64,000 bases of DNA, taken from positions 124,001 through 188,000 of the forward strand of contig NZ_MAXC01000004.1 of the NCBI RefSeq assembly GCF_001693485.1. The letters are read 5' to 3'. The position numbers and the translations under genes were made by a program. The stretch is from Bradyrhizobium sp. LMTR 3. GTDB lineage: Bacteria; Pseudomonadota; Alphaproteobacteria; Rhizobiales; Xanthobacteraceae. A model generated the notes under the pieces. That model did no database searches. It was not told the origin of the DNA and saw nothing but the letters and a program-made list of their open reading frames with translations. Each line of letters starts with the position of its first letter. Position 1 is the first letter of the stretch. Positions 1 through 64,000 of the stretch are shown here, one piece after another.

Positions 1-48
1 GGCGAGACCTTCTACGGCCGCTTCCCGCCGAAGAAGCAGGCGGCGTAA
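1..48 (+). CDS. C-terminal end of an unidentified protein (partial)
   Basis: The first 48 bases are an open frame that runs in from outside the window and ends at TAA (46-48). It encodes 15 residues, GETFYGRFPPKKQAA. Such a basic Pro/Lys/Ala tail is typical of a soluble protein end but does not identify a family. It reads toward the convergent GST gene and is separated from it by a palindromic repeat and a terminator-like hairpin. No function can be assigned. Confidence 0.5.
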   Translation, partial: GETFYGRFPPKKQAA

Positions 49-59
49 CGCTCTCCTTC

Positions 60-160
60 GTCATTCCGGGATGGTCCGAAGGACCAGACCCGGAATCTCG
101 AGATTCTCAGATGCGCAATTGCGCATCAGAGTTCGATGCTTCGCATCGCCCCGGAATGAC
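60..160. repeat. Intergenic palindromic repeat, 'GTCATTCCGGG' family
   Basis: The outer arms GTCATTCCGGG (60-70) and CCCGGAATGAC (150-160) are perfect 11-bp inverted copies. Inside are three smaller hairpins: GGTCC-GAA-GGACC, the palindrome ATGCGCAATTGCGCAT, and GATGC-TTC-GCATC. The element can fold as a multi-branched cruciform. Related copies occur at 63121-63228, and a single arm at 49990-50000. Confidence 0.8.
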
Positions 161-167
161 GAAAGCA

Positions 168-205
168 AAAGGGCCGGATCATCGAACCGGCCCTTTCGCT
201 TTTTC
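168..205. terminator. Bidirectional rho-independent-type terminator
   Basis: AAAGGGCCGG (168-177) pairs with CCGGCCCTTT (187-196). A T tract follows on the plus strand (CGCTTTTT) and an A-rich stretch precedes the stem, so it can act for both the upstream plus-strand gene and the convergent GST gene ending at 223. Confidence 0.7.
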
Positions 206-222
206 CGCAATCCGTGGAGCGT

Positions 223-837
223 TCACGCCGCCTTCAGCAGCCCTTCCTTGGTCATCGCCTCCTGCACCATCGGGCGCGCGGCGATGCGGGCCTTGTAGGC
301 AAGAAGGTTCGGCATATCAGAGAGATCGAACTTCAAGCGGTCGGTCGCCCACATCAGCATGGTGAACAGATAGCCGTCGGCCACGGTGAATTGCTTGCCC
401 ATCAGGTAGTCGCGCCCGGCCAGCGCCGTTTCCAGGTACTTGAACTTGCTCATGGCGCGATCCTTGAAAAACGGCTTGGCGTCGTCGGCCAGCAACGGCG
501 AGAACATCGGCCCGAGATTCTTGTGCAGTTCGGTCGTGATGTAGTTCAGCCACTCCAGCAGCTTGTAGCGCTCGTCCGAATCGCGGGGCGGTGCCAGGTT
601 CTTGCCCGCCTTGTCGGCGATCATCTGGACGATAATTGGCCCTTCGGTGACCAGTTCGCCCGAATCGAGGGCGAGGGCCGGCACCTGGCCCTTCGGGTTG
701 ACCTTCAAAAAGTCGTCACCATTCTCCAGCTTCTTGGCGCGCAGGTCGACCTTGACCAGGTCGTAGGGCAGACCGGCCTCGAGAAGCGCGATATGGGGGG
801 ACAGCGAACAGGCGCCCGGGGAATAATACAGTTTCAT
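223..837 (-). CDS. gstA: Glutathione S-transferase, beta class
   Basis: This 204-residue protein has the length and layout of bacterial cytosolic GSTs: an N-terminal thioredoxin-fold domain (about 1-80) and an alpha-helical C-terminal domain. The N-terminus MKLYYSPGACSLSPHIAL carries Cys10, which binds glutathione in beta-class enzymes, and the cis-Pro/SNAIL-like segment QVPAL near residue 52 followed by TEGPII. It would conjugate glutathione to electrophiles in the cytoplasm. The gene is divergent from a MarR regulator (960) across a paired palindrome, which suggests direct control by that regulator. gshA, which makes the precursor of glutathione, lies just beyond. The exact substrate cannot be told from the sequence. 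Confidence 0.9.
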   Translation of the reverse strand: MKLYYSPGACSLSPHIALLEAGLPYDLVKVDLRAKKLENGDDFLKVNPKGQVPALALDSGELVTEGPIIVQMIADKAGKNLAPPRDSDERYKLLEWLNYITTELHKNLGPMFSPLLADDAKPFFKDRAMSKFKYLETALAGRDYLMGKQFTVADGYLFTMLMWATDRLKFDLSDMPNLLAYKARIAARPMVQEAMTKEGLLKAA

Positions 838-873
838 TGGATTTTTCCTTCCCTCGTAATTATTGGCGGGCTG

Positions 874-923
874 ACTAAATGCATCTGCATGGAATAGTCA
901 AGATTGATGCACCTGCATTTAGT
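874..923. promoter_or_regulatory. Paired operator between gst and the MarR-type regulator
   Basis: ACTAAATGCATCTGCAT (874-890) and ATGCACCTGCATTTAGT (907-923) form a 17-bp inverted repeat matching at 15 positions. Each arm holds its own palindrome ATGCANNTGCAT (879-890 and 907-918), 28 bp centre to centre. It lies in the 122-bp gap between two divergent starts. It is inferred to be the binding site of the MarR protein encoded at 960. Confidence 0.7.
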
Positions 924-959
924 GCGGTACACTGATCTGTGACAGATACGGATTAGGCT

Positions 960-1448
960 ATGAAACGCAAACCATCGACCGAGGCGACCGCCGCCTGGAT
1001 CCGCCTGATGCGGGTGCAGAGCCGGGTGCTCGATGCCGTCGAACAGGATTTGAAGAAAGCGGGCTTTCCGCCGCTGGCCTGGTATGATGCGCTATTGGAA
1101 CTGTCGCGCGCCCCGTCCGGCGAGATGCGCCCGGTAGAGCTGGAAAAGCAGATGCTGATCCCGCAATATTCCACCTCGCGGCTGATCGACCGCTTGGTGG
1201 ACGAGGGCCTGGCGGCGCGGCGCGAATGCAAGATCGACAAGCGCGGCCAGTTCGTGGAGATCACCGAAGCCGGGCGCGAGTTGCAGAAGAGGATGTGGGG
1301 CGCCTATTCGGCGGCGATCGAAAAGCACGTCGGCTCCAAACTGTCCGATGTCGACGCCATGAAGCTTTGTGGTCTGCTCGACCGGCTGGGCTGCTCGTGC
1401 TCCGACGTCAAGGCGGCGGCTGCCCGCGACGGCGTGCCGGCGCGATGA
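960..1448 (+). CDS. MarR-family transcriptional regulator
   Basis: The 162-residue protein has the MarR winged-helix core at about residues 15-130. The recognition region is LIPQYSTSRLIDRLVDEGLA, and the wing carries CKIDKRGQFVEIT, corresponding to the usual D-x-R basic wing. MarR dimers bind palindromes and are released by small ligands or oxidation. A CxC pair (Cys-Ser-Cys near residue 145) at the C-terminus could be redox-active, but that is inference. It is divergent from the GST gene, and the paired palindrome at 874-923 is the obvious operator. The gene ends 96 bp before gshA, so it may respond to electrophiles or thiol stress. The ATG at 960 is the first good start. Confidence 0.88.
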   Translation: MKRKPSTEATAAWIRLMRVQSRVLDAVEQDLKKAGFPPLAWYDALLELSRAPSGEMRPVELEKQMLIPQYSTSRLIDRLVDEGLAARRECKIDKRGQFVEITEAGRELQKRMWGAYSAAIEKHVGSKLSDVDAMKLCGLLDRLGCSCSDVKAAAARDGVPAR

Positions 1449-1544
1449 CATCTTTGATACGTTTCGTTGGTGCGGACGCCGCCGTCCGCACCCCTTCAGC
1501 CACACGGCGCGTTCGGTCGAATCGCCAGATATCCGGATTTTTTC

Positions 1545-2915
1545 ATGGCGCGTGACCAGATCGATATGACGCCGCTGCAATCGCGTGACGAACTCGTCGC
1601 GTGGTTCGAGGCCGGCATCAAGCCGCCGTCCGAGTTCCGCATCGGCACCGAGCATGAGAAGACCCCGTTCACGCTGGAGGGCCGCCAGCCCGTGCCGTAT
1701 GAAGGCGCGCGCGGCATCGGCGCGCTGCTCGAAGGCATGCAGCTTTTGCTCGGCTGGGAGCCGATCATGGAGCACGGCAACATCATCGGGTTGTATGACG
1801 TCACCGGGGGCGGCGCGATCTCGCTGGAGCCGGGCGGGCAGTTCGAATTGTCGGGCGCCCCGCTCGAGAACGTGCACCAGACCCAGTCCGAGCTGATGGC
1901 GCACCTGGCGCAGGTCCGCGAGATCGCGACGCCGTTGGGCATCGGCTTTCTCGGGCTTGGCATGACGCCGTCCTGGTCGCGGTCGCAGATCCCGGTGATG
2001 CCCAAGGGCCGCTACAAGATCATGACCAACTACATGCCGAAGGTCGGCCAGTACGGCATCGACATGATGTACCGGACCTGTACGGTGCAGACCAATCTCG
2101 ACTTCTCCTCCGAAGCCGACATGGTCAAGAAGCTGCGGGTGTCGATCGCGCTGCAGCCGGTGGCGACCGCTTTGTTCGCCAATTCGCCGTTCACCGAGGG
2201 CAAGCCCAACGGCTTCCTGTCGTTTCGCTCCGAGATCTGGCGCGACACGGACAACGCGCGCGCCGGCATGTTGCCGTGGGTATTCGAGGACGGCATGGGA
2301 TTCGAGCGCTGGGTCGACTACGCGCTCGATGTGCCCATGTACTTCGTCAAGCGGGGCGAGACCTATATCGATGTCGCCGGCTCGTCGTTCCGCGCCTTCT
2401 TCGAGGGCCGCAACAATTCGTTGCCCGGCGAGCGCCCGACGATATCGGATTGGGCCAATCATCTGTCGACGATCTTCCCGGAAGTCCGCCTGAAGCGTTA
2501 TCTGGAAATGCGCGGCGCCGATGGCGTGCCGTGGGGCCGCCTGCCGGCGCTGCCGGCGTTCTGGGTCGGCCTGTTGTACGACAATGACAGCCTCGACGCG
2601 GCCTGGGAGCTGGTCAGCCACTGGACCGCCGCGGAGCGTCAGGCGTTGCGCGACGACGTCCCGCGCTTCGGCTTCAAGGCCAGGATCAAGGACCGCTATC
2701 TGTTCGAGGTTGCGAAGGAATGCCTGAAGCTGTCGCATGCGGGCTTGCGGCGGCGCAACCGCGTCGACCACTCCGGCCGCGACGAGAGCCGCCACCTCGA
2801 ACCGCTGGAGCGCATCCTCGAAGCGGGCCGCACGCCGGCGGAAGAGATGCTGGATAAATTCAACGGCGATTGGGGTGGCTCCGTGGAGCCGGTCTATCAG
2901 GAATACGCGTTCTGA
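1545..2915 (+). CDS. gshA: Glutamate-cysteine ligase, plant/alphaproteobacterial type
   Basis: This 456-residue enzyme joins L-glutamate and L-cysteine with ATP, the first step of glutathione synthesis. It belongs to the GCS2-type ligases shared by alphaproteobacteria and plants. The N-terminal FRIGTEHEK and the later GGAISLEPGGQFELSGAP are signatures of the ATP/glutamate site, and the central NYMPKVGQYGIDMMYRTCT block is also typical. The frame is open from 1467, but the ATG at 1545 (MARDQIDMTPLQ) gives the normal family length; the upstream residues look non-coding. Its position after a GST and its MarR regulator makes a small glutathione locus. Confidence 0.93.
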   Translation: MARDQIDMTPLQSRDELVAWFEAGIKPPSEFRIGTEHEKTPFTLEGRQPVPYEGARGIGALLEGMQLLLGWEPIMEHGNIIGLYDVTGGGAISLEPGGQFELSGAPLENVHQTQSELMAHLAQVREIATPLGIGFLGLGMTPSWSRSQIPVMPKGRYKIMTNYMPKVGQYGIDMMYRTCTVQTNLDFSSEADMVKKLRVSIALQPVATALFANSPFTEGKPNGFLSFRSEIWRDTDNARAGMLPWVFEDGMGFERWVDYALDVPMYFVKRGETYIDVAGSSFRAFFEGRNNSLPGERPTISDWANHLSTIFPEVRLKRYLEMRGADGVPWGRLPALPAFWVGLLYDNDSLDAAWELVSHWTAAERQALRDDVPRFGFKARIKDRYLFEVAKECLKLSHAGLRRRNRVDHSGRDESRHLEPLERILEAGRTPAEEMLDKFNGDWGGSVEPVYQEYAF

Positions 2916-3114
2916 TTAAACGGGTTGCCTGGTGTTCGGGCCGTTCATCCGCCGTACAGGTTGATGGCGCTCAAATGACAGCCGATCCAGCGTGATCCGA
3001 ACGGCCGCCTGCCAGTCTTTCGAAAAATCATGCTGAATCAATGGGCTGAGGGCGGGACGACTTTTCGAGGAAAGTCATCCCGCGCTGGCAACGCGCATTC
3101 GAAAGCAACCGCAG

Positions 3115-3672
3115 ATGGAGACAGGTCGCCTGCTCAGGGCGTGTATGGTGGCGCTCGCCTTCTTGGCGGCGGCCGTATGCGCGCGCCCGGCGCTGGCGCA
3201 GGCCAATTTCGACCGTCCCGGCGGCGATTATCTCAGCGCGCCCGTGACCTCGGGCGATCCGGCGGAATGCGCGCTGATCTGTGAGCGCGATCGGCGCTGC
3301 CGCGCCTGGAGCTTCAATTATCCGACCGGCTTGATCAAGGGCGCGGTCTGCTGGCTGAAGGGCAGCGTGCCGCCCCGAATCAAGAGCGGCGATTGCTGCG
3401 TTTCCGGCGTGCGCGGCGCCGGCGTGGTCGAGCGCCGCAATGACAGCGTTGAAACCTCAATCGACCGTGTCGGCGGCGATTACAAGAATTTCGACCTCAA
3501 GGACGGCGACGGCGATGACGCCTGCAAGGCAGCCTGCGCCGCCGACAACAAGTGCCGCGCCTGGACCTACGCGCGGCCGGGCTATGCCGGGAAGGAAGCG
3601 CACTGCTTCCTGAAGAAGGACATCAAGCCGCCGCGAAGGAAGGCGGGGTTTACCTCGGGGGTGGTGAGGTAG
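3115..3672 (+). CDS. Exported protein with two PAN/apple-like domains
   Basis: The 185-residue product starts with a signal peptide (basic MetGRLLR, hydrophobic core, ALA-Q cleavage near residue 28). Two repeats follow, each beginning FDRPGGDYLSAP / IDRVGGDYKNFD and each with a C-xx-xC-x-x-D-x-x-CRAW cysteine pattern (about residues 29-100 and 110-185). This is the PAN_4/apple-like fold, which binds proteins or carbohydrates outside the cytoplasm. The cysteines probably form disulfides in the periplasm. A shorter start at 3145 is possible. Neither neighbour suggests a pathway, so the ligand is unknown. Confidence 0.8.
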   Translation: METGRLLRACMVALAFLAAAVCARPALAQANFDRPGGDYLSAPVTSGDPAECALICERDRRCRAWSFNYPTGLIKGAVCWLKGSVPPRIKSGDCCVSGVRGAGVVERRNDSVETSIDRVGGDYKNFDLKDGDGDDACKAACAADNKCRAWTYARPGYAGKEAHCFLKKDIKPPRRKAGFTSGVVR

Positions 3673-3687
3673 CGCCGCATCCACAGC

Positions 3688-3810
3688 CGTCGTCCCCGCG
3701 AACGCGGGGATCCATAACCACGAATGCCTGTTGTGTGCTTGGCTGTGGCCTCAGTTTTCGCGAGCACAAAGATCAGTGGTTATAGGTCCCTGCGTGCGCA
3801 GGGGACGACG
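3688..3810. repeat. Intergenic palindromic repeat, 'CGTCGTCCCC' family
   Basis: CGTCGTCCCC (3688-3697) and GGGGACGACG (3801-3810) are the outer arms. Inner arms CCATAACCAC and GTGGTTATAGG extend the fold. The same family recurs at 7194-7316. Confidence 0.75.
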
Positions 3811-3817
3811 ATGATTG

Positions 3818-4390
3818 TCATGGTGCATCCACCGGCAGCACTGTGATCTCCGGCCACAGCGCCTTCCAGCGCTTCGCCTTCGCCTCGTAATTCGACGCAG
3901 AAAAATTCGTGCCCGGATTCGGTCGCGCGATCAGCCCGGCGACGTCATCAAAACCATTCGGCGCGTAAACCTCATAACCATCCCGCGTGCGCCGGATTCC
4001 GATCTGGGTGTTCTTGGTCAGAAAGCGATCGATGCCGTCGGTCGAGCAACGCAACGGCGGGTAGGGCAGGCCATGTTTCTCCGGGTACCAGAGGTGCACG
4101 CGCGCCTGGTTGCGCGCCTCGACCGCGATGCCGCGGCTTGAAAAGCGCTGCGCCAGCGTGCGGATGACGGCATCCTCGGCTTCCCAGGACGTATCGGGAT
4201 CGAAATAGAACACGTCGTAATCGTTGATGCCGTAATCGACCGCGCGCCTCGTCAGCACGTTCCACACCGTCTGCACCAGGCAGCCGGAGACCAGCCACGC
4301 GTCCGGCAGCGACAGCCGAAACAGTTCCTCGGTGATGATTTCGTTGGCCGGGTTGCGTAAGGCAGCGGTGAGGAATTCGGCTTGATTCAT
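3818..4390 (-). CDS. Nucleotidyltransferase-family protein (DUF925/NTP_transf_6 type)
   Basis: The 190-residue protein resembles the NTP_transf_6 (DUF925) family. The core GCLVQTVWNVLTRR is followed by INDYDVFYFD, in which the paired acidic residues (D-Y-D) match the metal-binding D-x-D of nucleotidyltransferases. The family is widespread in rhizobia but its substrate is not known. The start was placed at ATG 4388-4390 (MNQAEFL) because the 35 codons upstream lie inside the palindromic repeat at 4409-4502. It shares strand with the MmcQ-like gene, but the repeat between them argues against tight coupling. Confidence 0.8.
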   Translation of the reverse strand: MNQAEFLTAALRNPANEIITEELFRLSLPDAWLVSGCLVQTVWNVLTRRAVDYGINDYDVFYFDPDTSWEAEDAVIRTLAQRFSSRGIAVEARNQARVHLWYPEKHGLPYPPLRCSTDGIDRFLTKNTQIGIRRTRDGYEVYAPNGFDDVAGLIARPNPGTNFSASNYEAKAKRWKALWPEITVLPVDAP

Positions 4391-4408
4391 CAAAGCGCCG
4401 TCGGTCGT

Positions 4409-4502
4409 TTGTAGGGTGGGCAAAGGCGCGCTTGCGCCGTGCCCACCATCTTGTTTCGCGATGGGAAATTGGTGGGCACGCTTTGCTTTGCCCACCCTAC
4501 AA
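4409..4502. repeat. Intergenic palindromic repeat, 'GTAGGGTGGGCAAAG' family
   Basis: The arms TTGTAGGGTGGGCAAAG (4409 on) and CTTTGCCCACCCTACAA (ending 4502) are inverted copies, with inner GTGCCCACC/GGTGGGCAC arms. Other copies occur at 4858-4948 and 34963-35086. Confidence 0.8.
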
Positions 4503-4505
4503 GTT

Positions 4506-4847
4506 CTACAAATTCCCGTCGAATTCCTTCACCGCCTTCTTCGACGCCAGCATGAGCCAGTGTCGCCGCAGGAACGGCTCGACGATGGTGCGGCTGGCCT
4601 TCGACAGGCGGATCAGCACCATCGGATAATCGCGGTAGTGATCGGTGAAGTAAAATACCTTCGGCTGGCTTTCCACCAGCATCTCGCGCTCATCCCTTGG
4701 CACGCCCGGCATCACCAGGCTGTCGCCGTCCTCCTTCAGCCGCACCAGCATCTTCTTGCGCACCTTCAAGGCCGGTGTGCCGTAGGAAGTGCCGTCCTCG
4801 ACCTCCGGCCAGGCCAACGCGATTTTTCGGACGTCGTCGAAGGTCAT
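4506..4847 (-). CDS. MmcQ/YjbR-family protein
   Basis: The 113-residue protein (start MTFDDVRKIALAWPEVEDG) has the compact alpha/beta CyaY-like fold of the MmcQ/YjbR family. Markers are the early W-P-E-V-x-x-G segment, a KVRKKMLVRL strand and a C-terminal LSKASRTIVEPFLRRHWLM helix region. Some members bind double-stranded DNA, but no general biochemical role is established. The start at 4847 excludes ten residues that read into the neighbouring repeat at 4858. It lies 3 bp from the repeat ending at 4502. Confidence 0.82.
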   Translation of the reverse strand: MTFDDVRKIALAWPEVEDGTSYGTPALKVRKKMLVRLKEDGDSLVMPGVPRDEREMLVESQPKVFYFTDHYRDYPMVLIRLSKASRTIVEPFLRRHWLMLASKKAVKEFDGNL

Positions 4848-4857
4848 GGCTGGCGCC

Positions 4858-4948
4858 GTAGGGTGGGCAAAGCGCAAGCGTGCCCACCATTAGCTTGATC
4901 GCCGGCGAGATGGTGGGCACGGCGCATATGCACCTTTGCCTACCCTAC
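4858..4948. repeat. Intergenic palindromic repeat, 'GTAGGGTGGGCAAAG' family
   Basis: GTAGGGTGGGCAAAG at 4858 is inverted imperfectly as CTTTGCCTACCCTAC ending at 4948. An inner pair GTGCCCACCAT/ATGGTGGGCAC (about 4880-4920) is perfect. It separates the MmcQ gene from lepB. Confidence 0.75.
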
Positions 4949-4955
4949 TTCCCGC

Positions 4956-5744
4956 TCAATGCACGGAGGTAAAAAACCGCGCCAGCCGGAAACCCGACAG
5001 CCAGGTCCATACCGGCTGGTTGCGCATGCCGAGATCCCAGGAGCCGACCACGGCATCGGCGCGGCCGATCAGATTGTCGATCGGCAATAGTCCCACGCCG
5101 CCGTCGCGCACGGAGACGCGGCTGTCGGCGGAATTGTCCCTGTTGTCGCCGAGCACGAACAATTTGCCCGGCGGCACCGTCACCTCGGGCGTGTTGTCGA
5201 GCCTTCCATTGTCGCGCATCTTGAAGATGGCGTGGCTGACGCCGTTCGGCAGCGTCTCGACGAAGCGATAGGCCCGTTCGGTGTTGCCGCGGTCGTCTTC
5301 GGCCTGCGCCAGGCCGTCCGGCTTCAACATCGCGGCATGGTCGTTGATGAAGAGCTGGCCCTGCCGCAACTGGATGCGGTCGCCCGGCAATCCGACCACG
5401 CGCTTGACCCAGGCCTGCGAGCGGTCGCCCGGCCAGCGGAACACGACGACGTCGCCGCGCTTGGGTGTTTCGCCGAACAGGCGTCCGGTCTCGGGTAGCG
5501 TGATCTGGATCGGCAGCGACGCCGCGCCGTAGCCGTAAGGATATTTCGAGGCGAGCAACGCATCGCCGATCAGAAGCGTCGGCTCCATCGAGCCGGACGG
5601 CACGTAAAACGGCTCGGCCAGCGCGCCCTTGGCGATGAAGACGACGGCAACGATCGCCGCCAATTGCACGGCCTGGGCGCGCCAGCTCGCCACCTTGCCG
5701 AGAGAAGCGTCCTTTTGATCACCTACCAGTTTCTCGTCGCTCAC
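4956..5744 (-). CDS. lepB: Signal peptidase I
   Basis: This 262-residue inner-membrane serine/lysine protease cleaves Sec and Tat signal peptides. One transmembrane segment (about 25-43) precedes the catalytic motif YVPSGSMEPTL with nucleophile Ser52. The general base is Lys114 in WVKRVVGLPGD, and the conserved box GDNRDNSADSR lies near the C-terminus. The GTG start at 5744 shares its first base with the last base of the tldD stop codon (CTAGTG), indicating translational coupling. The frame remains open upstream inside tldD, but those residues are an out-of-frame reading of tldD. This may be an additional copy to the lepB usually found beside rnc; that locus is outside the window. Confidence 0.92.
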   Translation of the reverse strand: MSDEKLVGDQKDASLGKVASWRAQAVQLAAIVAVVFIAKGALAEPFYVPSGSMEPTLLIGDALLASKYPYGYGAASLPIQITLPETGRLFGETPKRGDVVVFRWPGDRSQAWVKRVVGLPGDRIQLRQGQLFINDHAAMLKPDGLAQAEDDRGNTERAYRFVETLPNGVSHAIFKMRDNGRLDNTPEVTVPPGKLFVLGDNRDNSADSRVSVRDGGVGLLPIDNLIGRADAVVGSWDLGMRNQPVWTWLSGFRLARFFTSVH

Positions 5745-7168
5745 TAGCCCGTTCCTCCGACCGTGATCCTTTCCATCCGCAGCGTCGGCTGGCCGACGCC
5801 GACCGGCACGCCCTGGCCGTTCTTGCCACAGGTGCCGATGCCGGTGTCGAGCGCCAGATCGTTGCCGACCATGGTGATGCGGTGCAGGTCGGTCGGCCCG
5901 TTGCCGATCAGCATAGCGCCCTTCAAGGGCGCGCCGAGCTTGCCGTTCTCTATTCTGTAGGCCTCGGTGCACTGGAACACATACTTGCCCGAGGTGATGT
6001 CGACCTGGCCGCCGCCGAAATTCGCGGCATAAACGCCCTTCTTCACCGAAGCGATGATTTCCGCCGGATCGCGCTCGCCCGCCAGCATATAGGTGTTGGT
6101 CATGCGCGGCATCGGCACGTGGGCGTAGCTCTGGCGACGGCCATTGCCGGTCGGCTTCATGTTCATCAGCCGCGCGTTCTGGCGGTCCTGCATGTAGCCG
6201 ACCAGAATGCCGTCCGCGATCAGCACGGTGCGGTTGGTCGGCGTGCCCTCGTCGTCAATTGAAAGCGAACCACGCCGCGACGCGATGGTGCCGTCGTCGA
6301 CGACGGTGACGCCCTTGGCCGCGACCTGCTTGCCCATCAGTCCTGCGAAAGCCGACGTCTGCTTGCGGTTGAAGTCGCCTTCCAGCCCATGACCGACCGC
6401 TTCATGCAGCATCACGCCGGGCCAGCCGGCGCCAAGCACCACGTCCATTTCGCCCGCGGGTGCAGGCACCGATTCCAGATTGACCAGCGCCTCGCGGATC
6501 GCGCCGTCGGCAGCCTCGCGCCACGCCTTGGTTTCGATGAAGCGCGCATAGCCCTCGCGGCCGCCATAACCCTTGCTGCCGCTTTCCTGCCGGTCGCCTT
6601 GTCCGGCGACCACGGAAATGTTGACGCGCACCAGTGGGCGTATGTCGCGATAGCTTTCGCCGTCAGGCCGCAAAATTTCCACCACCTGCCAGGTGGCGCC
6701 CAGGCTGATGGAAGCCTGCCGCACCCGCGGATCCTTGTCGCGGACATAGGCGTCGATCTCTGCCAGCAGCTTGACCTTGGCTTCGAACCCCGGCGCATCC
6801 AAAGGATTCTCGTCGCCATAAAGCCGAACGTTGGTATGCGCGGGAGCAGCGGCAAAATTGCCGCTGTAGCCGCCGCGCACCGCGGCGACCGCGTCCGCCG
6901 CGCGAATTAGCGCCGGCAGCGACACGTCGGAGGAATGCGCGTAGCCGACCGCGTCGTCCTTCACCGCGCGCAGGCCAAATCCCTGCGAGGTGTCGTAGGT
7001 CGCCTGCTTCAGCCGGCCATTGTCGAAGCCGAGCGCTTCGGTCTGGCCGTATTCCAGAAACAGCTCGCCGTCGTCGGCGCCTAAAAGCCCCCGCGTGATC
7101 TCGCGTCTGACGGAATCGCGGTCGAGATTGGCGCGGTCGAGCAGGGAGGTGGTGGCGAGGTTGGTCAT
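5744..7168 (-). CDS. tldD: Metalloprotease TldD
   Basis: The 474-residue protein is the TldD half of the TldD/TldE (PmbA) zinc protease, which processes peptides such as microcin B17 precursors and degrades CcdA in E. coli. The metal site HEAVGH lies at residues 255-260, followed by GLEGDFNRK. The C-terminal KYVFQCTEAYRIENG segment and GIGTCGKNGQGVPVGVGQP are typical of TldD. The partner pmbA is not in the window. The stop codon overlaps the lepB start by one base, so the two are cotranscribed. A palindromic repeat (7194-7316) lies directly upstream. Confidence 0.95.
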   Translation of the reverse strand: MTNLATTSLLDRANLDRDSVRREITRGLLGADDGELFLEYGQTEALGFDNGRLKQATYDTSQGFGLRAVKDDAVGYAHSSDVSLPALIRAADAVAAVRGGYSGNFAAAPAHTNVRLYGDENPLDAPGFEAKVKLLAEIDAYVRDKDPRVRQASISLGATWQVVEILRPDGESYRDIRPLVRVNISVVAGQGDRQESGSKGYGGREGYARFIETKAWREAADGAIREALVNLESVPAPAGEMDVVLGAGWPGVMLHEAVGHGLEGDFNRKQTSAFAGLMGKQVAAKGVTVVDDGTIASRRGSLSIDDEGTPTNRTVLIADGILVGYMQDRQNARLMNMKPTGNGRRQSYAHVPMPRMTNTYMLAGERDPAEIIASVKKGVYAANFGGGQVDITSGKYVFQCTEAYRIENGKLGAPLKGAMLIGNGPTDLHRITMVGNDLALDTGIGTCGKNGQGVPVGVGQPTLRMERITVGGTG

Positions 7169-7193
7169 GCAGGCTCCGATGCGAATGTTCGCT

Positions 7194-7316
7194 GTCGTCC
7201 CCGCGAACGCGAACGACCCATAACCACAAGCGCCAATTGTAAGCGCAGACGTCCGGCGAGTTCACATTACAACGCGGACATCTGTGGTTATGGGTCCCTG
7301 CGTTCGTAGAGACGAC
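7194..7316. repeat. Intergenic palindromic repeat, 'CGTCGTCCCC' family
   Basis: The outer arms GTCGTCC and GACGAC frame a perfect 13-bp inverted repeat: ACCCATAACCACA (7216-7228) and TGTGGTTATGGGT (7283-7295). It is the same family as 3688-3810. It lies 25 bp upstream of the tldD start. Confidence 0.78.
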
Positions 7317-7360
7317 GGTGGTGGAAGATAGTCACGACCGCAGCAAAAGGGGAGGGCCCC

Positions 7361-7756
7361 TCACGGCTGTTTGTCATGCGCTTTGCCGGCCGCATTCGCA
7401 GCCTCCGAATCGGACTCCAGCCTGCCATGCGCATTGGCCCAGCGGGACAGCTCGTCGAACACGGGTTTCAGGTCCTTCGCCGCAGGCGTCATTTCGTATT
7501 CGACCCGCGGCGGCACTTCGGGAAACACGGTGCGCTTCACCAGGCCTTCGTTTTCGAGATCGCGCAATTGGGTGGTCAGCATGTGCTGCGTCACGTCGGG
7601 AATGGCGCGCCGCAATTCGCCGAACCGGCGCTTGCCGCCGACCAACTGCCAGAGGATTTCGCCCTTCCACTTGCCGGAAAGCACGCGAAGGGCGCGCTGA
7701 AGCTGCGGCGCTGCCGGGCATTCGGACAGTGCGGGCTCATTAGTCTGCTTTTTCAT
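7361..7756 (-). CDS. HxlR-family transcriptional regulator
   Basis: The 131-residue protein has the HxlR winged helix at about residues 18-105: VLSGKWKGEILWQL, then RFGELRRAIPDVTQHMLTTQ (recognition helix) and the wing VKRTVFPEVPPRVEYEMT. A single cysteine, Cys13 in SECPAAPQLQ, sits where redox- and electrophile-sensing HxlR proteins (YodB/HypR type) carry their reactive thiol. It is divergent from the DoxX/DsrE-like/TlpA genes. The 125-bp gap contains TCATCCTACTTG (7772-7783) and TCATCTTAGTAC (7790-7801), spaced 18 bp, as possible sites. Control of the cassette by thiol state is an inference. Confidence 0.87.
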   Translation of the reverse strand: MKKQTNEPALSECPAAPQLQRALRVLSGKWKGEILWQLVGGKRRFGELRRAIPDVTQHMLTTQLRDLENEGLVKRTVFPEVPPRVEYEMTPAAKDLKPVFDELSRWANAHGRLESDSEAANAAGKAHDKQP

Positions 7757-7881
7757 ACTACCCCAGAAAAATCATCCTACTTGTCAATTTCATCTTAGTA
7801 CCGAATTTTGATTTTGAAAGCCTTGGGCACCTTAAGTCTTGGACACCTGGGGACCGCTTCTCAAACTTTCGGGAGTATTCG

Positions 7882-8274
7882 ATGTCGGAGATTGCTGTAC
7901 CTGCCGGGCGCCGTTGGACCCATGTTGGCGTGTGGATTGTCAGAGGATTGCTGGCGCTGGCGTTTCTGGGGGCCGGGGGCGTCAAACTCTACGGCGTGCC
8001 GATGATGGTGGACGAGTTTCACCACATTGGGCTCGGCCAATGGTTTCGCTATTTGACCGGCAGTCTCGAGATCATCGGGGCAATCCTGCTGCTGCTTCCA
8101 CGAAAGGCCGGCTTCGGCGCGCTGCTGCTGATCTGCATCATGATCGGCGCCGTGATCACGCACTTGTTCGTCATCGGCGGATCGCCGGTACCGGCGATTG
8201 TCCTGCTCGCGCTCAACGCGCTCGTGGCCTATTCTGAGCGTGAGGCGATTGCCTCTTTCGCCAAGGCGTTTTGA
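7882..8274 (+). CDS. DoxX-like membrane protein
   Basis: The 130-residue protein has four predicted transmembrane helices. It begins with IVRGLLALAFLGAGGVKLYG, the typical first helix of DoxX-like proteins, and helix 2 carries GSLEIIGAILLLLPRKAG. DoxX relatives include a thiosulfate:quinone oxidoreductase subunit and proteins linked to oxidative-stress complexes at the membrane. Because it is followed closely by a DsrE-like and a thioredoxin-like protein, a role in sulfur or thiol redox chemistry is plausible but unproven. It is the first gene downstream of the HxlR-controlled gap. Confidence 0.82.
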   Translation: MSEIAVPAGRRWTHVGVWIVRGLLALAFLGAGGVKLYGVPMMVDEFHHIGLGQWFRYLTGSLEIIGAILLLLPRKAGFGALLLICIMIGAVITHLFVIGGSPVPAIVLLALNALVAYSEREAIASFAKAF

Positions 8275-8284
8275 AGCAGCGGCG

Positions 8285-8788
8285 ATGCGCCTGTCTATCC
8301 GCCGGGTAATTAAATGGGTCGGGCTGGCTCTGACCTTCATCGTGCCGCTGGTCGTAACGTTGTTGCTGACCGAGCCGGGCTCCGCTGTCTCGAAACCGGA
8401 GGCGAAGCGCGCATTGCCTCCGGTGCATCGGCTGGTGCTGCCGATCAATAGCGACGATCCCACCACGATGCGGGCGTTGATCTCGACCTCGCTCAACCTT
8501 CCGAAATACTATCAGGAGCGCAACGAGCCGTTTATGATCGAGGTCGTTGCCTACAATGCCGGCGTTCACATGTTCCGTGCCGACACGTCGCCGGTGAAGG
8601 ATATGCTGCAGGTGGTAAGGGCGGTGAATCCGAACATCCGTTTCGTGGTCTGCGATGCGACGAAGCAGGGCATGCAGCGCAGCGAGGGCCGTCCGATCAC
8701 GCTGATCGATCACGTCGACCTGGTGCCGAGCGGGCCCGGACGCATTATCGAATTGCAGGAAGCCGGCTGGTCCTACATCCGGTCATGA
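8285..8788 (+). CDS. DsrE-like family protein with N-terminal membrane anchor
   Basis: The 167-residue product begins MRLSIRRVIKWVGLALTFIV, one hydrophobic anchor of about 20 residues, so the rest is probably periplasmic. The remainder resembles the DsrE/F fold: strands around MIEVVAYNAGVHMFRAD and a later NIRFVVCDATKQGM, whose cysteine matches the reactive cysteine of many DsrE proteins. DsrE relatives carry persulfide sulfur. ATG 8285 was chosen because it starts the hydrophobic anchor and lies 10 bp after the DoxX stop; an earlier start would overlap doxX with an arginine-rich stretch. Confidence 0.75.
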   Translation: MRLSIRRVIKWVGLALTFIVPLVVTLLLTEPGSAVSKPEAKRALPPVHRLVLPINSDDPTTMRALISTSLNLPKYYQERNEPFMIEVVAYNAGVHMFRADTSPVKDMLQVVRAVNPNIRFVVCDATKQGMQRSEGRPITLIDHVDLVPSGPGRIIELQEAGWSYIRS

Positions 8789-8804
8789 CAAACGGACACG
8801 CGCC

Positions 8805-9410
8805 ATGACGCCACATCGCGGGCTAACACGTCGCACTGTCGTTGCAGGGATGCTCGGGGCTGGCGCCTCGGTCGCGATGTCGGCTGCATCCAGGCGCGCC
8901 CAGGCCGAAGGTCCGCCGCCATTCGCCACCTCCCGGCATCAGTTCATCCAGCTTCGTGGCGCGAGGCCTGTCCCGTCCGTGCCTATCCCGCGTCTCTCCG
9001 GCGGCGCGCTCGATTTGACCTCCTTGAGAGGGAAGGTGGTGCTCGTCAATTTCTGGGCGACCTGGTGTCCGGCCTGCCGGACCGAACTGCCGATGCTGGA
9101 CAGCCTGGCGGCGAGCGACGTCAGGAATCTCGCGGTGATCGCGGTGGCAACGGATCGCGACCGCTCGGTCGTTGCGCCTTTCGTGAAAGGGTTGAAGCTT
9201 CGGCGCCTCGCGATCGGGCTTGATCCGGAAGGGCTTGTGGCAAGAGCCGGCGCAAGCGGCCAGGCCGACACGCCGTTCGCGCTCTATGGCATGCCCATTA
9301 CCTTCCTGATCGGCATCACCGGGCAAGTCGAAGGCTATATCAGCGGTGAAGCAGACTGGCTTTCCATTGAGGCGCGCCGGCTGCTCGATTACTACGGCAG
9401 TGCCGGTTGA
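8805..9410 (+). CDS. TlpA-like thiol:disulfide oxidoreductase with Tat-type signal
   Basis: The 201-residue protein has an N-terminus (GLTRRTVVAGMLGAGASVA) that fits a twin-arginine signal peptide, with cleavage near the AQA at residues 32-34. The thioredoxin domain (about 60-200) has the active site FWATWCPACR, with Cys88 and Cys91. TlpA-type proteins reduce periplasmic disulfides, for example in cytochrome and CuA maturation. It lies 16 bp downstream of the DsrE-like gene, so the three genes look like one operon. It could serve either a sulfur-carrier pathway with its neighbours or the cox cluster 1.1 kb away; the operon favours the former. Confidence 0.87.
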   Translation: MTPHRGLTRRTVVAGMLGAGASVAMSAASRRAQAEGPPPFATSRHQFIQLRGARPVPSVPIPRLSGGALDLTSLRGKVVLVNFWATWCPACRTELPMLDSLAASDVRNLAVIAVATDRDRSVVAPFVKGLKLRRLAIGLDPEGLVARAGASGQADTPFALYGMPITFLIGITGQVEGYISGEADWLSIEARRLLDYYGSAG

Positions 9411-9448
9411 GTCGATCGGCCGAATCTTGCGGAGCTATCGGCTCGCCC

Positions 9449-10000
9449 TCACGGCAGCTTGTCATATCCCTCACCCAGCCCGTTCAGGCTGAGCGGAAAC
9501 CCGATGCCCTCTTCGGGCGTCTCAAAAATAATAAACGTCGCCGTCTTGGCACCCCGGAGCTGGCCCAACAGCTTTTCGTCCATCACCACCTCGGCGACAC
9601 AGCCATTCGGCAGGCAGCGGACAAACCCGGCGCGGCCGACGTCCTGGTTGTCGAGCTTGAGCCCAAGACCGGAGGGGAGCAGCACGCCGAGGGGGGCGAC
9701 CACCCGCATCAGCTTGCTCTTCTGGTCGGCGGTTTTCAGCACGATCACGGTCAGGCCGGCGTTCGAGCGGTCCTCGGCGACCACGCTCTGGATCAGGGCG
9801 CATTGCTCGCCTTGGGCACCAGGCGGGGTGTCGCAGCGGATTTGCCAGTCGCCATGGACCGACCGCACCGCGCCTTGCGCGCTCGCCGCCTGGGTTAAGC
9901 CGAGCAGGAAGGCCACGGCGAGCAGGCCGCCGAGCCAGCGGGCCGGTTCCAGGCGATATCCTGCCTGATGTCGTCGCGCCCTATGTTTCGAACGCCCCAT
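9449..10000 (-). CDS. Invasion-associated locus B (IalB) family protein
   Basis: The 183-residue protein starts MGRSKHRARRHQAGYR, with a strongly basic n-region, then a hydrophobic stretch and a cleavage site after ASA near residue 41. The mature part has the IalB pattern: HGDWQIRCDTPPG, EQCALIQSV, GFVRCLPNGCVAEV and FETPEEGIGFPLSLNG. IalB was described in Bartonella; homologues are common in non-pathogenic alphaproteobacteria and their function there is unclear. The ATG at 10000 was chosen over 10042 because AGAGG precedes it at workable spacing. It is convergent with the TlpA gene and divergent from ctaC. Confidence 0.85.
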   Translation of the reverse strand: MGRSKHRARRHQAGYRLEPARWLGGLLAVAFLLGLTQAASAQGAVRSVHGDWQIRCDTPPGAQGEQCALIQSVVAEDRSNAGLTVIVLKTADQKSKLMRVVAPLGVLLPSGLGLKLDNQDVGRAGFVRCLPNGCVAEVVMDEKLLGQLRGAKTATFIIFETPEEGIGFPLSLNGLGEGYDKLP

Positions 10001-10513
10001 CCGGGTCGATCCTCTCACGATTTCCGGCAGCGCCGGCAGCACATATTGTAACTGGACTTACCCGGACTGATACGCAATGACGGCGCCTTGAAGGCAGTCC
10101 GGGAGCCAATCCGCGCCGTCGAGGACCATCGGACCCAAGCGAATCAGGTCGCTCGGGAGCGCCGTGAGTGTGCCTACATCCGGCAATCGGGCTGTCAAGC
10201 GGTGCAGGGCTGCCAAACGGCAGGTTTTGCCTGATTTGTCAGGAAAATCCGACGTCCGGCGAATAGCAGGTGACGCATGGCTTTGCGCCCCACTACTGCA
10301 TTGCGAGAGCCTTAGAATTATGGTTTGAGAGGCTGGATTTCGACGCGTTCTAACGATCTGGCCCGGGGTGCCGCAGCAATACTGTTGCAGGTACTTTCGA
10401 AGGTGTACTTCCAAAGTACCTCCGGTAGGCCGTTTGTGAGGGCGGATCGTGCGGCATTTCCGGCCATCCGGCCGAAATGCTTTGGGGATTATTTCTAAAG
10501 GAGCGCGAGCGGC
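10001..10513. other. 513-bp non-coding region upstream of ctaC
   Basis: No convincing reading frame fills this gap on either strand. A long open frame antisense to ctaC/ctaD extends into it but has shadow composition. The region should hold the ctaC promoter. The only clear structure is the hairpin at 10389-10421. No FNR/FixK-type TTGAT-N4-ATCAA motif was seen. Confidence 0.6.
10389..10421. promoter_or_regulatory. Nested inverted repeat upstream of ctaC
   Basis: AGGTACTTT (10389-10397) and AAAGTACCT (10413-10421) are perfect inverted arms. Inside them GAAG (10399-10402) pairs with CTTC (10408-10411). The 33-bp element ends 92 bp before the ctaC start. It could be an operator or a structured leader; no T tract follows, so it is not a classic terminator. 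Confidence 0.6.
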
Positions 10514-11347
10514 ATGAAGATGTCGAGTGGCCTGATGGGCCGGCGGTTGCTGGGGTTGGCGGTAGCGGGCATGGCGCTCGTCTCCGGCGGGACGGCTTTT
10601 GGGCAGCAGCCGAAGCCGTGGGAAATCACGCTGCAGGAAGCCGCGACCCCGGTGATGGAAAACATCATCAGCTTCCATAATTTGCTGCTGGTGATCATCA
10701 CGCTGATCACCCTGTTCGTGCTGGCGCTGTTGGTCATCGTGGTCGTGAAGTTCAACGCCAGGGCCAATCCGGTCCCTTCCCGGACCACCCACCACACGCT
10801 GATCGAGGTGGCCTGGACGCTGATCCCGGTGCTGATCCTGGTCGGCATCGCGGTGCCGTCGTTCCGTCTCCTGTTCCAGCAGCTCGACGTTCCCAAGGCC
10901 GACCTGACCGTCAAGGTCACCGGCAAGCAGTGGTACTGGAGCTACGCCTACCCGGATAACGGCAAGTTCGAGTTCGATTCGCTGATGGCGCAGGACAAGC
11001 AACCGCGCCTGCTCGGCGTCGACAACGAAATGGTGGTGCCGGTCAACAAGGTGATCCGGGTCCAGACCACCGGCGCCGACGTGATCCACGCGTTCGCGGT
11101 GCCCTCGTTCGGCATCAAGATCGACTCGATCCCCGGCCGTCTCAACGAGACCTGGTTCAAGGCGACCAAGACCGGCATGTATTACGGTCAGTGCTCGGAA
11201 CTGTGCGGCAAGGATCACGCCTTCATGCCGATCGCGGTCAAGGTGGTGAGCGATCAGGAATTCGCGGAGTGGGTTGAGGCGGCGAAGAAGAAATATGCGA
11301 CCAACCCGGCGAATACCTACGCCTCGGCTGGTCAGGCCGCGCAGTAG
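10514..11347 (+). CDS. ctaC: Cytochrome c oxidase subunit II (aa3 type)
   Basis: The 277-residue protein holds the CuA centre that receives electrons from cytochrome c. A signal peptide (to about 30) precedes two transmembrane helices (about 55-80 and 98-118) and a periplasmic cupredoxin domain. The CuA ligands are all present: His192 in VIHAFAVPSFG, then Cys227, Glu229, Cys231, His235 and Met238 in YYGQCSELCGKDHAFMP. The aromatic KQWYWSYAYPD patch is the electron-entry site. It is the first gene of the cox cluster, 84 bp before ctaD, and also known as coxB. Confidence 0.97.
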   Translation: MKMSSGLMGRRLLGLAVAGMALVSGGTAFGQQPKPWEITLQEAATPVMENIISFHNLLLVIITLITLFVLALLVIVVVKFNARANPVPSRTTHHTLIEVAWTLIPVLILVGIAVPSFRLLFQQLDVPKADLTVKVTGKQWYWSYAYPDNGKFEFDSLMAQDKQPRLLGVDNEMVVPVNKVIRVQTTGADVIHAFAVPSFGIKIDSIPGRLNETWFKATKTGMYYGQCSELCGKDHAFMPIAVKVVSDQEFAEWVEAAKKKYATNPANTYASAGQAAQ

Positions 11348-13051
<1,704 letters not shown>

Positions 13052-13110
13052 ACGGTTGTTCGCGGCGCGCCATCGTTGCGCGCCGCAGCTTTAGTGAAGC
13101 GAGATAAATC

Positions 13111-14049
13111 TTGTCGGTAGTCGACCACAACGCCATCGATGCCCTGCCTCGGATTTCCGAGGCTGATGTCGGTGATTACCTCGCGCTGCTGAAGCCGCGG
13201 GTAATGTCGCTCGTGATCTTCACCGCGCTGGTCGGCCTCTTCATTGCGCCCGGCCACGTCCATCCGGTCATCGCCTTCACATCTATTCTCTGCATTGCCG
13301 TCGGGGCCGGCGCCTCTGGCGCGATGAACATGGCCCTGGAAGGCGACATCGATGCTCTGATGACGCGCACCGCCAACCGGCCGATCCCGCGCGGACGCAT
13401 CACGAGCGCGGAAGCGATGGCGTTCGGCCTGACGCTGGCGTTCTTCGCGGTGATGACGCTCGGCGTCCTCGTCAACTGGCTTGCCGGCGGACTGCTGGCG
13501 TTCACGATCTTCTTTTACGTCGTGATCTACACCATGTGGCTGAAGCGCTGGACCGCGCAGAACATCGTGATCGGCGGTGCCGCCGGCGCGCTGCCGCCTG
13601 TCGTGGCGTGGGCCGCGGCCACCGGCTCGCTGGCGATGGAGCCGCTGCTCCTGTTCCTCATCATCTTCTTCTGGACCCCGCCGCATTTCTGGGCGCTGGC
13701 GCTGTTCCGCAGCGACGATTATGCCCGCGCCGGGATTCCGATGCTGCCCGTGGTTGCAGGGCCCGACGCGACACGGCTGCAGATCCTGCTCTACACGATC
13801 GTGCTGGTCGCCATCGCCGCAGCGCCCTGGCCGCTCGGCTATTTCGACGCGGTCTACGGCGTCACTTCGCTGGCGCTCGGTGCCGGCATGATGTGGCTCG
13901 CGATCGAGGTCTATCGCCACCGCGAAGGCAAGCAGGCGCAGCGCGCCACCCGCCGGCTATTTGCCTTCTCGATCCTCTATCTGTTCGCGTTGTTTGCGAC
14001 GCTCCTGCTCGAGGTCGTGATTCGCGCCGTCGCAGCTATGGTCGGGTAG
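13111..14049 (+). CDS. ctaB: Protoheme IX farnesyltransferase (heme O synthase)
   Basis: The 312-residue UbiA-type membrane prenyltransferase attaches a farnesyl group to heme b, giving heme O, the precursor of heme A for ctaD. The hallmark aspartate-rich loop is [18 protein letters not shown] (about 74-91), and the second polar loop contains LYTIVLV after [15 protein letters not shown]. About eight to nine transmembrane helices are predicted. Translation apparently starts at TTG (13111), since no ATG precedes the conserved [12 protein letters not shown] segment. It lies 59 bp after ctaD and 18 bp before the small coxF-like gene. Confidence 0.95.
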
Positions 14050-14067
14050 GGGGCGCATGGAACGCTT

Positions 14068-14232
14068 ATGGACGACAAGCGCAAGCCAGATGGAATCGTC
14101 CTCACCGAGGCGCAGAAGCGGAGCCGCCGTCATCGCTCGATCGCCATTGCGCTCGCGCTCGGTGTCCTCGTCGTGCTGTTTTTCGCGGTCACCATGGTCA
14201 AGGGGCCGGGCGTTCTCGTCCGTCCGTTGTGA
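14068..14232 (+). CDS. coxF: Small CoxF-like membrane protein
   Basis: A 54-residue frame (ATG 14068, TGA 14230-14232) lies between ctaB and ctaG. It encodes a basic cytoplasmic tail ([10 protein letters not shown] ... RSRRHRS), one transmembrane helix (about 25-43) and a short [13 protein letters not shown] end. The position and topology match the small CoxF-like protein found at this place in rhizobial cox clusters. A role in oxidase assembly is assumed from context only. Its stop codon overlaps a possible GTG start of ctaG (14229). It is easily missed because of its length. Confidence 0.75.
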
Positions 14233-14237
14233 TTGAG

Positions 14238-14882
14238 ATGCAGAACGACCCGCAGATCAGCGAGGGCAGGGCGGAAGGCGAGAGGGTTGCCTCGCGCCGT
14301 ACCTTGACGCGCGATGCGGCCGTCGCCTCGATCTGCGGCTTCGTCGTGGTGCTGATGGTCGGCGCGTCCTATGCGGCCGTGCCGTTCTACAACTGGTTCT
14401 GCCGCGCCACCGGCTTCAACGGCACCACACAGGTTGCGACCTCGGCACCGTCAGACGCGCCGCTGGAGCGCAAGATCGCGGTGCGGTTCGACGCCAATGT
14501 CGGCCCCGGACTGCCCTGGAAATTCGAGCCCGAGCAGAACGAGATCGAAGTCCGCATCGGCGAGGTCGTCACCGTCTTCTATACCGTGACCAACCAGGCC
14601 GCGCGCGCCACCGCCGGCGTTGCCGCCTACAACGTCGCGCCGCTCACCGTCGGCGCCTATTTCCAGAAGATCAACTGCTTCTGCTTCACCGAACAGACCA
14701 TGGGCCCCGGCGAGAAGCGCGAGATGCCCGTGGTGTTCTACGTCGATCCGGCGCTGGCGAAAGACGTCGAGAACGACGGACTGAAGACGATTACGCTATC
14801 CTACACCTTCTATCCCGTGCGCGAACCGGCACCGAAGCCGCTCGCGGCCGGTGAAACGGATAAGCGCAAGGGAAACCTGTAA
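14238..14882 (+). CDS. ctaG: Cytochrome c oxidase assembly protein CtaG/Cox11
   Basis: The 214-residue protein delivers copper to the CuB site of subunit I. One transmembrane helix (about 28-50, [19 protein letters not shown]) is followed by a periplasmic immunoglobulin-like domain with the copper-binding INCFCFTEQ motif. [18 protein letters not shown] after the helix is a strong family marker. I chose ATG 14238 ([10 protein letters not shown]); GTG 14229, overlapping the coxF stop by four bases, is an alternative that would add three residues. Upstream of this the frame is open within ctaB but not coding. Confidence 0.94.
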
Positions 14883-14974
14883 GCTCGGAATTCCGTTTCT
14901 GGCGGGATTTCGCGATTTGATTGTTGAGACGAATATGTGCCGAAGGGAACGGCACATCTAACGGAGAGACCGCA

Positions 14975-15865
14975 ATGGCTACGGCGCACGCGAAGCACCA
15001 CGACTACCACCTCGTCGATCCGAGCCCGTGGCCGGTCGTCGGCTCGATCTCGGCCTTCATCATGGCCGTGGGCGCGATCGCCTGGATGCATCACATGTTC
15101 GCTGCCGCGCCGATCATCTTCGGCGTCGGCACCATCGGCGTGCTCTACACCATGGCAAGCTGGTGGGGCGACGTGATCCGCGAAGCCCAGTACAAGGGCG
15201 ACCACACCCGCGTGGTGCAGATCAGCCACCGCTACGGCATGATCCTGTTCATCGCCTCCGAGGTGATGTTCTTTGTCGCCTGGTTCTGGGCGTTCTTTAA
15301 TTCCGCGCTGTTCCCTGCGGATGCGGTCCACGCCACCCGCGACGCGGTGTTCGGTTGCGGCCCGGGGACGGCTGCCGGTGCCTGCAGCGTGCCGGGCACC
15401 TGGCCGCCGAAGGGCATCGAGACCTTCGACCCCTGGCACCTGCCGCTGCTCAACACGCTGTTGCTGCTGACCTCGGGCACCACGGTGACCTGGGCGCACC
15501 ACGCGCTGCTCGAGAACGACCGCCAAGGGCTCAAGTACGGCCTCATCCTCACCGTCGTGCTCGGCGCCTGCTTCACCGCCGTGCAGGCCTACGAATATGC
15601 CCACGCCACGTTCACGTTCTCGGGCAATATCTACGGCGCGACCTTCTTCATGGCCACCGGCTTCCACGGCTTCCACGTGCTGGTCGGCACTGTCTTCCTC
15701 CTGGTCTGCCTGTTCCGCGCCTATGCCGGCCACTTCACCTCCAAGCAGCACCTCGGCTTCGAATTCGCGGCCTGGTACTGGCACTTCGTCGACGTGGTGT
15801 GGCTGTTCCTGTTCGTCACCATCTACGTCTGGTTCCGCGGCGCGGGACCGGTGGCCGGGCACTGA
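14975..15865 (+). CDS. ctaE: Cytochrome c oxidase subunit III (aa3 type)
   Basis: The 296-residue protein has seven predicted transmembrane helices and stabilises proton pumping by subunit I. Family markers are [16 protein letters not shown] at the N-terminus, [34 protein letters not shown] with its conserved Glu, and [11 protein letters not shown] with [12 protein letters not shown] near the end. The start at ATG 14975 follows a GGAGAG ribosome-binding site; the frame is open 54 bp further but without family residues. A strong hairpin terminator (15888-15915) follows, so ctaE probably ends the main transcript. Also called coxC. Confidence 0.96.
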
Positions 15866-15887
15866 TGCAGGCTTGACGTGCTACAAG

Positions 15888-15915
15888 GGGGCGGTCGGAA
15901 GGACCGCCCCTTTCT
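15888..15915 (+). terminator. Rho-independent terminator after ctaE
   Basis: GGGGCGGTC (15888-15896) pairs perfectly with GACCGCCCC (15902-15910) across a 5-nt loop, followed by TTTCT. It lies 23 bp after the ctaE stop. Confidence 0.85.
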
Positions 15916-15919
15916 CTTA

Positions 15920-16103
15920 CCCTTCTCCCCTTGTGGGAGAAGGTGCCCATAGGCGGCCTGCGGCCGCCGTTCTTCAGAACGCCGATGCTTTGCATCGGCT
16001 GCGGCGGAAGCGAAGGCGGATGAGGGGTCTGTCTCCGCGGAGAGAACCCCTCACCCGTCGCCTCACTTCGTGAGGCGCCACCCTCTCCCACAAGGGGAGA
16101 GGG
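15920..16103. repeat. Long palindromic repeat, 'CTCCCCTTGTGGGAGA' family
   Basis: The outer arms around CTCCCCTTGTGGGAGAAGG (from 15920) and CCTCTCCCACAAGGGGAG (to 16103) are near-perfect inverted copies. Each arm is itself a small hairpin. Inner pairs include GGCGGCC-TGC-GGCCGCC, GCCGATGCTTTGCATCGGC and CCTCACTTCGTGAGG. A shorter relative lies at 26521-26556. The element separates ctaE from the DUF983 gene. Confidence 0.8.
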
Positions 16104-16115
16104 AAGGAAAAGTCG

Positions 16116-16502
16116 ATGGCTGACACGCAACCCACACTAACTCAGAGCGCGCTCCGCGGCCTTGCCTGCCGCTGCCCGCGTTGCGGCAAGGGCAAGCTCT
16201 ATGCGGGCTTCCTCGACCTGCGCCCGAATTGCGAAGCTTGCGGGCTCGACTACGCCTTCATCGATTCCGGCGACGGTCCTGCGATCTTCATCATCATGCT
16301 GGCGGGCGCAATCGTGGTCACCGCCGCCCTGATCGTCGAAGTCAAATATCAGCCGCCGTTCTGGCTGCATGCGGCGCTCTGGCTGCCGCTGATCGCAGTG
16401 ACCACGCTTCTGCCGTTACGCTCGATGAAGTCGCTGCTGATCGCGCTGCAATTCCATCACAAGGCGGCGCCGGGCCGGCTGATCGACCGCGAGCCGAAAT
16501 GA
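16116..16502 (+). CDS. DUF983 zinc-ribbon membrane protein
   Basis: The 128-residue protein begins with a zinc-ribbon-like segment: CRCPRCGKGKLYAGFLDLRPNCEACGLDY, with two Cys-x2-Cys pairs (about residues 15-45). Two transmembrane helices follow (about 53-74 and 80-100). DUF983 proteins are nearly always found between cox subunit III and SURF1 in alphaproteobacteria, which suggests a part in oxidase assembly or metal supply, but no reaction is known. The stop overlaps the SURF1 start (ATGA, 16499-16502). Confidence 0.87.
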   Translation: MADTQPTLTQSALRGLACRCPRCGKGKLYAGFLDLRPNCEACGLDYAFIDSGDGPAIFIIMLAGAIVVTAALIVEVKYQPPFWLHAALWLPLIAVTTLLPLRSMKSLLIALQFHHKAAPGRLIDREPK

Positions 16503-17266
16503 CCGGCCTTTCGTCACGGCGGCGGCCGGTCGTCGGCTTTGCCGTCTTCACGCTGCTGATGGTCGTGGCCTTCGCAGGCCTCGGAATCTGGCAATTGCAG
16601 CGCCGGGTCGAGAAGCACGCGCTGATCGCGATGCTGAACGAACGGCTCGCCGCTACGCCTGGCATGCTGCCGGCTCAATCGCAATGGCATTCGCTGACGC
16701 CAGCCAAAGACGAATTCCGCCGCGTCAGCTTCACCGCGACCTACGCGCCGTTGCCGGACGCGATGGTCTATAGCGCGGGCTCCGCGGTGCGCAATGACGT
16801 CTCCGGCCCCGGCACCTGGGCTTTCCTGCCGGCCCGTCTCGCCGATGGCAGCACCATCGTGGTCAACACCGGCTTTGTGCAGAACACGATGCAGGACCGG
16901 GCCCAGCAGGATCGCGCCGTGAGACGGCTCATCACCGGTGACCCGGTGCAGCTCACCGGCTATATCCGCTTTCCCGAGAGCGCCGGCACGCTGACGCCGC
17001 CGGAGAGCGTAGCAAAACGGCTTTGGTTCACCCGCGATCATCTCGCGATGGCGCGCGCGCTCGGCTGGGGCGAGGACGGCAAGGCCGTCGCGCCATTCTA
17101 TGTCGATCTGGAACAACCGGTGCCGGAAAATGGCATTCCAAAGCCCGGGCCGCTCTCCGTGCACCTCAAGGACGATCACCTGCAATACGCCATCACCTGG
17201 TTCACGCTGGCCTTCGCAGTCGTCATCGCGTTCCGTGTATGGTGGCGTGCGCAGCGTCGAGCGTGA
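16499..17266 (+). CDS. SURF1-family cytochrome oxidase assembly protein
   Basis: The 255-residue protein has the SURF1 topology: one helix near each end (about 12-31 and 230-248) with a periplasmic domain between. The first helix ends with LGIWQLQRRVEKHALI, matching the G-x-W-Q-x-x-R motif. GPGTWAFLPARLADGSTIVVNTGFV is the central conserved block, and HLKDDHLQYAITWFTLA the C-terminal one (usually N-N-H-L-x-Y-A-x-T-W). SURF1 (Shy1) binds heme a and passes it to subunit I. It is translationally coupled to the DUF983 gene. Confidence 0.93.
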   Translation: MTGLSSRRRPVVGFAVFTLLMVVAFAGLGIWQLQRRVEKHALIAMLNERLAATPGMLPAQSQWHSLTPAKDEFRRVSFTATYAPLPDAMVYSAGSAVRNDVSGPGTWAFLPARLADGSTIVVNTGFVQNTMQDRAQQDRAVRRLITGDPVQLTGYIRFPESAGTLTPPESVAKRLWFTRDHLAMARALGWGEDGKAVAPFYVDLEQPVPENGIPKPGPLSVHLKDDHLQYAITWFTLAFAVVIAFRVWWRAQRRA

Positions 17267-17356
17267 GACCCGTATTCATCCGGACTAGCCTGGTGGAACC
17301 TTTGTTCCGCACAATCATTTAAGGTACCACGGTGAGTTCCGGAAACAGGCTGTTCA

Positions 17357-17818
17357 GTGTCCATTCACGACGATCGCCATACTCCGTCACCCGCGTTGGA
17401 ACTCGGGACAGGGTATGGCAACGTGGATGGGATCGCGGAATTGGCTGATGATTTCGATCAGGTAGCATTGGTGGTCGACTGGCTGGACGCGTGCCGCAAT
17501 CGCGACCTCGCGACATTGCTCGACCTCTATTCTGATGACGCGATGGCCGAATGCCGGTGCGGCGAGGCCAAGGTCAGCGAAGGCCGCGCCGGACTCGAAT
17601 CCTACTGGCGGCCGCGCCTCGATGCGATTGCGCCCACCGCATTCGGGCTGGAGGAAATCACGCCAACCGCTGACGGCGTCGTGCTCGACTACCTGAGCCA
17701 CGAAGGCGCGCCCGTCCGCATCGCATTCACCTTTTCGCGCGACGCCAAGATCCTGCGGACCACCTGTGCCCCTTCGGGCCAGGCGTTGCGCCAGGAAGTT
17801 GCCGCCGTTGGCGACTGA
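17357..17818 (+). CDS. SnoaL/NTF2-like protein
   Basis: The 153-residue protein (GTG start at 17357) has a cone-shaped NTF2/SnoaL-like pattern: a helix with VALVVDWLDACRNRDLATLLDLYSDDA, then a Gly-Arg-Ala turn and paired strands (about residues 35-145). Such proteins include ketosteroid isomerase-like enzymes and ligand-binding domains with no catalysis. Nothing in the neighbourhood fixes a substrate. It is convergent with the sensor kinase gene, the two stops being 3 bp apart. Confidence 0.7.
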   Translation: MSIHDDRHTPSPALELGTGYGNVDGIAELADDFDQVALVVDWLDACRNRDLATLLDLYSDDAMAECRCGEAKVSEGRAGLESYWRPRLDAIAPTAFGLEEITPTADGVVLDYLSHEGAPVRIAFTFSRDAKILRTTCAPSGQALRQEVAAVGD

Positions 17819-17821
17819 TCG

Positions 17822-19180
17822 TTAACTCCGTTCTGCGTGTTGCGAATGTGAGGTGGAATCGCCCACCGGAAGCCGGCAACGAATGCTGGTGCGCCCTGCC
17901 TCGCGCAGCAATTCAAGCGTCCCGCTCAGCGCTCGAACGCGCTCCAGCATTCCCGTCAGTCCCCGGCCGAATACCCGATCCGCCGGAAAGCCGATGCCGT
18001 CGTCGGATACTTCCACGGTCACTTCGCGCTCGTTGATACCTGCCGAGACATGCATCGATTTCGCCTTGGCGTGGCGGAGCACATTTGTCACCGCCTCCTG
18101 GATCACGCGATAGACCGTCTGCGACAGCAGGCCGTCGACCTCGTTCAGTGCCGCGTCGATCTGCGACGTCACTTTGAGATCAGGCGACTGCGCCTTCGCA
18201 TTCCGCAGCAGCGTCTGGATGCTCTTCTCCAGGCCGAGCTCCTGAATGTAGAGCGGCCGCAAGCGGTCGAGGATGCGGCGGTTCGCCTGCTGCAATGTTT
18301 CGACCGACTGCAGAATGCCATCGGCCGCGCTCCTCAGCTCCGCATTCGCGGACGGGATGGTTTCCAGGAGCGCCACCGTGTTGGCGCGGATCCCGAACAG
18401 CAGTGGCCCGAGTTCATCATGGAGCTCGCGCGCCATATCCTGACGTTCGTCATCCTGCAGCGACATGATCCGGCGCAGCAGGCTGCGATTATCCTGGCTG
18501 AGGCGATTGAGGGTGCGGGCGAGTTTGTTGGCTTCCTGCGCGCTCCTGCGGATCTCGGGGGGACCGGCAGGGGAGATTAGCTGTTCGTAATTCCCCGTTC
18601 GCATGCGAGTCAGGCCGTCGCCCAGATTCTGCAGCGGCACCAATGCGGAGCGCACGGTGAAGTGGGCAATCGCCCCCGTCAGCAGCATCAGGACAATTCC
18701 GGCGCAGGCGATCGCCAGAAATCCGATCCACTTTTCGTAGATGTCGGCGGACATGTCCGGCGCAAACACGATATCGCCGACCTGCTTCCCCTCGACCATC
18801 ACCGGGAAGGCTGTCCCGATTTCGGGGATGGCGAGGAGGTGGACGAACCAGTCAGGCACCGTTCCCAGGGGAGTCTGCACCTCGGGAGGGTAAACATCGA
18901 GGTCGGTCCCGAGGCGCCGAAACCGGATTGTTTCCGACGTTCCAAGTGATTCCACGAAGGCATCGAGGGTTGCTTGCGGATTGGCCGAAGCTCGAAGCGC
19001 AGCGTTGAGCGCCGTCGCGACCGTTCTGGCCGAGCGGGTCCCTGGCTGGGCTTCCTCCACAAGTTGCGCAGAGGCAAAGATCTGGAGCGAAACGGCTCCG
19101 GCCAGCAGGGCGGCCACGAACATCAGGCCGAGCGGCAGCAACAACCGCGTTCTAAGAGAAAGCCTTTCCCACATTTGCAC
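17822..19180 (-). CDS. NarX/UhpB-type sensor histidine kinase
   Basis: The 452-residue kinase has two transmembrane helices (about 12-36 and 152-174) flanking a periplasmic sensor of about 115 residues, a HAMP linker (about 175-228), a HisKA_3 dimerisation domain and an HATPase_c domain. The phosphoacceptor is His254 in DMARELHDELGPLLFG. The ATPase domain has the N-box VIQEAVTNVLRHAKA and the G-boxes VSDDGIGFP and GRGLTGMLERV. Its likely partner is the LuxR-type regulator encoded divergently 74 bp away. The periplasmic domain has no recognised ligand motif. Confidence 0.92.
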   Translation of the reverse strand: MQMWERLSLRTRLLLPLGLMFVAALLAGAVSLQIFASAQLVEEAQPGTRSARTVATALNAALRASANPQATLDAFVESLGTSETIRFRRLGTDLDVYPPEVQTPLGTVPDWFVHLLAIPEIGTAFPVMVEGKQVGDIVFAPDMSADIYEKWIGFLAIACAGIVLMLLTGAIAHFTVRSALVPLQNLGDGLTRMRTGNYEQLISPAGPPEIRRSAQEANKLARTLNRLSQDNRSLLRRIMSLQDDERQDMARELHDELGPLLFGIRANTVALLETIPSANAELRSAADGILQSVETLQQANRRILDRLRPLYIQELGLEKSIQTLLRNAKAQSPDLKVTSQIDAALNEVDGLLSQTVYRVIQEAVTNVLRHAKAKSMHVSAGINEREVTVEVSDDGIGFPADRVFGRGLTGMLERVRALSGTLELLREAGRTSIRCRLPVGDSTSHSQHAERS

Positions 19181-19254
19181 TATTTTAGTTCCCGCAACCC
19201 AAGATTTCTCTTTCCAAATACCGCCAACCGCTTATTTATCCCGGAAGGGGATGG

Positions 19255-19902
19255 ATGATGCAAAATTCCGCCAGACCGGCAACGAAGGTATTGATCGTCG
19301 ACGACCATCCGGTGGTCCTGTCCGGTTGCCGTTCGCTGTTCGCCTCGGACAATTCCGTCAAGATCGAGGAGGCCACCGACGCCAAGTCCGGCCACCGCGC
19401 CTATGTTGCCAGGAAGCCCGACGTCACGGTTATCGACATCAAGCTTCCCGACGTTTCTGGTTTCGAGCTGATGCGGCGCATCCGCAAGGACGATCCGCGC
19501 GCCAGGATCATCATGTTTAGCATGAATGACGATCCGGCGTTCGTCGTTCGCGCCATCGAGATGGGCGCGCAGGGCTATGTTTCGAAGGGCGACGATCCGC
19601 GGATGCTGGTAAGGGCCGTCCGCAAGGTGGCCGCGGGCGAGAATTTCATTTCACCGCAACTGGCGGAGGCGGTGACGTTTTCAGGCGCGTCGATCAAGGC
19701 CAATCCGGCATCGCTGATGACGGCGCGCGAGCTGGAAATCCTGCGGTTGTTGGGTCGCGGCGACAAGATCGTCGAAGTCGCCGACGCGCTGGAGATTTCT
19801 TACAAAACGGTTGCCAACACTACCTCGCTGCTCAAGCAGAAGCTCGGCGCCAAGAACCATTCGGACTTGATCCGGATCGCGGTCGAGATGGGGCTCGGCT
19901 GA
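19255..19902 (+). CDS. LuxR/NarL-type response regulator
   Basis: The 215-residue protein has an N-terminal receiver domain (about 10-125) with acidic pocket DDH at residues 16-18, phosphoacceptor Asp61 in VIDIKLPD and Lys in GYVSKGDDP. A LuxR-type HTH follows (about 150-212, TARELEILRLLGRGDK and SYKTVANTTSLLKQKLG). A GGAAGGGG ribosome-binding site precedes ATG 19255. It is divergent from the NarX-type kinase and should be its partner. Targets are not evident; the nearest candidates are the small genes downstream and the paoABC operon. Confidence 0.92.
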   Translation: MMQNSARPATKVLIVDDHPVVLSGCRSLFASDNSVKIEEATDAKSGHRAYVARKPDVTVIDIKLPDVSGFELMRRIRKDDPRARIIMFSMNDDPAFVVRAIEMGAQGYVSKGDDPRMLVRAVRKVAAGENFISPQLAEAVTFSGASIKANPASLMTARELEILRLLGRGDKIVEVADALEISYKTVANTTSLLKQKLGAKNHSDLIRIAVEMGLG

Positions 19903-20060
19903 ACGCACTGGCATCCGCGTGGGCTACACCACCAGCCGTGCCGCACGGGCGCGCTCCGTTCGCGCCGTTGCCAAGCAAGAAGATGATGCGGATAGTCTGC
20001 CGCCGGTTGACGGGAGAAACTGGCAAAGTAACCTTGCGGAGCATTTGCAAGGAGAGCTGG

Positions 20061-20273
20061 ATGAACAGTCCGGATATCGCAGAAGCTGCGTTTGCACGGG
20101 CCTGGAGCGTCTACCTGCTGATCCACAGCGGTATCGACGAGAACGATGCACGCCGGGCCAGTCTCCAGCATTTTATCGAGCAGCGCTGCATGGCGGGCGA
20201 GACCGACACGGAGCTCCTGGCGGTCGAGGGGCTGAAATATCTCAAAAGCCTGGAACGACCCCGGAAGGACTAG
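20061..20273 (+). CDS. Small conserved-looking protein
   Basis: A 70-residue frame starts at ATG 20061 behind a strong AAGGAGAG ribosome-binding site (20049-20056). The product, MNSPDIAEAAFARAWSVYLL and onward, is helical and soluble, with a single cysteine. Residues such as HSGIDENDARRASLQHFI look amphipathic. I recognise no domain. The frame is open further upstream, but the RBS decides this start. It lies 158 bp after the response-regulator gene on the same strand and its stop overlaps that of a convergent small gene (shared CTAG at 20270-20273). Confidence 0.65.
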   Translation: MNSPDIAEAAFARAWSVYLLIHSGIDENDARRASLQHFIEQRCMAGETDTELLAVEGLKYLKSLERPRKD

Positions 20274-20476
20274 TTCGCCGCCGCCTCGTCCGACGGTTCA
20301 TCCTCGGTAAGATCGGGAAAAACTGGAACAATCGATTCCATCGCGCGTTGCCCGGCATTATTGGAGCCCTCGAGGAACGACGCCTTGAAGAATTTCTGAC
20401 GATCGAAGCGCTGTCTCTCCGATGGCCTGTCGCGAAGACCGCTGCCGCCGCCGAATTCCAGGAGGCGCGAGACCAC
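20270..20476 (-). CDS. Possible small protein with acidic C-terminus
   Basis: A frame ending at TAG (20272-20270) encodes up to 109 residues. The last 68, from GTG at 20476, read like a protein: SRLLEFGGGSG near the N-terminus, a basic middle (RPSERQRFDRQKFFKASFLE) and an acidic end (FPDLTEDEPSDEAAAN). The upstream part overlaps the plus-strand terminator at 20552-20579 and is unlikely to be coding. No clear ribosome-binding site was found for the GTG. It may be a genuine small gene or chance; the biased composition favours the former slightly. Confidence 0.4.
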   Translation of the reverse strand: MVSRLLEFGGGSGLRDRPSERQRFDRQKFFKASFLEGSNNAGQRAMESIVPVFPDLTEDEPSDEAAAN

Positions 20477-20551
20477 GATGGCGGGTGGCCGAAACCGGCA
20501 CGAAAACCATGAAGGTCTGCACAAATCAGTGACGGACCCTTCCAGGAGAGA

Positions 20552-20579
20552 GGGCTGCAGGTTCGCCTGCGGCCCTTTT
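20552..20579 (+). terminator. Strong UUCG-loop terminator, possible sRNA 3' end
   Basis: GGGCTGCAGG (20552-20561), a TTCG tetraloop and CCTGCGGCCC (20566-20575) form a 10-bp stem with one G-U wobble, followed by TTTTG. The nearest plus-strand gene ends 279 bp upstream, so it may terminate a small RNA or a long 3' UTR. Confidence 0.8.
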
Positions 20580-20971
20580 GTTGGTCCGGCAACAAGCATC
20601 AGCGCCGGTAACGCAGCGCCTCAACGAGCACAGCAGAGGCGGCTGAAACACCGAGCTGCGCCGCCGCCCCGGGTGAAGCTTCTTACGCGCGCCACTGCAA
20701 GGAACACGGTGAGATCGCTGATGTTTTGCCGCGCCATTCATGAATCCAGTTCATAGGTACAAGTTAATCCTGTCACCTAATAGGACGCGCCTGCGGCCGC
20801 TAGATGTTGGGCCCTGCGTCGCTCGCGCTCTATCAAACGTGAACGCCGGCCAGGAACAGCCGAAACGCGGCGCAGTTACAGGAGCGCAGCCGGATATTTC
20901 ACGCGGGCAGCGGTCAAGATCGCGCGCTACCTCGAACGGATCCGGGCGAAAAGCACAAACGGGAACACGAC
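20580..20971. other. 392-bp region without a supported gene
   Basis: Between the terminator and paoA I see no supported coding frame. Short frames here have no ribosome-binding site and no recognisable composition. The region should contain the paoABC promoter. No clear operator or riboswitch was recognised. Confidence 0.5.
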
Positions 20972-21622
20972 ATGAAAAGTCCGAGCGACTTCGAATTATC
21001 GCGCCGTAAACTGTTGGCGGGAAGCGCCGCATCGATAGCGCTGACGGCCGCGCCGTCCATCGTCAATGCGCAAGTGCCTGCCGTGGAGGCTGCCGTTGCT
21101 GATGTCTCTGCCGTATGGAAAGTCTCCTTCACCGTGAACGGAGCGGCGCGCGGCCTCACGCTGGACCCACGAACCACGCTGCTCGACGCGCTGCGAGAGC
21201 ACCTGCATCTCACCGGCACCAAGAAGGGCTGCGACCACGGCCAGTGCGGCGCCTGCACCGTCATCGTTGGCGGAAGGCGGATCAATTCCTGCATGACGCT
21301 CGCCGTGATGCACGAGGGCGAGCGCATCACGACCGTCGAGGGGCTCGGCACGCCCGAGAACATGCACCCGATGCAGGCCGCTTTCGTCAAGCATGACGGT
21401 TACCAATGCGGCTATTGCACGCCCGGACAAATTTGTTCGGCCGTCGCAGTGCTCGACGAGATCAAGGCCGGCATCCCGAGCCACGTCAGTGCCGACCTGA
21501 ACGCGCCGCCGCAACTCAGCAATGCCGAGCTCCGCGAGCGCATGAGCGGCAACATCTGCCGTTGCGGCGCCTATTCCAACATCGCCGAGGCAATATCGGA
21601 AGTCGCCGGGAGGCCCGCATGA
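20972..21622 (+). CDS. paoA: Aldehyde oxidoreductase iron-sulfur subunit PaoA
   Basis: The 216-residue subunit carries two [2Fe-2S] clusters. Cys87, Cys92, Cys95 and Cys107 ([12 protein letters not shown] ... NSC) form the plant-ferredoxin site, and Cys146, Cys149, Cys196 and Cys198 ([10 protein letters not shown] ... ICRCGA) the second. The N-terminus [19 protein letters not shown] is a twin-arginine signal, as in E. coli PaoA (YagT), so the folded complex is exported to the periplasm. The xanthine-oxidase-family complex oxidises aldehydes to acids. The stop overlaps the paoB start (ATGA). Confidence 0.92.
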
Positions 21623-22569
21623 GATCATTCACCTACGAACGCGCCCGCACGCCGGCTGAGGCCGCGGCTTCCGCGATGCGCAAGCCGGATGCCAAATTCA
21701 TCGCCGGTGGCACCAATCTCCTGGACCTGATGAAACTCGAGATCGAGACGCCGGCCCATCTGATCGATGTCAACGGCCTCGCGCTCGACAAGATCGAGCC
21801 GACGCAGGAGGGCGGACTACGCATCGGCGCGCTGGTGCGCAACACCGATCTCGCCGCGGACGCGCGCGTGCGGCGCGACTATGGCGTATTGTCGCGCGCG
21901 CTGCTCTCCGGCGCCTCGGGGCAATTGCGCAACATGGCGACCACCGCAGGCAATCTGCTGCAGCGAACGCGCTGCCCTTACTTCTATGACACCAATCAGT
22001 CCTGCAATAAACGGAAGCCCGGCAGCGGCTGTGCGGCGATCGGCGGCTTCAGCCGCCAGCATGCTGTTATAGGCGTAAGCGAAGCCTGCATCGCGACCCA
22101 TCCGAGCGACATGGCGGTGGCGATGCGCGCGCTCGACGCCACGGTCGAAACCGTGCGGCCCGACGGCGCGACGCGAACGATCCCGATTGCCGAATTTTAC
22201 CGTCTGCCCGGCGATACGCCGCATATCGAAACGACGTTGATGCCGGGCGAATTGATCACCGCGGTGACGCTGCCAAAACCGGTCGGTGGCAAGCAGATCT
22301 ACCGCAAGGTGCGCGACCGCGCCTCCTACGCCTTCGCGCTGGTATCGGTGGCTGCGATCGTGCAGCGCGACGGAACGGGGCGTGTCGCGCTCGGCGGCGT
22401 CGCGCACAAGCCATGGCGGGTCGAGGCGGCCGAGGCCCAGATGCCGCGTGGCGCCAAGGCGGTCGCCGCACAATTGCTCGCCGACGCCAAACCGACGCGG
22501 GAGAATTCATTCAAGCTGGCGCTGGCCGAACGCACGTTGGGCGCCGTGCTGGCTGAAGCGAAAGGCTGA
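21619..22569 (+). CDS. paoB: Aldehyde oxidoreductase FAD subunit PaoB, with [4Fe-4S] insertion
   Basis: The 316-residue protein binds FAD ([13 protein letters not shown] near the N-terminus, and [13 protein letters not shown]). It also carries Cys119, Cys129, Cys138 and Cys157 in [21 protein letters not shown] and [11 protein letters not shown]. These four cysteines match the extra [4Fe-4S] cluster that distinguishes PaoB (YagS) from other xanthine dehydrogenase FAD subunits. The C-terminal CO-dehydrogenase flavoprotein domain starts near residue 215. ATG 21619 overlaps the paoA stop; upstream frame is not coding. Confidence 0.92.
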
Positions 22570-22585
22570 TCCGAAAGGTTGATCC

Positions 22586-24790
22586 ATGAGATTCGAAACC
22601 GCTGCCACAATCAATCCGATCGACCAGCTCAAGGTGGTCGGCAAGCCCGCCGATCGCATCGATGGTCCGCTCAAGACCACGGGCACCGCGCGTTATGCCT
22701 ACGAGCACCATGAAGGCGTTTCAAATCCGGCTTACGGCTACGTGATCGGCTCGGCCATCGCCAAGGGCCGGATCGCCGGTATGGATCTCGCTGCCGCCAA
22801 GTCGGCACCCGGCGTGCGCGCCATCGTCACGGCTGATAATGCCGGCAAGCTCGGCAAGGGTGACCGCAACACCGCGAAGCTGCTCGGCGGTCCCGACATC
22901 GAACATTATCACCAGGCGATCGCGCTCGTGGTTGCCGATACTTTCGAGCAGGCCCGCGCCGCTGCGGAACTCGTCCGCGTCGACTATGTCCGAACCGATG
23001 GCGCCTTCGATCTCGCGGCGGTCAAGGACATTGCCAAGCCCCGCGCCGTGTTCGGTGGTCCGGCCGATACCGCAGTCGGTGATTTTGCCGACGCATTCGC
23101 CGCAGCGCCGGTTCAACTCGACGCCAACTACACCACGCCCGATCAGGCGCATGCGATGATGGAGCCGCATGCCTCGATCGCCGCCTGGAATGGCGACAAG
23201 CTCACGCTCTGGACCTCGAACCAGATGATCGCCTGGGGAGTGGGGGAGGTGGCGAAGACGCTGGACATTCCAAAGGAGAACGTTCGCCTGATCTCGCCCT
23301 TCATCGGCGGCGGCTTCGGCTCCAAACTGTTCGTTCGCTCGGATGCACTGCTCGCGGCACTCGGCGCGCGCGCAACCGGGCGGCCGGTCAAGGTGGCGCT
23401 GCCGCGGCCCTTTGTCTTCAACAACACCACACATCGCCCCGCAACGATCCAGCGCATCCGCATCGGTGCGGCCCGGGACGGCAAAATCTCGGCTATCGGT
23501 CATGAAGAGTGGTCCGGCAATCTGCCCGGCGGCAGGCCCGAGGGCGCGGTCGCCCAGACGCGGCTGCTTTATGCCGGCGCCAACCGCATGACCGCCACGC
23601 GGCTCGCCGAGCTGAACTTGCCCGAAGGCAACGCCATGCGCGCGCCGGGCGAGGCATCGGGCATGATGGCGCTTGAGATAGCGGTTGACGAAATGGCCGA
23701 GCGGCTCGGCATGGATCCGATCGAGTTCCGTATCATCAACGATACCCAGGTCGATCCGGAAAAGCCCGAGCGGCCGTTCTCGCAGCGCCGCCTCACCGAG
23801 TGCCTGCGGACAGGCGCGGAGCGCTTCGGCTGGAACAAGCGCAATCCGCAGCCGGGCAGGGTCCGCGACGGCCGGTGGCTGGTCGGCATCGGCGTCGCTG
23901 CCGCGTTTCGCAACAATTTGCTGACGAAGTCGGCGGCGCGCGTGCGGCTCGACAACAACGGCGTTGTAACCGTCGAGACCGATATGACCGACATCGGCAC
24001 CGGCAGCTACACGATCATCGCGCAGACTGCGGCCGAGATGATGGGTGTGCCGATGGAGAAAGTGGTGGTGCGTTTGGGAGACTCGACTTTCCCGGTGTCA
24101 TCAGGCTCCGGCGGACAATGGGGCGGCAACAACTCGACCGCAGGCGTTTATGCCGCATGCGTCAAGCTGCGCGAGGCGGTCGCGCAAAAACTTGGTTTCA
24201 ACTCGGCGGAAGCGGAGTTCGCTGATGGTGAGGTTCGCTCGGGTAATCGCCGCGTACCGCTGGCGCAAGCCGCGGGCGATAGCGGCCTCGGCGCCGAGGA
24301 CGGCATTGAGTATGGCGACGTCGACAAGAAGTATCAGCAATCGACCTTCGGCGCGCACTTCGTCGAGGTCGGCGTCGATGTCGCCACGGCCGAGATGCGT
24401 GTGCGCCGGATGCTTGCAGTCTGTGCCGCCGGCCGCATCCTCAATCCGAAGACCGCGCGCAGTCAGGTGATCGGCGCGATGACCATGGGCGTTGGCGCAG
24501 CGCTGATGGAGGAACTCGTCGTCGACGAGCGCGCTGGCTTCTTCGTCAACCATGATCTCGCTGGGTACGAGGTCCCGGTTCACGCCGACATTCCGCATCA
24601 GGACATGATCTTCCTCGACGAGACCGACCCGATGTCGTCGCCGATGAAGGCCAAGGGTGTCGCCGAGCTCGGCATCTGCGGCGTTGCGGCGGCGGTCGCC
24701 AACGCCGTCTACAACGCCACCGGCGTCCGCGTGCGCGACTATCCGATCACGCTAGACAAGCTGCTGGAGGAAATGCCGGACGTCGGTTGA
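22586..24790 (+). CDS. paoC: Aldehyde oxidoreductase molybdenum subunit PaoC
   Basis: The 734-residue catalytic subunit binds the molybdenum cofactor, in E. coli as the cytosine dinucleotide form. Markers are PFIGGGFGSKLF (about 231-242), the NAMRAPGEASGMMALE segment, GSGGQWGGNNST and the catalytic Glu694 in KGVAELGICG. Its length equals that of PaoC (YagR). It lacks its own signal and would be carried out by PaoA. The maturation chaperone gene paoD, which follows paoC in E. coli, is missing here; only a short Tat-signal remnant and a permease gene follow. Confidence 0.93.
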   Translation: MRFETAATINPIDQLKVVGKPADRIDGPLKTTGTARYAYEHHEGVSNPAYGYVIGSAIAKGRIAGMDLAAAKSAPGVRAIVTADNAGKLGKGDRNTAKLLGGPDIEHYHQAIALVVADTFEQARAAAELVRVDYVRTDGAFDLAAVKDIAKPRAVFGGPADTAVGDFADAFAAAPVQLDANYTTPDQAHAMMEPHASIAAWNGDKLTLWTSNQMIAWGVGEVAKTLDIPKENVRLISPFIGGGFGSKLFVRSDALLAALGARATGRPVKVALPRPFVFNNTTHRPATIQRIRIGAARDGKISAIGHEEWSGNLPGGRPEGAVAQTRLLYAGANRMTATRLAELNLPEGNAMRAPGEASGMMALEIAVDEMAERLGMDPIEFRIINDTQVDPEKPERPFSQRRLTECLRTGAERFGWNKRNPQPGRVRDGRWLVGIGVAAAFRNNLLTKSAARVRLDNNGVVTVETDMTDIGTGSYTIIAQTAAEMMGVPMEKVVVRLGDSTFPVSSGSGGQWGGNNSTAGVYAACVKLREAVAQKLGFNSAEAEFADGEVRSGNRRVPLAQAAGDSGLGAEDGIEYGDVDKKYQQSTFGAHFVEVGVDVATAEMRVRRMLAVCAAGRILNPKTARSQVIGAMTMGVGAALMEELVVDERAGFFVNHDLAGYEVPVHADIPHQDMIFLDETDPMSSPMKAKGVAELGICGVAAAVANAVYNATGVRVRDYPITLDKLLEEMPDVG

Positions 24791-24851
24791 GCTTGAGCGA
24801 ACGCGTATTGAACTTCGAGGCTTGACCCAGGGCATCCGCAAGGGAAGCGCC

Positions 24852-24905
24852 ATGATCACGCGAAGACGTCTGCTCGCCACCACGGGCTCACAATACCGGG
24901 CTTGA
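24852..24905 (+). pseudogene. Remnant of a Tat-exported protein gene (signal sequence only)
   Basis: ATG 24852, preceded by AAGGGAAG, opens a frame MITRRRLLATTGSQYRA that stops after 17 residues (24903-24905). The first 12 residues are a typical twin-arginine signal start, as in many periplasmic binding proteins or oxidoreductases. The frame then loses similarity and ends. This looks like the surviving 5' end of a deleted gene, the deletion ending near 24888. It could instead be chance. Confidence 0.45.
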
Positions 24906-24933
24906 TTGGAGCAAAATCTTGAGAGCTTGACCT

Positions 24934-24956
24934 AGGGCCGGGCGCGTCCCGGCCCT
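24934..24956 (+). terminator. GC-rich hairpin downstream of paoC
   Basis: AGGGCCGGG (24934-24942) and CCCGGCCCT (24948-24956) form a perfect 9-bp stem with a 5-nt loop. Only a weak pyrimidine stretch follows, so termination may be partial. It would close the paoABC transcript 144 bp after its stop. Confidence 0.5.
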
Positions 24957-25105
24957 CCACGTCTTCCTGCTTTATTGAGAAACCGTTTGTCGTTCGCTGC
25001 TCGCGGCGCCCTAATCTGACGTGGCAGGAATATGGCGGTGGACGAGTATCTCATTCTTCATAGCTAGCGCGCCAATCGTACCAAAAAACGCGCTAAAGTG
25101 GAGCC

Positions 25106-26374
25106 ATGGAGATTCCACGCCCCCTGCCGTTCTCGGCATTCGAATGGCTGCTGTCCGGGCGGTACTTGCGGGCGCGTCGCAAGGAAGGCTTCATTTCCGT
25201 CATCGCCGGTTTTTCCTTCCTGGGCATCATGCTCGGCGTTGCGACGCTGATTATCGTGATGGCGGTCATGAACGGCTTCCGGAAGGAGCTGGTGGGCAAG
25301 ATCGTCGGCCTGAACGGCCATCTTCTGGTGCAACCGCTGGAGCAGCCGTTGACGGACTGGGAGGACGTCACCGAGCGCATCAGTCAGGTGCAAGGCATAC
25401 GGCTCGCCGTTCCCGTGGTGGACGCTCCGGCGCTGGCATCGTCGGCGCACAACGCCTCCGGCGTGCTCGTGCGCGGCATTCGTTCCGACGATCTCAACAA
25501 ACTTGCCGCGATCGCCGGCAACGTCCAGCAGGGCTCGCTGGATGGTTTCGATCAGGGGCAAGGGGTCGCGATCGGACGCCGGCTTGCCGATCAATTGTCG
25601 CTGCGTGCCGGCGACAACATCACGCTGGTCGCGCCGGATGGCGCAGCGAGGTCGAAGGGCACGACGGCGCGGATCAAGCCGTACAAGGTTGCGGCGGTGT
25701 TCAGCATCGACATGTCGGAATATGATTCCGTCATGGTCTTTCTGCCGCTCGCCGAGGCGCAGGCCTATTTCAACCGCGCCGATGACGTGAGCGCCATCGA
25801 AATTTTTATCGACGGCAGCCCTGACCGGGTCGACAGCTTCCGAAGGCCGGTAGCTGACGCCGCGGGACGGCCGGTGTTGCTCGTCGACTGGCGGCGGCGT
25901 ACATCGGCGTTCTTCGCCGCACTTCAGGTCGAACGGAATGTCATGTTCCTGATCCTGACCTTGATCGTGCTGGTCGCTGCGCTGAACATCGTGTCGGGCC
26001 TGATCATGCTGGTGAAGGACAAGGGCAGCGACATCGCGATCCTGCGCACCGTGGGCGCCTCGCGAGGGGCAATCATGCGGATATTCCTGATCGCAGGTGC
26101 TGCGATCGGCGTGCTCGGCACGGTGACCGGACTGCTCGTCGGCATGCTGGTTTGCCTGAATATCGAAACGATCCGGCAATTCCTGTCCTGGCTCACCAAT
26201 ACCGAGCTGTTTCCACCAAAGCTCTACTTCTTGTCGAAGCTGCCGGCGGAGATCGATTTTGGCGAAACCGCCGCCGTCGTGGCCATGGCATTGACGCTGT
26301 CATTGCTCGCGACGCTCTATCCATCCTGGCGCGCCGCGCGGCTCGATCCGGTCGATGTGCTTCGATATGGGTGA
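25106..26374 (+). CDS. LolC/LolE-type ABC transporter permease
   Basis: The 422-residue protein has the LolC/E layout: one N-terminal helix (about 28-50), a large periplasmic domain (MacB-like core) and three C-terminal helices (about 275-300, 323-348, 385-405). The N-terminal FEWLLSGRYLRARRKEGFIS and C-terminal YPSWRAARLDPVDVLRYG are strong family markers. LolCDE releases lipoproteins from the inner membrane. No lolD ATPase gene is adjacent on either side, whereas lolC and lolD normally sit together. It is therefore either a second, orphan copy or a permease that borrows LolD from elsewhere. Confidence 0.88.
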   Translation: MEIPRPLPFSAFEWLLSGRYLRARRKEGFISVIAGFSFLGIMLGVATLIIVMAVMNGFRKELVGKIVGLNGHLLVQPLEQPLTDWEDVTERISQVQGIRLAVPVVDAPALASSAHNASGVLVRGIRSDDLNKLAAIAGNVQQGSLDGFDQGQGVAIGRRLADQLSLRAGDNITLVAPDGAARSKGTTARIKPYKVAAVFSIDMSEYDSVMVFLPLAEAQAYFNRADDVSAIEIFIDGSPDRVDSFRRPVADAAGRPVLLVDWRRRTSAFFAALQVERNVMFLILTLIVLVAALNIVSGLIMLVKDKGSDIAILRTVGASRGAIMRIFLIAGAAIGVLGTVTGLLVGMLVCLNIETIRQFLSWLTNTELFPPKLYFLSKLPAEIDFGETAAVVAMALTLSLLATLYPSWRAARLDPVDVLRYG

Positions 26375-26397
26375 GGGCGGGGCGGGGGCGCCACTCG

Positions 26398-26471
26398 TCA
26401 TTGCGAGCGCAGCGAAGCAATCCACTTCTCCACTTGCCGCGCGATGGATTGCTTCGCTCCGCTCGCAATGA
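26398..26471. repeat. Palindromic repeat, 'TCATTGCGAGCG' family
   Basis: TCATTGCGAGCGCAGCGAAG (from 26398) and its inverted copy ending at 26471 match over about 28 bp with one or two differences. The central loop is about 18 nt. It is 24 bp downstream of the permease stop. Confidence 0.8.
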
Positions 26472-26520
26472 CGGGGAGGGAACCCTTGAAATTCAAAACT
26501 ACGCACTGCCGATGCCGCCA

Positions 26521-26556
26521 CCCCTCTCCCTAACCCTCTCCCGCAAGGGGAGAGGG
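26521..26556. repeat. Short palindromic repeat of the 'CTCTCCC' family
   Basis: CCCTCTCCC occurs twice (26522-26530 and 26534-26542). The second copy pairs with GGGAGAGGG (26548-26556) over a GCAAG loop. It is a short relative of the element at 15920-16103. Confidence 0.65.
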
Positions 26557-26676
26557 AACGCACCTTTTTTGAACGACTGGCAGTGATTGAAGCGACAGGC
26601 CCCGCAGCGCTCTTTTCGTCCACGAGCCATTTCCCCTTGGCCCCAAAACCCATTATGGTGCGCCCTCGCTTCGCGC

Positions 26677-26704
26677 TTGGCGAAATCTAATTCATGGCTA
26701 ATAT
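26677..26704 (+). promoter_or_regulatory. Candidate sigma-70 promoter of thrC
   Basis: TTGGCG (26677-26682) and TAATAT (26699-26704) are separated by 16 bp. Transcription would begin near 26711, about 33 bp before the thrC start. This is the best promoter-like sequence in the 369-bp gap between the permease and thrC. Confidence 0.5.
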
Positions 26705-26743
26705 CAAAGGCTTGGCATAGGGCTTGCGCCTTTGGAGGGTGGT

Positions 26744-28162
26744 TTGACGCGCTATATTTCGACGCGGGGGGAAGCCCCCGTCCTGGGTTTCTGCGATGTG
26801 ATGCTGACCGGGCTCGCCCGCGACGGCGGCCTCTACGTGCCTGAGGTGTGGCCGCAATTGTCGAGTGAGACCATCGCCTCCTTTTTCGGCCGGCCCTATT
26901 GGGAAGTTGCCGTTGACGTCATCAAGCCGTTTGCCGCGGGCGAAATTTCCGACGCCGATCTAGGCCGCATGGCGAATGAGGCTTATGCGACGTTCCGCCA
27001 TCCCGCGGTGGTGCCGCTGAACCAGGTCAGCCCCCATCAATTCGTGCTGGAGCTGTTCCACGGCCCGACGCTGGCGTTCAAGGACGTCGCCATGCAGTTG
27101 ATCTCGCGGCTGATGGATCACGTGCTGGCCAAGCGCAATCAGCGTACCACCATCGTTGTCGCGACCTCAGGCGACACCGGCGGCGCCGCAGTCGATGCGT
27201 TCGCCAATCTCGACAATGTCGACCTCGTCGTGCTGTTCCCGAACGGACGTATCTCCGACGTGCAGCGGCGGATGATGACGACGACGGGCGCGTCCAACGT
27301 GCATGCGCTGGCGATCGAGGGCACCTTCGACGACTGCCAGGCGCTCCTGAAGGCGATGTTCAACCATCACGGCTTTCGCGACGCGGTCTCGCTGTCGGGC
27401 GTCAATTCGATCAACTGGGCGCGGATCGTCGCGCAGGTGGTGTATTACTTCACGTCGGCGGTGGCGCTCGGCGCGCCCGCGCGTACCGTGGATTTCACTG
27501 TGCCGACGGGAAATTTCGGCGACATCTTTGCGGGCTACGTGGCGAAGAGGATGGGCCTGCCGGTGCGCTGGCTGCGCATCGCCTCCAACGTCAACGACAT
27601 CCTGCCGCGCACGCTCAAGACCGGCATCTATGAAGTCCGCGAAGTTCACGCCTCCGCTTCGCCATCGATGGACATCCAGGTCTCCTCGAATTTCGAGCGG
27701 TTGTTGTTCGAGGCGAGCCGCCGCGACGCCGACAGTGTCCGCCGGCTGATGGCCTCGCTAAAGCAGTCCGGACGGTTCGTGCTGCCGGATGCCATGCTGG
27801 CGGCGATCCGCGAGGAGTTCGACGCCGGCCGCGCCGACGAGACCGAGACGTCGGCCGCGATCCGCGCCGCCTGGCGCGAGGCCGGCGACCTCGTCGATCC
27901 CCATACCGCGGTGGCGCTGGCGGTGGCCGATCGCGATACGTCGGACTCGAAGATTCCCAACATCGTGCTGTCGACCGCGCATCCGGCCAAGTTCCCCGAT
28001 GCGGTGGAAGCCGCGTGTGGCGTGCGGCCGCAACTGCCGGCCTGGCTCGATGGCCTCATGACCAAATCCGAACACATCACGGTGATGAAGAACGATTCAA
28101 CCGAGGTGGAGCGATTCGTGCGCTCGGTCAGCCGTGCCGCGAAGCAGGGAGTTGCCGGATGA
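26744..28162 (+). CDS. thrC: Threonine synthase
   Basis: This 472-residue PLP enzyme converts O-phospho-L-homoserine to L-threonine. The cofactor lysine is Lys113 in HGPTLAFKDVAMQ. The phosphate-binding loop VATSGDTGGAAVDAF and the N-terminal TRYISTRGE and LARDGGLYVPE blocks are typical. The start was placed at TTG 26744 because GGAGG (26734-26738) lies 5 bp upstream and gives the usual N-terminus (M)TRYISTRG; another in-frame TTG lies at 26732. The stop overlaps the start of the M16 peptidase gene by four bases, and a GNAT gene follows, forming an operon. Confidence 0.94.
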   Translation: MTRYISTRGEAPVLGFCDVMLTGLARDGGLYVPEVWPQLSSETIASFFGRPYWEVAVDVIKPFAAGEISDADLGRMANEAYATFRHPAVVPLNQVSPHQFVLELFHGPTLAFKDVAMQLISRLMDHVLAKRNQRTTIVVATSGDTGGAAVDAFANLDNVDLVVLFPNGRISDVQRRMMTTTGASNVHALAIEGTFDDCQALLKAMFNHHGFRDAVSLSGVNSINWARIVAQVVYYFTSAVALGAPARTVDFTVPTGNFGDIFAGYVAKRMGLPVRWLRIASNVNDILPRTLKTGIYEVREVHASASPSMDIQVSSNFERLLFEASRRDADSVRRLMASLKQSGRFVLPDAMLAAIREEFDAGRADETETSAAIRAAWREAGDLVDPHTAVALAVADRDTSDSKIPNIVLSTAHPAKFPDAVEAACGVRPQLPAWLDGLMTKSEHITVMKNDSTEVERFVRSVSRAAKQGVAG

Positions 28163-29448
28163 GCGTTGATGTCACCAAGCTGCCGTCCGGCCTGACCGTC
28201 GTCACCGACACCATGCCGCATCTGGAAACCGCGGCGCTCGGCGTCTGGGCCGGCGTCGGCGGTCGCGACGAAAAGCCGAACGAGCACGGCATCTCGCATC
28301 TTCTCGAACACATGGCTTTCAAGGGCACGAAGCGCCGCTCGTCGCGCGAGATCGTGGAAGAAATCGAGGCGGTCGGCGGCGACCTCAATGCCGGGACCTC
28401 GACCGAGACCACGGCCTATTACGCGCGGGTGATGAAGGCCGACGTACCCCTGGCGCTCGACGTGCTCTCCGACATCCTCACCAATCCGTCCTTCGTGCCG
28501 GATGAACTCGAGCGCGAGAAGAGCGTCATCGTACAGGAAATCGGCGCGGCGCAGGATACGCCCGACGACGTCGTGTTCGAGCACCTCAACGAGCTCTGCT
28601 TTCCGGATCAGCCGATGGGCCGGTCGCTGCTCGGCACCGCGAAGACGCTGAAGAATTTCGATCGCGACATGTTGCGCGGCTATCTGGCGACGCATTACCG
28701 CGGCCCCGACATGGTGGTGGCGGCCGCCGGCGCGGTCGACCACAAGCGCGTGGTGGAGGAAGCGGCGCAGAAATTTGCCAGCTTCGACGCCACACCGGCG
28801 CCGAAGCCGCAACCGGCGATGTTCGGCAAGGGCGGCTCGCGCGTGGTTCATCGCGATCTCGAACAGGCGCATCTGACGCTGGCGCTCGAAGGCGTACCGC
28901 AGACCGACCTGTCGCTGTTTTCGCTGCAGGTCTTCACCAACACGCTAGGCGGCGGGATGTCGTCGCGGCTGTTCCAGGAAGTGCGCGAAAAGCGCGGCCT
29001 GTGCTACTCGATCTACACCTTCCACGCGCCCTATACCGACACCGGTTTCTTCGGCCTCTACACCGGCACCGATCCCGGCGATGCCCCGGAGATGATGGAA
29101 GTCATCGTCGACGTCATCAACGACTCCGTGGAAACCCTGACCGAAGCCGAGATCGCTCGCGCCAAGGCGCAGATGAAGGCGGGGCTGTTGATGGCGCTGG
29201 AAAGCTGCTCGTCCCGGGCTGAACAGCTTGCGCGGCACGTGCTGGCCTATGGACGACCGCTGACGGTGGAGGAGCTGGTCACCAGGATCGATGCTGTCTC
29301 CATCGAATCGACCCGCAACGCGGCGCACGCGCTACTGTCCCGCAGTCGGCCGGCGGTTGTCGCGCTTGGCAGCGGAAGGGGGCTGGACACGGCGGTGTCT
29401 TTTGCGGAAGGATTGACGCGGTCAAAGGCGAAAACGCTCCTACATTGA
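28159..29448 (+). CDS. M16-family zinc peptidase (mitochondrial processing peptidase-like)
   Basis: The 429-residue protein has two pseudo-homologous M16 domains. The inverted zinc motif H-x-x-E-H is present in full: His47, Glu50 and His51 in GISHLLEHMAFKGT, with the third ligand Glu in the following EEIEAVGGDLNAGTSTETT helix region. The second half carries GGGMSSRLFQEVREKRGL, the R/Y loop of processing peptidases. These proteins are the bacterial relatives of mitochondrial processing peptidase beta and may degrade cleaved peptides. The start overlaps the thrC stop (ATGA). Confidence 0.92.
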   Translation: MSVDVTKLPSGLTVVTDTMPHLETAALGVWAGVGGRDEKPNEHGISHLLEHMAFKGTKRRSSREIVEEIEAVGGDLNAGTSTETTAYYARVMKADVPLALDVLSDILTNPSFVPDELEREKSVIVQEIGAAQDTPDDVVFEHLNELCFPDQPMGRSLLGTAKTLKNFDRDMLRGYLATHYRGPDMVVAAAGAVDHKRVVEEAAQKFASFDATPAPKPQPAMFGKGGSRVVHRDLEQAHLTLALEGVPQTDLSLFSLQVFTNTLGGGMSSRLFQEVREKRGLCYSIYTFHAPYTDTGFFGLYTGTDPGDAPEMMEVIVDVINDSVETLTEAEIARAKAQMKAGLLMALESCSSRAEQLARHVLAYGRPLTVEELVTRIDAVSIESTRNAAHALLSRSRPAVVALGSGRGLDTAVSFAEGLTRSKAKTLLH

Positions 29449-29470
29449 AGTAGGGTGGGGGAGAGTGGGC

Positions 29471-30058
29471 ATGGCCCTGTTTCGTTTGCCAGCCAGCGGA
29501 CCGGCTGCGCTCGTGCCGCGCGGCCATGGCCTCCTGCTGCGCGCTCCCCAGATGGCGGACTTCCCGCAATGGGCGCAATTGCGCGAACAAAGCCGGACCT
29601 ACCTGACGCCATGGGAGCCGATCTGGCCGTCGGATGATCTGACCCGCGCCGGGTTCCGCCGCCGGCTGCGCCGCTACGCCGAGGATATCGCTGCCGACCG
29701 CTCCTATCCCTTCATCATCTTCCGTGAGCGTGATGGCGCCATGATCGGCGGAATCACGCTCGCCAATGTCCGCCGCGGCATCGTGCAGGCCGGGACCATC
29801 GGATATTGGGTCGGCGAGCCTCACGCCTGCCGCGGCTACATGACCGCGGCGCTGCGGGTGCTGCTGCCGACGCTGTTCGGTGAACTCAATCTGCACCGCA
29901 TCGAGGCGGCCTGCATTCCCTCCAATACGCCGTCGATCCGGGTGCTGGAGAAATGCGGCTTCACCCGCGAGGGGCTGGCGCGGCGCTATCTCTGCATCAA
30001 CGGCATCTGGCAGGACCACCTGCTGTTCGGCCTGCTGCATGAGGATTTCCGCGGCTGA
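29471..30058 (+). CDS. GNAT N-acetyltransferase, RimJ/RimL-like
   Basis: The 195-residue protein has the RimJ/RimL form of the GNAT fold. The acetyl-CoA loop appears as GEPHACRGYMTAALRVLL (R/Q-x-x-G-x-A-like), followed by LHRIEAACIPSNTPSIRVLEKCGFTREG, a hallmark of this subfamily. The likely activity is N-terminal acetylation of a protein, in E. coli a ribosomal one. It starts 22 bp after the M16 gene, so it belongs to the thrC operon. ATG 29471 was chosen over GTG 29465. Confidence 0.88.
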   Translation: MALFRLPASGPAALVPRGHGLLLRAPQMADFPQWAQLREQSRTYLTPWEPIWPSDDLTRAGFRRRLRRYAEDIAADRSYPFIIFRERDGAMIGGITLANVRRGIVQAGTIGYWVGEPHACRGYMTAALRVLLPTLFGELNLHRIEAACIPSNTPSIRVLEKCGFTREGLARRYLCINGIWQDHLLFGLLHEDFRG

Positions 30059-30158
30059 ACCGTTGATTTCTAAGCCTTTTGGGTGCCTTGGGTTCGCCGC
30101 CATTGGGCTGCTATAAGGCCGCGGGAATAGACGATGACGGGGATGGCAGGGACGTCGC

Positions 30159-30797
30159 ATGGGTGACAATCGTTTACTCAGGGTAGCGATCGCGGCTGCG
30201 ATCGCGGGTGGACTGGCTTGCACGATGGCCACGCCGGCATCGGCGCAATCGCTGACCGACCGTTTCAAGAGCCTGTTTGGGGGGAAATCGGACGAGCCGG
30301 CCACGGACGCGCCTGCCGCGCCGGTACCCCAGGACACCGGCGATCTGACCTGTCCGCCGGTCACGGTCCGGTCAGGCGCTTCCACCTACGCCGTCGCTGC
30401 CCCCGGCAAGCAGCCGGTAGGCAACGACCTGCGGTTCCAGGCGACGATCAGCAAGATGGCCCGCGAATGCAGCCTCAATGGCGGCGTGATCACCGCCCGG
30501 ATCGGCATTCAGGGACGCGTCATCGCAGGCCCCGCCGGCGCGCCGGCTTCGGTCCAGGTCCCCATACGTGTCGCAGTGGTGCACGGCGGCATTTCTGAGA
30601 AGACCATCGCCACCAAGGCCTACCAGACCACGGTCAACATGACCGAAAGCGGCAGCGAGCCGTTCACGCTGGTCGCCGAAGATCTCACCTATCCGGTACC
30701 CCCCGGCGCTGACGGCGATCGCTACATCTTCTATATCGGCTTCGACCCTCAGGCCCTGAAGCCCGAACGCCCGGCGCCGAAAAGGAAGAAGCAATAA
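30159..30797 (+). CDS. Exported protein of unknown function
   Basis: The 212-residue protein has a signal peptide with cleavage after SAQ near residue 30. A low-complexity Pro/Ala/Asp segment (about 45-60) leads to a domain with CPPVTVRSGASTY and ARECSLNGG, containing two cysteines that could pair. The C-terminus is basic (RPAPKRKKQ). I do not recognise a domain, although the beta-rich second half (about 85-195) looks folded. It stands alone between the thrC operon and the F0 operon and ends at a bidirectional terminator. Confidence 0.75.
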   Translation: MGDNRLLRVAIAAAIAGGLACTMATPASAQSLTDRFKSLFGGKSDEPATDAPAAPVPQDTGDLTCPPVTVRSGASTYAVAAPGKQPVGNDLRFQATISKMARECSLNGGVITARIGIQGRVIAGPAGAPASVQVPIRVAVVHGGISEKTIATKAYQTTVNMTESGSEPFTLVAEDLTYPVPPGADGDRYIFYIGFDPQALKPERPAPKRKKQ

Positions 30798-30830
30798 AAA
30801 AACCGGCGCGATCGTCTCGCGCCGGCTTTT
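30795..30830. terminator. Bidirectional terminator between the exported protein and atpF
   Basis: CCGGCGCGA (30803-30811) and TCGCGCCGG (30817-30825) form a perfect 9-bp stem. CTTTT follows on the plus strand, and eight A residues (30795-30802) give a T tract on the minus strand. It serves both the plus-strand gene ending at 30797 and the F0 operon ending at 30850. Confidence 0.88.
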
Positions 30831-30849
30831 GGTCGATGGTGGAAAGCGC

Positions 30850-31335
30850 TCAGTTCAGCTTGGCGCGAACCTCGGCAATGCCCTTGGTGAGCAAGTCGTC
30901 GGCGACCGAGCCCTTGACCGACTGCGACAGGATGGTCGAGGCGGCTTCGACCGCAGCGTTGGCGGCGGCGGCGCGGACGTCGGCCAGCGCCTGGGCTTCG
31001 GCAAGCGCAATCTTGCTCTCGGCGGTCTTGGTGCGGCGGGCGACGAAGTCTTCCATCTTGGCCTTGGCTTCGGTGGCGATGCGCTCTGCTTCGGCCCTGG
31101 CGTTGGCGACGATCTCCTCGGCCTCGCGCTCGGCGCTGGCGCGGCGGGTCTGGTACTCGCCGAGCAGCTTGGCGGCCTCCTCTTTCAGGCGGCGGGCGTC
31201 GTCAAGTTCGGCCTTGATGCGTTCGCCGCGATGATCGAGCGCCGTCAGTACCGTCTTGTGGATGCCGAGATAGGCAAACAGCACCAGCAGGATGACGAAG
31301 GCGATCGCGACCCAGGTTTCCGGTTCGGTGAACAT
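30850..31335 (-). CDS. atpF: ATP synthase F0 subunit b
   Basis: The 161-residue protein forms half of the peripheral stalk. One N-terminal transmembrane helix (about 7-27) is followed by a long charged coiled-coil, rich in Ala, Glu, Lys and Arg. The segment [22 protein letters not shown] is typical of b subunits. It is the last gene of the F0 operon; the terminator at 30795-30830 follows. It starts 4 bp after the b' gene stop, in keeping with coordinated translation of the two stalk subunits. Confidence 0.93.
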
Positions 31336-31339
31336 CGGT

Positions 31340-31903
31340 CTATCCCTTCAACGACGCATCGACGGCTTTGCTCACCGTCTTCTTGTCGGGCAGCACGCCG
31401 GTGAGGCGCTGGACGATCGCGCCGGCCGCATCCCCTGCGATGCCGCGGACATTGCTCATCGCAGCTTCCCGCGTCGCCGCGATCTGCTTCTCGGCGGCGG
31501 CAAGCTTGGCGGTGAGCTGGTCTTCCAGTGTCTTGCGCTCGGCTTCCGCGGCCGCGTTCAGCTTCTCGCGGGTCTCGCTGCCGATGGCCTGGGCGCGGGA
31601 GCGAGCGGTAGCGAGTTCGGTCTCATATGCTTTCAGCGCCGCGTCCGACTCGTCCTTGAACTTCTGCGCCGCCGCCAGATCGCCCTCGATCGCGTTCTGA
31701 CGTGCGTCGATCACGCCTTCGACGCGCGGCAGCGCAAAGCGGGACACGATCACATAGAGCGCGACGAACGCGATGACGAGCGACACCAGTTGCGAAGCAA
31801 ACGTGCTCGACTCGAACGGAGGAAATCCTCCGCCGTGTCCGCCGTCGGCTTCGGTGTGGGCGCCGGTGCCCTTGGCCGGGGTACCATGACTTTTTTCAGC
31901 CAC
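31340..31903 (-). CDS. atpG: ATP synthase F0 subunit b'
   Basis: The 187-residue protein is the second, diverged b-type stalk subunit found in alphaproteobacteria and photosynthetic organisms. A Gly/His-rich N-terminal tail (about 1-25) precedes one transmembrane helix (about 35-58, [17 protein letters not shown]) and a long coiled-coil. It lacks the enzyme's catalytic parts and pairs with the b subunit encoded directly downstream. The symbol atpG is used for b' in this group (atpF2 is another name) and should not be confused with the F1 gamma gene of enterobacteria. Confidence 0.92.
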
Positions 31904-31960
31904 GGGGTTCTCCTGTTGCTGTCAGGCGCGCCGCCCGGAGGCGGCGCGTGTGGGTGCAGC

Positions 31961-32191
31961 TCAGAGCGGAACGAACAGCAAGAGCAGCGCGATCAGCAGC
32001 GAGAAAATGCCGAGCGCTTCGGTCACGGCGAAGCCGAAGATCAGGTTGCCGAACTGGCCCTGGGCTGCCGAAGGATTGCGCACTGCAGCGGCGAGGTAGT
32101 TGCCGAAGATGATGCCCACGCCGACGCCAGCGCCGCCCATGCCAATTGCCGCGATGCCCGCGCCGATAAGTTTAGCTGCTGCCGGTTCCAT
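31961..32191 (-). CDS. atpE: ATP synthase F0 subunit c
   Basis: The 76-residue proteolipid has two transmembrane helices joined by the polar loop RNPSAAQGQ. The proton-carrying carboxylate is Glu58 in [13 protein letters not shown]. The first helix has the Gly-rich packing pattern [14 protein letters not shown]. Rings of this protein turn with proton flow. It sits between the a and b' genes with short gaps (57 bp to each), the normal order in alphaproteobacterial F0 operons. Confidence 0.96.
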
Positions 32192-32248
32192 TTCTATAGC
32201 TCCTTTAGGGGGTAAGACAAAGGTGTGGGTGGAAATTCCCCGGACCGC

Positions 32249-33004
32249 TTAGTGTCCCGGATGAATGGCGTCGTTGAGGTAGATGCAGGTCAGGATCGCG
32301 AACACGTAGGCCTGCAGGAATGCGACCAAGAGTTCGAGCGCGGTCAGCGCCACCGTGAGCGCCAGCGGCAGCACGCCGCCGACCCAGCCGAGCGCGCCGA
32401 GCGAGACGCCGAGCATCGCGACGAAACCGGCGAACACTTTCAGCGCGATGTGGCCGGCCAGCATGTTGGCGAACAGACGTACGCTGTGGGAGACCGGCCG
32501 CAGGAAGAACGACAGGATTTCGATGAACATGACCAGCGGCAGGATGTAGATCGGCACGCCGGAGGGCACGAAAATCTTGAAGAACTTGAAGCCGTTCTTG
32601 TAGAGCCCGTAGATCAGGACGGTGAAGAAAACCAGGAAGGCCAGCGCCGCGGTGACGATGATGTGGCTCGAAACCGTAAACGTGTAGGGGATAATGCCGA
32701 TCAGGTTCGAGATGCAGATGAACATGAACAGCGAGAAGATCAGCGGGAAGAACTTCATCCCTTCCGCGCCGGCGGTAGAGCGGATCGTCGAGGCGACGAA
32801 CTCGTAGGAGATTTCCGCGATCGACTGCAGCCGCCCGGGAACCAGTTGCCGTCCCGCCATGCCGCCGATCATCAGTAGCGAGATCACCGCTACCGAGAGG
32901 AACATGTAGAGCGAGGAGTTGGTAAAGGCGATCGTTTGGTTGCCGATATGGCCGATCGTGAAGAGGGGTTCGATATTGAACTGGTGGATCGGGTCGATTT
33001 TCAT
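32249..33004 (-). CDS. atpB: ATP synthase F0 subunit a
   Basis: The 251-residue membrane protein provides the proton half-channels. The essential arginine is Arg176 in [13 protein letters not shown], in a long tilted helix. The N-terminal [12 protein letters not shown] segment and [13 protein letters not shown] motif are typical. Five to six helices are predicted. It follows atpI by 69 bp and precedes atpE by 57 bp on the minus strand. The F1 genes are not in the window, which is usual because F0 and F1 operons are separate in this group. Confidence 0.95.
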
Positions 33005-33073
33005 CCGCGCGGCTCTTTATCCACCGGCCTGGCCGGCAATCGAATTTCAAATGTCGTGACTTCCCGTCGATGC

Positions 33074-33445
33074 TCAGCGTCTGCGGGAAGCTACGCCTGC
33101 AGATCTCACCACGTTGACCACACCGGCGACGAAGCCGAGCAGCAGAAACACGATGAAACCGAACGGCGACGTCGACAACAAACGGTCGAACCCCCAGCCA
33201 ATCGCCGCCCCGACGACAACGCCCGCAACCAACTCCGAGGAAAGCCGGAAACCCAGCGCCATCGCAGATGCTCTGGCAGCCCTGTCTCCGCTTTCAGTTC
33301 CGGGTTGATCAGTCCTGAGTTTCCGGCTGTCACGAATTTCGGACAACCGTTGATCCAGACTTCCGAGCCTTGCGGAAAGCGCAGCTTCGTCGGAAGACGG
33401 CTGATCGCGATTCCCACTAGCGTTGTCGTTCTTGTCTTCGGCCAT
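33074..33445 (-). CDS. atpI: ATP synthase accessory protein AtpI
   Basis: The 123-residue protein has a charged cytoplasmic N-terminus (about 1-60) and two transmembrane helices (about 68-90 and 95-115). The pair ASELVAGVVVGAAIGWGFDR-like and FGFIVFLLLGFVAGVVNV is typical of AtpI/AtpR proteins, which help assemble the c ring. ATG 33445 (MAEDKNDN) was chosen because the 24 preceding codons have no family character. It is the first gene of the F0 operon and is divergent from the isomerase at 33721, leaving a 275-bp promoter gap. Confidence 0.85.
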   Translation of the reverse strand: MAEDKNDNASGNRDQPSSDEAALSARLGSLDQRLSEIRDSRKLRTDQPGTESGDRAARASAMALGFRLSSELVAGVVVGAAIGWGFDRLLSTSPFGFIVFLLLGFVAGVVNVVRSAGVASRRR

Positions 33446-33720
33446 GCCCAAGACTCTAAACGATGCCAACGGTTGATGGAAATTACGCCCGTCACCCTTG
33501 AAAGCCGCGCGGACCATACTTACCGCGTCTAATCAAGTCAAGATTACGCCGTAGCCAGCTAGTGCTTTGATTTTTCTGGAATTATTCGAATATCGTCCGC
33601 GGCCCTGTGGACCCGCGATCGCAGTGCAGCAGTATTGCCACAGGGATCGATCTTGTGTGGATTTGGGCGGTCTGCTGGGATGTCCCGGACGAAGCGAAAA
33701 TCCCAATCCCTGGAGCCCCC

Positions 33721-34344
33721 ATGCCGCGTCAGGTCGATTACTATTTCTCGATCCAATCGCCGTGGGCCTATATCGGCCATCAGCCCTTTCGTGACCTGGT
33801 AAGTACTTACGATCTCAAGGTTAATCACAAGCCGGTGGTGCTGGTCGATCTGTTCTCGGAGACTGGCGGCTTGCCCTTGATGAAGCGCCATCCGGTGCGG
33901 CAGCGCTATCGGATGGTCGAATTACAGCGCTGGCGCGACAAGCGCGGACTGAAATTCCACCTGCAGCCGGCGAACTGGCCATTCAATGCGCGTCTGGCCG
34001 ATGGCGTCGTGATCGCGGCGCTGGAGGCCGGCCTCGATCCCGACCGATATCTGCGACGGGCCTTTGCCGGCGTCTGGGAAGAGCAACTCAACCTCGCCGA
34101 TCCCGCAACGATTGCGAAGCTCGCCGATGAATCGGGGCTGCCCGGCAAGCGATTGGTGCAGCGATCGGGCTCGGAAGAAATCACCGCGGCGTATGAGCAG
34201 AATCGCCAGGATGCGCTGGCCGCCGACGTATTCGGCTCGCCGGTCTACGTGCTGGATGGCGAGGTGTTTTGGGGGCAGGACCGCATCGAATTGCTCGGAG
34301 ACGCGTTGAAGTCCGGCCGCGCGCCCTATAGCTCAGTAGTATAA
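33721..34344 (+). CDS. 2-hydroxychromene-2-carboxylate isomerase-like protein (DsbA fold)
   Basis: The 207-residue protein has a DsbA/kappa-GST-like fold. The N-terminus VDYYFSIQSPWAYIGHQPF places a serine where DsbA has its active cysteine, as in glutathione-dependent HCCA isomerases. The later GSPVYVLDGEVFWGQDRIELL is the conserved C-terminal block with the cis-proline loop. HCCA isomerase acts in naphthalene breakdown, but most homologues have no such context; here no aromatic pathway genes are near. The real substrate is therefore unknown. ATG 33721 gives the family length. Confidence 0.85.
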   Translation: MPRQVDYYFSIQSPWAYIGHQPFRDLVSTYDLKVNHKPVVLVDLFSETGGLPLMKRHPVRQRYRMVELQRWRDKRGLKFHLQPANWPFNARLADGVVIAALEAGLDPDRYLRRAFAGVWEEQLNLADPATIAKLADESGLPGKRLVQRSGSEEITAAYEQNRQDALAADVFGSPVYVLDGEVFWGQDRIELLGDALKSGRAPYSSVV

Positions 34345-34408
34345 GGGTGCCTTGAAAGCGCCCCGGCGGTCGAGGAAACCGGTACTGTCCTGAGGCGGGA
34401 GCAAGCCC

Positions 34409-34948
34409 ATGAGCAGAGCGAAATCGTCCTCGAAATTGCCCGGCGTTACTGTGCTGGCCGTTTGTCTCGCCGGCGCCGGTCAGGCGCTTGCGGGCCCGAT
34501 GCCGGAGACCGAGAACGGCCGCTACGCGCTGTCGCCGGCGGGCGATGGCGTGCTTCGCCTCGACACTCGCACCGGCGCAGTCTCGACCTGCAACAATTCC
34601 GGTGCGGGCTGGGCCTGCTATGCCGTACCTGACGAGCGGGCGGCGATGGACGCGGAAATCGGCCGTCAGCAAGCCGACATCGTCCGGCTGCAGGCCGAGA
34701 ATGAGCGGCTCAAGGCGGACCTCGCCTCGCGCGAACCGACCGTACCGGGCAAGATCGAGGAGCCGTTGCCGAAATCGGACTCGCTGAAGAAAAGCGAGCC
34801 GAAGGTTGCCGAGGGCGAGCGCAAGATCGAAATCCCGCTGCCGAGCGACCGCGACATGGATCGCATGATGTCGTTCCTAGAGCGGGCCTGGCAGCGATTG
34901 ATCGAGATCGCCAACCGGCTGCAGCGGGACGTCAGCGGCAAGATTTGA
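34409..34948 (+). CDS. Exported coiled-coil protein of unknown function
   Basis: The 179-residue protein has a signal peptide ending ALAG near residue 28. The next part repeats the pattern GRYALSPAGDGVLRLDTRTGAVSTC with a cysteine pair (CNNSGAGWAC), reminiscent of a short beta domain. Residues 75-110 form a coiled coil (IGRQQADIVRLQAENERLKA). The C-terminus (MDRMMSFLERAWQRLIEIAN) is another amphipathic helix. I do not recognise a family. It follows the isomerase by 64 bp on the same strand and precedes a palindromic repeat. Confidence 0.75.
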   Translation: MSRAKSSSKLPGVTVLAVCLAGAGQALAGPMPETENGRYALSPAGDGVLRLDTRTGAVSTCNNSGAGWACYAVPDERAAMDAEIGRQQADIVRLQAENERLKADLASREPTVPGKIEEPLPKSDSLKKSEPKVAEGERKIEIPLPSDRDMDRMMSFLERAWQRLIEIANRLQRDVSGKI

Positions 34949-34962
34949 CAGTCGCTGAATTT

Positions 34963-35086
34963 GTAGGGTGGGCAAAGCCAACGGGTCGCGCGAATGCGCG
35001 CCCGATGACAGGCTCCGCGTGCCCACCATGATTATCGGTGCAAGAACTGGTGGACACGGCGCAAAGAGCGCCTTTGCCCACCCTAC
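34963..35086. repeat. Intergenic palindromic repeat, 'GTAGGGTGGGCAAAG' family
   Basis: GTAGGGTGGGCAAAG (34963-34977) and CTTTGCCCACCCTAC (35072-35086) are perfect 15-bp inverted arms. The loop contains the inner hairpin GCGCGAATGCGCGC. It lies 14 bp before yjbQ. Confidence 0.82.
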
Positions 35087-35100
35087 GAAGATCGCCCTTG

Positions 35101-35574
35101 ATGACCACACCCAAATCCCTTTCCCGCACTGCTCCATCCACGGTCAGCGCCATCACCATCGTGTCCTCGCAATTGACCGTGCAGACGCGAGGTGCCGGCT
35201 TTACCGACCTCACGGCTGAAGTCGCAAAATTCATCCGTGACGCACATGCGCGCGAGGGCGCGGTGACGCTGTTCATCCGTCACACCTCGGCGTCGCTGAC
35301 CATCCAGGAAAATGCCGATCCGGCCGTGCTGGTCGATCTGGCCACCGCGCTGAACCGGCTAGCGCCTGAAAATGCCGGCTGGCGTCATGACACCGAGGGG
35401 CCGGACGACATGCCGGCGCACATCAAGACCATGCTGACAGCGACCTCGCTGCACATCCCGGTTTTGCAGGGCGCACTCGCGCTGGGTACCTGGCAGGCGA
35501 TCTATCTGGTCGAGCATCGCGCCCGGCCGCACCGGCGCGAGATCGTGCTGCAGTTCGCCGGCAGCGTGGATTGA
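35101..35574 (+). CDS. yjbQ: YjbQ-family protein (UPF0047; thiamine phosphate synthase-like)
   Basis: The 157-residue protein has the compact beta fold of the YjbQ/UPF0047 family. The signature HTSASLTIQENADPAVLVDL and the later HIKTMLTATSLHIPV and LGTWQAIYLVEHRARPHRREI are all conserved, including the histidines thought to form a metal site. E. coli YjbQ has weak thiamine phosphate synthase activity in vivo; the main role is uncertain. The start at ATG 35101 excludes codons that overlap the palindromic repeat just upstream. Confidence 0.9.
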   Translation: MTTPKSLSRTAPSTVSAITIVSSQLTVQTRGAGFTDLTAEVAKFIRDAHAREGAVTLFIRHTSASLTIQENADPAVLVDLATALNRLAPENAGWRHDTEGPDDMPAHIKTMLTATSLHIPVLQGALALGTWQAIYLVEHRARPHRREIVLQFAGSVD

Positions 35575-35615
35575 AAACCGAGTGGGCCCGGACTGCTGCG
35601 CGGCTTTTGTCTCGG

Positions 35616-35984
35616 CTAAAGTCCGATCGCCGAGAATAACAGCGCAGCGGTCCACATCACAACGGAGATGAGGGCGGTCCAGCGCGCGCACAGCAAATAC
35701 GTCTCCCGCATGAGCGTCGAAACCATCTTCTGCGCAATCGCTTGGGGCGGGCGGCTTTCTTTGGGCAGATAGAGCCACATCTCGGTCCGGCGATGGTCCT
35801 TGGTTCTGGCTTCGCGGGCCTTCAGGACAAGGACAAGCGTCATCGCCATGGTCAGAAACCCTCCGGCCTGAAAGGCGGCCCGCGGAATGAACGACAGGGC
35901 GATCATGACGCAGAAGATCGCAAGCGACGAAAAGCCGCATGCGCGCAGCACCGTTTGATAGGCAAGACGGCGCATCTCTTCCAT
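35616..35984 (-). CDS. Small membrane protein of unknown function
   Basis: The 122-residue protein has three predicted helices (about 15-35, 42-55 and 98-120). A charged loop REARTKDHRRTEMWLYLPKE lies between helices 2 and 3. No family is recognised. It is convergent with yjbQ (41-bp gap) and on the same strand as the membrane-protein pair upstream (36066 and 36386), about 81 bp away, so it may be cotranscribed with them. Confidence 0.65.
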   Translation of the reverse strand: MEEMRRLAYQTVLRACGFSSLAIFCVMIALSFIPRAAFQAGGFLTMAMTLVLVLKAREARTKDHRRTEMWLYLPKESRPPQAIAQKMVSTLMRETYLLCARWTALISVVMWTAALLFSAIGL

Positions 35985-36065
35985 GCCGGCGCTACTCCGT
36001 CGTTCGCAAGCAAGCGGTTCAACGTAGCGGCTAGGCCTCCCGCCCTCAACCTCGGAGCCGGCCGG

Positions 36066-36389
36066 CTAGAGACCGACCTGGAGAAAATTGCCCACGGCGG
36101 GCAGCGTCAGTAGCGCAGTCCCGGCAAGCCAGATCCAGAGTGACACGTGGTTCGATTCCGAGACGCCGGTGACCCGCTCGTAAATGGCCGCCGGGACTCC
36201 GCCGAGAATGACGGTTGCGGTCGAAACCATCAGCGAAGCGAACATCAAGGTCAGCGACAGGTTCCCGAACAGCAGCGGACCTGCCAGCGGCTTGACGTAT
36301 AGCAGCGCGAAAATCAACCAGAGCTGGTTGAATATGCCGTTGATCATTCCGAAGAATGCGATGCCGATGAAGTAGAAATTGCGGTTCAT
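36066..36389 (-). CDS. Small three-helix membrane protein
   Basis: The 107-residue protein starts at ATG 36389 (MNRNFYFIGIAFFG). It has three helices (about 7-33, 40-63 and 85-103) and little soluble sequence. The start overlaps the stop of the YggT-like gene (ATGA), so the two are translated together. Its function is unknown; coupling to YggT, a protein linked to membrane and osmotic stress in other bacteria, is the only clue. Confidence 0.72.
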   Translation of the reverse strand: MNRNFYFIGIAFFGMINGIFNQLWLIFALLYVKPLAGPLLFGNLSLTLMFASLMVSTATVILGGVPAAIYERVTGVSESNHVSLWIWLAGTALLTLPAVGNFLQVGL

Positions 36390-36706
36390 GATGTCGCTCC
36401 GCCGACACGGGGAGCGAGATCGAGCAGCAGCAAGGTGTAGTGAAACCCGACACGCAGCCAGAACAACCAGACGAAGCCAAACAGCCACAGCAACACCGGA
36501 GCGGTGATTTTCGGCGTGACTATCGAGACCACAGCAACGACGGGATCGGTGACCCGGCAGAAAAACCGCCAGATGTAATTCGGCGAATCCGCGTCGACCA
36601 TCAGGCCGAGCAGGACGCGGCCGAGCATGGTGTACATCAAAGCCGCGAGCGCAAAATTCGGCAGATGGAAATACCAGTAGGCGGCCAGCGAACTTGAAGT
36701 ACCCAA
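36386..36706 (-). CDS. YggT-family membrane protein
   Basis: The 106-residue protein has the YggT pattern of helices with a central motif: MYTMLGRVLLGLMV, then SPNYIWRFFCRVTDPVVAVVS, matching the P-x-x-x-x-x-R/F-x-x-x-x-x-D-P segment of the family. I place the start at TTG 36706 (GTSSSLAAYWYF), with GGGAG seven bases upstream; a TTG at 36736 is the alternative. YggT relatives lie near division genes in Gram-positives and affect osmotic or DNA-damage sensitivity in E. coli, without a known mechanism. It is coupled to the downstream small membrane gene. Confidence 0.72.
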   Translation of the reverse strand: MGTSSSLAAYWYFHLPNFALAALMYTMLGRVLLGLMVDADSPNYIWRFFCRVTDPVVAVVSIVTPKITAPVLLWLFGFVWLFWLRVGFHYTLLLLDLAPRVGGATS

Positions 36707-36830
36707 AGTCGGACTCTCCCTGGTCTGCGCGAGCAATCGACGACGGCGATAGTGTGATCGCGACGATGGGCAACAATGGCAAGCGGCGGTTCTCCCCGCA
36801 AGCCGGTTCAGTCACGGTCTTGCCAAAACA

Positions 36831-36857
36831 AAACGGGGCCCTCGTGAGGGCCCGTTT
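36831..36857 (-). terminator. Terminator of the symporter operon
   Basis: AAACGGGGCCCTC (36831-36843) and GAGGGCCCGTTT (36846-36857) form a long stem with a two-base loop and one bulge. On the minus strand TTTTGTTTTGG follows. It lies 23 bp after the actP stop at 36880. Confidence 0.85.
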
Positions 36858-36879
36858 GCCGAAATGTGTAGCAGCGTTG

Positions 36880-38859
36880 CTAGGTCGTCTTCTCCTCGAG
36901 CACCGTCCTGCCTCGCGGCTTGCGGATGTCGTCGACATAGGCCTGCATTTCCGCCGACGGCTCCCTGCCGAGCTTGCTGACGATGTAGATGACAGCAAAG
37001 CCGAGCGGAGCGCCCAACAAGCCGCAGGCGATGTTAGTCAGGTTGAACCAGCCGACCTTGTTGGCCAGCGGGTGCGCGAGCGTCGGGAAGCTTTCCATGG
37101 CGTTTGGCAGCGCCATGGCCTTGGCGATATCGACCAGCGGCGCCCCCGTTGCCGCGTTCAATAGCGACGTCATGCCGAAGTACTTCACGCCCGCGCCCGG
37201 GAAGTACCGGGTCGTGACGAGATAGAACAGGCACAGTCCGAAGCCGGCGATGATGCCGCAGACTGCCCCGGTTGCTGTCGCGCGCTTCCACCACACGCCC
37301 ATCACGAGTGCCGGGAAATTGCCGGCCATCGCCAGCGAGAATGCCCAGCCGACCATGGCCAGGATATCGCCGGGCTTGGTCGCAGCCGTCGCGGCCGCAA
37401 CCACGGCGACGATCAGCAGCAGGATGCGGGCGATGATCAGCCGACGATGGGTCGGCGCGTTGGGGTCGATCATCTTGTAGTAGACGTCGTGGGAGAGTGC
37501 GTTGGCGATGGCGAGCAGCAGCCCGTCAGCGGTCGACAGCGCCGCGGCGAGACCGCCAGCCGCCACCAGGCCCGAGATCACGTACGGGAGTCCCGCGATT
37601 TCCGGCGTGGAAAGCACGATCACGTCCGTATTGATGACGAAGTCCTGCAGTCTCACGACCCCGGGATGACCGGCGATCGCCTTGCACGCTGCGACGACCG
37701 CATCGATGCTGCCTGCGTTCTTGCCGCAGATCTGGATCAGCCCAAGCTCACCCCAGTTGAACAACCACGGGCGAATGGCCGTCAGATCCCGTCCGATGAT
37801 GTTGGTGTAGACCTCCAGCTTCGAGAACGCCGCGTAGGCCGGCGCCGAGAAGTACAGCAGGAAGATGAACAGCAGCGACCACGCGACCGATTGGCGCGCT
37901 TCGCGCACCGACGGGGTAGTGAAGTAGCGCATCAGGATGTGCGGCAACGAAGCCGTGCCGACCATCATGCACATGATGATCGCGAAGAAGTTGAGTGGGG
38001 TGTAGTTGAAGAAGGGCTCAATGTGCGGCTTCAGCGTTGCGGCCGTCGTCAGGCCGGTCGCCAGCATCTGCTGCTCGCGCGCGGTGATATCCGCAATTGC
38101 CTGTCCGTACGTGAGCTCCGGAATCGGGAAGCCGTAGTTTTTGGTGGACAGGATCACGATCGGCGTCAGGTAGGCGATGATCAGCACGATGTACTGGGCC
38201 ACCTGGGTCCAGGTCACCGCCCGCATGCCGCCCAGCATCGAGCAGACCAGGATGCCGACAAGTCCGGCAAAGACGGCGATTTCGAACTGCATGCCGAGGA
38301 AGCGCGAGGCAATCAGGCCGGTGCCGTAGATCTGCGCCGTCACATAGGTGAAGGAGCAGGCCACCAGCACGATCACGCCGAGCGCACGGGCGAAATTGCC
38401 GCCGTAACGGAACGCAAGGAAGTCGGGAACGGTATAGGCGCCGAACTTGCGCAGGTACGGTCCGATCAGGATCGAAACCAGCACGAAGCCGCCGGTCCAT
38501 CCCAGCACCCATGCCAGGCCGTCATAGCCGAGCAGGAACAATGTGCCGGCCATACCGACGAACGATGCCGCGGACATCCAGTCGGCGCCGGTCGCCATGC
38601 CGTTGTAGAGTGCAGGCACGCTGCGGCCGGCGACGTAATATTCGGACACTTGCGCCGTGCGCGAGAGAATGCCGATGATGGCGTAGACCGCGAGCGTGAA
38701 GAACACGAACAGATAGCCGAGGATCTTGTTCGGGACCCCGACCTGTTCGAGCACGGCGAGCAAAATGACGAAGGCGAGAAAGCCGCCGGTGTAGATGCCG
38801 TAGACTTTTCCGAGATTATTGAGAAAGTCGGAACTGCCGCCTGAAGTTCTTGTAGCCAT
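36880..38859 (-). CDS. actP: Sodium:solute symporter, acetate/ActP type (VC_2705 subfamily)
   Basis: This 659-residue protein has about thirteen transmembrane helices of the SSS (LeuT-like) fold. ADWMSAASFVGMAGTLFLLGYDG, YVTAQIYGTGLIA and YLTPIVILS lie in the substrate and sodium-site helices, and GLAAALSTADGLLLAIANALSHDVY is the strongly conserved signature with the sodium-site residues. It belongs to the subfamily that is longer than E. coli ActP and works with a DUF4212 protein; the partner is directly upstream (14-bp gap). The substrate is likely acetate or another short-chain acid; the CrbS/CrbR-like genes nearby support acetate. Confidence 0.9.
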   Translation of the reverse strand: MATRTSGGSSDFLNNLGKVYGIYTGGFLAFVILLAVLEQVGVPNKILGYLFVFFTLAVYAIIGILSRTAQVSEYYVAGRSVPALYNGMATGADWMSAASFVGMAGTLFLLGYDGLAWVLGWTGGFVLVSILIGPYLRKFGAYTVPDFLAFRYGGNFARALGVIVLVACSFTYVTAQIYGTGLIASRFLGMQFEIAVFAGLVGILVCSMLGGMRAVTWTQVAQYIVLIIAYLTPIVILSTKNYGFPIPELTYGQAIADITAREQQMLATGLTTAATLKPHIEPFFNYTPLNFFAIIMCMMVGTASLPHILMRYFTTPSVREARQSVAWSLLFIFLLYFSAPAYAAFSKLEVYTNIIGRDLTAIRPWLFNWGELGLIQICGKNAGSIDAVVAACKAIAGHPGVVRLQDFVINTDVIVLSTPEIAGLPYVISGLVAAGGLAAALSTADGLLLAIANALSHDVYYKMIDPNAPTHRRLIIARILLLIVAVVAAATAATKPGDILAMVGWAFSLAMAGNFPALVMGVWWKRATATGAVCGIIAGFGLCLFYLVTTRYFPGAGVKYFGMTSLLNAATGAPLVDIAKAMALPNAMESFPTLAHPLANKVGWFNLTNIACGLLGAPLGFAVIYIVSKLGREPSAEMQAYVDDIRKPRGRTVLEEKTT

Positions 38860-38873
38860 GTCCGATGCTCCCC

Positions 38874-39152
38874 TTAATCTTCCTCGGCGAAGCCGAATTC
38901 GCGGTCAATCTTGTCTTGCTGTCTCGCGAACATGTACAGCATGACCACGAACACAATGAGTGAGCCCTGTGCGGCCATGTAGAAGCCGAGCGGGAAGCCC
39001 AGAACGGGAATGATGATAGCGTTGAGCGGCTTCACGAACATGTGGATGACGAAGCCGAAGAAGAACCAGACGCCGAGATGCGTGAACATCAGGCGAGAGG
39101 TCTTCGCCCAGTGCGCCTCTTCTCTCTGTTTCAGGTTTGCAGAATCAGCCAT
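38874..39152 (-). CDS. DUF4212 small symporter-associated membrane protein
   Basis: The 92-residue protein has the DUF4212 layout: a hydrophilic N-terminus with EEAHWAKTSRLMFTHLGVWF, then two helices (about 21-41 and 50-72), ending in a charged tail (DKIDREFGFAEED). The family is almost always found directly before an SSS symporter of the VC_2705 type and is thought to be its small subunit. ATG 39152 (MADSANLKQ) gives the family length; the 22 upstream codons are not conserved in type. The region upstream holds a perfect 14-bp palindrome (39209-39222). Confidence 0.88.
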   Translation of the reverse strand: MADSANLKQREEAHWAKTSRLMFTHLGVWFFFGFVIHMFVKPLNAIIIPVLGFPLGFYMAAQGSLIVFVVMLYMFARQQDKIDREFGFAEED

Positions 39153-39208
39153 CGGTTGCGTATCCTCCTCAAGACACCGGTCAGCAAAGCCGGGATTGAA
39201 TGATCGAG

Positions 39209-39222
39209 GGGATTGCAATCCC
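39209..39222. promoter_or_regulatory. Perfect palindrome upstream of the DUF4212-actP operon
   Basis: GGGATTGCAATCCC is a perfect 14-bp palindrome 57 bp upstream of the DUF4212 start, in the 279-bp gap to the divergent gene at 39432. A nearby imperfect inverted repeat is TCCCAACCG ... CGGTTTGGGA (about 39251-39280). A LuxR-type regulator such as the one at 42498 could bind it; that is inference. Confidence 0.5.
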
Positions 39223-39431
39223 GTAGTACGGCGTCCCCCCTTTGCCGCTGTCCCAACCGACTCTTTGGCGGTTTGGGATGGGAACTTCTAACATCCCGAA
39301 TGGCCAGCCTTAATAATACTTTCGGGGGGTAGAGCCTGCTAATGACGATGCTGCGTTGGAATCATTGGACTTTGCAGGTACCCGATTTTTCGTACAAGCT
39401 GACCTCAAGCTAGCCGCGGGACTGGAATGCA

Positions 39432-40040
39432 ATGAAGCTGTTCGAAAAACTGTTTCGTCCCCGTCCGCCGATTCGCGACCGTGGGGCACTCGCGGACTTC
39501 GTCGATGCGCAGTCGGCGTTCATCGTGCAGAAGGGCATCTACGAATATTCGCGCGCCCGCGCAGGCCATTACGCCAAGGTGCTGTTTGCCGAGGAAGGCT
39601 TCGCCAAATCGGTCGAACACGCACGCTGGCAGGCCTTTCCGCTCGGGCTGTCGATGGTCGGCGAGACGGTAGATGTCGTATTGCGTCCGCACGCCGGGGA
39701 AGAGCGCCGGGCGGTGCTCGACCAGATCATCGCGGTCGTGCTTTCGGTGTTCGACCGCTATCCGGTGCCGCCCTCGATCGGCGAGGCCGCCTGGCAGGAG
39801 GCGCGGCGCGAACTGGCGCATCGGCTCGACCTGGTCGGCGGGCACGCGCCCAAGCGGGTGATGGACATTCCCGAACCGCTGGCCGAGAGCTACTTTGCCA
39901 TGATGCCGATCCACGAAAAGCTGCGCGGGCGCGATTTCGCCACCACGCGCAACTACCTGCGCGTCAGCCTGTGCAACATCCATGACGAGTTGGTCGATCG
40001 GATCGATGCGCCTGCCGTGACCAGCGCACTGCTTGAATAG
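39432..40040 (+). CDS. Conserved-looking protein of unknown function
   Basis: The 202-residue soluble protein begins MKLFEKLFRPRPPIRD. A helical middle (DFVDAQSAFIVQKGIYEYSRARAGHYAKVLF) leads to a Pro-rich turn and RRELAHRLDLVGGHAPKRVMDIPE, then YFAMMPIHEKLRGRDF. No transmembrane segment or known catalytic motif is visible. It is divergent from the symporter operon and 72 bp before the exonuclease-CBS-DUF294 fusion on the same strand. This places it inside the acetate-type module, with a possible accessory or regulatory part that cannot be named from sequence alone. Confidence 0.82.
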   Translation: MKLFEKLFRPRPPIRDRGALADFVDAQSAFIVQKGIYEYSRARAGHYAKVLFAEEGFAKSVEHARWQAFPLGLSMVGETVDVVLRPHAGEERRAVLDQIIAVVLSVFDRYPVPPSIGEAAWQEARRELAHRLDLVGGHAPKRVMDIPEPLAESYFAMMPIHEKLRGRDFATTRNYLRVSLCNIHDELVDRIDAPAVTSALLE

Positions 40041-40112
40041 GGCGTCAGGCACATTGCCAACGCCAGGCTTGTCGACCGGCATCCACGGTGCGGCGGCGAG
40101 GGGAGGAGGCTG

Positions 40113-42245
40113 ATGGACAGGGCGGCTGGCAGTGTCCCGCTGTTGTCACTCGACGCCGTTGTCATCGACGTCGAAACCACCGGGCTCGATCCACGCAAGG
40201 CGCGGGTGATCGAGCTTGCCGGCGTGCGGCTCACCGCTGGAAAACTGGTTGCCGACGGTTCGTTCCGTCAATTGGTTCGGCCGGCCGGCGAGACAATACC
40301 AGCCGAGACGACATGCATCCATGGCATCGACGATGCCATGGTGGCCGGCTCGCCGCGTTTTTCGGAGGTTTGGCCGCGCTTCGACGCGTTTGTCGGTCGG
40401 GCCGTCGTCGTCGGGCACATGATCGGTTTCGATCTCGCGATGCTGAAGCGCGAATGCGAACTGGCGGGGTTGCCATGGTCGCGGCCCCGGACGCTCGATA
40501 CCAGGTTACTTGCGGAGATCGCCGCGCCGGATCTGGCCGGCTATGAGCTGGAGAAGCTCTCGGCCTGGCTCGGCATCGACATGGTCGACCGGCATTCTGC
40601 GCTGGGCGATGCGATCACGACGGTGCGGATATTCCTGGCGCTGGTGCCGAAGCTGCGCGAACACGGCATCCGGACCGTTGCCGAAGCCGAACGGGCCTGT
40701 CGCGCGCTCACCGCCGTGCTCGACGATCAAGTGCGCAGCGGCTGGATCGAGGCAGTCGACGCAGCGGCCCGCCTCGATTCCGAGCAAACCCTGAAGCGCT
40801 TCGACAGCTATGCGTTCCGCCACCGCGTCGGCGGCATCATGCGGACGCCGGCGATCTTCGTCCCGCCGGATGCCACGGTCGGCGAAGCGCTGGCGCAAAT
40901 GGCGGACGAGAAGATATCGGCCATTTACGTGCGCGGACTGCCGCCGGGCCCGGAAGTCAGGGCGGCTGAGGCGGGTATCGTGACGGAGCGCGATGTGCTG
41001 CGCGCCGTCTCCCGGCTCGGTGCCCAGGCACTGCAGCGGCCAGTCGCTGAGATCATGAGCACGCCGCTGGCAGCGGTCCCGGCGGATGCGCTTGTCTATC
41101 GCGCGATCGCCCGGATGAATCGTCTCAAGACCCGCCATCTCGGTGTTGTCGACGACGCCGGCCACGTGGCCGGTGCATTGTCGACGCGCGATCTGCTGCG
41201 CCTGCGCGCGGGCGATGCCATATCGCTCGGCGAGGAGATCGACGATGCAGGCGACGCGCATGCGCTGTCGGCGGCCTGGGCGCAGTTGCCGCGCATCGCG
41301 CGAATGCTTCTGGCGGAAGGATTGTCCGGTCGCGATATCGCCGAAGTGATTTCCCTGGAACTGGGCGCTCTTTCCCGCCAGGCCGCGGTGATCGCCGAGC
41401 GGATGATGCGGGAGAGCGGCCGGGGCGGGCCGCCGTGCGAGTATGCTCTGCTGGTGCTCGGATCGGCCGGACGCGGCGAAAGTCTGCTGGCGATGGATCA
41501 GGACAATGCCGTGATCTTTGCGCACGGCGACCCTGATGGCGAGGAGGATCGCTGGTTTGCCGAACTCGGGACGCATGTCGCCGATATCCTGCACGAGGTC
41601 GGCGTGCCCTATTGCAAGGGCGGCGTCATGGCGAAGAACGCGCTTTGGCGCGGCTCGGTGGCAACATGGCAGGATCGCGTCGACAAGTGGATCACACGTT
41701 CCAGTCCCGCCGATCTGTTGTCCGTCGATATCTTCTTCGACCTGCGGGCGGTTAACGGCGACGGCGGCTTTGCCGTCTCGGTGCGTCAGGCGGCCTTCGC
41801 GGCGGCCGAAGGCCAGGTCGCGTTTATCAAACTGTTGGTCGAGAACGTCAGCGTTCCGGCGAGCCTGAAATTTTTCGGTGGGATCCGAACGGTCGCCGGC
41901 CGTATCGACCTCAAGGCGGCCGGACTGTTTGGTCTCGTTGCATGGGTGCGCGCGATGGCAATCCGCTATCACGTCATGGAGCGGTCGACGTCGGCGCGAC
42001 TGGGCGGCGTGAAGGCGAGGGTTCGGGCCAGCGAGAGCGATCTCGATGCGCTTGGCGAAGCGCAGGGCACCTTTCTCGATCTCATCCTGTCGCAGCAGGT
42101 TGAGGACATCGCCCACGGCATCCCGCCATCCAACGCGGTTGCCGTGAAGCGATTGTCCAGCCGCGACCTCGATCGGCTGCGTACGGCGCTTGCTGCGGTT
42201 TCCAACATCGATGAGCTCGGCCGCGACCTCCTGTTCAAGGATTGA
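40113..42245 (+). CDS. DnaQ-like exonuclease, CBS pair and DUF294 nucleotidyltransferase fusion
   Basis: The 710-residue protein joins three domains. Residues 1-180 are a DEDDh 3'-5' exonuclease with Asp19 and Glu21 (VIDVETTG), Asp107 (GFDLAM), His161 and Asp166 (HSALGDA), all present. Residues 243-365 are two CBS motifs (MRTPAIFVPPDATVGEALAQ and MSTPLAAVPADALVYRAI), which often bind adenosine nucleotides. Residues 385-705 are a DUF294/GlnD-like nucleotidyltransferase with GSAGRGE (450-456) and the metal pair Asp462/Asp464. It could be a nucleotide-sensing modifier of a transporter or enzyme. It lies between the symporter operon and the CrbR-like regulator. Confidence 0.9.
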   Translation: MDRAAGSVPLLSLDAVVIDVETTGLDPRKARVIELAGVRLTAGKLVADGSFRQLVRPAGETIPAETTCIHGIDDAMVAGSPRFSEVWPRFDAFVGRAVVVGHMIGFDLAMLKRECELAGLPWSRPRTLDTRLLAEIAAPDLAGYELEKLSAWLGIDMVDRHSALGDAITTVRIFLALVPKLREHGIRTVAEAERACRALTAVLDDQVRSGWIEAVDAAARLDSEQTLKRFDSYAFRHRVGGIMRTPAIFVPPDATVGEALAQMADEKISAIYVRGLPPGPEVRAAEAGIVTERDVLRAVSRLGAQALQRPVAEIMSTPLAAVPADALVYRAIARMNRLKTRHLGVVDDAGHVAGALSTRDLLRLRAGDAISLGEEIDDAGDAHALSAAWAQLPRIARMLLAEGLSGRDIAEVISLELGALSRQAAVIAERMMRESGRGGPPCEYALLVLGSAGRGESLLAMDQDNAVIFAHGDPDGEEDRWFAELGTHVADILHEVGVPYCKGGVMAKNALWRGSVATWQDRVDKWITRSSPADLLSVDIFFDLRAVNGDGGFAVSVRQAAFAAAEGQVAFIKLLVENVSVPASLKFFGGIRTVAGRIDLKAAGLFGLVAWVRAMAIRYHVMERSTSARLGGVKARVRASESDLDALGEAQGTFLDLILSQQVEDIAHGIPPSNAVAVKRLSSRDLDRLRTALAAVSNIDELGRDLLFKD

Positions 42246-42405
42246 CGCAAAGTTTCTTTTCGAAAGCGAAGCAATTTTTTCCGAGTTCCCTGTAGGCTCG
42301 GCCGGCCCGCCCCAAATCTCCAGTTGTTCATATTTTTTGCGTTGCACCATTCGAAGGAAATCGGTGCCGATTAACTGCTTTTGCGCGACGCGGGAAAGGT
42401 TGCCT

Positions 42406-42463
42406 TGCAAGTCGCTTCCTGACAGTGGACAATCAAATTGCTGTCAATCAGCAACGACTTGCA
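42406..42463. promoter_or_regulatory. Nested 58-bp dyad upstream of the CrbR-like gene
   Basis: The outer arms TGCAAGTCG (42406-42414) and CGACTTGCA (42455-42463) are perfect inverted copies. Inner arms TGACAG (42420-42425) and CTGTCA (42441-42446) share nearly the same centre. The element ends 34 bp before the start at 42498. It may be a regulatory leader hairpin or a two-site operator. Confidence 0.6.
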
Positions 42464-42497
42464 TGCTTTCCCGACCTCTTGTCGGTGCCCGGAACAG

Positions 42498-43169
42498 ATG
42501 ATTGCTGCCAATACCCACCTCGTCATCGCCGATGACCATCCGCTCTTTCGCGACGCTCTGCGGCAGGCGGTTGCCAGTGTCGTGGCTTCGGCCGCCGTCA
42601 GCGAAGCCGGCACGTTCGACGAACTCACCGCGCTGCTCGAGCGCGATTCCGACGTCGACCTGATCCTGCTCGATCTCACGATGCCGGGGATTTCGGGCTT
42701 CTCGGGGTTGATCTACCTGCGGGCGCAATATCCGGCGATCCCGGTGGTGATCGTATCGGCAAGCGACGATGCGGGCACGATCCGGCGGTCGCTCGATTTC
42801 GGCGCCTCCGGCTTCATCCCCAAGCGCTTCGGCGTCGAGACGCTGCGCGATGCCATCATGAAGGTGATGGAGGGAGATATCTGGGTGCCGCCGGACACCG
42901 ATCTCTCCTCGGCCACCGACCCCGACATGACACGGCTGCGCGACCGCCTGGTGACGCTCACCCCGCAACAGGTGCGCGTGCTGATGATGCTGTCGGAGGG
43001 GCTGCTCAACAAGCAGATCGCCTATGAGCTCGGCGTCTCCGAAGCGACCATCAAGGCGCACGTCTCGGCGATCCTGCAAAAGCTCGGCGTCGAAAGCCGT
43101 ACGCAGGCGGTTATTGCGGCCGCGAAAATCTCCGGCGGCCAGTGGCGCCAGGGCACGCCGACGACTTAG
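42498..43169 (+). CDS. crbR: LuxR-type response regulator, CrbR-like
   Basis: The 223-residue protein has a receiver domain (about 5-125) with ADDH (11-14) and phosphoacceptor Asp59 in LILLDLTMP, and a LuxR HTH (about 153-210, LTPQQVRVLMMLSEGLLNKQIAYELGVS). ATG 42498 gives the standard N-terminus. Its neighbours, an SSS-fused hybrid kinase, an actP-DUF4212 pair and a DUF294 protein, match the acetate-switch regulator CrbR (also known as MxtR/ErdR relatives) of gammaproteobacteria. The kinase gene is on the other strand, separated by a RAYT element. The assignment is by context and domain type. Confidence 0.85.
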   Translation: MIAANTHLVIADDHPLFRDALRQAVASVVASAAVSEAGTFDELTALLERDSDVDLILLDLTMPGISGFSGLIYLRAQYPAIPVVIVSASDDAGTIRRSLDFGASGFIPKRFGVETLRDAIMKVMEGDIWVPPDTDLSSATDPDMTRLRDRLVTLTPQQVRVLMMLSEGLLNKQIAYELGVSEATIKAHVSAILQKLGVESRTQAVIAAAKISGGQWRQGTPTT

Positions 43170-43170
43170 A

Positions 43171-43210
43171 CCGTAGGATGGGCGGAGCGCAGCGATACCC
43201 ATCACCTCGC
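43171..43210. repeat. REP-like element, left flank of the RAYT gene
   Basis: This 40-bp sequence is inverted at 43768-43807 with one mismatch. Each copy has its own hairpin, GATGGG ... CCCATC. It begins 1 bp after the crbR stop (43169). Confidence 0.85.
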
Positions 43211-43223
43211 TAAGCGTGTGCGC

Positions 43224-43760
43224 ATGACCAGCTATCGCCGCAATTTCATTGCCGGAGGCAGTTTCTTTTTCACGGTCAATCTAGCTGACCGCCGGCTACA
43301 ATTGCTAACCGAAAATATCGATGCACTGCGGACAGCCTTCCGCGAGACGCAACGGCGCCATCCGTTCGCGATCGATGCGATCGTTGTGTTGCCTGACCAT
43401 CTCCACACGGTCTGGACCCTGCCGGAGGGCGATGAGGATTTCTCCACGCGGTGGCGACTTATCAAGACATCCTTCTCCCGGAAGCTTCCTTTGGGCGAGC
43501 CGATCTCAAGCAGTCGTATCGCCAAAGACGAACGCGGTATCTGGCAGCGACGCTATTGGGAGCACACGATTCGCGACGAGATCGATTTTTCGCGTCACAT
43601 CGACTACGTTCACATCAACCCTGTCAAACATGGCCATGTGAAACGTGTCAGCGATTGGCCATATTCGTCGTTTCATCGCATGGTGAAAAACGGTGTCTAT
43701 CCAGAGGATTGGGCAGGCGATGCTTCCGGCCTCGACGGGGAGTTTGGCGAGCGGCGTTGA
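43224..43760 (+). CDS. REP-associated tyrosine transposase (RAYT)
   Basis: The 178-residue protein belongs to the Y1/IS200-like HUH transposase superfamily. The metal-binding motif is His59-Leu-His61 in VVLPDHLHTVWTLPEGD. The nucleophile is expected to be Tyr128 in HIDYVHINPVKHG, and WPYSSF follows, as in RAYT proteins. These single-copy proteins act on REP hairpins rather than mobilise themselves like IS elements. It is flanked by 40-bp inverted REP copies (43171-43210 and 43768-43807). ATG 43224 gives MTSYRRNFIAGG, the usual start; GTG 43218 is an alternative. The reading frame appears intact. Confidence 0.9.
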   Translation: MTSYRRNFIAGGSFFFTVNLADRRLQLLTENIDALRTAFRETQRRHPFAIDAIVVLPDHLHTVWTLPEGDEDFSTRWRLIKTSFSRKLPLGEPISSSRIAKDERGIWQRRYWEHTIRDEIDFSRHIDYVHINPVKHGHVKRVSDWPYSSFHRMVKNGVYPEDWAGDASGLDGEFGERR

Positions 43761-43767
43761 ATACGTC

Positions 43768-43807
43768 GCGAGGTGATGGGTATCGCTGCGCTCCACCCAT
43801 CCTACGG
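43768..43807. repeat. REP-like element, right flank of the RAYT gene
   Basis: This is the inverted partner of 43171-43210, 39 of 40 bases identical. It ends 14 bp before the kinase stop codon (43821). The hairpin stem is GATGGGT/ACCCATC-like. Confidence 0.85.
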
Positions 43808-43820
43808 TCTCGCAATTCGG

Positions 43821-46800
43821 CTACTCCGCCGCCACCATCTGCTGCGCCCGCCACTGGCCGAGCAGGGCGCGGAGCGATGCCGGCTTGACCGGCTTGTTGA
43901 GGATCGCGATGTTTTCCTCGCGCGCGGCCGCGCGGACGTTGGGGCTGCGGTCGGCCGTGATCAGGATGGCGGGAATGTTTTCGCCGAACCGGCGGCGGAT
44001 CTCGCGGATCGCGGCAACGCCGTTGCCGCGGTCGAGATGATAGTCGACCAGAAGGCCGGTCACGCTGTGGCCGGACAATTCGATCGCAGCTATCGCGGCT
44101 TCCGGGTCAGCTACCGCGATCACCTCGGCGTTCCAGGCCGTCAGCAGCGTCTTCATGCCGTCCAGGATCGCCGGATCGTTCTCGATGCAGACGATCAAGG
44201 CGCCACTCATAGGCATCTTGGAAAGCGGCGTCGCGCTGGTGACGGCGTGGGTGTAGTTGACCGCCTTGGCGACCGGCACGGTCACCGAAAATACCGAGCC
44301 GCCGCTGACGTTGGCGTCGATCGCGATGCCGTGGTTGAGCACACGCGCCAGCCGCTCGACGATCGATAGACCAAGGCCGAGGCCGCGGGCGATCCGCGCG
44401 CCCTGCTCGAGGCGGTGGAACTCCTTGAAAATCTCGCCGCGCTTCATCACGGGAATGCCGACGCCGGTATCGTAGACGGCGATCTGCAAGGATTGTCCGT
44501 GGCGGCGGCAGCCGACCAGCACGCGCCCGCGCGGGGTGTATTTGATCGCGTTGGAGATGAAGTTCTGCAGCAGCCGCCGCAGCAGCGAGCGGTCGGATTG
44601 CACCGGCAGCGAGCAGGGGACGAAGGTCAGCTCCAGCCCCTTGGCGCGGGCGATCGGCGCAAACTCGATCTCCAACGAGCGCATCAGGTCGGCCATCTTG
44701 AAGCTCGAGATCGAGGTCGTCATTGCCCCCGCATCGAGCCGCGAAATATCCAGCAGCGCGCCGAGGATCTCCTCGATCGCCTCCAGCGAGTCGTCGATGT
44801 TCTCGACCAGGCGGGAATCTTCGCCGCCGTTCTGCCGCTCGACGAGGCTCGTGACGTAGAGCCGCGCCGCATTCAGCGGCTGCAGGATGTCGTGGCTGGC
44901 GGCCGCCAGGAACCGGGTCTTCGAGATGTTGGCGTCCTCGGCGGTGCTCTTGGCCTGCGCCAGTTCGGAGTTCAGGCGCGTCAGTTCCTCGGTGCGATCG
45001 CGCACGCGCTTTTCCAGCGTCGCATTGGCGCGTTCCAGCGCCTCGGCGGCCTCGAAGCTCGGGGTCACGTCGGAGAAGGTGATGACGAGGCCGCCGCCCG
45101 GCATCCGGTTGGAGCGGACCTCGATCACCATATGGCGATCGGCCAGGCGCTCCAGATAAGGTCTGCCCTCGGTGGTGTACGCCTCCAGCCGCCGCGTCAA
45201 TAGCGCATCGGGATCGTCGGCGCCGGACGCACCGACCGCGCCCATGAATTCGAGGATTTCCTGCAAGGGAATGCCGAGCTGCACGAGGTGCGGCGGCAGC
45301 GCGAGGATTTCGCCAAACTGGCGGTTCGAGCAGATCAGTTGCAGATCGGCGTCGAACACCGCGATGCCTTGGCGCACATGGTTGAGCGCGGTCTGCAGGA
45401 TCTCGCGGTTGAAATGCAGCGCGGCGTGCGAATCGTCGAGCAGCTTCAGCGCGGCCTTGGCGGAGACGGTGCGCTTGCGCAAGAGAAGCGACATCACGAG
45501 GCGCGAGGAGGCCGCGCCGATCGAGGAGGCGATCAGGCGCTCGGCGTATTGCAGCAACTCGAAATCGGCAGGTGCCGCCGGATCGAGGTTGCCGGGATGA
45601 CCGGCCGCAAAGGTCTCGAAGGCCTGGGCCGCGCGCTCGGGGCCGAGATATTGCGCCACCGTGCTCTGGATGTCCTGCACGGTCACGGTCGTGCGCCAGC
45701 GCCGGAACGTCGGGGCGATCGGCGCCAGCGTGTTCGGCACGAACAGGTCCGCCTGCAGCCGTTCGATCGAGGACGGCTGGCGCGCGATCGACATCAGGAC
45801 GTAGGTCAGGATGTTGAGCGCGAGCGACCAGAACACGCCATGCATCAGCGGTGGCAGGTCGGTGCCGAGCAGCGCCTGGGGACGCAACGCCACGATGCCG
45901 AACGGTCCCTGCTGCAACAACAGAAGGCCGGCAGTGCTGTTCTCCAGGAAACTCGGCAGGAACAGCGTGTAGAGCCACACCGCGACGCCGACCAGCATGC
46001 CGCCCATCGCCCCGCGTGCGGTCCCCTGGCGCCACAGCAGGCCGCCGAAGAACGCCGGCGCGAGTTGCGCCAGCGCCGCGAACGACAGCAGGCCGATCGC
46101 CGCCAATTGGGTGTTGCCGAGCGCGCGGTAGTAGAAATACGCCATCACCATGATGGCGAAGATCGCCAAGCGCCTAATCTTGAGCAGGAAGTCGCCGAAA
46201 TCCTTGCTGCCGTAGCGCGCCCCGGGACTTCCCTTCAGCACCATCGGCAGCACGATGTCGTTGGAGACCATGATGGAGAGCGCGACGCATTCGACGATCA
46301 CCATCGCGGTCGCGGCCGACAGGCCGCCGACGAACACGGCAATGCTGAGCAGCGCGGAATTTGCCTCGATCGGCAGCGCCAGCACATACATGTCGCTGTC
46401 GACGGCGCCGAACGGGAAGGTGACGAGACCGGCGATCGCGATTGGAATCACGAACAGGTTGATGGCGATCAGATAGAGCGGAAACAGCCAGCGGGCGCGA
46501 TTGACCTCCTCGAGACTGGAATTCTCGACCACGCTGACGTGGAACTGTCGCGGCAGCAGCATGATCGCGCAAAACGACAACAGCGTCATGGTCAGGAAAT
46601 TGCCGATCGACGGCACGTAGCTGATGGCGCGCACTGCCTCCGGTGTCTTCATCGCGCGCTCGATCAGTTCGACGGGCGTGAACATCCAGAAGGTGACGAA
46701 AGCGCCGGCGGCCATAAAGGCCACCAGCTTGACGATGGACTCGGTGGCGATTGCCAGCATCAGGCCGTGCTGGTGCTCGGTGGCGTCGGTCTGGCGAGTG

Positions 46801-47330
46801 CCGAACAGCACCGCAAATGCCGCCATCGCGAGCGTAACGACCAGCGCGATGTCGCCGATCAGCGGCATCGATGAGAACAGCTTGTCCTCGGTCAGGATCG
46901 TCTCCAGCGACGATGCCACCGCCTTGAGCTGCAGGGCGATGTAGGGCACCGAACCCACGATCGCGATAACGGCCACGGTGGCGGCGACCGCCTGGCTCTT
47001 GCCGTAGCGCGCCGCGATGAAGTCGGCGATCGAGGTGATGTTCTGCGACTTGGCGAGCTGGATCACGCGCCGCAGCAGCGGCGTGCAAAGCCCGATCATC
47101 AGGATCGGCCCGACATAGATCGCAAGGAAGTCGACGCTGGTGCGGGTGGCGAAGCCGACCGAGCCGAAAAAGGTCCAGGACGTGCAGTAGATCGCGAGCG
47201 ACAGCGGATAGATCAGCATGCTGGCGCGGCCGCGCTGGCTCGGCGACAGGCGGTCGCCGTAGCTCGCGACGACGAACAGCAGTCCGATATAGGCGAACGC
47301 GGTGGCGATTACGCCCCAGTCGTGCAGCAT
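43821..47330 (-). CDS. crbS: SSS-fused hybrid histidine kinase, CrbS-like
   Basis: The 1169-residue protein starts with a sodium-solute-symporter-like domain of about thirteen helices (about 5-520). A linker and a PAS domain follow (about 650-770, FDADLQLICSNRQFG), then coiled coil, HisKA with His813 in AAASHDILQPLN, HATPase_c (NFISNAIKYTPRG and YDTGVGIP) and a C-terminal receiver with Asp1096 in LLVDYHLD. This is the layout of CrbS/MxtR acetate-switch kinases, in which the transporter-like part may sense its substrate. The likely partner is the LuxR-type regulator at 42498. It lies 111 bp downstream of hemA on the same strand. Confidence 0.9.
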   Translation of the reverse strand: MLHDWGVIATAFAYIGLLFVVASYGDRLSPSQRGRASMLIYPLSLAIYCTSWTFFGSVGFATRTSVDFLAIYVGPILMIGLCTPLLRRVIQLAKSQNITSIADFIAARYGKSQAVAATVAVIAIVGSVPYIALQLKAVASSLETILTEDKLFSSMPLIGDIALVVTLAMAAFAVLFGTRQTDATEHQHGLMLAIATESIVKLVAFMAAGAFVTFWMFTPVELIERAMKTPEAVRAISYVPSIGNFLTMTLLSFCAIMLLPRQFHVSVVENSSLEEVNRARWLFPLYLIAINLFVIPIAIAGLVTFPFGAVDSDMYVLALPIEANSALLSIAVFVGGLSAATAMVIVECVALSIMVSNDIVLPMVLKGSPGARYGSKDFGDFLLKIRRLAIFAIMVMAYFYYRALGNTQLAAIGLLSFAALAQLAPAFFGGLLWRQGTARGAMGGMLVGVAVWLYTLFLPSFLENSTAGLLLLQQGPFGIVALRPQALLGTDLPPLMHGVFWSLALNILTYVLMSIARQPSSIERLQADLFVPNTLAPIAPTFRRWRTTVTVQDIQSTVAQYLGPERAAQAFETFAAGHPGNLDPAAPADFELLQYAERLIASSIGAASSRLVMSLLLRKRTVSAKAALKLLDDSHAALHFNREILQTALNHVRQGIAVFDADLQLICSNRQFGEILALPPHLVQLGIPLQEILEFMGAVGASGADDPDALLTRRLEAYTTEGRPYLERLADRHMVIEVRSNRMPGGGLVITFSDVTPSFEAAEALERANATLEKRVRDRTEELTRLNSELAQAKSTAEDANISKTRFLAAASHDILQPLNAARLYVTSLVERQNGGEDSRLVENIDDSLEAIEEILGALLDISRLDAGAMTTSISSFKMADLMRSLEIEFAPIARAKGLELTFVPCSLPVQSDRSLLRRLLQNFISNAIKYTPRGRVLVGCRRHGQSLQIAVYDTGVGIPVMKRGEIFKEFHRLEQGARIARGLGLGLSIVERLARVLNHGIAIDANVSGGSVFSVTVPVAKAVNYTHAVTSATPLSKMPMSGALIVCIENDPAILDGMKTLLTAWNAEVIAVADPEAAIAAIELSGHSVTGLLVDYHLDRGNGVAAIREIRRRFGENIPAILITADRSPNVRAAAREENIAILNKPVKPASLRALLGQWRAQQMVAAE

Positions 47331-47387
47331 CGCTGCTTCTCTCCCTTCCAGGCCAGGGAACCGGAAGCCGGACTATAAACGCATTAA

Positions 47388-47412
47388 GCCGGCGGCGCAC
47401 CGCGCCACCGGC
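47388..47412 (-). terminator. Hairpin downstream of hemA
   Basis: The 11-bp arms 47388-47398 and 47402-47412 pair across a 3-nt loop. As minus-strand RNA they contain a G-U wobble, while the plus-strand form would have a mismatch, so it suits the hemA transcript. The following sequence is poor in T, so termination may be incomplete and crbS may be partly cotranscribed. Confidence 0.5.
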
Positions 47413-47441
47413 CCAATCTGCTTGAATTCAGAGGGGTAGGG

Positions 47442-48671
47442 TTACTCGGCCGCCAGCGATTTCTGCCTCACGGGCAAGCCGAGGCGTTCCCAGACCTGCA
47501 GCAGCGCTTCGGCGAGCCGATCGATCAGCCCGTCATCGTGGTAGGGCGAGGGCGTGATCCGCAGCCGCTCGGTGCCCTTGGCGACCGTCGGATAGTTGAT
47601 CGGCTGGATGTAGATGCCGTGCTCTTCCAGGAGGATGTCGGAAGCCTGCTTGCACTTCTCGGGATCGCCGACGAACAGCGGCACGATGTGGGTGTCGCTC
47701 GACATCACGGGCAGCCCTGCGGCGGTGAGGATCGCCTTGACGCGGGCGGCGCGGTCCTGGTGGCGCTCGCGTTCCCAGTTCGAGGTCTTCAGATGCCGGA
47801 TCGCAGCCGTTGCGGCCGAGCAGATCGCCGGCGGCAGCGCGGTGGTGAAGATGAAGCCCGGCGCGTAGGAGCGGACCGCGTCGATGATCTCGGCATTGCC
47901 GGCGATATAGCCGCCGAGGCAACCGAACGCCTTGGCGAGCGTGCCTTCGAGCACGTCGATGCGGTGCATGACGCCGTCGCGCTCGGCGATGCCGCCGCCG
48001 CGCGGGCCGTACATCCCGACCGCATGGACCTCGTCGACATAGGTCATGGCGCCGTATTTCTCGGCGAGATCGCAGATTTTCGACAGCGGCGCGACGTCGC
48101 CGTCCATCGAATAGAGGCTCTCGCAGGCGATCAGCTTGGGCCGGTCGGGGCCTGCAGCGATCAAAAGTTCCTCGAGATGGGCGAGGTCGTTATGGCGGAA
48201 GATCTGGCGCTCGCAGCCGGCCTGGCGGACGCCCTCGATCATCGAATTGTGGTTCAGCGCGTCGGATAGGATGAGGCAGTTCGGAATGAGCTTTGCGATC
48301 GTCGAAATGCCGGTCTGGTTCGACACATAGCCCGAGGTGAACAGCAGCGAGGCCTGCTTGCCATGCAGGTCGGCCAGTTCCTGCTCGAGCTGCACCAGCG
48401 GATGATGGGTGCCGGCGATGTTGCGGGTGCCGCCGGCGCCGGTGCCGACGCGGGTCGCGGTTTCGACCATGGCGCCGACCACTTTGGGGTGCTGGCCCAT
48501 GCCGAGATAGTCGTTGGAGCACCAGATCACGACATCGCGCTTGCCCTTCGGCGAGTGCCAGACCGCATGTGGGAAACGGCCCGCGATCCGCTCGAGGTCG
48601 GCGAAAACGCGGTAGCGCCGCTCGTCATGCAGGCGATTGAGGGCGGCGTGGAAGAATTTGCTGTAATCCAT
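47442..48671 (-). CDS. hemA: 5-aminolevulinate synthase
   Basis: This 409-residue PLP enzyme condenses glycine and succinyl-CoA to 5-aminolevulinate, the first step of heme synthesis in alphaproteobacteria (C4 pathway). The PLP lysine is Lys247 in [43 protein letters not shown] and [15 protein letters not shown] are typical blocks. ATG 48671 ([11 protein letters not shown]) gives the known rhizobial length; the 41 codons upstream are non-coding. A perfect FixK/FNR-type box at 48798-48811 suggests oxygen control. Heme supply matters for the oxidase cluster and for symbiotic growth. Confidence 0.96.
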
Positions 48672-48797
48672 CACAAGACCTGGAACGGAACCGGCCGTAT
48701 TGGCGTGGGGCCTTTTTAGAGCCTTTCCAGCTTTGATGTCCATGCGAATTCCCACATTTCGGCGCGCCTCCGGAATGCTACTTAGCCGGAGCAAATG

Positions 48798-48811
48798 TTG
48801 ATCCGGATCAA
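48798..48811 (-). promoter_or_regulatory. FixK/FNR-type box upstream of hemA
   Basis: TTGATCCGGATCAA matches the consensus TTGAT-N4-ATCAA exactly. Its centre is 134 bp upstream of the hemA start and 69 bp before the MBL gene stop on the same strand. In Bradyrhizobium, hemA is known to be oxygen-regulated through such a site. Confidence 0.75.
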
Positions 48812-48873
48812 CGCGCTAGGCGAGTAGCGGTCCGCATGGCTGCACCGTCCGGCGTGGCTTTGGTGGCTGCGTT

Positions 48874-49935
48874 TCAGGTCGTGCGGAACCGCAGCACGCC
48901 GTCGCTGGCCTCGCAGGTCAGCCGTCCCTCGACCAGCATGTAGTTGACGTGGGCGACCAGTTCGCCGGCGGCGAAGCCCATCTGGTGTTCGTCCAGCACG
49001 TGCTTGTGGAACACGACCGGCACCAGCTCCTTCGAGGTCTGCGGCACCTCGCGGCAGGCTTCCGCGATCAGCCGGCAGCGATCCTCGTGATGGTCGGCGA
49101 GCTGCTTGATGCGGGTCTTCAGCCCGTAGAACGGCACGCCGTGGCCGGGCAGCACCATCACGTCGTACGGCAGCGTGGTGGTGAGGCTCGCCAGCGAAGC
49201 CAGATATTCGCCGAGCGAGTTCTGGTCGGGCTCGACCGCCCAGACGCTGACATTGGGCGAAATCTTGCTCAGCACCTGGTCGGCGGACAGGAATAATTTG
49301 TCGGCGGCGCAGTACAGCATCACCTGGTCGAGCGCGTGTCCGCCGCCGGTGATCACCTTGAAGCGGCGGGTGCCGATCACGACCTCGTTGCCATGCGAGA
49401 TGCGCCGATAGGACGGCGGCAGCACCGAAACCCGCTTCAAATAGTCCTGCCCGCGGCCGAGCAATTTGTCGGTCAGGCTCTCGTCCATGCCGTGGCGACG
49501 GAAGAACAACCGCTGCGCGTTGCGCCGCTCCTCGGTGCCGCGATTCTGGTGATAGACCGATTGCAAATATTCGACCTGCGACATCTGCAGCGGGCAGTCG
49601 AAGCGCTCGACGATCCACCCGGCGAGACCGACGTGATCGGGATGCGAATGGGTGACGATCAGCCGCGTGACCTTCACATGCCGCAGCGGGCCCTCGAACA
49701 GGGTGGTCCAGGCGGCGATGGATTCCTCGTTGCCGAAGCCGGAATCGACCATCGCCCAGCCATCGCCATCGGCGAGCAGGTAGATGTTCACGTGGTTGAG
49801 CCGGAACGGCAGCTTGAGGCGGACCCAGAGCACGCCGGGTACCACCTCGACGACCTGATCGTGGCCCGGGTGGCTTTCGAAGGGGTACCGCAGTGCCTCG
49901 GCCGAGGACTGCACCGTGTCGGTTTTCGAATGCAT
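48874..49935 (-). CDS. MBL-fold metallo-hydrolase
   Basis: The 353-residue protein has the metallo-beta-lactamase core (about 45-270). The metal motif is THSHPDHVG, with His96, His98, Asp100 and His101; GGGHALDQVMLY and LPGHGVPFYG give the further ligands. A C-terminal winged-helix-like tail (about 275-353) is typical of hydrolases related to glyoxalase II or LACTB2. The substrate could be a thioester or nucleic acid. It is 60 bp upstream of the hemA promoter box and on the same strand. ATG 49935 fits the length. Confidence 0.88.
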   Translation of the reverse strand: MHSKTDTVQSSAEALRYPFESHPGHDQVVEVVPGVLWVRLKLPFRLNHVNIYLLADGDGWAMVDSGFGNEESIAAWTTLFEGPLRHVKVTRLIVTHSHPDHVGLAGWIVERFDCPLQMSQVEYLQSVYHQNRGTEERRNAQRLFFRRHGMDESLTDKLLGRGQDYLKRVSVLPPSYRRISHGNEVVIGTRRFKVITGGGHALDQVMLYCAADKLFLSADQVLSKISPNVSVWAVEPDQNSLGEYLASLASLTTTLPYDVMVLPGHGVPFYGLKTRIKQLADHHEDRCRLIAEACREVPQTSKELVPVVFHKHVLDEHQMGFAAGELVAHVNYMLVEGRLTCEASDGVLRFRTT

Positions 49936-49989
49936 GCTACCGGCTTAGCGGTAGAGGCGGCGCCGCGCTAGCCGAAAAACGGGCTGGCT

Positions 49990-50000
49990 GTCATTCCGGG
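49990..50000. repeat. Single arm of the 'GTCATTCCGGG' repeat
   Basis: GTCATTCCGGG followed by ATGGT matches the left arm of the element at 60-160. No inverted partner is found before the chemoreceptor gene, so it seems a truncated copy. Confidence 0.55.
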
Positions 50001-50095
50001 ATGGTGCGCAGTGTGCCGGCTACTTTGCATGGGGTTGTTTTCGCATTTTTTGTCGGCCAGGCTCGCGGCCGCGGGCCGCCGCCCGGCACATTTGG

Positions 50096-52222
50096 CTATG
50101 CGGCCCTGATATTCGACAGGAACGCGTCGATCTCCTCGCGCAGCACATCGGCCTCGCGGCGCAGCGCGCCGGAGGCGGTCAGCACCTGGCCGGCGGCGGT
50201 TCCGGCCTGCGCCGAGGCGGTGGAGACGCCGACGATGTTGCTGGAGACTTCGCTGGTGCCGCCGGCGGCATGCTGGATGTTGCGCGCGATCTCGCGCGTC
50301 GCCGCACCCTGCTCCTCGACCGCCGCCGCGATCGCGGTGGTCACCTCGTTGATCTCGCTGATCGTGTTGCTGATGTTGCGGATCGCGGAGACCGCGGTCT
50401 CCGTCACCGTCTGCATGCTGACGATCTGCTGGCGGATCTCGTCGGTGGCCTTCGCTGTCTGGTTGGCGAGGCTCTTTACCTCGGAGGCGACCACGGCAAA
50501 GCCGCGGCCGGCATCGCCGGCGCGTGCCGCTTCGATGGTGGCGTTCAGCGCCAAAAGGTTGGTCTGCGAGGCGATGGTCTGGATCAGGTCGACGACCACG
50601 CTGATCCGCGCCGCGTTGTCCGCGAGCCCCTGCATGGTGGCGTCGGTCGCACCGGCGTCGTCGACCGCCTTGCGGGCGATCTCCGCCGAGGTGATGACCT
50701 GGCGGCCGATCTCCTCGATCGAGGAGGACAATTCCTCGGTGCCCGACGATACGGTCTGCACATTGGCCGAGGTCTGCTCGGCGGCGGTCGCAACTGCGGT
50801 CACCAGCGCGCTGGACTGGTCGGCGGTCGCCGACATGCTTTGCGCGGTCGATTGCATCGAGCCCGCCGCGGTCTGCAGGCTGTCGAGCGCGGTGCGAACG
50901 GTGCTTTCGAACTCGACGATGCGGGCTTCCATGCGGGAGGCGCGCTCCGACTTGGCGATGCGGTCCTTGTCCTGCTCGGCGGAGAGCGCGCGGCTCTGGA
51001 TCATGCTCTCGCGGAACACCTGCAGCGAATCCGCCATGACGCCGATCTCGTCCTGGTGGTGGGTCTGATAGACCTCAGTTTCGAGGTCGCCGCTGGACAG
51101 CAATTGCATCGAGTGCTGCAGGTTGCTGATCCGCCGCAGGATGTTGCGGCCGACATAGAGCCAGACGAACAGGATCGAACCGACCAGCGTCGCCACGCCG
51201 AGCGCGAGCATGATCATGGTCCCGAACGAAATCTCCTGACGCGCCTGCCAAGCCGCAGCGTCGGTTTCCTTCTGCACGCCATCGACCAATTGCTGCACGC
51301 TGATGCCGAGGCCGACATTGAGCTTGCGGGTTTCCTCCAGAATGGTCTGGCCGAAATCGTCCGCGTCGAGCTCCTGCTGGCGGACCTTGAAGACGCCGGT
51401 CTTGCCGTCGGCAAGTGCCAGCAGGTCCAGGGTCGCTTTGCGGACGACATTCATCGCCGTGGTCGTGGGCAGCTTCTCGACATTCGACCTCACGCGCGCC
51501 TGCGCGGTGCGGAATTCCTTCCCGATGGCCTCCAACGTATCGCCGCTGGTGGCCGACAACGCGGCGATCATGTCGAACGCCATCAGATTGCCGCTCGCGG
51601 CGATGTCGGCGAGCTGGTCGGCCGTCCTGTGGGCCTTGATGGCGTCGGCCTGCGAGAAGTTAGGAGCGGCGTAGATGCTGTAGAGTTCGGTCTGGGCGTC
51701 GATCGCCGCAGGGCCTGCGGCGGCAATGAAGCGCCGTTGAGCCTTTCGAACCGCTTCGTACAGTCTTTCGTGCTGGGCGGCCAGTTCGAGCCGCTCGCGC
51801 GCGGCCGCGCCGAGGCTCTTGATCACCTCATCGATGTTCTTCATGTTCTCGTTGAGCGCGGCAACGACCGCCTTGTCGGCGCCGAGTTCGACGATCACGC
51901 CGAGCTTCTGCAGCGCGACCGCCTGGGTCTCCTTCATTTTCATGGTGCGATCGTTCAGCGCCTGCTCGCTGCGCGCAGCCAGCAGCGCCGGCCCCTGGCT
52001 GGCGAGGCTCGCGCTCTGCGCCGAGAGTTGCAGGCTGGCGGCGAGGCGGGGAATATCCCGTCCGCTCAAGTCCACCATGGTCCCGCCAAGCCGCCCGAGC
52101 ATCAGTCCGGCACCGGCAGAGATGATGATCGCCATGCCGGCGATGACGGCGAAGGCGGCAAACAGACTGCCCCTGACGCCGAAGCGGAAACCTTTGACTT
52201 GCAATTTGGATCGTAACGCCAT
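50096..52222 (-). CDS. Methyl-accepting chemotaxis protein
   Basis: The 708-residue chemoreceptor has a short cytoplasmic start, a helix (about 18-42), a long helical periplasmic sensor (about 43-330), a second helix (about 335-358) and a HAMP domain (about 360-410). The signalling domain carries the highly conserved tip [16 protein letters not shown] and the [16 protein letters not shown] that follows. The size of the sensor suggests a helical-bundle type (bimodular) domain rather than 4HB; its ligand is unknown. No che genes are adjacent, so the receptor must join a distant cluster. Confidence 0.94.
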
Positions 52223-52399
52223 CTGCCCGCTGCCCCGTCCACGCTACCTTGGGATGTTTCGGGCGGCAGTATCGCGATACCCGGTTAACAAGTTTGGAAA
52301 ACCGGAGCTTTTTTCGCCATAATTTTAGCGGCAGACGTTTGCCACTGGATTTTTCCGTATTCCGGAAAACGCAGGCGAATGAACAAAACGCACAAAAAC

Positions 52400-52427
52400 A
52401 AAAAAGGCCGGCGTGAAAGCCGGCCTT
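52400..52427 (-). terminator. Terminator of the Omp25-like gene
   Basis: AAGGCCGGC (52404-52412) pairs with GCCGGCCTT (52419-52427). On the minus strand a T tract (TTTTTTG) follows the stem. It lies 24 bp after the porin stop. Confidence 0.85.
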
Positions 52428-52450
52428 CTGCAATTCTCAGTTGAAAGCGC

Positions 52451-53176
52451 TCAGTAGCGTGCCGCGACGGGGCTTGCGAAGTTGAAGCGATAATTGACGC
52501 CGAGCTTCAGCGTGTGGTCGTCGTTATGGAAGCTTCCGAACGGCGCCAGCGCCGCAGGGGAAACAAAGCGGCTGCTGCCGAAGTCGTAATACATGTATTC
52601 GCCTTTGACCGACCAGTTCGTGGCGAACATGTATTCGAGGCCGGCGCCGACGGTGTAGCCGTGGCTGTGGTTGCCGTCGAGCAGGAAGGGGATCGGCGCG
52701 CCGGCGAGCGTCAGCCTCTCGCGGTTGTCGGAATAGGCGTAGCCGCCTTTGACGTAGAGGAGGCCCGCACCCCAGGTGTAGCCGATGCGGGCAGTGACCG
52801 AGCCGAGGCCGCGCTGATCATTGGTGTAGACGTAGGCGCCGGGGAAGGTGGCGTTGAGGTTATTCTTGCCGAGCCAGGAATACTGGCCCTCGGTGCCGAG
52901 CACCCAGTTCGGCGCAAACTGCCAATCGAGGCCGGCCTGAACGCCGCCGAGCAGTCGGGCGCTGGAGTCGCTCAGCACCGCGCCGTTGAAGTCGTGGCTG
53001 CCACTGAAGGCGCCGCCGAGATGGCCGCCGATATAGAAGCCGGTCCATTGAGCGGCGACCATCGCCGGCGTGTAAACGGGCTGCTTGTAATAGCGTGCGC
53101 CGAGGTCGGCGCCGAGGGCGGGCGCGGCGGCGGTGAGGGCTGCAAAGGCCACGAGGGCGGCGAGAATCTTCTTCAT
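52451..53176 (-). CDS. Outer-membrane beta-barrel protein, Omp25/RopB-like
   Basis: The 241-residue protein starts MKKILAALVAFAALTAAAPALG, a signal peptide ending near residue 23. The mature part has the pattern of the Omp25/Omp31 eight-strand barrels: WTGFYIGGHLGGAF, LGGVQAGLDWQFAPNWVLGTEGQYSW (split over two strands), ARIGYTWGAGLLYVKGGYAY and VKGEYMYYDFG, with an aromatic C-terminal residue. These proteins stabilise the envelope in rhizobia and brucellae. It is monocistronic, with a clear terminator. ATG 53176 is supported by the signal peptide; codons upstream are not. Confidence 0.92.
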   Translation of the reverse strand: MKKILAALVAFAALTAAAPALGADLGARYYKQPVYTPAMVAAQWTGFYIGGHLGGAFSGSHDFNGAVLSDSSARLLGGVQAGLDWQFAPNWVLGTEGQYSWLGKNNLNATFPGAYVYTNDQRGLGSVTARIGYTWGAGLLYVKGGYAYSDNRERLTLAGAPIPFLLDGNHSHGYTVGAGLEYMFATNWSVKGEYMYYDFGSSRFVSPAALAPFGSFHNDDHTLKLGVNYRFNFASPVAARY

Positions 53177-53261
53177 TTTTGCTGTCTCCGAAAACCGTTC
53201 GGCGACACCGCGTGCCGGCGTCATCCATGGCCACGCAGATAGACAGCTTTTATCTAAAATG

Positions 53262-53281
53262 CTGTCACTCCCGGGTGACAG
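53262..53281. promoter_or_regulatory. Inverted repeat upstream of the Omp gene
   Basis: CTGTCAC (53262-53268) and GTGACAG (53275-53281) are perfect arms around TCCCGG. It lies 85 bp before the Omp start, on the minus-strand leader or promoter. A regulator is not known. Confidence 0.45.
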
Positions 53282-53397
53282 CGGGCTGTAACCCAACCCA
53301 TTGGCGGACAAACGTTTTTTGTACTTAATGAAGGCCTAATCAAAGGTAACGAAAGGCTTAATTTTCGCTAGCTCCGCAAGTCTCAGGCAAGTTTTCC

Positions 53398-53718
53398 TTA
53401 ACCAATGCGGCGGCGCACGTCGCTGCGCATCTGCTCGCGGAAGGCTTGCCGCCGCGCCGGGCGATCTTTCGCTGGCACGTCGTGGCGGTCGAACACGTTG
53501 AACATATCGAGGATCGGGTAGTGGTCGCTGGCCATCGCCAGGATGCGCAACAGCTCCGCCACCGGCCCGGTCGGACCGGTGACCTCCCATTTACGGATCG
53601 TGTCGGCTCCGTCGGAGCCCGGCAACCCGCAGAGCTTGGCCATATCGGCCACCGACAGTGGCTGGCCGATGGCCTCACCGAGATGCTGGCGAAGTTTCTT
53701 CAGTTCGGCTCCGGTCAC
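53398..53718 (-). CDS. Small helix-turn-helix DNA-binding protein
   Basis: The 106-residue protein resembles XRE/MqsA-like regulators. The HTH is formed by LKKLRQHLGEAIGQPLSVADMAKLCGL, with DTIRKWEVTGPTGPVAELLRI following, in which W-E and the G-P-G loop match the recognition-helix end of such domains. I chose GTG 53718 (MTGAELKK), with GGAG five bases before it; ATG 53742 would add eight residues. A perfect TGTGA-N6-TCACA box (53744-53759) lies just upstream. It is divergent from the small membrane protein at 53820. Confidence 0.72.
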   Translation of the reverse strand: MTGAELKKLRQHLGEAIGQPLSVADMAKLCGLPGSDGADTIRKWEVTGPTGPVAELLRILAMASDHYPILDMFNVFDRHDVPAKDRPARRQAFREQMRSDVRRRIG

Positions 53719-53743
53719 GGGTTCTCCATTACAAATCGACATC

Positions 53744-53759
53744 TGTGAAGTGCGTCACA
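53744..53759. promoter_or_regulatory. CRP-like box between two divergent small genes
   Basis: TGTGAAGTGCGTCACA fits TGTGA-N6-TCACA exactly. It lies 26 bp upstream of the HTH gene start (53718) and 60 bp upstream of the small membrane gene (53820). A Crp-family regulator is encoded at 58200, but no direct link is shown. Confidence 0.5.
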
Positions 53760-53819
53760 CACCAGATCAGGCCTGGGGACTATACGCAGCCTATTAGGTT
53801 TCCTGATAGGAGGTAACCA

Positions 53820-54053
53820 ATGCGCCGATTGCTTGAAAGCCTTACCCCCCAGGCCCGCCAGATTTATTGGAAATGGGTTGGCGGCATGTTCGCCTTTTAT
53901 GTCGTGCTGATGGTCACGGCTGCAGGCGTATTCGTCAGTCACGATTCAACGCGCAAGCTGGCGCATGAACCCGCCGCGACTGTGGCAATCGGCGGCAAGC
54001 AGCGCTTGGTCACCGAGACCCCGGCGTCAATCCGGCAGGCCGCGAGGTATTGA
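53820..54053 (+). CDS. Small single-helix membrane protein
   Basis: The 77-residue protein is preceded by a very strong ATAGGAGGTAACC ribosome-binding site. A cytoplasmic N-terminus with MRRLLESLTPQARQIYWKW leads to one helix (about 20-40, GGMFAFYVVLMVTAAGVFVS), and a basic tail (STRKLAHEP, KQRLVTETPASIRQAARY) follows. No family is recognised. It is divergent from the HTH gene across the CRP-like box and convergent with the GH1 gene (16-bp gap). Confidence 0.72.
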   Translation: MRRLLESLTPQARQIYWKWVGGMFAFYVVLMVTAAGVFVSHDSTRKLAHEPAATVAIGGKQRLVTETPASIRQAARY

Positions 54054-54069
54054 GGCCGGCTACCGGCGT

Positions 54070-55536
54070 TCAGACGCCGATCGCGTTTCGCGCTACCACG
54101 TCGCGATAGAAGGCAACGCTCAGTTTCGGCGTCCGGCGCTGCGTCTCGAAGTCGACGTGGTAGAGCCCGAAGCGCTTCTCGTAGCCATAGATCCATTCGA
54201 AATTATCCATCAGGCTCCAGAGGAAGTAGCCGCGGACCGGCACGCCCTCCGACGTCGCGCGCTGCAATTGCCGCAAGTAATTGCGCAGATACATGATGCG
54301 ATCGAGGTCGTAGACCTGACCGTCGGCGCGAAGCTTGTCTTCCGACGAGGTGCCGTTCTCGCTGATATAGATCGTCTCGATGTTCCAGACCTTTGCCGCC
54401 AGCCGCGGCGCCCAGTAGATCGTTTCCGGCCCCACACGCAGCCATTCGGAATTCATGTGCGGGAAGGAAGCGGGAAACGGCAGCACGCTCCAGCCCGGCG
54501 CTTTGTCGGAAGCGGCGATGTAGAACTGCGGCGCGTAGATGTTGAGGCCGACGAAATCGTTCGGCTGCGAAATGATCTTCAATTCCTGATCGGTGAATTT
54601 CGGCGCGTTCTTGCCGGCGAACTGCAGAAAGCCGTCGGTATATTTGCCTTCCAGGATGACGCCGAGAAAGCCCGAGTTCAATTCGCGCGTCGCTATCTCG
54701 GCTGCGCGAACGTTTTCCGGCGTGTCGAACGCCGGCACGCAGGCCGCGATGTTTTCGGCCGGTCCCACTTTGGTGCCCTTGCGTCCATGGGCGCGGATCG
54801 CCTGCACGGCGAGGCCATGCGCCAGCGCCACATGGTGGCGGACCTGGTTGACCTCCGCATCGGGCAGTTTGAGCCCGGGGGCATCGATGCCCCATCCATA
54901 GCCGAAATTCACGAACCTTCCGGCTTCGTTGATCGTGAAGATCGACCGGACGCGATCCGTGATCCGCGCTGCCACATGGCCGGCATAATCGCTGAACGCT
55001 TTTGACGTTTCGCTGGATCGCCAGCCGCCGACCTTGTCCTCGAGCGCCTGCGGCAGGTCCCAGTGATAAAGCGTCCCGTACGGCTCGATGCCGTTCTTGA
55101 GGAGTTCGTCGACGAGCCGGTCGTAGAAGTCGAGGCCCTTGGGGTTCGGCTTGCCCGTTCCTTCCGGAAAAACGCGCGGCCAGGCGATCGAAAACCGGTA
55201 GGCCCTCGCGCCCAATTCCCTGATCAGGCCGATGTCTTCCTTGTAGCGATGATAGTGTTCGTTGGCGCGGTCGCCGCTGGTGCCGTCCTCGATCTTGCCT
55301 GATGTGTGCGAGAACGTATCCCAGATCGAACGGCCGCGGCCGTCTTCGTTCACGGCGCCCTCGATCTGATAGGCCGACGTCGCGGTGCCCCAGACGAAGT
55401 CTTTCGGAAAGCTCGCCGGCGCGGGCCGGTCGGATGCCGGTTGCGCGGCGGCATCGGCTGGCGCGGCAGCAATGCCCAGCGCGGACAAGCCCGCAAGCTT
55501 TGCAAAATGCCGGCGCGAGAATTTTCCGAACATCAT
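54070..55536 (-). CDS. GH1 beta-glucosidase with Tat signal
   Basis: The 488-residue GH1 enzyme cleaves beta-glucosides. The N-terminus FGKFSRRHFAKLAGLSALG is a twin-arginine signal, so it is probably exported folded. The barrel begins FPKDFVWGTATSAYQIEGA. The acid/base glutamate is Glu204 in FTINEAGRF, where most GH1 enzymes have N-E-P; the nucleophile Glu393 lies in YISENGTSS. Both catalytic glutamates are therefore present. It starts 9 bp after the GH16 gene stop, so the two act together, perhaps on beta-1,3-glucan fragments. Confidence 0.92.
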   Translation of the reverse strand: MMFGKFSRRHFAKLAGLSALGIAAAPADAAAQPASDRPAPASFPKDFVWGTATSAYQIEGAVNEDGRGRSIWDTFSHTSGKIEDGTSGDRANEHYHRYKEDIGLIRELGARAYRFSIAWPRVFPEGTGKPNPKGLDFYDRLVDELLKNGIEPYGTLYHWDLPQALEDKVGGWRSSETSKAFSDYAGHVAARITDRVRSIFTINEAGRFVNFGYGWGIDAPGLKLPDAEVNQVRHHVALAHGLAVQAIRAHGRKGTKVGPAENIAACVPAFDTPENVRAAEIATRELNSGFLGVILEGKYTDGFLQFAGKNAPKFTDQELKIISQPNDFVGLNIYAPQFYIAASDKAPGWSVLPFPASFPHMNSEWLRVGPETIYWAPRLAAKVWNIETIYISENGTSSEDKLRADGQVYDLDRIMYLRNYLRQLQRATSEGVPVRGYFLWSLMDNFEWIYGYEKRFGLYHVDFETQRRTPKLSVAFYRDVVARNAIGV

Positions 55537-55545
55537 CGTCTCCGG

Positions 55546-56565
55546 TCAGCGTTCGTCGATTTGGTAGGCGGATATGCTGTCGATCTCGAATGCGACAATA
55601 TTGGGAGATTCGCCATCGACGAATCCCACGCCCTCGAGAGTCTTCGAGCCCATAGCCAGGTTCACGATCATGTACATGGGTTCGTGGAAGCCGACCGGGA
55701 CCTTGATCTCGGAGACCGGCTGTCGGTCTATGAAATAGGTTATGCGATCCGGCTGCCACAGCACGCCATAGTCGTGGAACGCGGTCGGGGCGTCCGGCAC
55801 AATGAAGTCAAACCCGCAGCGTTCCACGCGCTGCGTCTCCGGTATCCGCCAATGCGTCGTCATCACGATGTCGCCCGGCCGTTGCCCGCGGCCTTCCATG
55901 ATGTCGACTTCCGGCGGCCAGCCGCCGTCATCGGCGAGCATCCAGAATGCCGGCCACACGCCGGTGCCGACCGGTATCTTGGCGCGGATTTCGAAATATC
56001 CGTACTTCTGGGCAAACCGGCTCTGGGTCGTCAGGATGCCCGAGATATATTCATTGTTGAACAGCACGGTCTTCAGCGCTGGCGGGGTCCGGCTGGCGAC
56101 GATCGAGAGAACGCCGTCCTTGACCTTGAACGGATCGAGGCCGAGCGGCGTTGTTTCGCGCCCGCCATAACGCGGATCGACATAGATCTGCTGTTCGCCA
56201 TTGTAGCTGGTCTTGCGCCTGAAGTCGGAGCCCTCGCCACCCCAGTAACGCGCTTCCGGCCAGGCAGCGCCGCCGGCGTAGTAGGGCGCCCATCTTTCAT
56301 CCAGCAGCGGATGGGTATCGAAATCGTCGTGGAAAGTCCGGTGCAGGGCTACCGATGCGAACGATGCGGGGTTCGGCGCCTCGACGCGGCGGCAGCGCTC
56401 GCCGAGCATGGCGGTCGCAACCTGCAGCGTGAGTTTGGCCGTTGCCCCGGCGAGATCGGCCTGCGCCAACGCTGGCCCGGCAAACAGGCTGCCCATCGCG
56501 ACCAAAGCGCACAGCATCAATCTCTCGGTCCGCCGTTCCCTTCGCGACGACAGGAGATCATTCAC
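55546..56565 (-). CDS. GH16 endo-glucanase-like exported glycosidase
   Basis: The protein (339 residues from GTG 56565) has a basic stretch SSRRERRTERL and a signal peptide MLCALVAMGSLFAGPALAQ. The GH16 jelly-roll domain (about 75-335) has the catalytic motif EVDIMEG with Glu219, Asp221 and Glu224. WPAFWMLADDGGWPPEVDIM is the active-site strand, and GVLWQPDRITYFIDRQPV is another conserved block. GH16 includes laminarinases, lichenases and agarases; the substrate is not set by this sequence. It is followed by the GH1 gene in an operon. ATG 56517 is an alternative start. Confidence 0.85.
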   Translation of the reverse strand: MNDLLSSRRERRTERLMLCALVAMGSLFAGPALAQADLAGATAKLTLQVATAMLGERCRRVEAPNPASFASVALHRTFHDDFDTHPLLDERWAPYYAGGAAWPEARYWGGEGSDFRRKTSYNGEQQIYVDPRYGGRETTPLGLDPFKVKDGVLSIVASRTPPALKTVLFNNEYISGILTTQSRFAQKYGYFEIRAKIPVGTGVWPAFWMLADDGGWPPEVDIMEGRGQRPGDIVMTTHWRIPETQRVERCGFDFIVPDAPTAFHDYGVLWQPDRITYFIDRQPVSEIKVPVGFHEPMYMIVNLAMGSKTLEGVGFVDGESPNIVAFEIDSISAYQIDER

Positions 56566-56607
56566 GGACGATGCCCTCGATCTGACGGTCTGCGGACGAA
56601 CGGCGTG

Positions 56608-56627
56608 CGTACCTCGTTTGAGGTACG
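56608..56627. promoter_or_regulatory. Inverted repeat upstream of the GH16-GH1 operon
   Basis: CGTACCTC (56608-56615) and GAGGTACG (56620-56627) are perfect arms around GTTT. A further ATACGAGGT (56634 on) repeats the arm. It lies 43 bp upstream of the GH16 start, between that operon and the HD-GYP gene, so it may be an operator. Confidence 0.5.
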
Positions 56628-56819
56628 TAGTTATACGAGGTGGATACTTAACGGCAAGGTAGCCCTGATGTCCCAGAATGAGGTGCGTTGGAGCGCCTGA
56701 TGCCGATGGCGCCGAGTGAGGGCTCGGCCTTTCGAACCATCGATCGTTCAATTTGTTTTCAGTTCTCCAAGATTGAGAGACGGTTTCTTCAATATTGGCG
56801 CGTACGGACTTTTCTCGAC

Positions 56820-57863
56820 ATGCTCGTCTACTATGTCACAGACGAACCGACGAAGTTGCCTGCAGTTCGCGCGATGTTCGAGCCGCAACACGCCGTGGTG
56901 CCCTGGTTGCTGGGCGGCGACGGCACCCGGCTCAGGTCGCATGGCGTGCTGATGGTCGACGTCGACCTGCGGCAGATGCCGCGCGTCGATCGGCTCAGGC
57001 TCATATTGCAGGACCTCGCCGGCATTCCCGAAAAACTGTTCGTCGTTCACAATCTCTCGCGCTCGATGGTAGCGCAGGCCTATGCGCTCGGCGCGACCGC
57101 GGTCCTTTCACGCGCCAAGGAAGCAATTCCCAAGGTTGCGCAGATCGAAGCGGTGGAAGCGGCCGCGGAGGACAAAGCTGCGGTTCCGGCATCGGAGATG
57201 GACGAGGGCGTGGCCGCCTTCGCCTCGATGTTTTCGAATGTGCGCCTTGGCAGGCCGGTGAAAGTTGCCGATGCGAAGCGTGCGACGTCGAAGATCATCC
57301 AGCGCGTCGGGCAGGATGGCCTTTCGGCATGGCTTGACGAGGTGCGCCGCTATCACGAGGGCACGTTTCAGCATTGCCTGCTCGTCACCGGCGTCGCGGT
57401 CGGCTTCGCGCTCGATATCGGGTTTTCCGGCACAGACGTATCGCGGCTCGGAATGGCGGCGACCCTTCACGACATCGGCAAGGCGCGCATCCCGCTGTCG
57501 ATTCTGGACAAGCCCGGGCGCTTGGACCCTGACGAGGAGGAGATCATCAAGCGCCATCCCGCGATCGGATATGAACTGTTGAAGGGCGTGTCCGGCATCA
57601 GCCCGGAGATTCTGGACGGCGTGAGGCACCATCACGAATATCTTGACGGCTCCGGCTATCCAGATGGACTGAAGGCCTCGCAGATTTCCGATCTGGTCCG
57701 GTTGCTGACGATCTCGGACATCTTCGCCGCGCTCATCGAGTCGAGGTCGTACCGGCCGCCCATGGCCCGGCCCGCCGCCTACCAGATCCTGTGCGGCATG
57801 GAGGGCAAGCTGGAAGGATCGCTGGTCAGGGCGTTCCGCAATGTCGCACTGGGGCCGGGATGA
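56820..57863 (+). CDS. HD-GYP cyclic di-GMP phosphodiesterase
   Basis: The 347-residue protein has an N-terminal receiver-like region (about 1-115) without a clear phosphoacceptor Asp, and an HD-GYP domain (about 160-345). The metal ligands are His217 and Asp218 in ATLHDIGKARI. The GYP motif is intact: HHHEYLDGSGYPDGL near 270-284. Such enzymes split c-di-GMP to GMP. ATG 56820 (MLVYYVTDEP) was chosen; the frame is open to 56688 but without conserved residues. It is divergent from GH16. Confidence 0.88.
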   Translation: MLVYYVTDEPTKLPAVRAMFEPQHAVVPWLLGGDGTRLRSHGVLMVDVDLRQMPRVDRLRLILQDLAGIPEKLFVVHNLSRSMVAQAYALGATAVLSRAKEAIPKVAQIEAVEAAAEDKAAVPASEMDEGVAAFASMFSNVRLGRPVKVADAKRATSKIIQRVGQDGLSAWLDEVRRYHEGTFQHCLLVTGVAVGFALDIGFSGTDVSRLGMAATLHDIGKARIPLSILDKPGRLDPDEEEIIKRHPAIGYELLKGVSGISPEILDGVRHHHEYLDGSGYPDGLKASQISDLVRLLTISDIFAALIESRSYRPPMARPAAYQILCGMEGKLEGSLVRAFRNVALGPG

Positions 57864-58199
57864 GGTTGCGTTAGATTGCCCATACGGACAGTTCCCGTAT
57901 CGGCGGGGCCGCCAGCACAATGAACCGGTGGCTGACCTTAGCGGAACTCGATCAGCGGTCCTGAAGGCTGGTGTCGAAGCGGTTCCCCGATCGCCTGCGA
58001 CGCCGCATCAAAGGTTCGCCGTACCTTTACCGGCGTGGCGCGGTAGGGTACTCAGCAAGTATCGTATCCAAGATGGCTGCTCAAAGCCGGCACGATGCAC
58101 GATGAAAGTGGAGTTGGTGGCGGCACAGCGCAGAAGACATTCCTGCCAAAGACTTCCCAGGAGATCTGCGTGTTCTTCTGAGGGACGAAGTCTCTCGTG
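57864..58199. other. 336-bp region without a supported gene
   Basis: I see no supported reading frame between the HD-GYP and Crp-type genes. A weak inverted pair ATACGG/CCGTAT occurs near 57882-57900. The 3' part should contain the promoter of the regulator at 58200. No named motif is visible. Confidence 0.5.
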
Positions 58200-58964
58200 A
58201 TGGGCCGTCCGGCGAGCGCCGGTAATCGCCTTCTCATGGCGTTGCCGCCGGCAGACCTCGCGTTGCTCGCCCCTCATCTCCAGAAGGTGTCGCTCGAACA
58301 GGACGCCGTGGTGATACGAGCGGGAGATCGACGCCACCATGTTTACTTTCCCCATAGCGGGGCCATCTCCTTCATGCTCGGCCTTCCGAACGGAGAAACG
58401 ATCGCAACCGCGGTAATCGGGCGCGAGGGAGCGATCGGGGCATTATCGGTGCTGGGACCCTCTTTCTTGTCCTCCGTGACCGCGGTCGTGCGGGTGGCCG
58501 GCACCGCCTCGCAAATCTCCGTGTCGCGGTTTCATGCAGCCTACATGGAGAGCGGCGCCATCAGACAGGTGGTCGAGGCGCACACGAGGTCGATACTCAT
58601 GCAGTTCCAGCACGTCTCAGCCTGCAACGGACTGCACTCGGTCGAGGCCCGCATGGCCCGGTGGCTGCTTCATCTGCACGATCGAACCGAGGGCAACAAC
58701 ATCCTGGCATTAACGCAGGGCACGCTTTCGCAGTTGCTCGGGGTGCGACGAACGACCGTGACGCAGGTGATTGCCAAACTCCGCGCCTTAGGCGCCATCA
58801 GATCCGCTCGGCGGGGCTTGGTCGAAATTGACAGGCCGCGGCTCGAGGAGGCTACCTGTGAATGCTACGACATCATACGTTGTGCAACCGATCGGATCGT
58901 CCCGCATGAAGCCGTGAGGTCGCACCCGCATTTTGCATCGGCCGACAAACTCCACGGTGTATGA
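58200..58964 (+). CDS. Crp/Fnr-family transcriptional regulator
   Basis: The 254-residue protein has a cyclic-nucleotide-binding-like beta-roll (about 12-130), a dimer helix and an HTH of the Crp type (about 170-225, LTQGTLSQLLGVRRTTVTQVIAKLRALG). It has no N-terminal cysteine cluster, so it is not an FNR with an iron-sulfur cluster. The beta-roll lacks a convincing cAMP-binding R/S motif (GETIATAVIGREGAIGA here). Many alphaproteobacterial members respond to unknown signals. It precedes tRNA-Thr, which is on the opposite strand. Target sites are unknown. Confidence 0.88.
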   Translation: MGRPASAGNRLLMALPPADLALLAPHLQKVSLEQDAVVIRAGDRRHHVYFPHSGAISFMLGLPNGETIATAVIGREGAIGALSVLGPSFLSSVTAVVRVAGTASQISVSRFHAAYMESGAIRQVVEAHTRSILMQFQHVSACNGLHSVEARMARWLLHLHDRTEGNNILALTQGTLSQLLGVRRTTVTQVIAKLRALGAIRSARRGLVEIDRPRLEEATCECYDIIRCATDRIVPHEAVRSHPHFASADKLHGV

Positions 58965-59090
58965 TCGGTTTTAATAACCTCCTACAGACGGCCGCGACGG
59001 CGAGCAAGAAATCGGCAATGTTCGAGGAAGCGAATGACCGCTCGCAACCCGACGCGCGGAAGCCTTGTGGCTGATCTTTCAGGGAAGAGC

Positions 59091-59165
59091 TGGTGCTGCC
59101 AGACAGGATTGAACTGTCGACCTCTCCATTACCAATGGAGTGCTCTACCACTGAGCTACGGCAGC
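59091..59165 (-). tRNA. tRNA-Thr (anticodon GGT)
   Basis: Read on the minus strand the 75-base sequence folds as a tRNA. The acceptor GCTGCCG pairs with TGGCAGC, the D arm contains GCTCAGTGGTAGAGC, the anticodon stem is CTCCA/TGGAG with loop TTGGTAA (anticodon GGT, 59131-59133) and the T arm is GACAG-TTCAATC-CTGTC. The CCA end is encoded (59091-59093). It decodes ACC/ACU threonine codons. Confidence 0.95.
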
Positions 59166-59502
59166 ATGCCCGGTGTTCAAGGAATCGGCCCTAAAGGCCC
59201 CTACAGGCGGCCGGTTCTTGCCACAAGGGCCGTTCTGGTGCAAGCGCGCGGACAGGCTGAGAAAGCACCAAAATGGGGTAAAAATCGTCCCGACGATCAG
59301 GACCAGGAGCAATTGGGCTACTTCGGGCCTCGCACCGGTTCCCGACCTTGCCTTGAGCGGCCGAATCCTGGCTTCCGCTACTTGTCGCGGGGTTCGGGAT
59401 CGTGGCAGGCCGGGCGCGATTGCGGCATGGCTGATCGAAAGCGGCTTCGAATGGCGGCGTCCTTGGCGCTGTTTTGAACAAGGCATGTTCGGCGGACTGA
59501 CG
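59166..59502. other. 337-bp region upstream of a small gene
   Basis: The plus strand is open through much of this gap, but the reading lacks protein-like composition, and no ribosome-binding site supports an early start. The tRNA promoter should lie in the 5' part on the minus strand. Nothing else is recognised. Confidence 0.45.
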
Positions 59503-59703
59503 ATGAAGGGTGATGAAGACAAGAGCGCAGGAAAGACCGGCGCGGATGTGAAGGATTCACGACGCGACCGGCTGAAGCTGGCGCTGCGCGAAAATCTGAA
59601 GCGGCGGAAGTCGCAGGCGCGTGGGCGCAGCGATCCCGGCGCATCTTCCGAAAGCCCCAATGCGTCCCTAGATGACGCCAGCGGAGAAAAGCCGGGCCAG
59701 TAG
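59503..59703 (+). CDS. Small basic protein of unknown function
   Basis: The 66-residue product (MKGDEDKSAGKTGADVKDSR at the start) is hydrophilic, with a basic amphipathic centre DRLKLALRENLKRRKSQARGR and a Ser/Ala/Pro-rich end. It resembles small disordered proteins that bind nucleic acid or protein, but I recognise no family. GGCGGA precedes ATG 59503; ATG 59485 is an alternative. It ends 76 bp before the reductase-like gene. Confidence 0.55.
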   Translation: MKGDEDKSAGKTGADVKDSRRDRLKLALRENLKRRKSQARGRSDPGASSESPNASLDDASGEKPGQ

Positions 59704-59779
59704 CGTAGAGGGAATCCCCGATCGCTCGCCGGGCGGCCTGACAATTCTTTTGCAGTTGTTGTTTCTTTGGGTGGCGATC

Positions 59780-61486
59780 ATGAGTGCAGACATCACGGCT
59801 GGTCCGGCGACCGGCGCGACTTCCACCGCGTTTCCGCGTTACGAACAGACATTCCCGGCGCTCACCCATCACGAAATCGCGCGCATGCGCCGGTTCGGGG
59901 AGCTTCGGACCTACAAGGACGGCGAAATCCTGTTTGAGACCGGCAAGGTCGGTCCCGGCATGTTCGTGGTGCTGTCGGGCACGGTCGCGATCACCCAGCG
60001 CGACGGCCTCGGCCATATCACGCCCGTCATCGACCAGGGCCCGGGACAGTTTCTGGCCGAGATCGGACAACTCTCCGGGCGCGTCGCGCTGGTCGACGGC
60101 CACGCCGAGGGTGACGTCGAAACACTGCTGATCCCGCCGGACCAATTGCGTGCGCTTCTGGTCGCGGAAGCCGAGCTCGGCGAGCGCATCATGCGCGCGC
60201 TAATCCTGCGCCGGGTCAGCCTGATCCAGGGCGGCGTCGGTGGTCCGGTGCTGATCGGCCCGTCCTCCCTCGGCGACACGGCGCGGTTGCAGAATTTTCT
60301 GGCGCGCAACGGCCAGCCGCACCACGTGCTCGATCCCGCAAGCGACAAGGACGCGGCCGATCTCGTCGCGCGCTATTCGGCCTCGCGGGCCGATCTGCCG
60401 CTGGTGGTGTGCCCCGACGGTACCGTGCTGCGAAATCCGTCGGAGACGTCGCTGGCGCTGGCGGTCGGCATGATCACCAACCAGGCGCATGAGAGACTCT
60501 ATGATGTGGCGGTGGTCGGCGGCGGTCCTGCCGGTCTCGCCACGGCGGTCTATGCCGCCTCCGAAGGATTGTCGGTGGCGGTATTCGACGCGCGGGCGTT
60601 CGGCGGCCAGGCCGGCGCCAGCGCGCGCATCGAAAACTATCTGGGTTTTCCGACCGGCATTTCGGGGCAGGCGCTCGCCGGCCGTGCCTACAATCAGGCG
60701 CAAAAATTCGGCGCCGAGATGCTGATACCGGTTTCGATCCGGTCGCTGGATTGCTCGCAGCGCGACGGCGTGTTCGCGCTGGCCACCGAATGCGGGCAGT
60801 CGCTGCGCGCCAAATCCATCGTGGTGGCGAGCGGGGCGCGTTACCGGCGGCCGGAAATCGAAAATCTCGATGTGTTCGAAGGCCGCGGCGTCTGGTACTG
60901 GGCCTCGCCGATCGAGGCCAAGCTGTGCGTCGGCCAGGATGTCGTGTTGGTCGGTGGCGGCAATTCCGCTGGCCAGGCCGCGGTGTTTCTGTCCGGCCAT
61001 GCGCGCAAGGTCTACATGATCATCCGCGGCGGCGGGCTGGGCGCCAGCATGTCGCGCTATCTGATCGAGCGGATCGAGGCGGCGTCCAACATCGAGCTGG
61101 TCTTCAACGCCGAGGTGATTGCGGTCGAAGGCGGCGGCGATGGATCGCTTGAACGCGTGCGCTGGAAGAGCCGGCTGGCGCCCGAACAGCACAGTTTCGA
61201 TGTCCGCAACCTGTTTTTGTTCGTCGGCGCCGACCCGGCGACCCATTGGCTGGACGGCTGCGGCGTCACGCTCGACCGCGCGGGCTTTGTGGTGACGGGA
61301 GCGCAGTCCGAACAAAATCTCGGCCGCCCGGTGCCGCCCCTGGAAACCTCGGTGCCCGGTGTGTTCGCGGTCGGCGACGTGCGCTCCGGCTCGGTCAAAC
61401 GCGTCGGCGGCGCGATCGGCGAGGGCGCACAGGTGGTCGCCGCGCTGCATGGTTATCTCGCCGACGCCGCGAAACCGTCGCTATGA
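59780..61486 (+). CDS. Cyclic-nucleotide-binding/thioredoxin-reductase-like fusion flavoprotein
   Basis: The 568-residue protein has three parts. A cyclic-nucleotide-binding domain (about 20-145: YKDGEILFETGKVGPGMFVVLSG and GQFLAEIGQLSG) is followed by a thioredoxin-like linker domain without cysteines (about 150-245) and a TrxB-type FAD/NAD(P)H domain (about 255-565: VAVVGGGPAGLATAVYAASE, VVLVGGGNSAGQAAVFL and VPGVFAVGDVRSGSVKRV). The redox pair C-x-x-C of thioredoxin reductase is missing; the site reads WYWASPIEAKLC. It is therefore probably not a thioredoxin reductase, but a flavoenzyme (for example ferredoxin-NADP reductase-like) gated by a ligand. Confidence 0.88.
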   Translation: MSADITAGPATGATSTAFPRYEQTFPALTHHEIARMRRFGELRTYKDGEILFETGKVGPGMFVVLSGTVAITQRDGLGHITPVIDQGPGQFLAEIGQLSGRVALVDGHAEGDVETLLIPPDQLRALLVAEAELGERIMRALILRRVSLIQGGVGGPVLIGPSSLGDTARLQNFLARNGQPHHVLDPASDKDAADLVARYSASRADLPLVVCPDGTVLRNPSETSLALAVGMITNQAHERLYDVAVVGGGPAGLATAVYAASEGLSVAVFDARAFGGQAGASARIENYLGFPTGISGQALAGRAYNQAQKFGAEMLIPVSIRSLDCSQRDGVFALATECGQSLRAKSIVVASGARYRRPEIENLDVFEGRGVWYWASPIEAKLCVGQDVVLVGGGNSAGQAAVFLSGHARKVYMIIRGGGLGASMSRYLIERIEAASNIELVFNAEVIAVEGGGDGSLERVRWKSRLAPEQHSFDVRNLFLFVGADPATHWLDGCGVTLDRAGFVVTGAQSEQNLGRPVPPLETSVPGVFAVGDVRSGSVKRVGGAIGEGAQVVAALHGYLADAAKPSL

Positions 61487-61666
61487 TACGGCGTGGCTGC
61501 CGTCATTTGTGACAGAAGCGCAAATATTTCGTGCATCATACAACTTTTGTCGATGCGGATGAACTGGCGCACATGCCTGCCTTGCCGAAGGCCGCACGCG
61601 ATGCGTGTGGAAATTCTTCGCGCCGCGTCGTAACGTTTAGAAGATTTCCAACGAAGGGGGCGCGTC

Positions 61667-62173
61667 ATGATTTTAGGTATGAGTTTGGCAACATTCGTTC
61701 TCGTGCACGTCATCATCAGCCTGATCGCCATCGTGGCGGGCCTCATCGTGATGTTCGGGATGCTCGGCTCGAAGCGGATGCCGGGCCTGACCGCGATCTT
61801 CCTGGTGTTCACGATCTTGACCAGCGCGTCAGGATTTCCGATTCCGCCTCTTTTGTCCGAGAAGCTGTTGCCGTCGCATATGATCGGCATTCTCTCGCTG
61901 GTGCTGCTGGCGATCGCCTGTTTTGCGCTTTACGGCATGAAGCTTAACGGTGCCTGGCGCTGGATCTACGCGCTGACCGCGCTGGTCTCGCTCTATCTCA
62001 ACGTGTTCGTGCTGGTGATCCAGTCCTTCCTCAAAGTGCCGGCGCTGCATGCGCTGGCGCCGAGCGTGCCACCGGCCGAGCCGCCGTTCGCGATCGTCCA
62101 GGGCATCGTGCTGGTATTCTTCGTCGTCGTGATCATCGGCGTGCTCCGGCGATACCGGCCGACGCCCACATAG
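61667..62173 (+). CDS. Membrane protein of unknown function
   Basis: The 168-residue protein has four to five predicted helices (about 8-30, 38-52, 72-90, 95-116 and 138-160). Motifs such as GSKRMPGLTAIFLVFTILTSASGFP and SYLYL-like LVSLYLNVFVLVIQSF resemble small cytochrome-b561-like or DoxX-like proteins, but no ligand His pattern is clear. A GAAGGGGGCG ribosome-binding site precedes ATG 61667. It lies 180 bp after the reductase-like gene and 116 bp before the hydrolase. Confidence 0.72.
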   Translation: MILGMSLATFVLVHVIISLIAIVAGLIVMFGMLGSKRMPGLTAIFLVFTILTSASGFPIPPLLSEKLLPSHMIGILSLVLLAIACFALYGMKLNGAWRWIYALTALVSLYLNVFVLVIQSFLKVPALHALAPSVPPAEPPFAIVQGIVLVFFVVVIIGVLRRYRPTPT

Positions 62174-62289
62174 GCTGGCCTCTGGTATCTACCGAGGCAA
62201 GTCCGCACATCGCAATCAACCACGTCAGCTTCCGGGCGACGCAATGACGCGTGCTCGGGGATGATGGCGTAACCAGAGGAGAATTCATA

Positions 62290-63114
62290 ATGCCCACCAT
62301 CACCACCAAAGACGGCGTCGAGATCTTCTACAAGGATTGGGGCAAGGGTCAGCCCATCGTGTTCAGCCACGGCTGGCCGCTGTCGGCGGACGATTGGGAT
62401 GCGCAGATGCTGTTCTTCCTGAACAACGGCTTTCGGGTCATCGCTCATGACCGCCGCGGCCACGGCCGCTCCAGCCAGGTGGCCGACGGCCACGACATGG
62501 ATCATTACGCTGACGACCTCGCGGCGCTGACGGCGCATCTCGATCTCAAAGGCGCCGTTCATGTCGGCCATTCCACCGGCGGTGGCGAGGTGGTGCATTA
62601 CATCGCCCGCCACGGCGAGAGTCGGGTGGCAAAGGCGGCGATCCTCAGCGCCGTGCCGCCGCTGATGGTGCAGACGCCGGCCAATCCGGGCGGACTGCCC
62701 AAGGAAGTGTTTGACGGATTTCAGGCGGCGCTCGCGGCGAGCCGCACGAACTTCTATCGCGACATCGCGGCCGGTCCGTTCTACGGCTACAACCGGCCGG
62801 GCGCCAAGCCGTCGGAAGCCGTCATCGAGAATTGGTGGCGCCAGGGCATGATGGGCGGTGCGAAAGCGCATTACGACGGCATCGTCGCCTTCTCGCAGAC
62901 CGACTTCACCGAGGACCTCAAGAAGATCAATGTGCCGGTGCTGGTGATGCACGGCGACGACGACCAGATCGTTCCTTACGAAGACTCCGCGCCGCTATCG
63001 GCGAAGCTTCTGAAGAACGGCACGCTGAAGACCTACAAGGGCTTTCCGCACGGCATGCCGACCACGGAGGCCGCCACCATCAACGCCGATTTGCTGGCGT
63101 TTATCAGGTCGTGA
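62290..63114 (+). CDS. Alpha/beta hydrolase, non-heme chloroperoxidase/arylesterase-like
   Basis: The 274-residue protein has the alpha/beta-hydrolase fold of the cofactor-free haloperoxidases. The nucleophile elbow is GHSTGGGE with Ser95. The other triad members are Asp in [10 protein letters not shown] and His in [25 protein letters not shown] is the oxyanion strand and [10 protein letters not shown] is conserved too. Such enzymes hydrolyse esters and can form peracids. GAGGAGAATTC precedes ATG 62290, which sets the start; the frame is open upstream. It is monocistronic as far as can be seen, before a palindromic repeat. Confidence 0.9.
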
Positions 63115-63120
63115 AGCTTG

Positions 63121-63228
63121 GTCATTCCGGGATGCGCCTCTTGGCGCGAGCCCGGAATCCATTGGGCGCAAGCGCTAGAGGAGGAATGGGTTCCGGGTTC
63201 GCTCACTTCGTGGGCGCCCCGGAACGAC
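63121..63228. repeat. Intergenic palindromic repeat, 'GTCATTCCGGG' family
   Basis: GTCATTCCGGG (63121-63131) is inverted as CCCGGAACGAC (63218-63228) with one mismatch. Inner arms include GCCCGGAATCCATT and AATGGGTTCCGGGTTC. It is the same family as 60-160 and lies 7 bp after the hydrolase stop. Confidence 0.75.
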
Positions 63229-63314
63229 GGCGTACCCCATCAAATCGCCGCAAATGTCGCTGCTTCTGCTGTGGACGCACCCGCTCATAAATTGTGCACA
63301 GCAGAGGGCATGGC

Positions 63315-64000
63315 ATGGACCGCATTCGTATTGTCGGCGGCAGCAAGCTCAACGGCACCATCGCGATTTCGGGCGCGAAGAACGCTGCCCTCCCGCTCAT
63401 GATCGCAGCCCTGCTGACCGAGGAAACGCTGATCCTCGACAACGTGCCGCGGCTTGCCGATGTCGCGCAGCTGCAGCGCATCCTCGGCAACCATGGCGTC
63501 GACATCACCTCAGTGGGCAAGCGGCCGGGCGACGGCCAATATCAGGGCCAGACCCTGCACATCTCCGCCGCCAACATCATCGACACGACAGCGCCTTACG
63601 AACTGGTGTCGCGGATGCGCGCCAGCTTCTGGGTGATCGCGCCGCTATTGGCGCGCATGCATGAAGCGAAAGTCTCGCTGCCAGGCGGCTGCGCGATCGG
63701 CACTCGGCCGGTCGATCTCCTGATCATGGCGCTGGAGAAGCTCGGCGCCGAGCTTGCCATCGACGGCGGCTATGTGGTGGCGAAGGCGCCCGGCGGCCTG
63801 CGCGGGGCTGCGATCGATTTTCCCAAGGTGACGGTGAGCGGCACCCATGTCGCGCTGATGGCGGCAACGCTCGCCAAGGGCACGACCGTCATCAGCAATG
63901 CCGCGTGCGAGCCTGAAATCACTGATGTCGCCGACTGCCTGAACAAGATGGGCGCGCGCATCAGCGGAGCGGGCACGCCTCGCATCACAGTCGAGGGCGT
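63315..64000 (+). CDS. murA: UDP-N-acetylglucosamine 1-carboxyvinyltransferase (partial)
   Basis: The window ends inside this gene; 228 codons are present of an expected 430 or so. MurA transfers enolpyruvate from PEP to UDP-GlcNAc, the first committed step of peptidoglycan synthesis, in the cytoplasm. The N-terminus [14 protein letters not shown] carries Lys22-Asn23 in [10 protein letters not shown], and the active-site cysteine is Cys126 in [13 protein letters not shown], so it is the fosfomycin-sensitive type. ATG 63315 was chosen; an out-of-frame ATG at 63310 does not give MurA. Confidence 0.95.

Follow-up and report, generated by a model that had tools for sequence, protein, structure and literature searches.

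The window, a stretch of 64,000 nucleotides from Bradyrhizobium sp. LMTR 3, holds a locus in which a hybrid histidine kinase and its response regulator lie beside genes for a symporter, its small subunit, an uncharacterised protein of 202 residues (u202) and a nuclease-nucleotidyltransferase fusion (Table 1). Rechecked gene calls and domains agree with the gene list of an earlier note on this DNA, and its remarks on a rhizobium-like host and on the lack of acs in the window hold: the host is a Bradyrhizobium and acs is present elsewhere in its genome. We read the locus as an acetate-sensing switch of an already described type (CrbS/CrbR), next to which lies an uptake cassette of four genes. 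A transposase gene between crbR and crbS, absent from that list, is flanked on both sides by 43-nt inverted repeats and is no member of the module.

Table 1. Features of the locus, in positions of the window; ~ marks an approximate position.
Feature	Position	Strand	Basis
VC_2705-family SSS (SLC5) symporter, "actP-like", 659 aa	36880-38859	-	TIGR03648 673 bits (cut-off 320.75) and Pfam SSF
DUF4212 small symporter subunit	38874-~39152	-	PF13937 and TIGR03647 81 bits (cut-off 26)
Start of DUF4212 gene (ATG)	~39152		reading of the sequence
Divergent DUF4212/u202 promoter region	39153-39431		alignment of 6 genus genomes
Half-degenerate ACTU-like element CCCCCCGAAAGTATTATT	39312-39329	-, oriented to DUF4212	kept in place across genus promoters
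u202, 202 aa, uncharacterised all-helical family	39432-40040	+	DUF4212-symporter linkage, AlphaFold model
Fusion: DEDDh exonuclease (RNase_T)-CBS-CBS-DUF294 nucleotidyltransferase-DUF294_C	40113-42245	+	Pfam domains
crbR, receiver and LuxR response regulator	42438-43169	+	top NCBIfam match ErdR, 243 bits
REP-associated tyrosine transposase gene, outside the module	43218-43760	+	NF047646 205 bits (cut-off 80)
crbS, SLC5-STAC-PAS-HisKA-HATPase-REC hybrid kinase	43821-47330	-	Pfam, profile, model, tree
hemA, 5-aminolevulinate synthase, syntenic neighbour	47442-48794	-	TIGR01821 694 bits

The C-terminal part of the kinase carries PAS_7, HisKA, HATPase_c and receiver domains in Pfam, while its N-terminal part has no Pfam SSF match at E 0.001. 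A profile of the N-terminal part nevertheless matches the SLC5-STAC sensor of CbrA (PDB 10ed) at E 1.9e-93 and the structure model resembles SLC5 folds in structure comparison, so that the earlier description of an SSS-fused kinase is correct. The domain plan is that of the CrbS/MxtR type (SLC5, STAC, PAS, HisKA, HATPase, receiver), the STAC assignment being the CbrA alignment up to profile position 595, where model confidence is lower. Lysine K196 in the Na2 site of CbrA aligns with K201 of the window kinase, which is invariant in 28 rows. Pseudomonas CbrA (PMC13022988) thus shares the SLC5-STAC sensor and the Na2-site lysine with CrbS but has histidine as its ligand, and the available text of its description lists PAS, DHp and CA domains without mention of a receiver.

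In a phylogenetic tree the kinase falls within a Hyphomicrobiales CrbS clade (support 100/100) together with Sinorhizobium and Rhizobium rows, the P. aeruginosa row lying outside. Sinorhizobium sp. 6-70 shares the clade at 100/100; the CrbS of S. fredii NGR234 is itself absent from the tree. RpuS of the S. fredii plasmid pNGR234b, which with RpuR has the same domain plan at ~43% identity, forms a separate clade (100/100), and an identity of the kinase with RpuS was therefore rejected; RpuS/RpuR also differ in their operon layout and mctP-DUF3311 neighbours (PMC9100948). The regulator is a LuxR-type partner by Pfam, scoring 243 bits against the cut-off of 390 of the exception-type NCBIfam ErdR model NF041830; its start is likelier to be the ATG at ~42498 than the TTG. 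Of 80 named loci, 57 yielded a crbR, which is downstream of crbS and opposite to it in strand in all but one (56/57); a Sinorhizobium row has the same layout. Tree placement and this convergent arrangement together support the CrbS/CrbR type that the earlier note had named. In S. fredii NGR234, too, a LuxR regulator gene converges on the neighbouring gene of a hybrid SLC5/STAC kinase, and mutants of this pair fail on acetate (PMC9100948). The text on that pair names no DUF4212, DUF294 or exonuclease, whereas in the window a symporter-u202-fusion cassette adjoins crbR.

Against TIGR02711, the model for ActP of E. coli, the symporter scores 167 bits (cut-off 1099), while TIGR03648 and TIGR03647 are both passed; it is of the VC_2705 type with a small subunit and not of the E. 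coli ActP type, which corrects the actP label of the earlier note. It probably imports a monocarboxylate, the TIGR03648 family having been defined from sequence and not from substrate. Of the 25 genus genomes searched, 6 have the symporter (threshold E<=1e-60) and the same 6 have u202, which makes the uptake cassette accessory; the kinase was found in 25/25. Across families, several gene orders place the cassette next to crbSR, and crbS is present in 20 of the 41 order loci of u202, so the neighbourhood search that the earlier note had asked for returned a conserved neighbourhood in related genomes. As crbS was seen in only 1/20 class stretches with u202, the cassette needs no CrbSR beside it.

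The protein u202 has no Pfam or NCBIfam match at E 0.001, and its AlphaFold model is all-helical with a pLDDT of 89. Foldseek returned a best E of 0.81, so that a known fold was rejected, and the u202 profile gave only two matches among PDB sequences (E 0.87 and 0.88). VIA-align placed it best on an LptG chain (Z 8.8, 139 residues), at most a possible likeness, as this Z lies within the VIA-align range for helical models without relatives. A module partner is near in 39/41 order loci and 19/20 class loci, and even genomes as small as 1.2 Mb (two cases) keep u202 together with a symporter. In the genome draws made it appeared only within the class: 4 of the 299 genomes of the phylum draw have it, all of the same genus or class (the out-of-class share of the 299 was uncounted), and tblastn found none on plasmids at E 1e-5. 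Tyr39 is kept in 45/47 rows. This uncharacterised family, with its link to the module genes, is new here, and the label u202 gives an unannotated protein family a name; u202 is presumably an accessory protein of the transporter.

In the fusion protein an exonuclease and a nucleotidyltransferase are joined in one chain, with both sets of catalytic residues, at motif positions which we take to be the right ones, invariant in 28/28 aligned rows (G450, S451, D462 and D464 for the nucleotidyltransferase). Because the iterated exonuclease profile extended into the CBS part, fusions were counted separately. Such a fusion, with both catalytic sites invariant, is new here. It too would be an accessory protein of the transporter; u202 and the fusion travel with the transporter and may fine-tune it.

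The cassette apart from u202 corresponds to targets reported in Pseudomonas, as far as the available parts of those reports go. The targets of MxtR/ErdR in P. putida include actP, pp_0354 (CBS) and pp_0353 (RNase_T) (PMC9927547), and the Pseudomonas regulon resembles the Bradyrhizobium one in acs, actP with a small membrane partner, a CBS-nucleotidyltransferase, an RNase_T exonuclease and the ACTU operator (PMC9927547, PMC5715377). In the same excerpts, however, exonuclease and CBS protein are two genes and not one fusion, the small partner is a DUF485 and not a DUF4212 protein, u202 is not mentioned, and the locus numbers of crbS, crbR and acs are far apart. The fusion joins two genes of this regulon whose role is unclear, and its strictly kept catalytic sites allow a direct biochemical test.

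The acs gene of the genome scores over the model cut-off and lies on another contig. A CrbR-type (ACTU) palindrome, GACCAAGGTC, precedes its ATG by ~120 bp; with a Pseudomonas-derived matrix this site has a shuffle p of 0.013. Among 24 acs promoters of the genus the best ACTU match lies within the same 22-bp zone in 20, and 13 reach p<=0.05. A matrix derived from the order found 0/29 acs promoters significant at p<=0.05, so the evidence at acs rests on the Pseudomonas-derived matrix together with position. Outside the genus, 27/37 DUF4212 promoters have an ACTU-like site at p<=0.05, an observation new here; in comparison upstream regions the count was 10/116 for crbS and 5/49 for hemA. Within the genus only 1/10 DUF4212 promoters reach this level, and the best score in the window (p 0.41) is shuffle-like, its site being degenerate. 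The order-derived matrix, trained on the same 27 passing promoters and so no independent test outside the genus, also gave 1/10 genus DUF4212 promoters at p<=0.05; this result and the 0/29 at acs speak against a strongly conserved operator in the genus. An element pattern, chosen post hoc from the alignment, is at the same place in 9/10 genus DUF4212 promoters. CrbR control of the window's actP-like gene is something we infer, its own operator being degenerate.

Taken with the observed gene content, kinase clade, sensor fold, family-wide linkage, conserved catalytic residues and operator statistics, we consider it quite probable that this Bradyrhizobium has an acetate switch of the CrbS/CrbR type to which an uptake cassette is linked. 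The SLC5 domain of CrbS would bind, and perhaps carry, a small carboxylate, and the STAC domain would relay the change to the hybrid kinase, leading to phosphorylation of CrbR. CrbR would then bind ACTU-type palindromes and turn on acs on its separate contig; the divergent promoter between the symporter genes and u202 is a probable further target. Acetate or a related monocarboxylate would enter through the symporter and its DUF4212 subunit, with u202 and the fusion as putative accessory proteins, the latter probably sensing adenine nucleotides with its CBS domains and nucleotidylating a partner. The acetate switch of Pseudomonas and Vibrio, operator included, would thereby reach further into the soil bacteria of the Alphaproteobacteria.

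Switch and cassette could instead serve pyruvate or another monocarboxylate, as RpuS/R do for mctP. The substrate-free definition of the symporter family leaves room for this, and P. putida mutants in mxtR, erdR, pp_0353 and actP-I are impaired on pyruvate, according to the accessible portion of the report (PMC9927547). We nevertheless hold it to be unlikely, given that the kinase stands outside the RpuS group, that genus acs promoters have ACTU-like sites and that S. fredii fails on acetate when crbS or crbR is mutated, whereas its crbS mutant grows normally on pyruvate (PMC9100948). It is likewise rather unlikely, though less so, that CrbR controls acs only, the adjoining cassette being a passenger under its own control in the genus. 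The degenerate operators in the window and the genus, the 6/25 genomes with cassette markers against 25/25 with the kinase, and the 19/20 class stretches with u202 in which crbS was not seen all speak for it; against it stand the repeated adjacency in several gene orders (20/41 order loci), the 27/37 significant promoters outside the genus and the element that keeps its position in 9/10. Against the acetate switch with its linked cassette stands one further point: in P. fluorescens, mutations of actP, of the small partner gene and of the gene for the CBS protein, singly and in the combinations made, had a negligible acetate effect in the part of the report available (PMC5715377), so that a role of the cassette may be confined to low substrate or to pyruvate.

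The earlier note had also suggested that the module may be linked to heme synthesis. Indeed hemA lies upstream of crbS on the same strand in 38/80 named loci (one at 9.8 kb), within 4 kb in 31 of the 67 with enough flank, and in the window the gap is 111 bp with no terminator-like site listed inside. Even in close pairs, however, the gap ranges from 115 bp to 3.5 kb, and in a Mesorhizobium locus two opposite-strand ORFs (read as an aminotransferase and MscL) separate the genes. The two genes stay together whether or not the cassette is present, hemA standing beside crbS in 7/7 mapped genus loci that lack it, so hemA belongs to the synteny of crbS and the heme link was rejected as a part of the uptake module. 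A functional unit of crbS and hemA that ties acetate supply to heme synthesis seems to us very improbable.

We finally speculate on the fusion. Enzymes of the GlnD type combine a nucleotidyltransferase, a phosphodiester-cleaving HD domain and an ACT sensor in one chain. The fusion resembles them in uniting a GlnD-like nucleotidyltransferase, a phosphodiester-cleaving domain and a small-molecule sensor, a likeness of domains; it differs in having the DEDDh exonuclease for HD and CBS for ACT, HD and ACT being absent from its Pfam matches at E 0.001. As a long shot, DUF294 might nucleotidylate a transporter partner (u202, for example at Tyr39, or DUF4212), DEDDh might reverse this and CBS might set the balance by adenylate charge. 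Nucleotidylation has already been predicted for the Pseudomonas CBS protein alone, in the available text of that study (PMC5715377); the new part is the reversal by a fused nuclease and the transporter partner. If true, acetate entry would be gated post-transcriptionally by the energy state of the cell, much as PII is by nitrogen state.

The window joins a two-component pair, crbR and crbS, to what we call the cassette: a symporter gene, a DUF4212 gene, u202 and an exonuclease-CBS-CBS-DUF294 fusion gene. The earlier note had listed these genes, and their place, strand and domains all proved correct by gene calls and Pfam/NCBIfam. The symporter is a member of the VC_2705 family and the adjoining small gene belongs to the DUF4212 subunit family of VC_2705-type symporters; the 202-aa u202 product has no match in Pfam or NCBIfam, and the 710-aa fusion protein has the domain order RNase_T-CBS-CBS-DUF294-DUF294_C. 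CrbR consists of receiver and LuxR domains, CrbS of PAS-HisKA-HATPase-receiver domains preceded by a long N-terminal region without a Pfam match at E 0.001. Absent from the earlier list is a REP-associated tyrosine transposase gene that separates the convergent crbR and crbS; genome G023 (locus L041) has a partial copy, residues 1-65, at the same site.

Coordinates of the features in the window (W) and on contigs C5 and C13 of the same genome (G000)
Feature	Position	Strand	Remarks
Symporter gene	W 36880-38859	-	
DUF4212 gene	W 38874-about 39152	-	
u202	W 39432-40040	+	
Fusion gene	W 40113-42245	+	
crbR	W 42438-43169	+	
Transposase unit	W 43168-43810		between crbR and crbS; 43-nt inverted repeats, 98% complementary
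Transposase gene	W 43218-43760		
crbS	W 43821-47330	-	
crbS-hemA gap	W 47331-47441		
hemA	W 47442-48794	-	
acs	C13:52411		
Second kinase trio	G000:C5:44656-51449		locus L048, outside the window; kinase, exonuclease, CBS-DUF294
Second kinase	C5:47144		924 aa, without receiver

The neighbourhood is conserved in related genomes. Matches to the u202 family occur in 56 of 397 order genomes (E<=1e-6), 46 of 289 class genomes (E 1e-5) and 4 of 299 genomes drawn from the phylum (0.001), all four within the class. Counting neighbours within about 8 kb of u202 or up to contig ends, we found among 41 order loci (the window and 40 of the other 55 matches) the symporter in 31, DUF4212 in 32, CBS-DUF294 in 25, crbS in 20 and crbR in 15; u202 and DUF4212 are divergent neighbours in 26, and the exonuclease forms the N-terminus of the CBS-DUF294 gene in all 25 loci having that gene. 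Within these limits L238 and L244 have no module partner near u202, while G028 and G037, outside the 41, do. For the class, 20 of 45 matches were mapped, giving the symporter and DUF4212 in 18 each, CBS-DUF294 in 12 (one a 140-aa fragment), the exonuclease in 11 and crbS in 1; L312, which sits at the end of a contig, lacks any partner nearby. The neighbourhood check that the earlier note called for comes out in its favour, with a partner near u202 in 39/41 order and 19/20 class loci. Families differ in their gene order, which points to selection for keeping these genes together. At five class loci (L315, L320, L326, L327, L329) the exonuclease and CBS-DUF294 are separate side-by-side ORFs; the wide overlap of the two in L320 may reflect a frame break. 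Two class genomes of only 1.2 Mb each, G725 and G828, retain u202 divergent from DUF4212-symporter; at these loci (L326 and L325) no crbS lies within the 14 kb examined, and in L326 CBS-DUF294 and the exonuclease also neighbour the unit.

Within Bradyrhizobium the switch is core in a 25-genome sample and the cassette is subject to gain or loss, apparently as a whole, because the N-terminal part of the kinase was found in 25/25 genomes (with the gene broken across two frames in G003), u202 and the symporter (E<=1e-60) in the same 6/25, and seven mapped loci without the cassette (L049-L055) keep the window's order of crbR, crbS and hemA at variable distances. In the genus member L215 (G399) the symporter, DUF4212, u202, crbR and crbS are present, u202 and crbR are 258 bp apart, and the stretch yielded no exonuclease-CBS-DUF294 gene; this locus offers a natural test of the fusion's dispensability.

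We file the window pair as CrbS/CrbR, as the earlier note had typed it, although the best NCBIfam match of crbR, the ErdR model, falls below its cut-off (243 vs 390 bits). In a midpoint-rooted tree of 25 kinases, from which S. fredii NGR234 CrbS itself is absent, the window kinase falls among the 14 members of a Hyphomicrobiales clade (100/100), which include Sinorhizobium, Rhizobium and Mesorhizobium rows, whereas RpuS of pNGR234b forms a separate clade (100/100) with two Bradyrhizobium second copies. The named crbS loci are the best 80 of at least 595 relatives and thus lean towards close relatives; crbR was found in 57 of these best 80, and 56 of those 57 place it downstream of crbS in the opposite orientation. 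Whole or partial cassettes recur among the best 80 (L126, L129, L134, L135 and others). Passages of PMC9100948 describe the S. fredii genes as adjacent and convergent, an arrangement shared with the window, and both mutants as failing on acetate. In 37 of the best 80, including Sinorhizobium locus L160, crbS is immediately preceded by an opposite-strand ORF read as mscL; mscL is named in the figure 1 legend of PMC9100948, which does not state which of two systems it adjoins.

The heme link suggested for the module in the earlier note is not supported, as hemA does not follow the cassette: it also stands beside crbS in L049-L055. We read the adjacency as old synteny. Among the best 80 of at least 595 relatives, 38 have hemA upstream of crbS in the same orientation, and of the 67 with enough flank 31 have it no more than 4 kb away; gaps in close pairs run from 115 bp to 3.5 kb, and in Mesorhizobium other ORFs intervene. 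The arrangement spans several Hyphomicrobiales families.

The N-terminal sensor of CrbS is a real SLC5 domain, bearing out the earlier "SSS-fused" description. A profile of 28 CrbS N-termini, searched against PDB sequences, matched only 10ed at E<=0.01 (E 1.9e-93, profile positions 7-595), a code that appears in the text of a preprint on the CbrA SLC5-STAC structure (PMC13022988). Foldseek matches of the predicted kinase model (mean pLDDT 77) are SLC5 transporters (best E 7.7e-9), and profile-profile comparison relates the sensor to the symporter family at 97% probability. On the profile alignment, counted by hand, K201, invariant in 28 rows, aligns with CbrA K196, and the invariant T50 with S53; passages of PMC13022988 place K196 in the Na2 site and S53 in contact with the carboxylate of bound histidine. 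These correspondences suggest that the sensor may be proton-coupled and carboxylate-binding.

Regulator, regulon content and operator were already known; the new elements are the u202-bearing cassette, the fusion and how far the operator extends. The literature search, which left most subscription papers outside its reach, found no paper with DUF4212, nothing relevant on the fusion with actP beyond the Pseudomonas papers PMC9927547 and PMC5715377, and nothing on CrbR with actP in Alphaproteobacteria beyond PMC9100948; for the system in Bradyrhizobium it returned that S. fredii paper and a PAS-domain survey.

The operator (ACTU) matrix was built from 20 P. fluorescens sites in passages of PMC5715377, and the best match per promoter was judged against dinucleotide shuffles; L129 was dropped as sharing a genome with L042, and many rows are related, so that counts are not independent events. 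Upstream of DUF4212 outside the genus, 27/37 loci reach p<=0.05, compared with 10/116 upstream of crbS and 5/49 upstream of hemA. Within the genus 1/10 DUF4212 promoters do so (window promoter p 0.41, Pseudomonas matrix), and a half-site, C(C/G)AAAGT(A/C)T(A/T)AT, chosen after inspection of the alignment, keeps its position in 9/10. As the earlier note had stated, acs is absent from the window; it lies on contig C13, and its promoter contains GACCAAGGTC (p 0.013, Pseudomonas matrix). The best match starts at -127 to -106 in 20/24 genus acs promoters, with p<=0.05 in 13/24; acs promoters from other families give 1/5 with the same matrix, and a matrix from sites outside the genus finds significant acs sites in 0/29. 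The evidence for this candidate acs operator rests on the Pseudomonas matrix and on position.

In the fusion, D19, E21, D107, H161 and D166, which we take to be the DEDDh set, and G450, S451, D462 and D464, presumably the nucleotidyltransferase set, are invariant in 28 aligned rows, so both catalytic centres are probably active. Passages of PMC3710099 group DUF294_C with HEPN-like C-terminal domains of GlnD/GlnE-type nucleotidyltransferases. According to passages of PMC9927547, a single operon under MxtR/ErdR control encodes separate RNase_T and CBS proteins in P. putida; normal growth on pyruvate requires pp_0353 (RNase_T), a pp_0354 mutant grows normally on acetate, succinate and pyruvate, and the P. 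aeruginosa PAO1 homologues adjoin actP. The P. fluorescens CBS protein is described in part of PMC5715377 as predicted to regulate by nucleotidylation. The u202 protein is predicted to be all-helical (pLDDT 89), with no clear PDB relative by structure comparison of the model; of 47 rows, all have P159 and D168, and 45 have Y39.

Exonuclease, CBS-nucleotidyltransferase and SLC5 kinase meet twice in this genome, since a locus on contig C5 repeats the grouping as a second, independent association. There, another SLC5-type kinase has a 719-aa ORF ending in an exonuclease upstream and a convergent CBS-DUF294 gene downstream; of 19 loci examined for this kinase type, 7 have both partners no further than about 8 kb from it.
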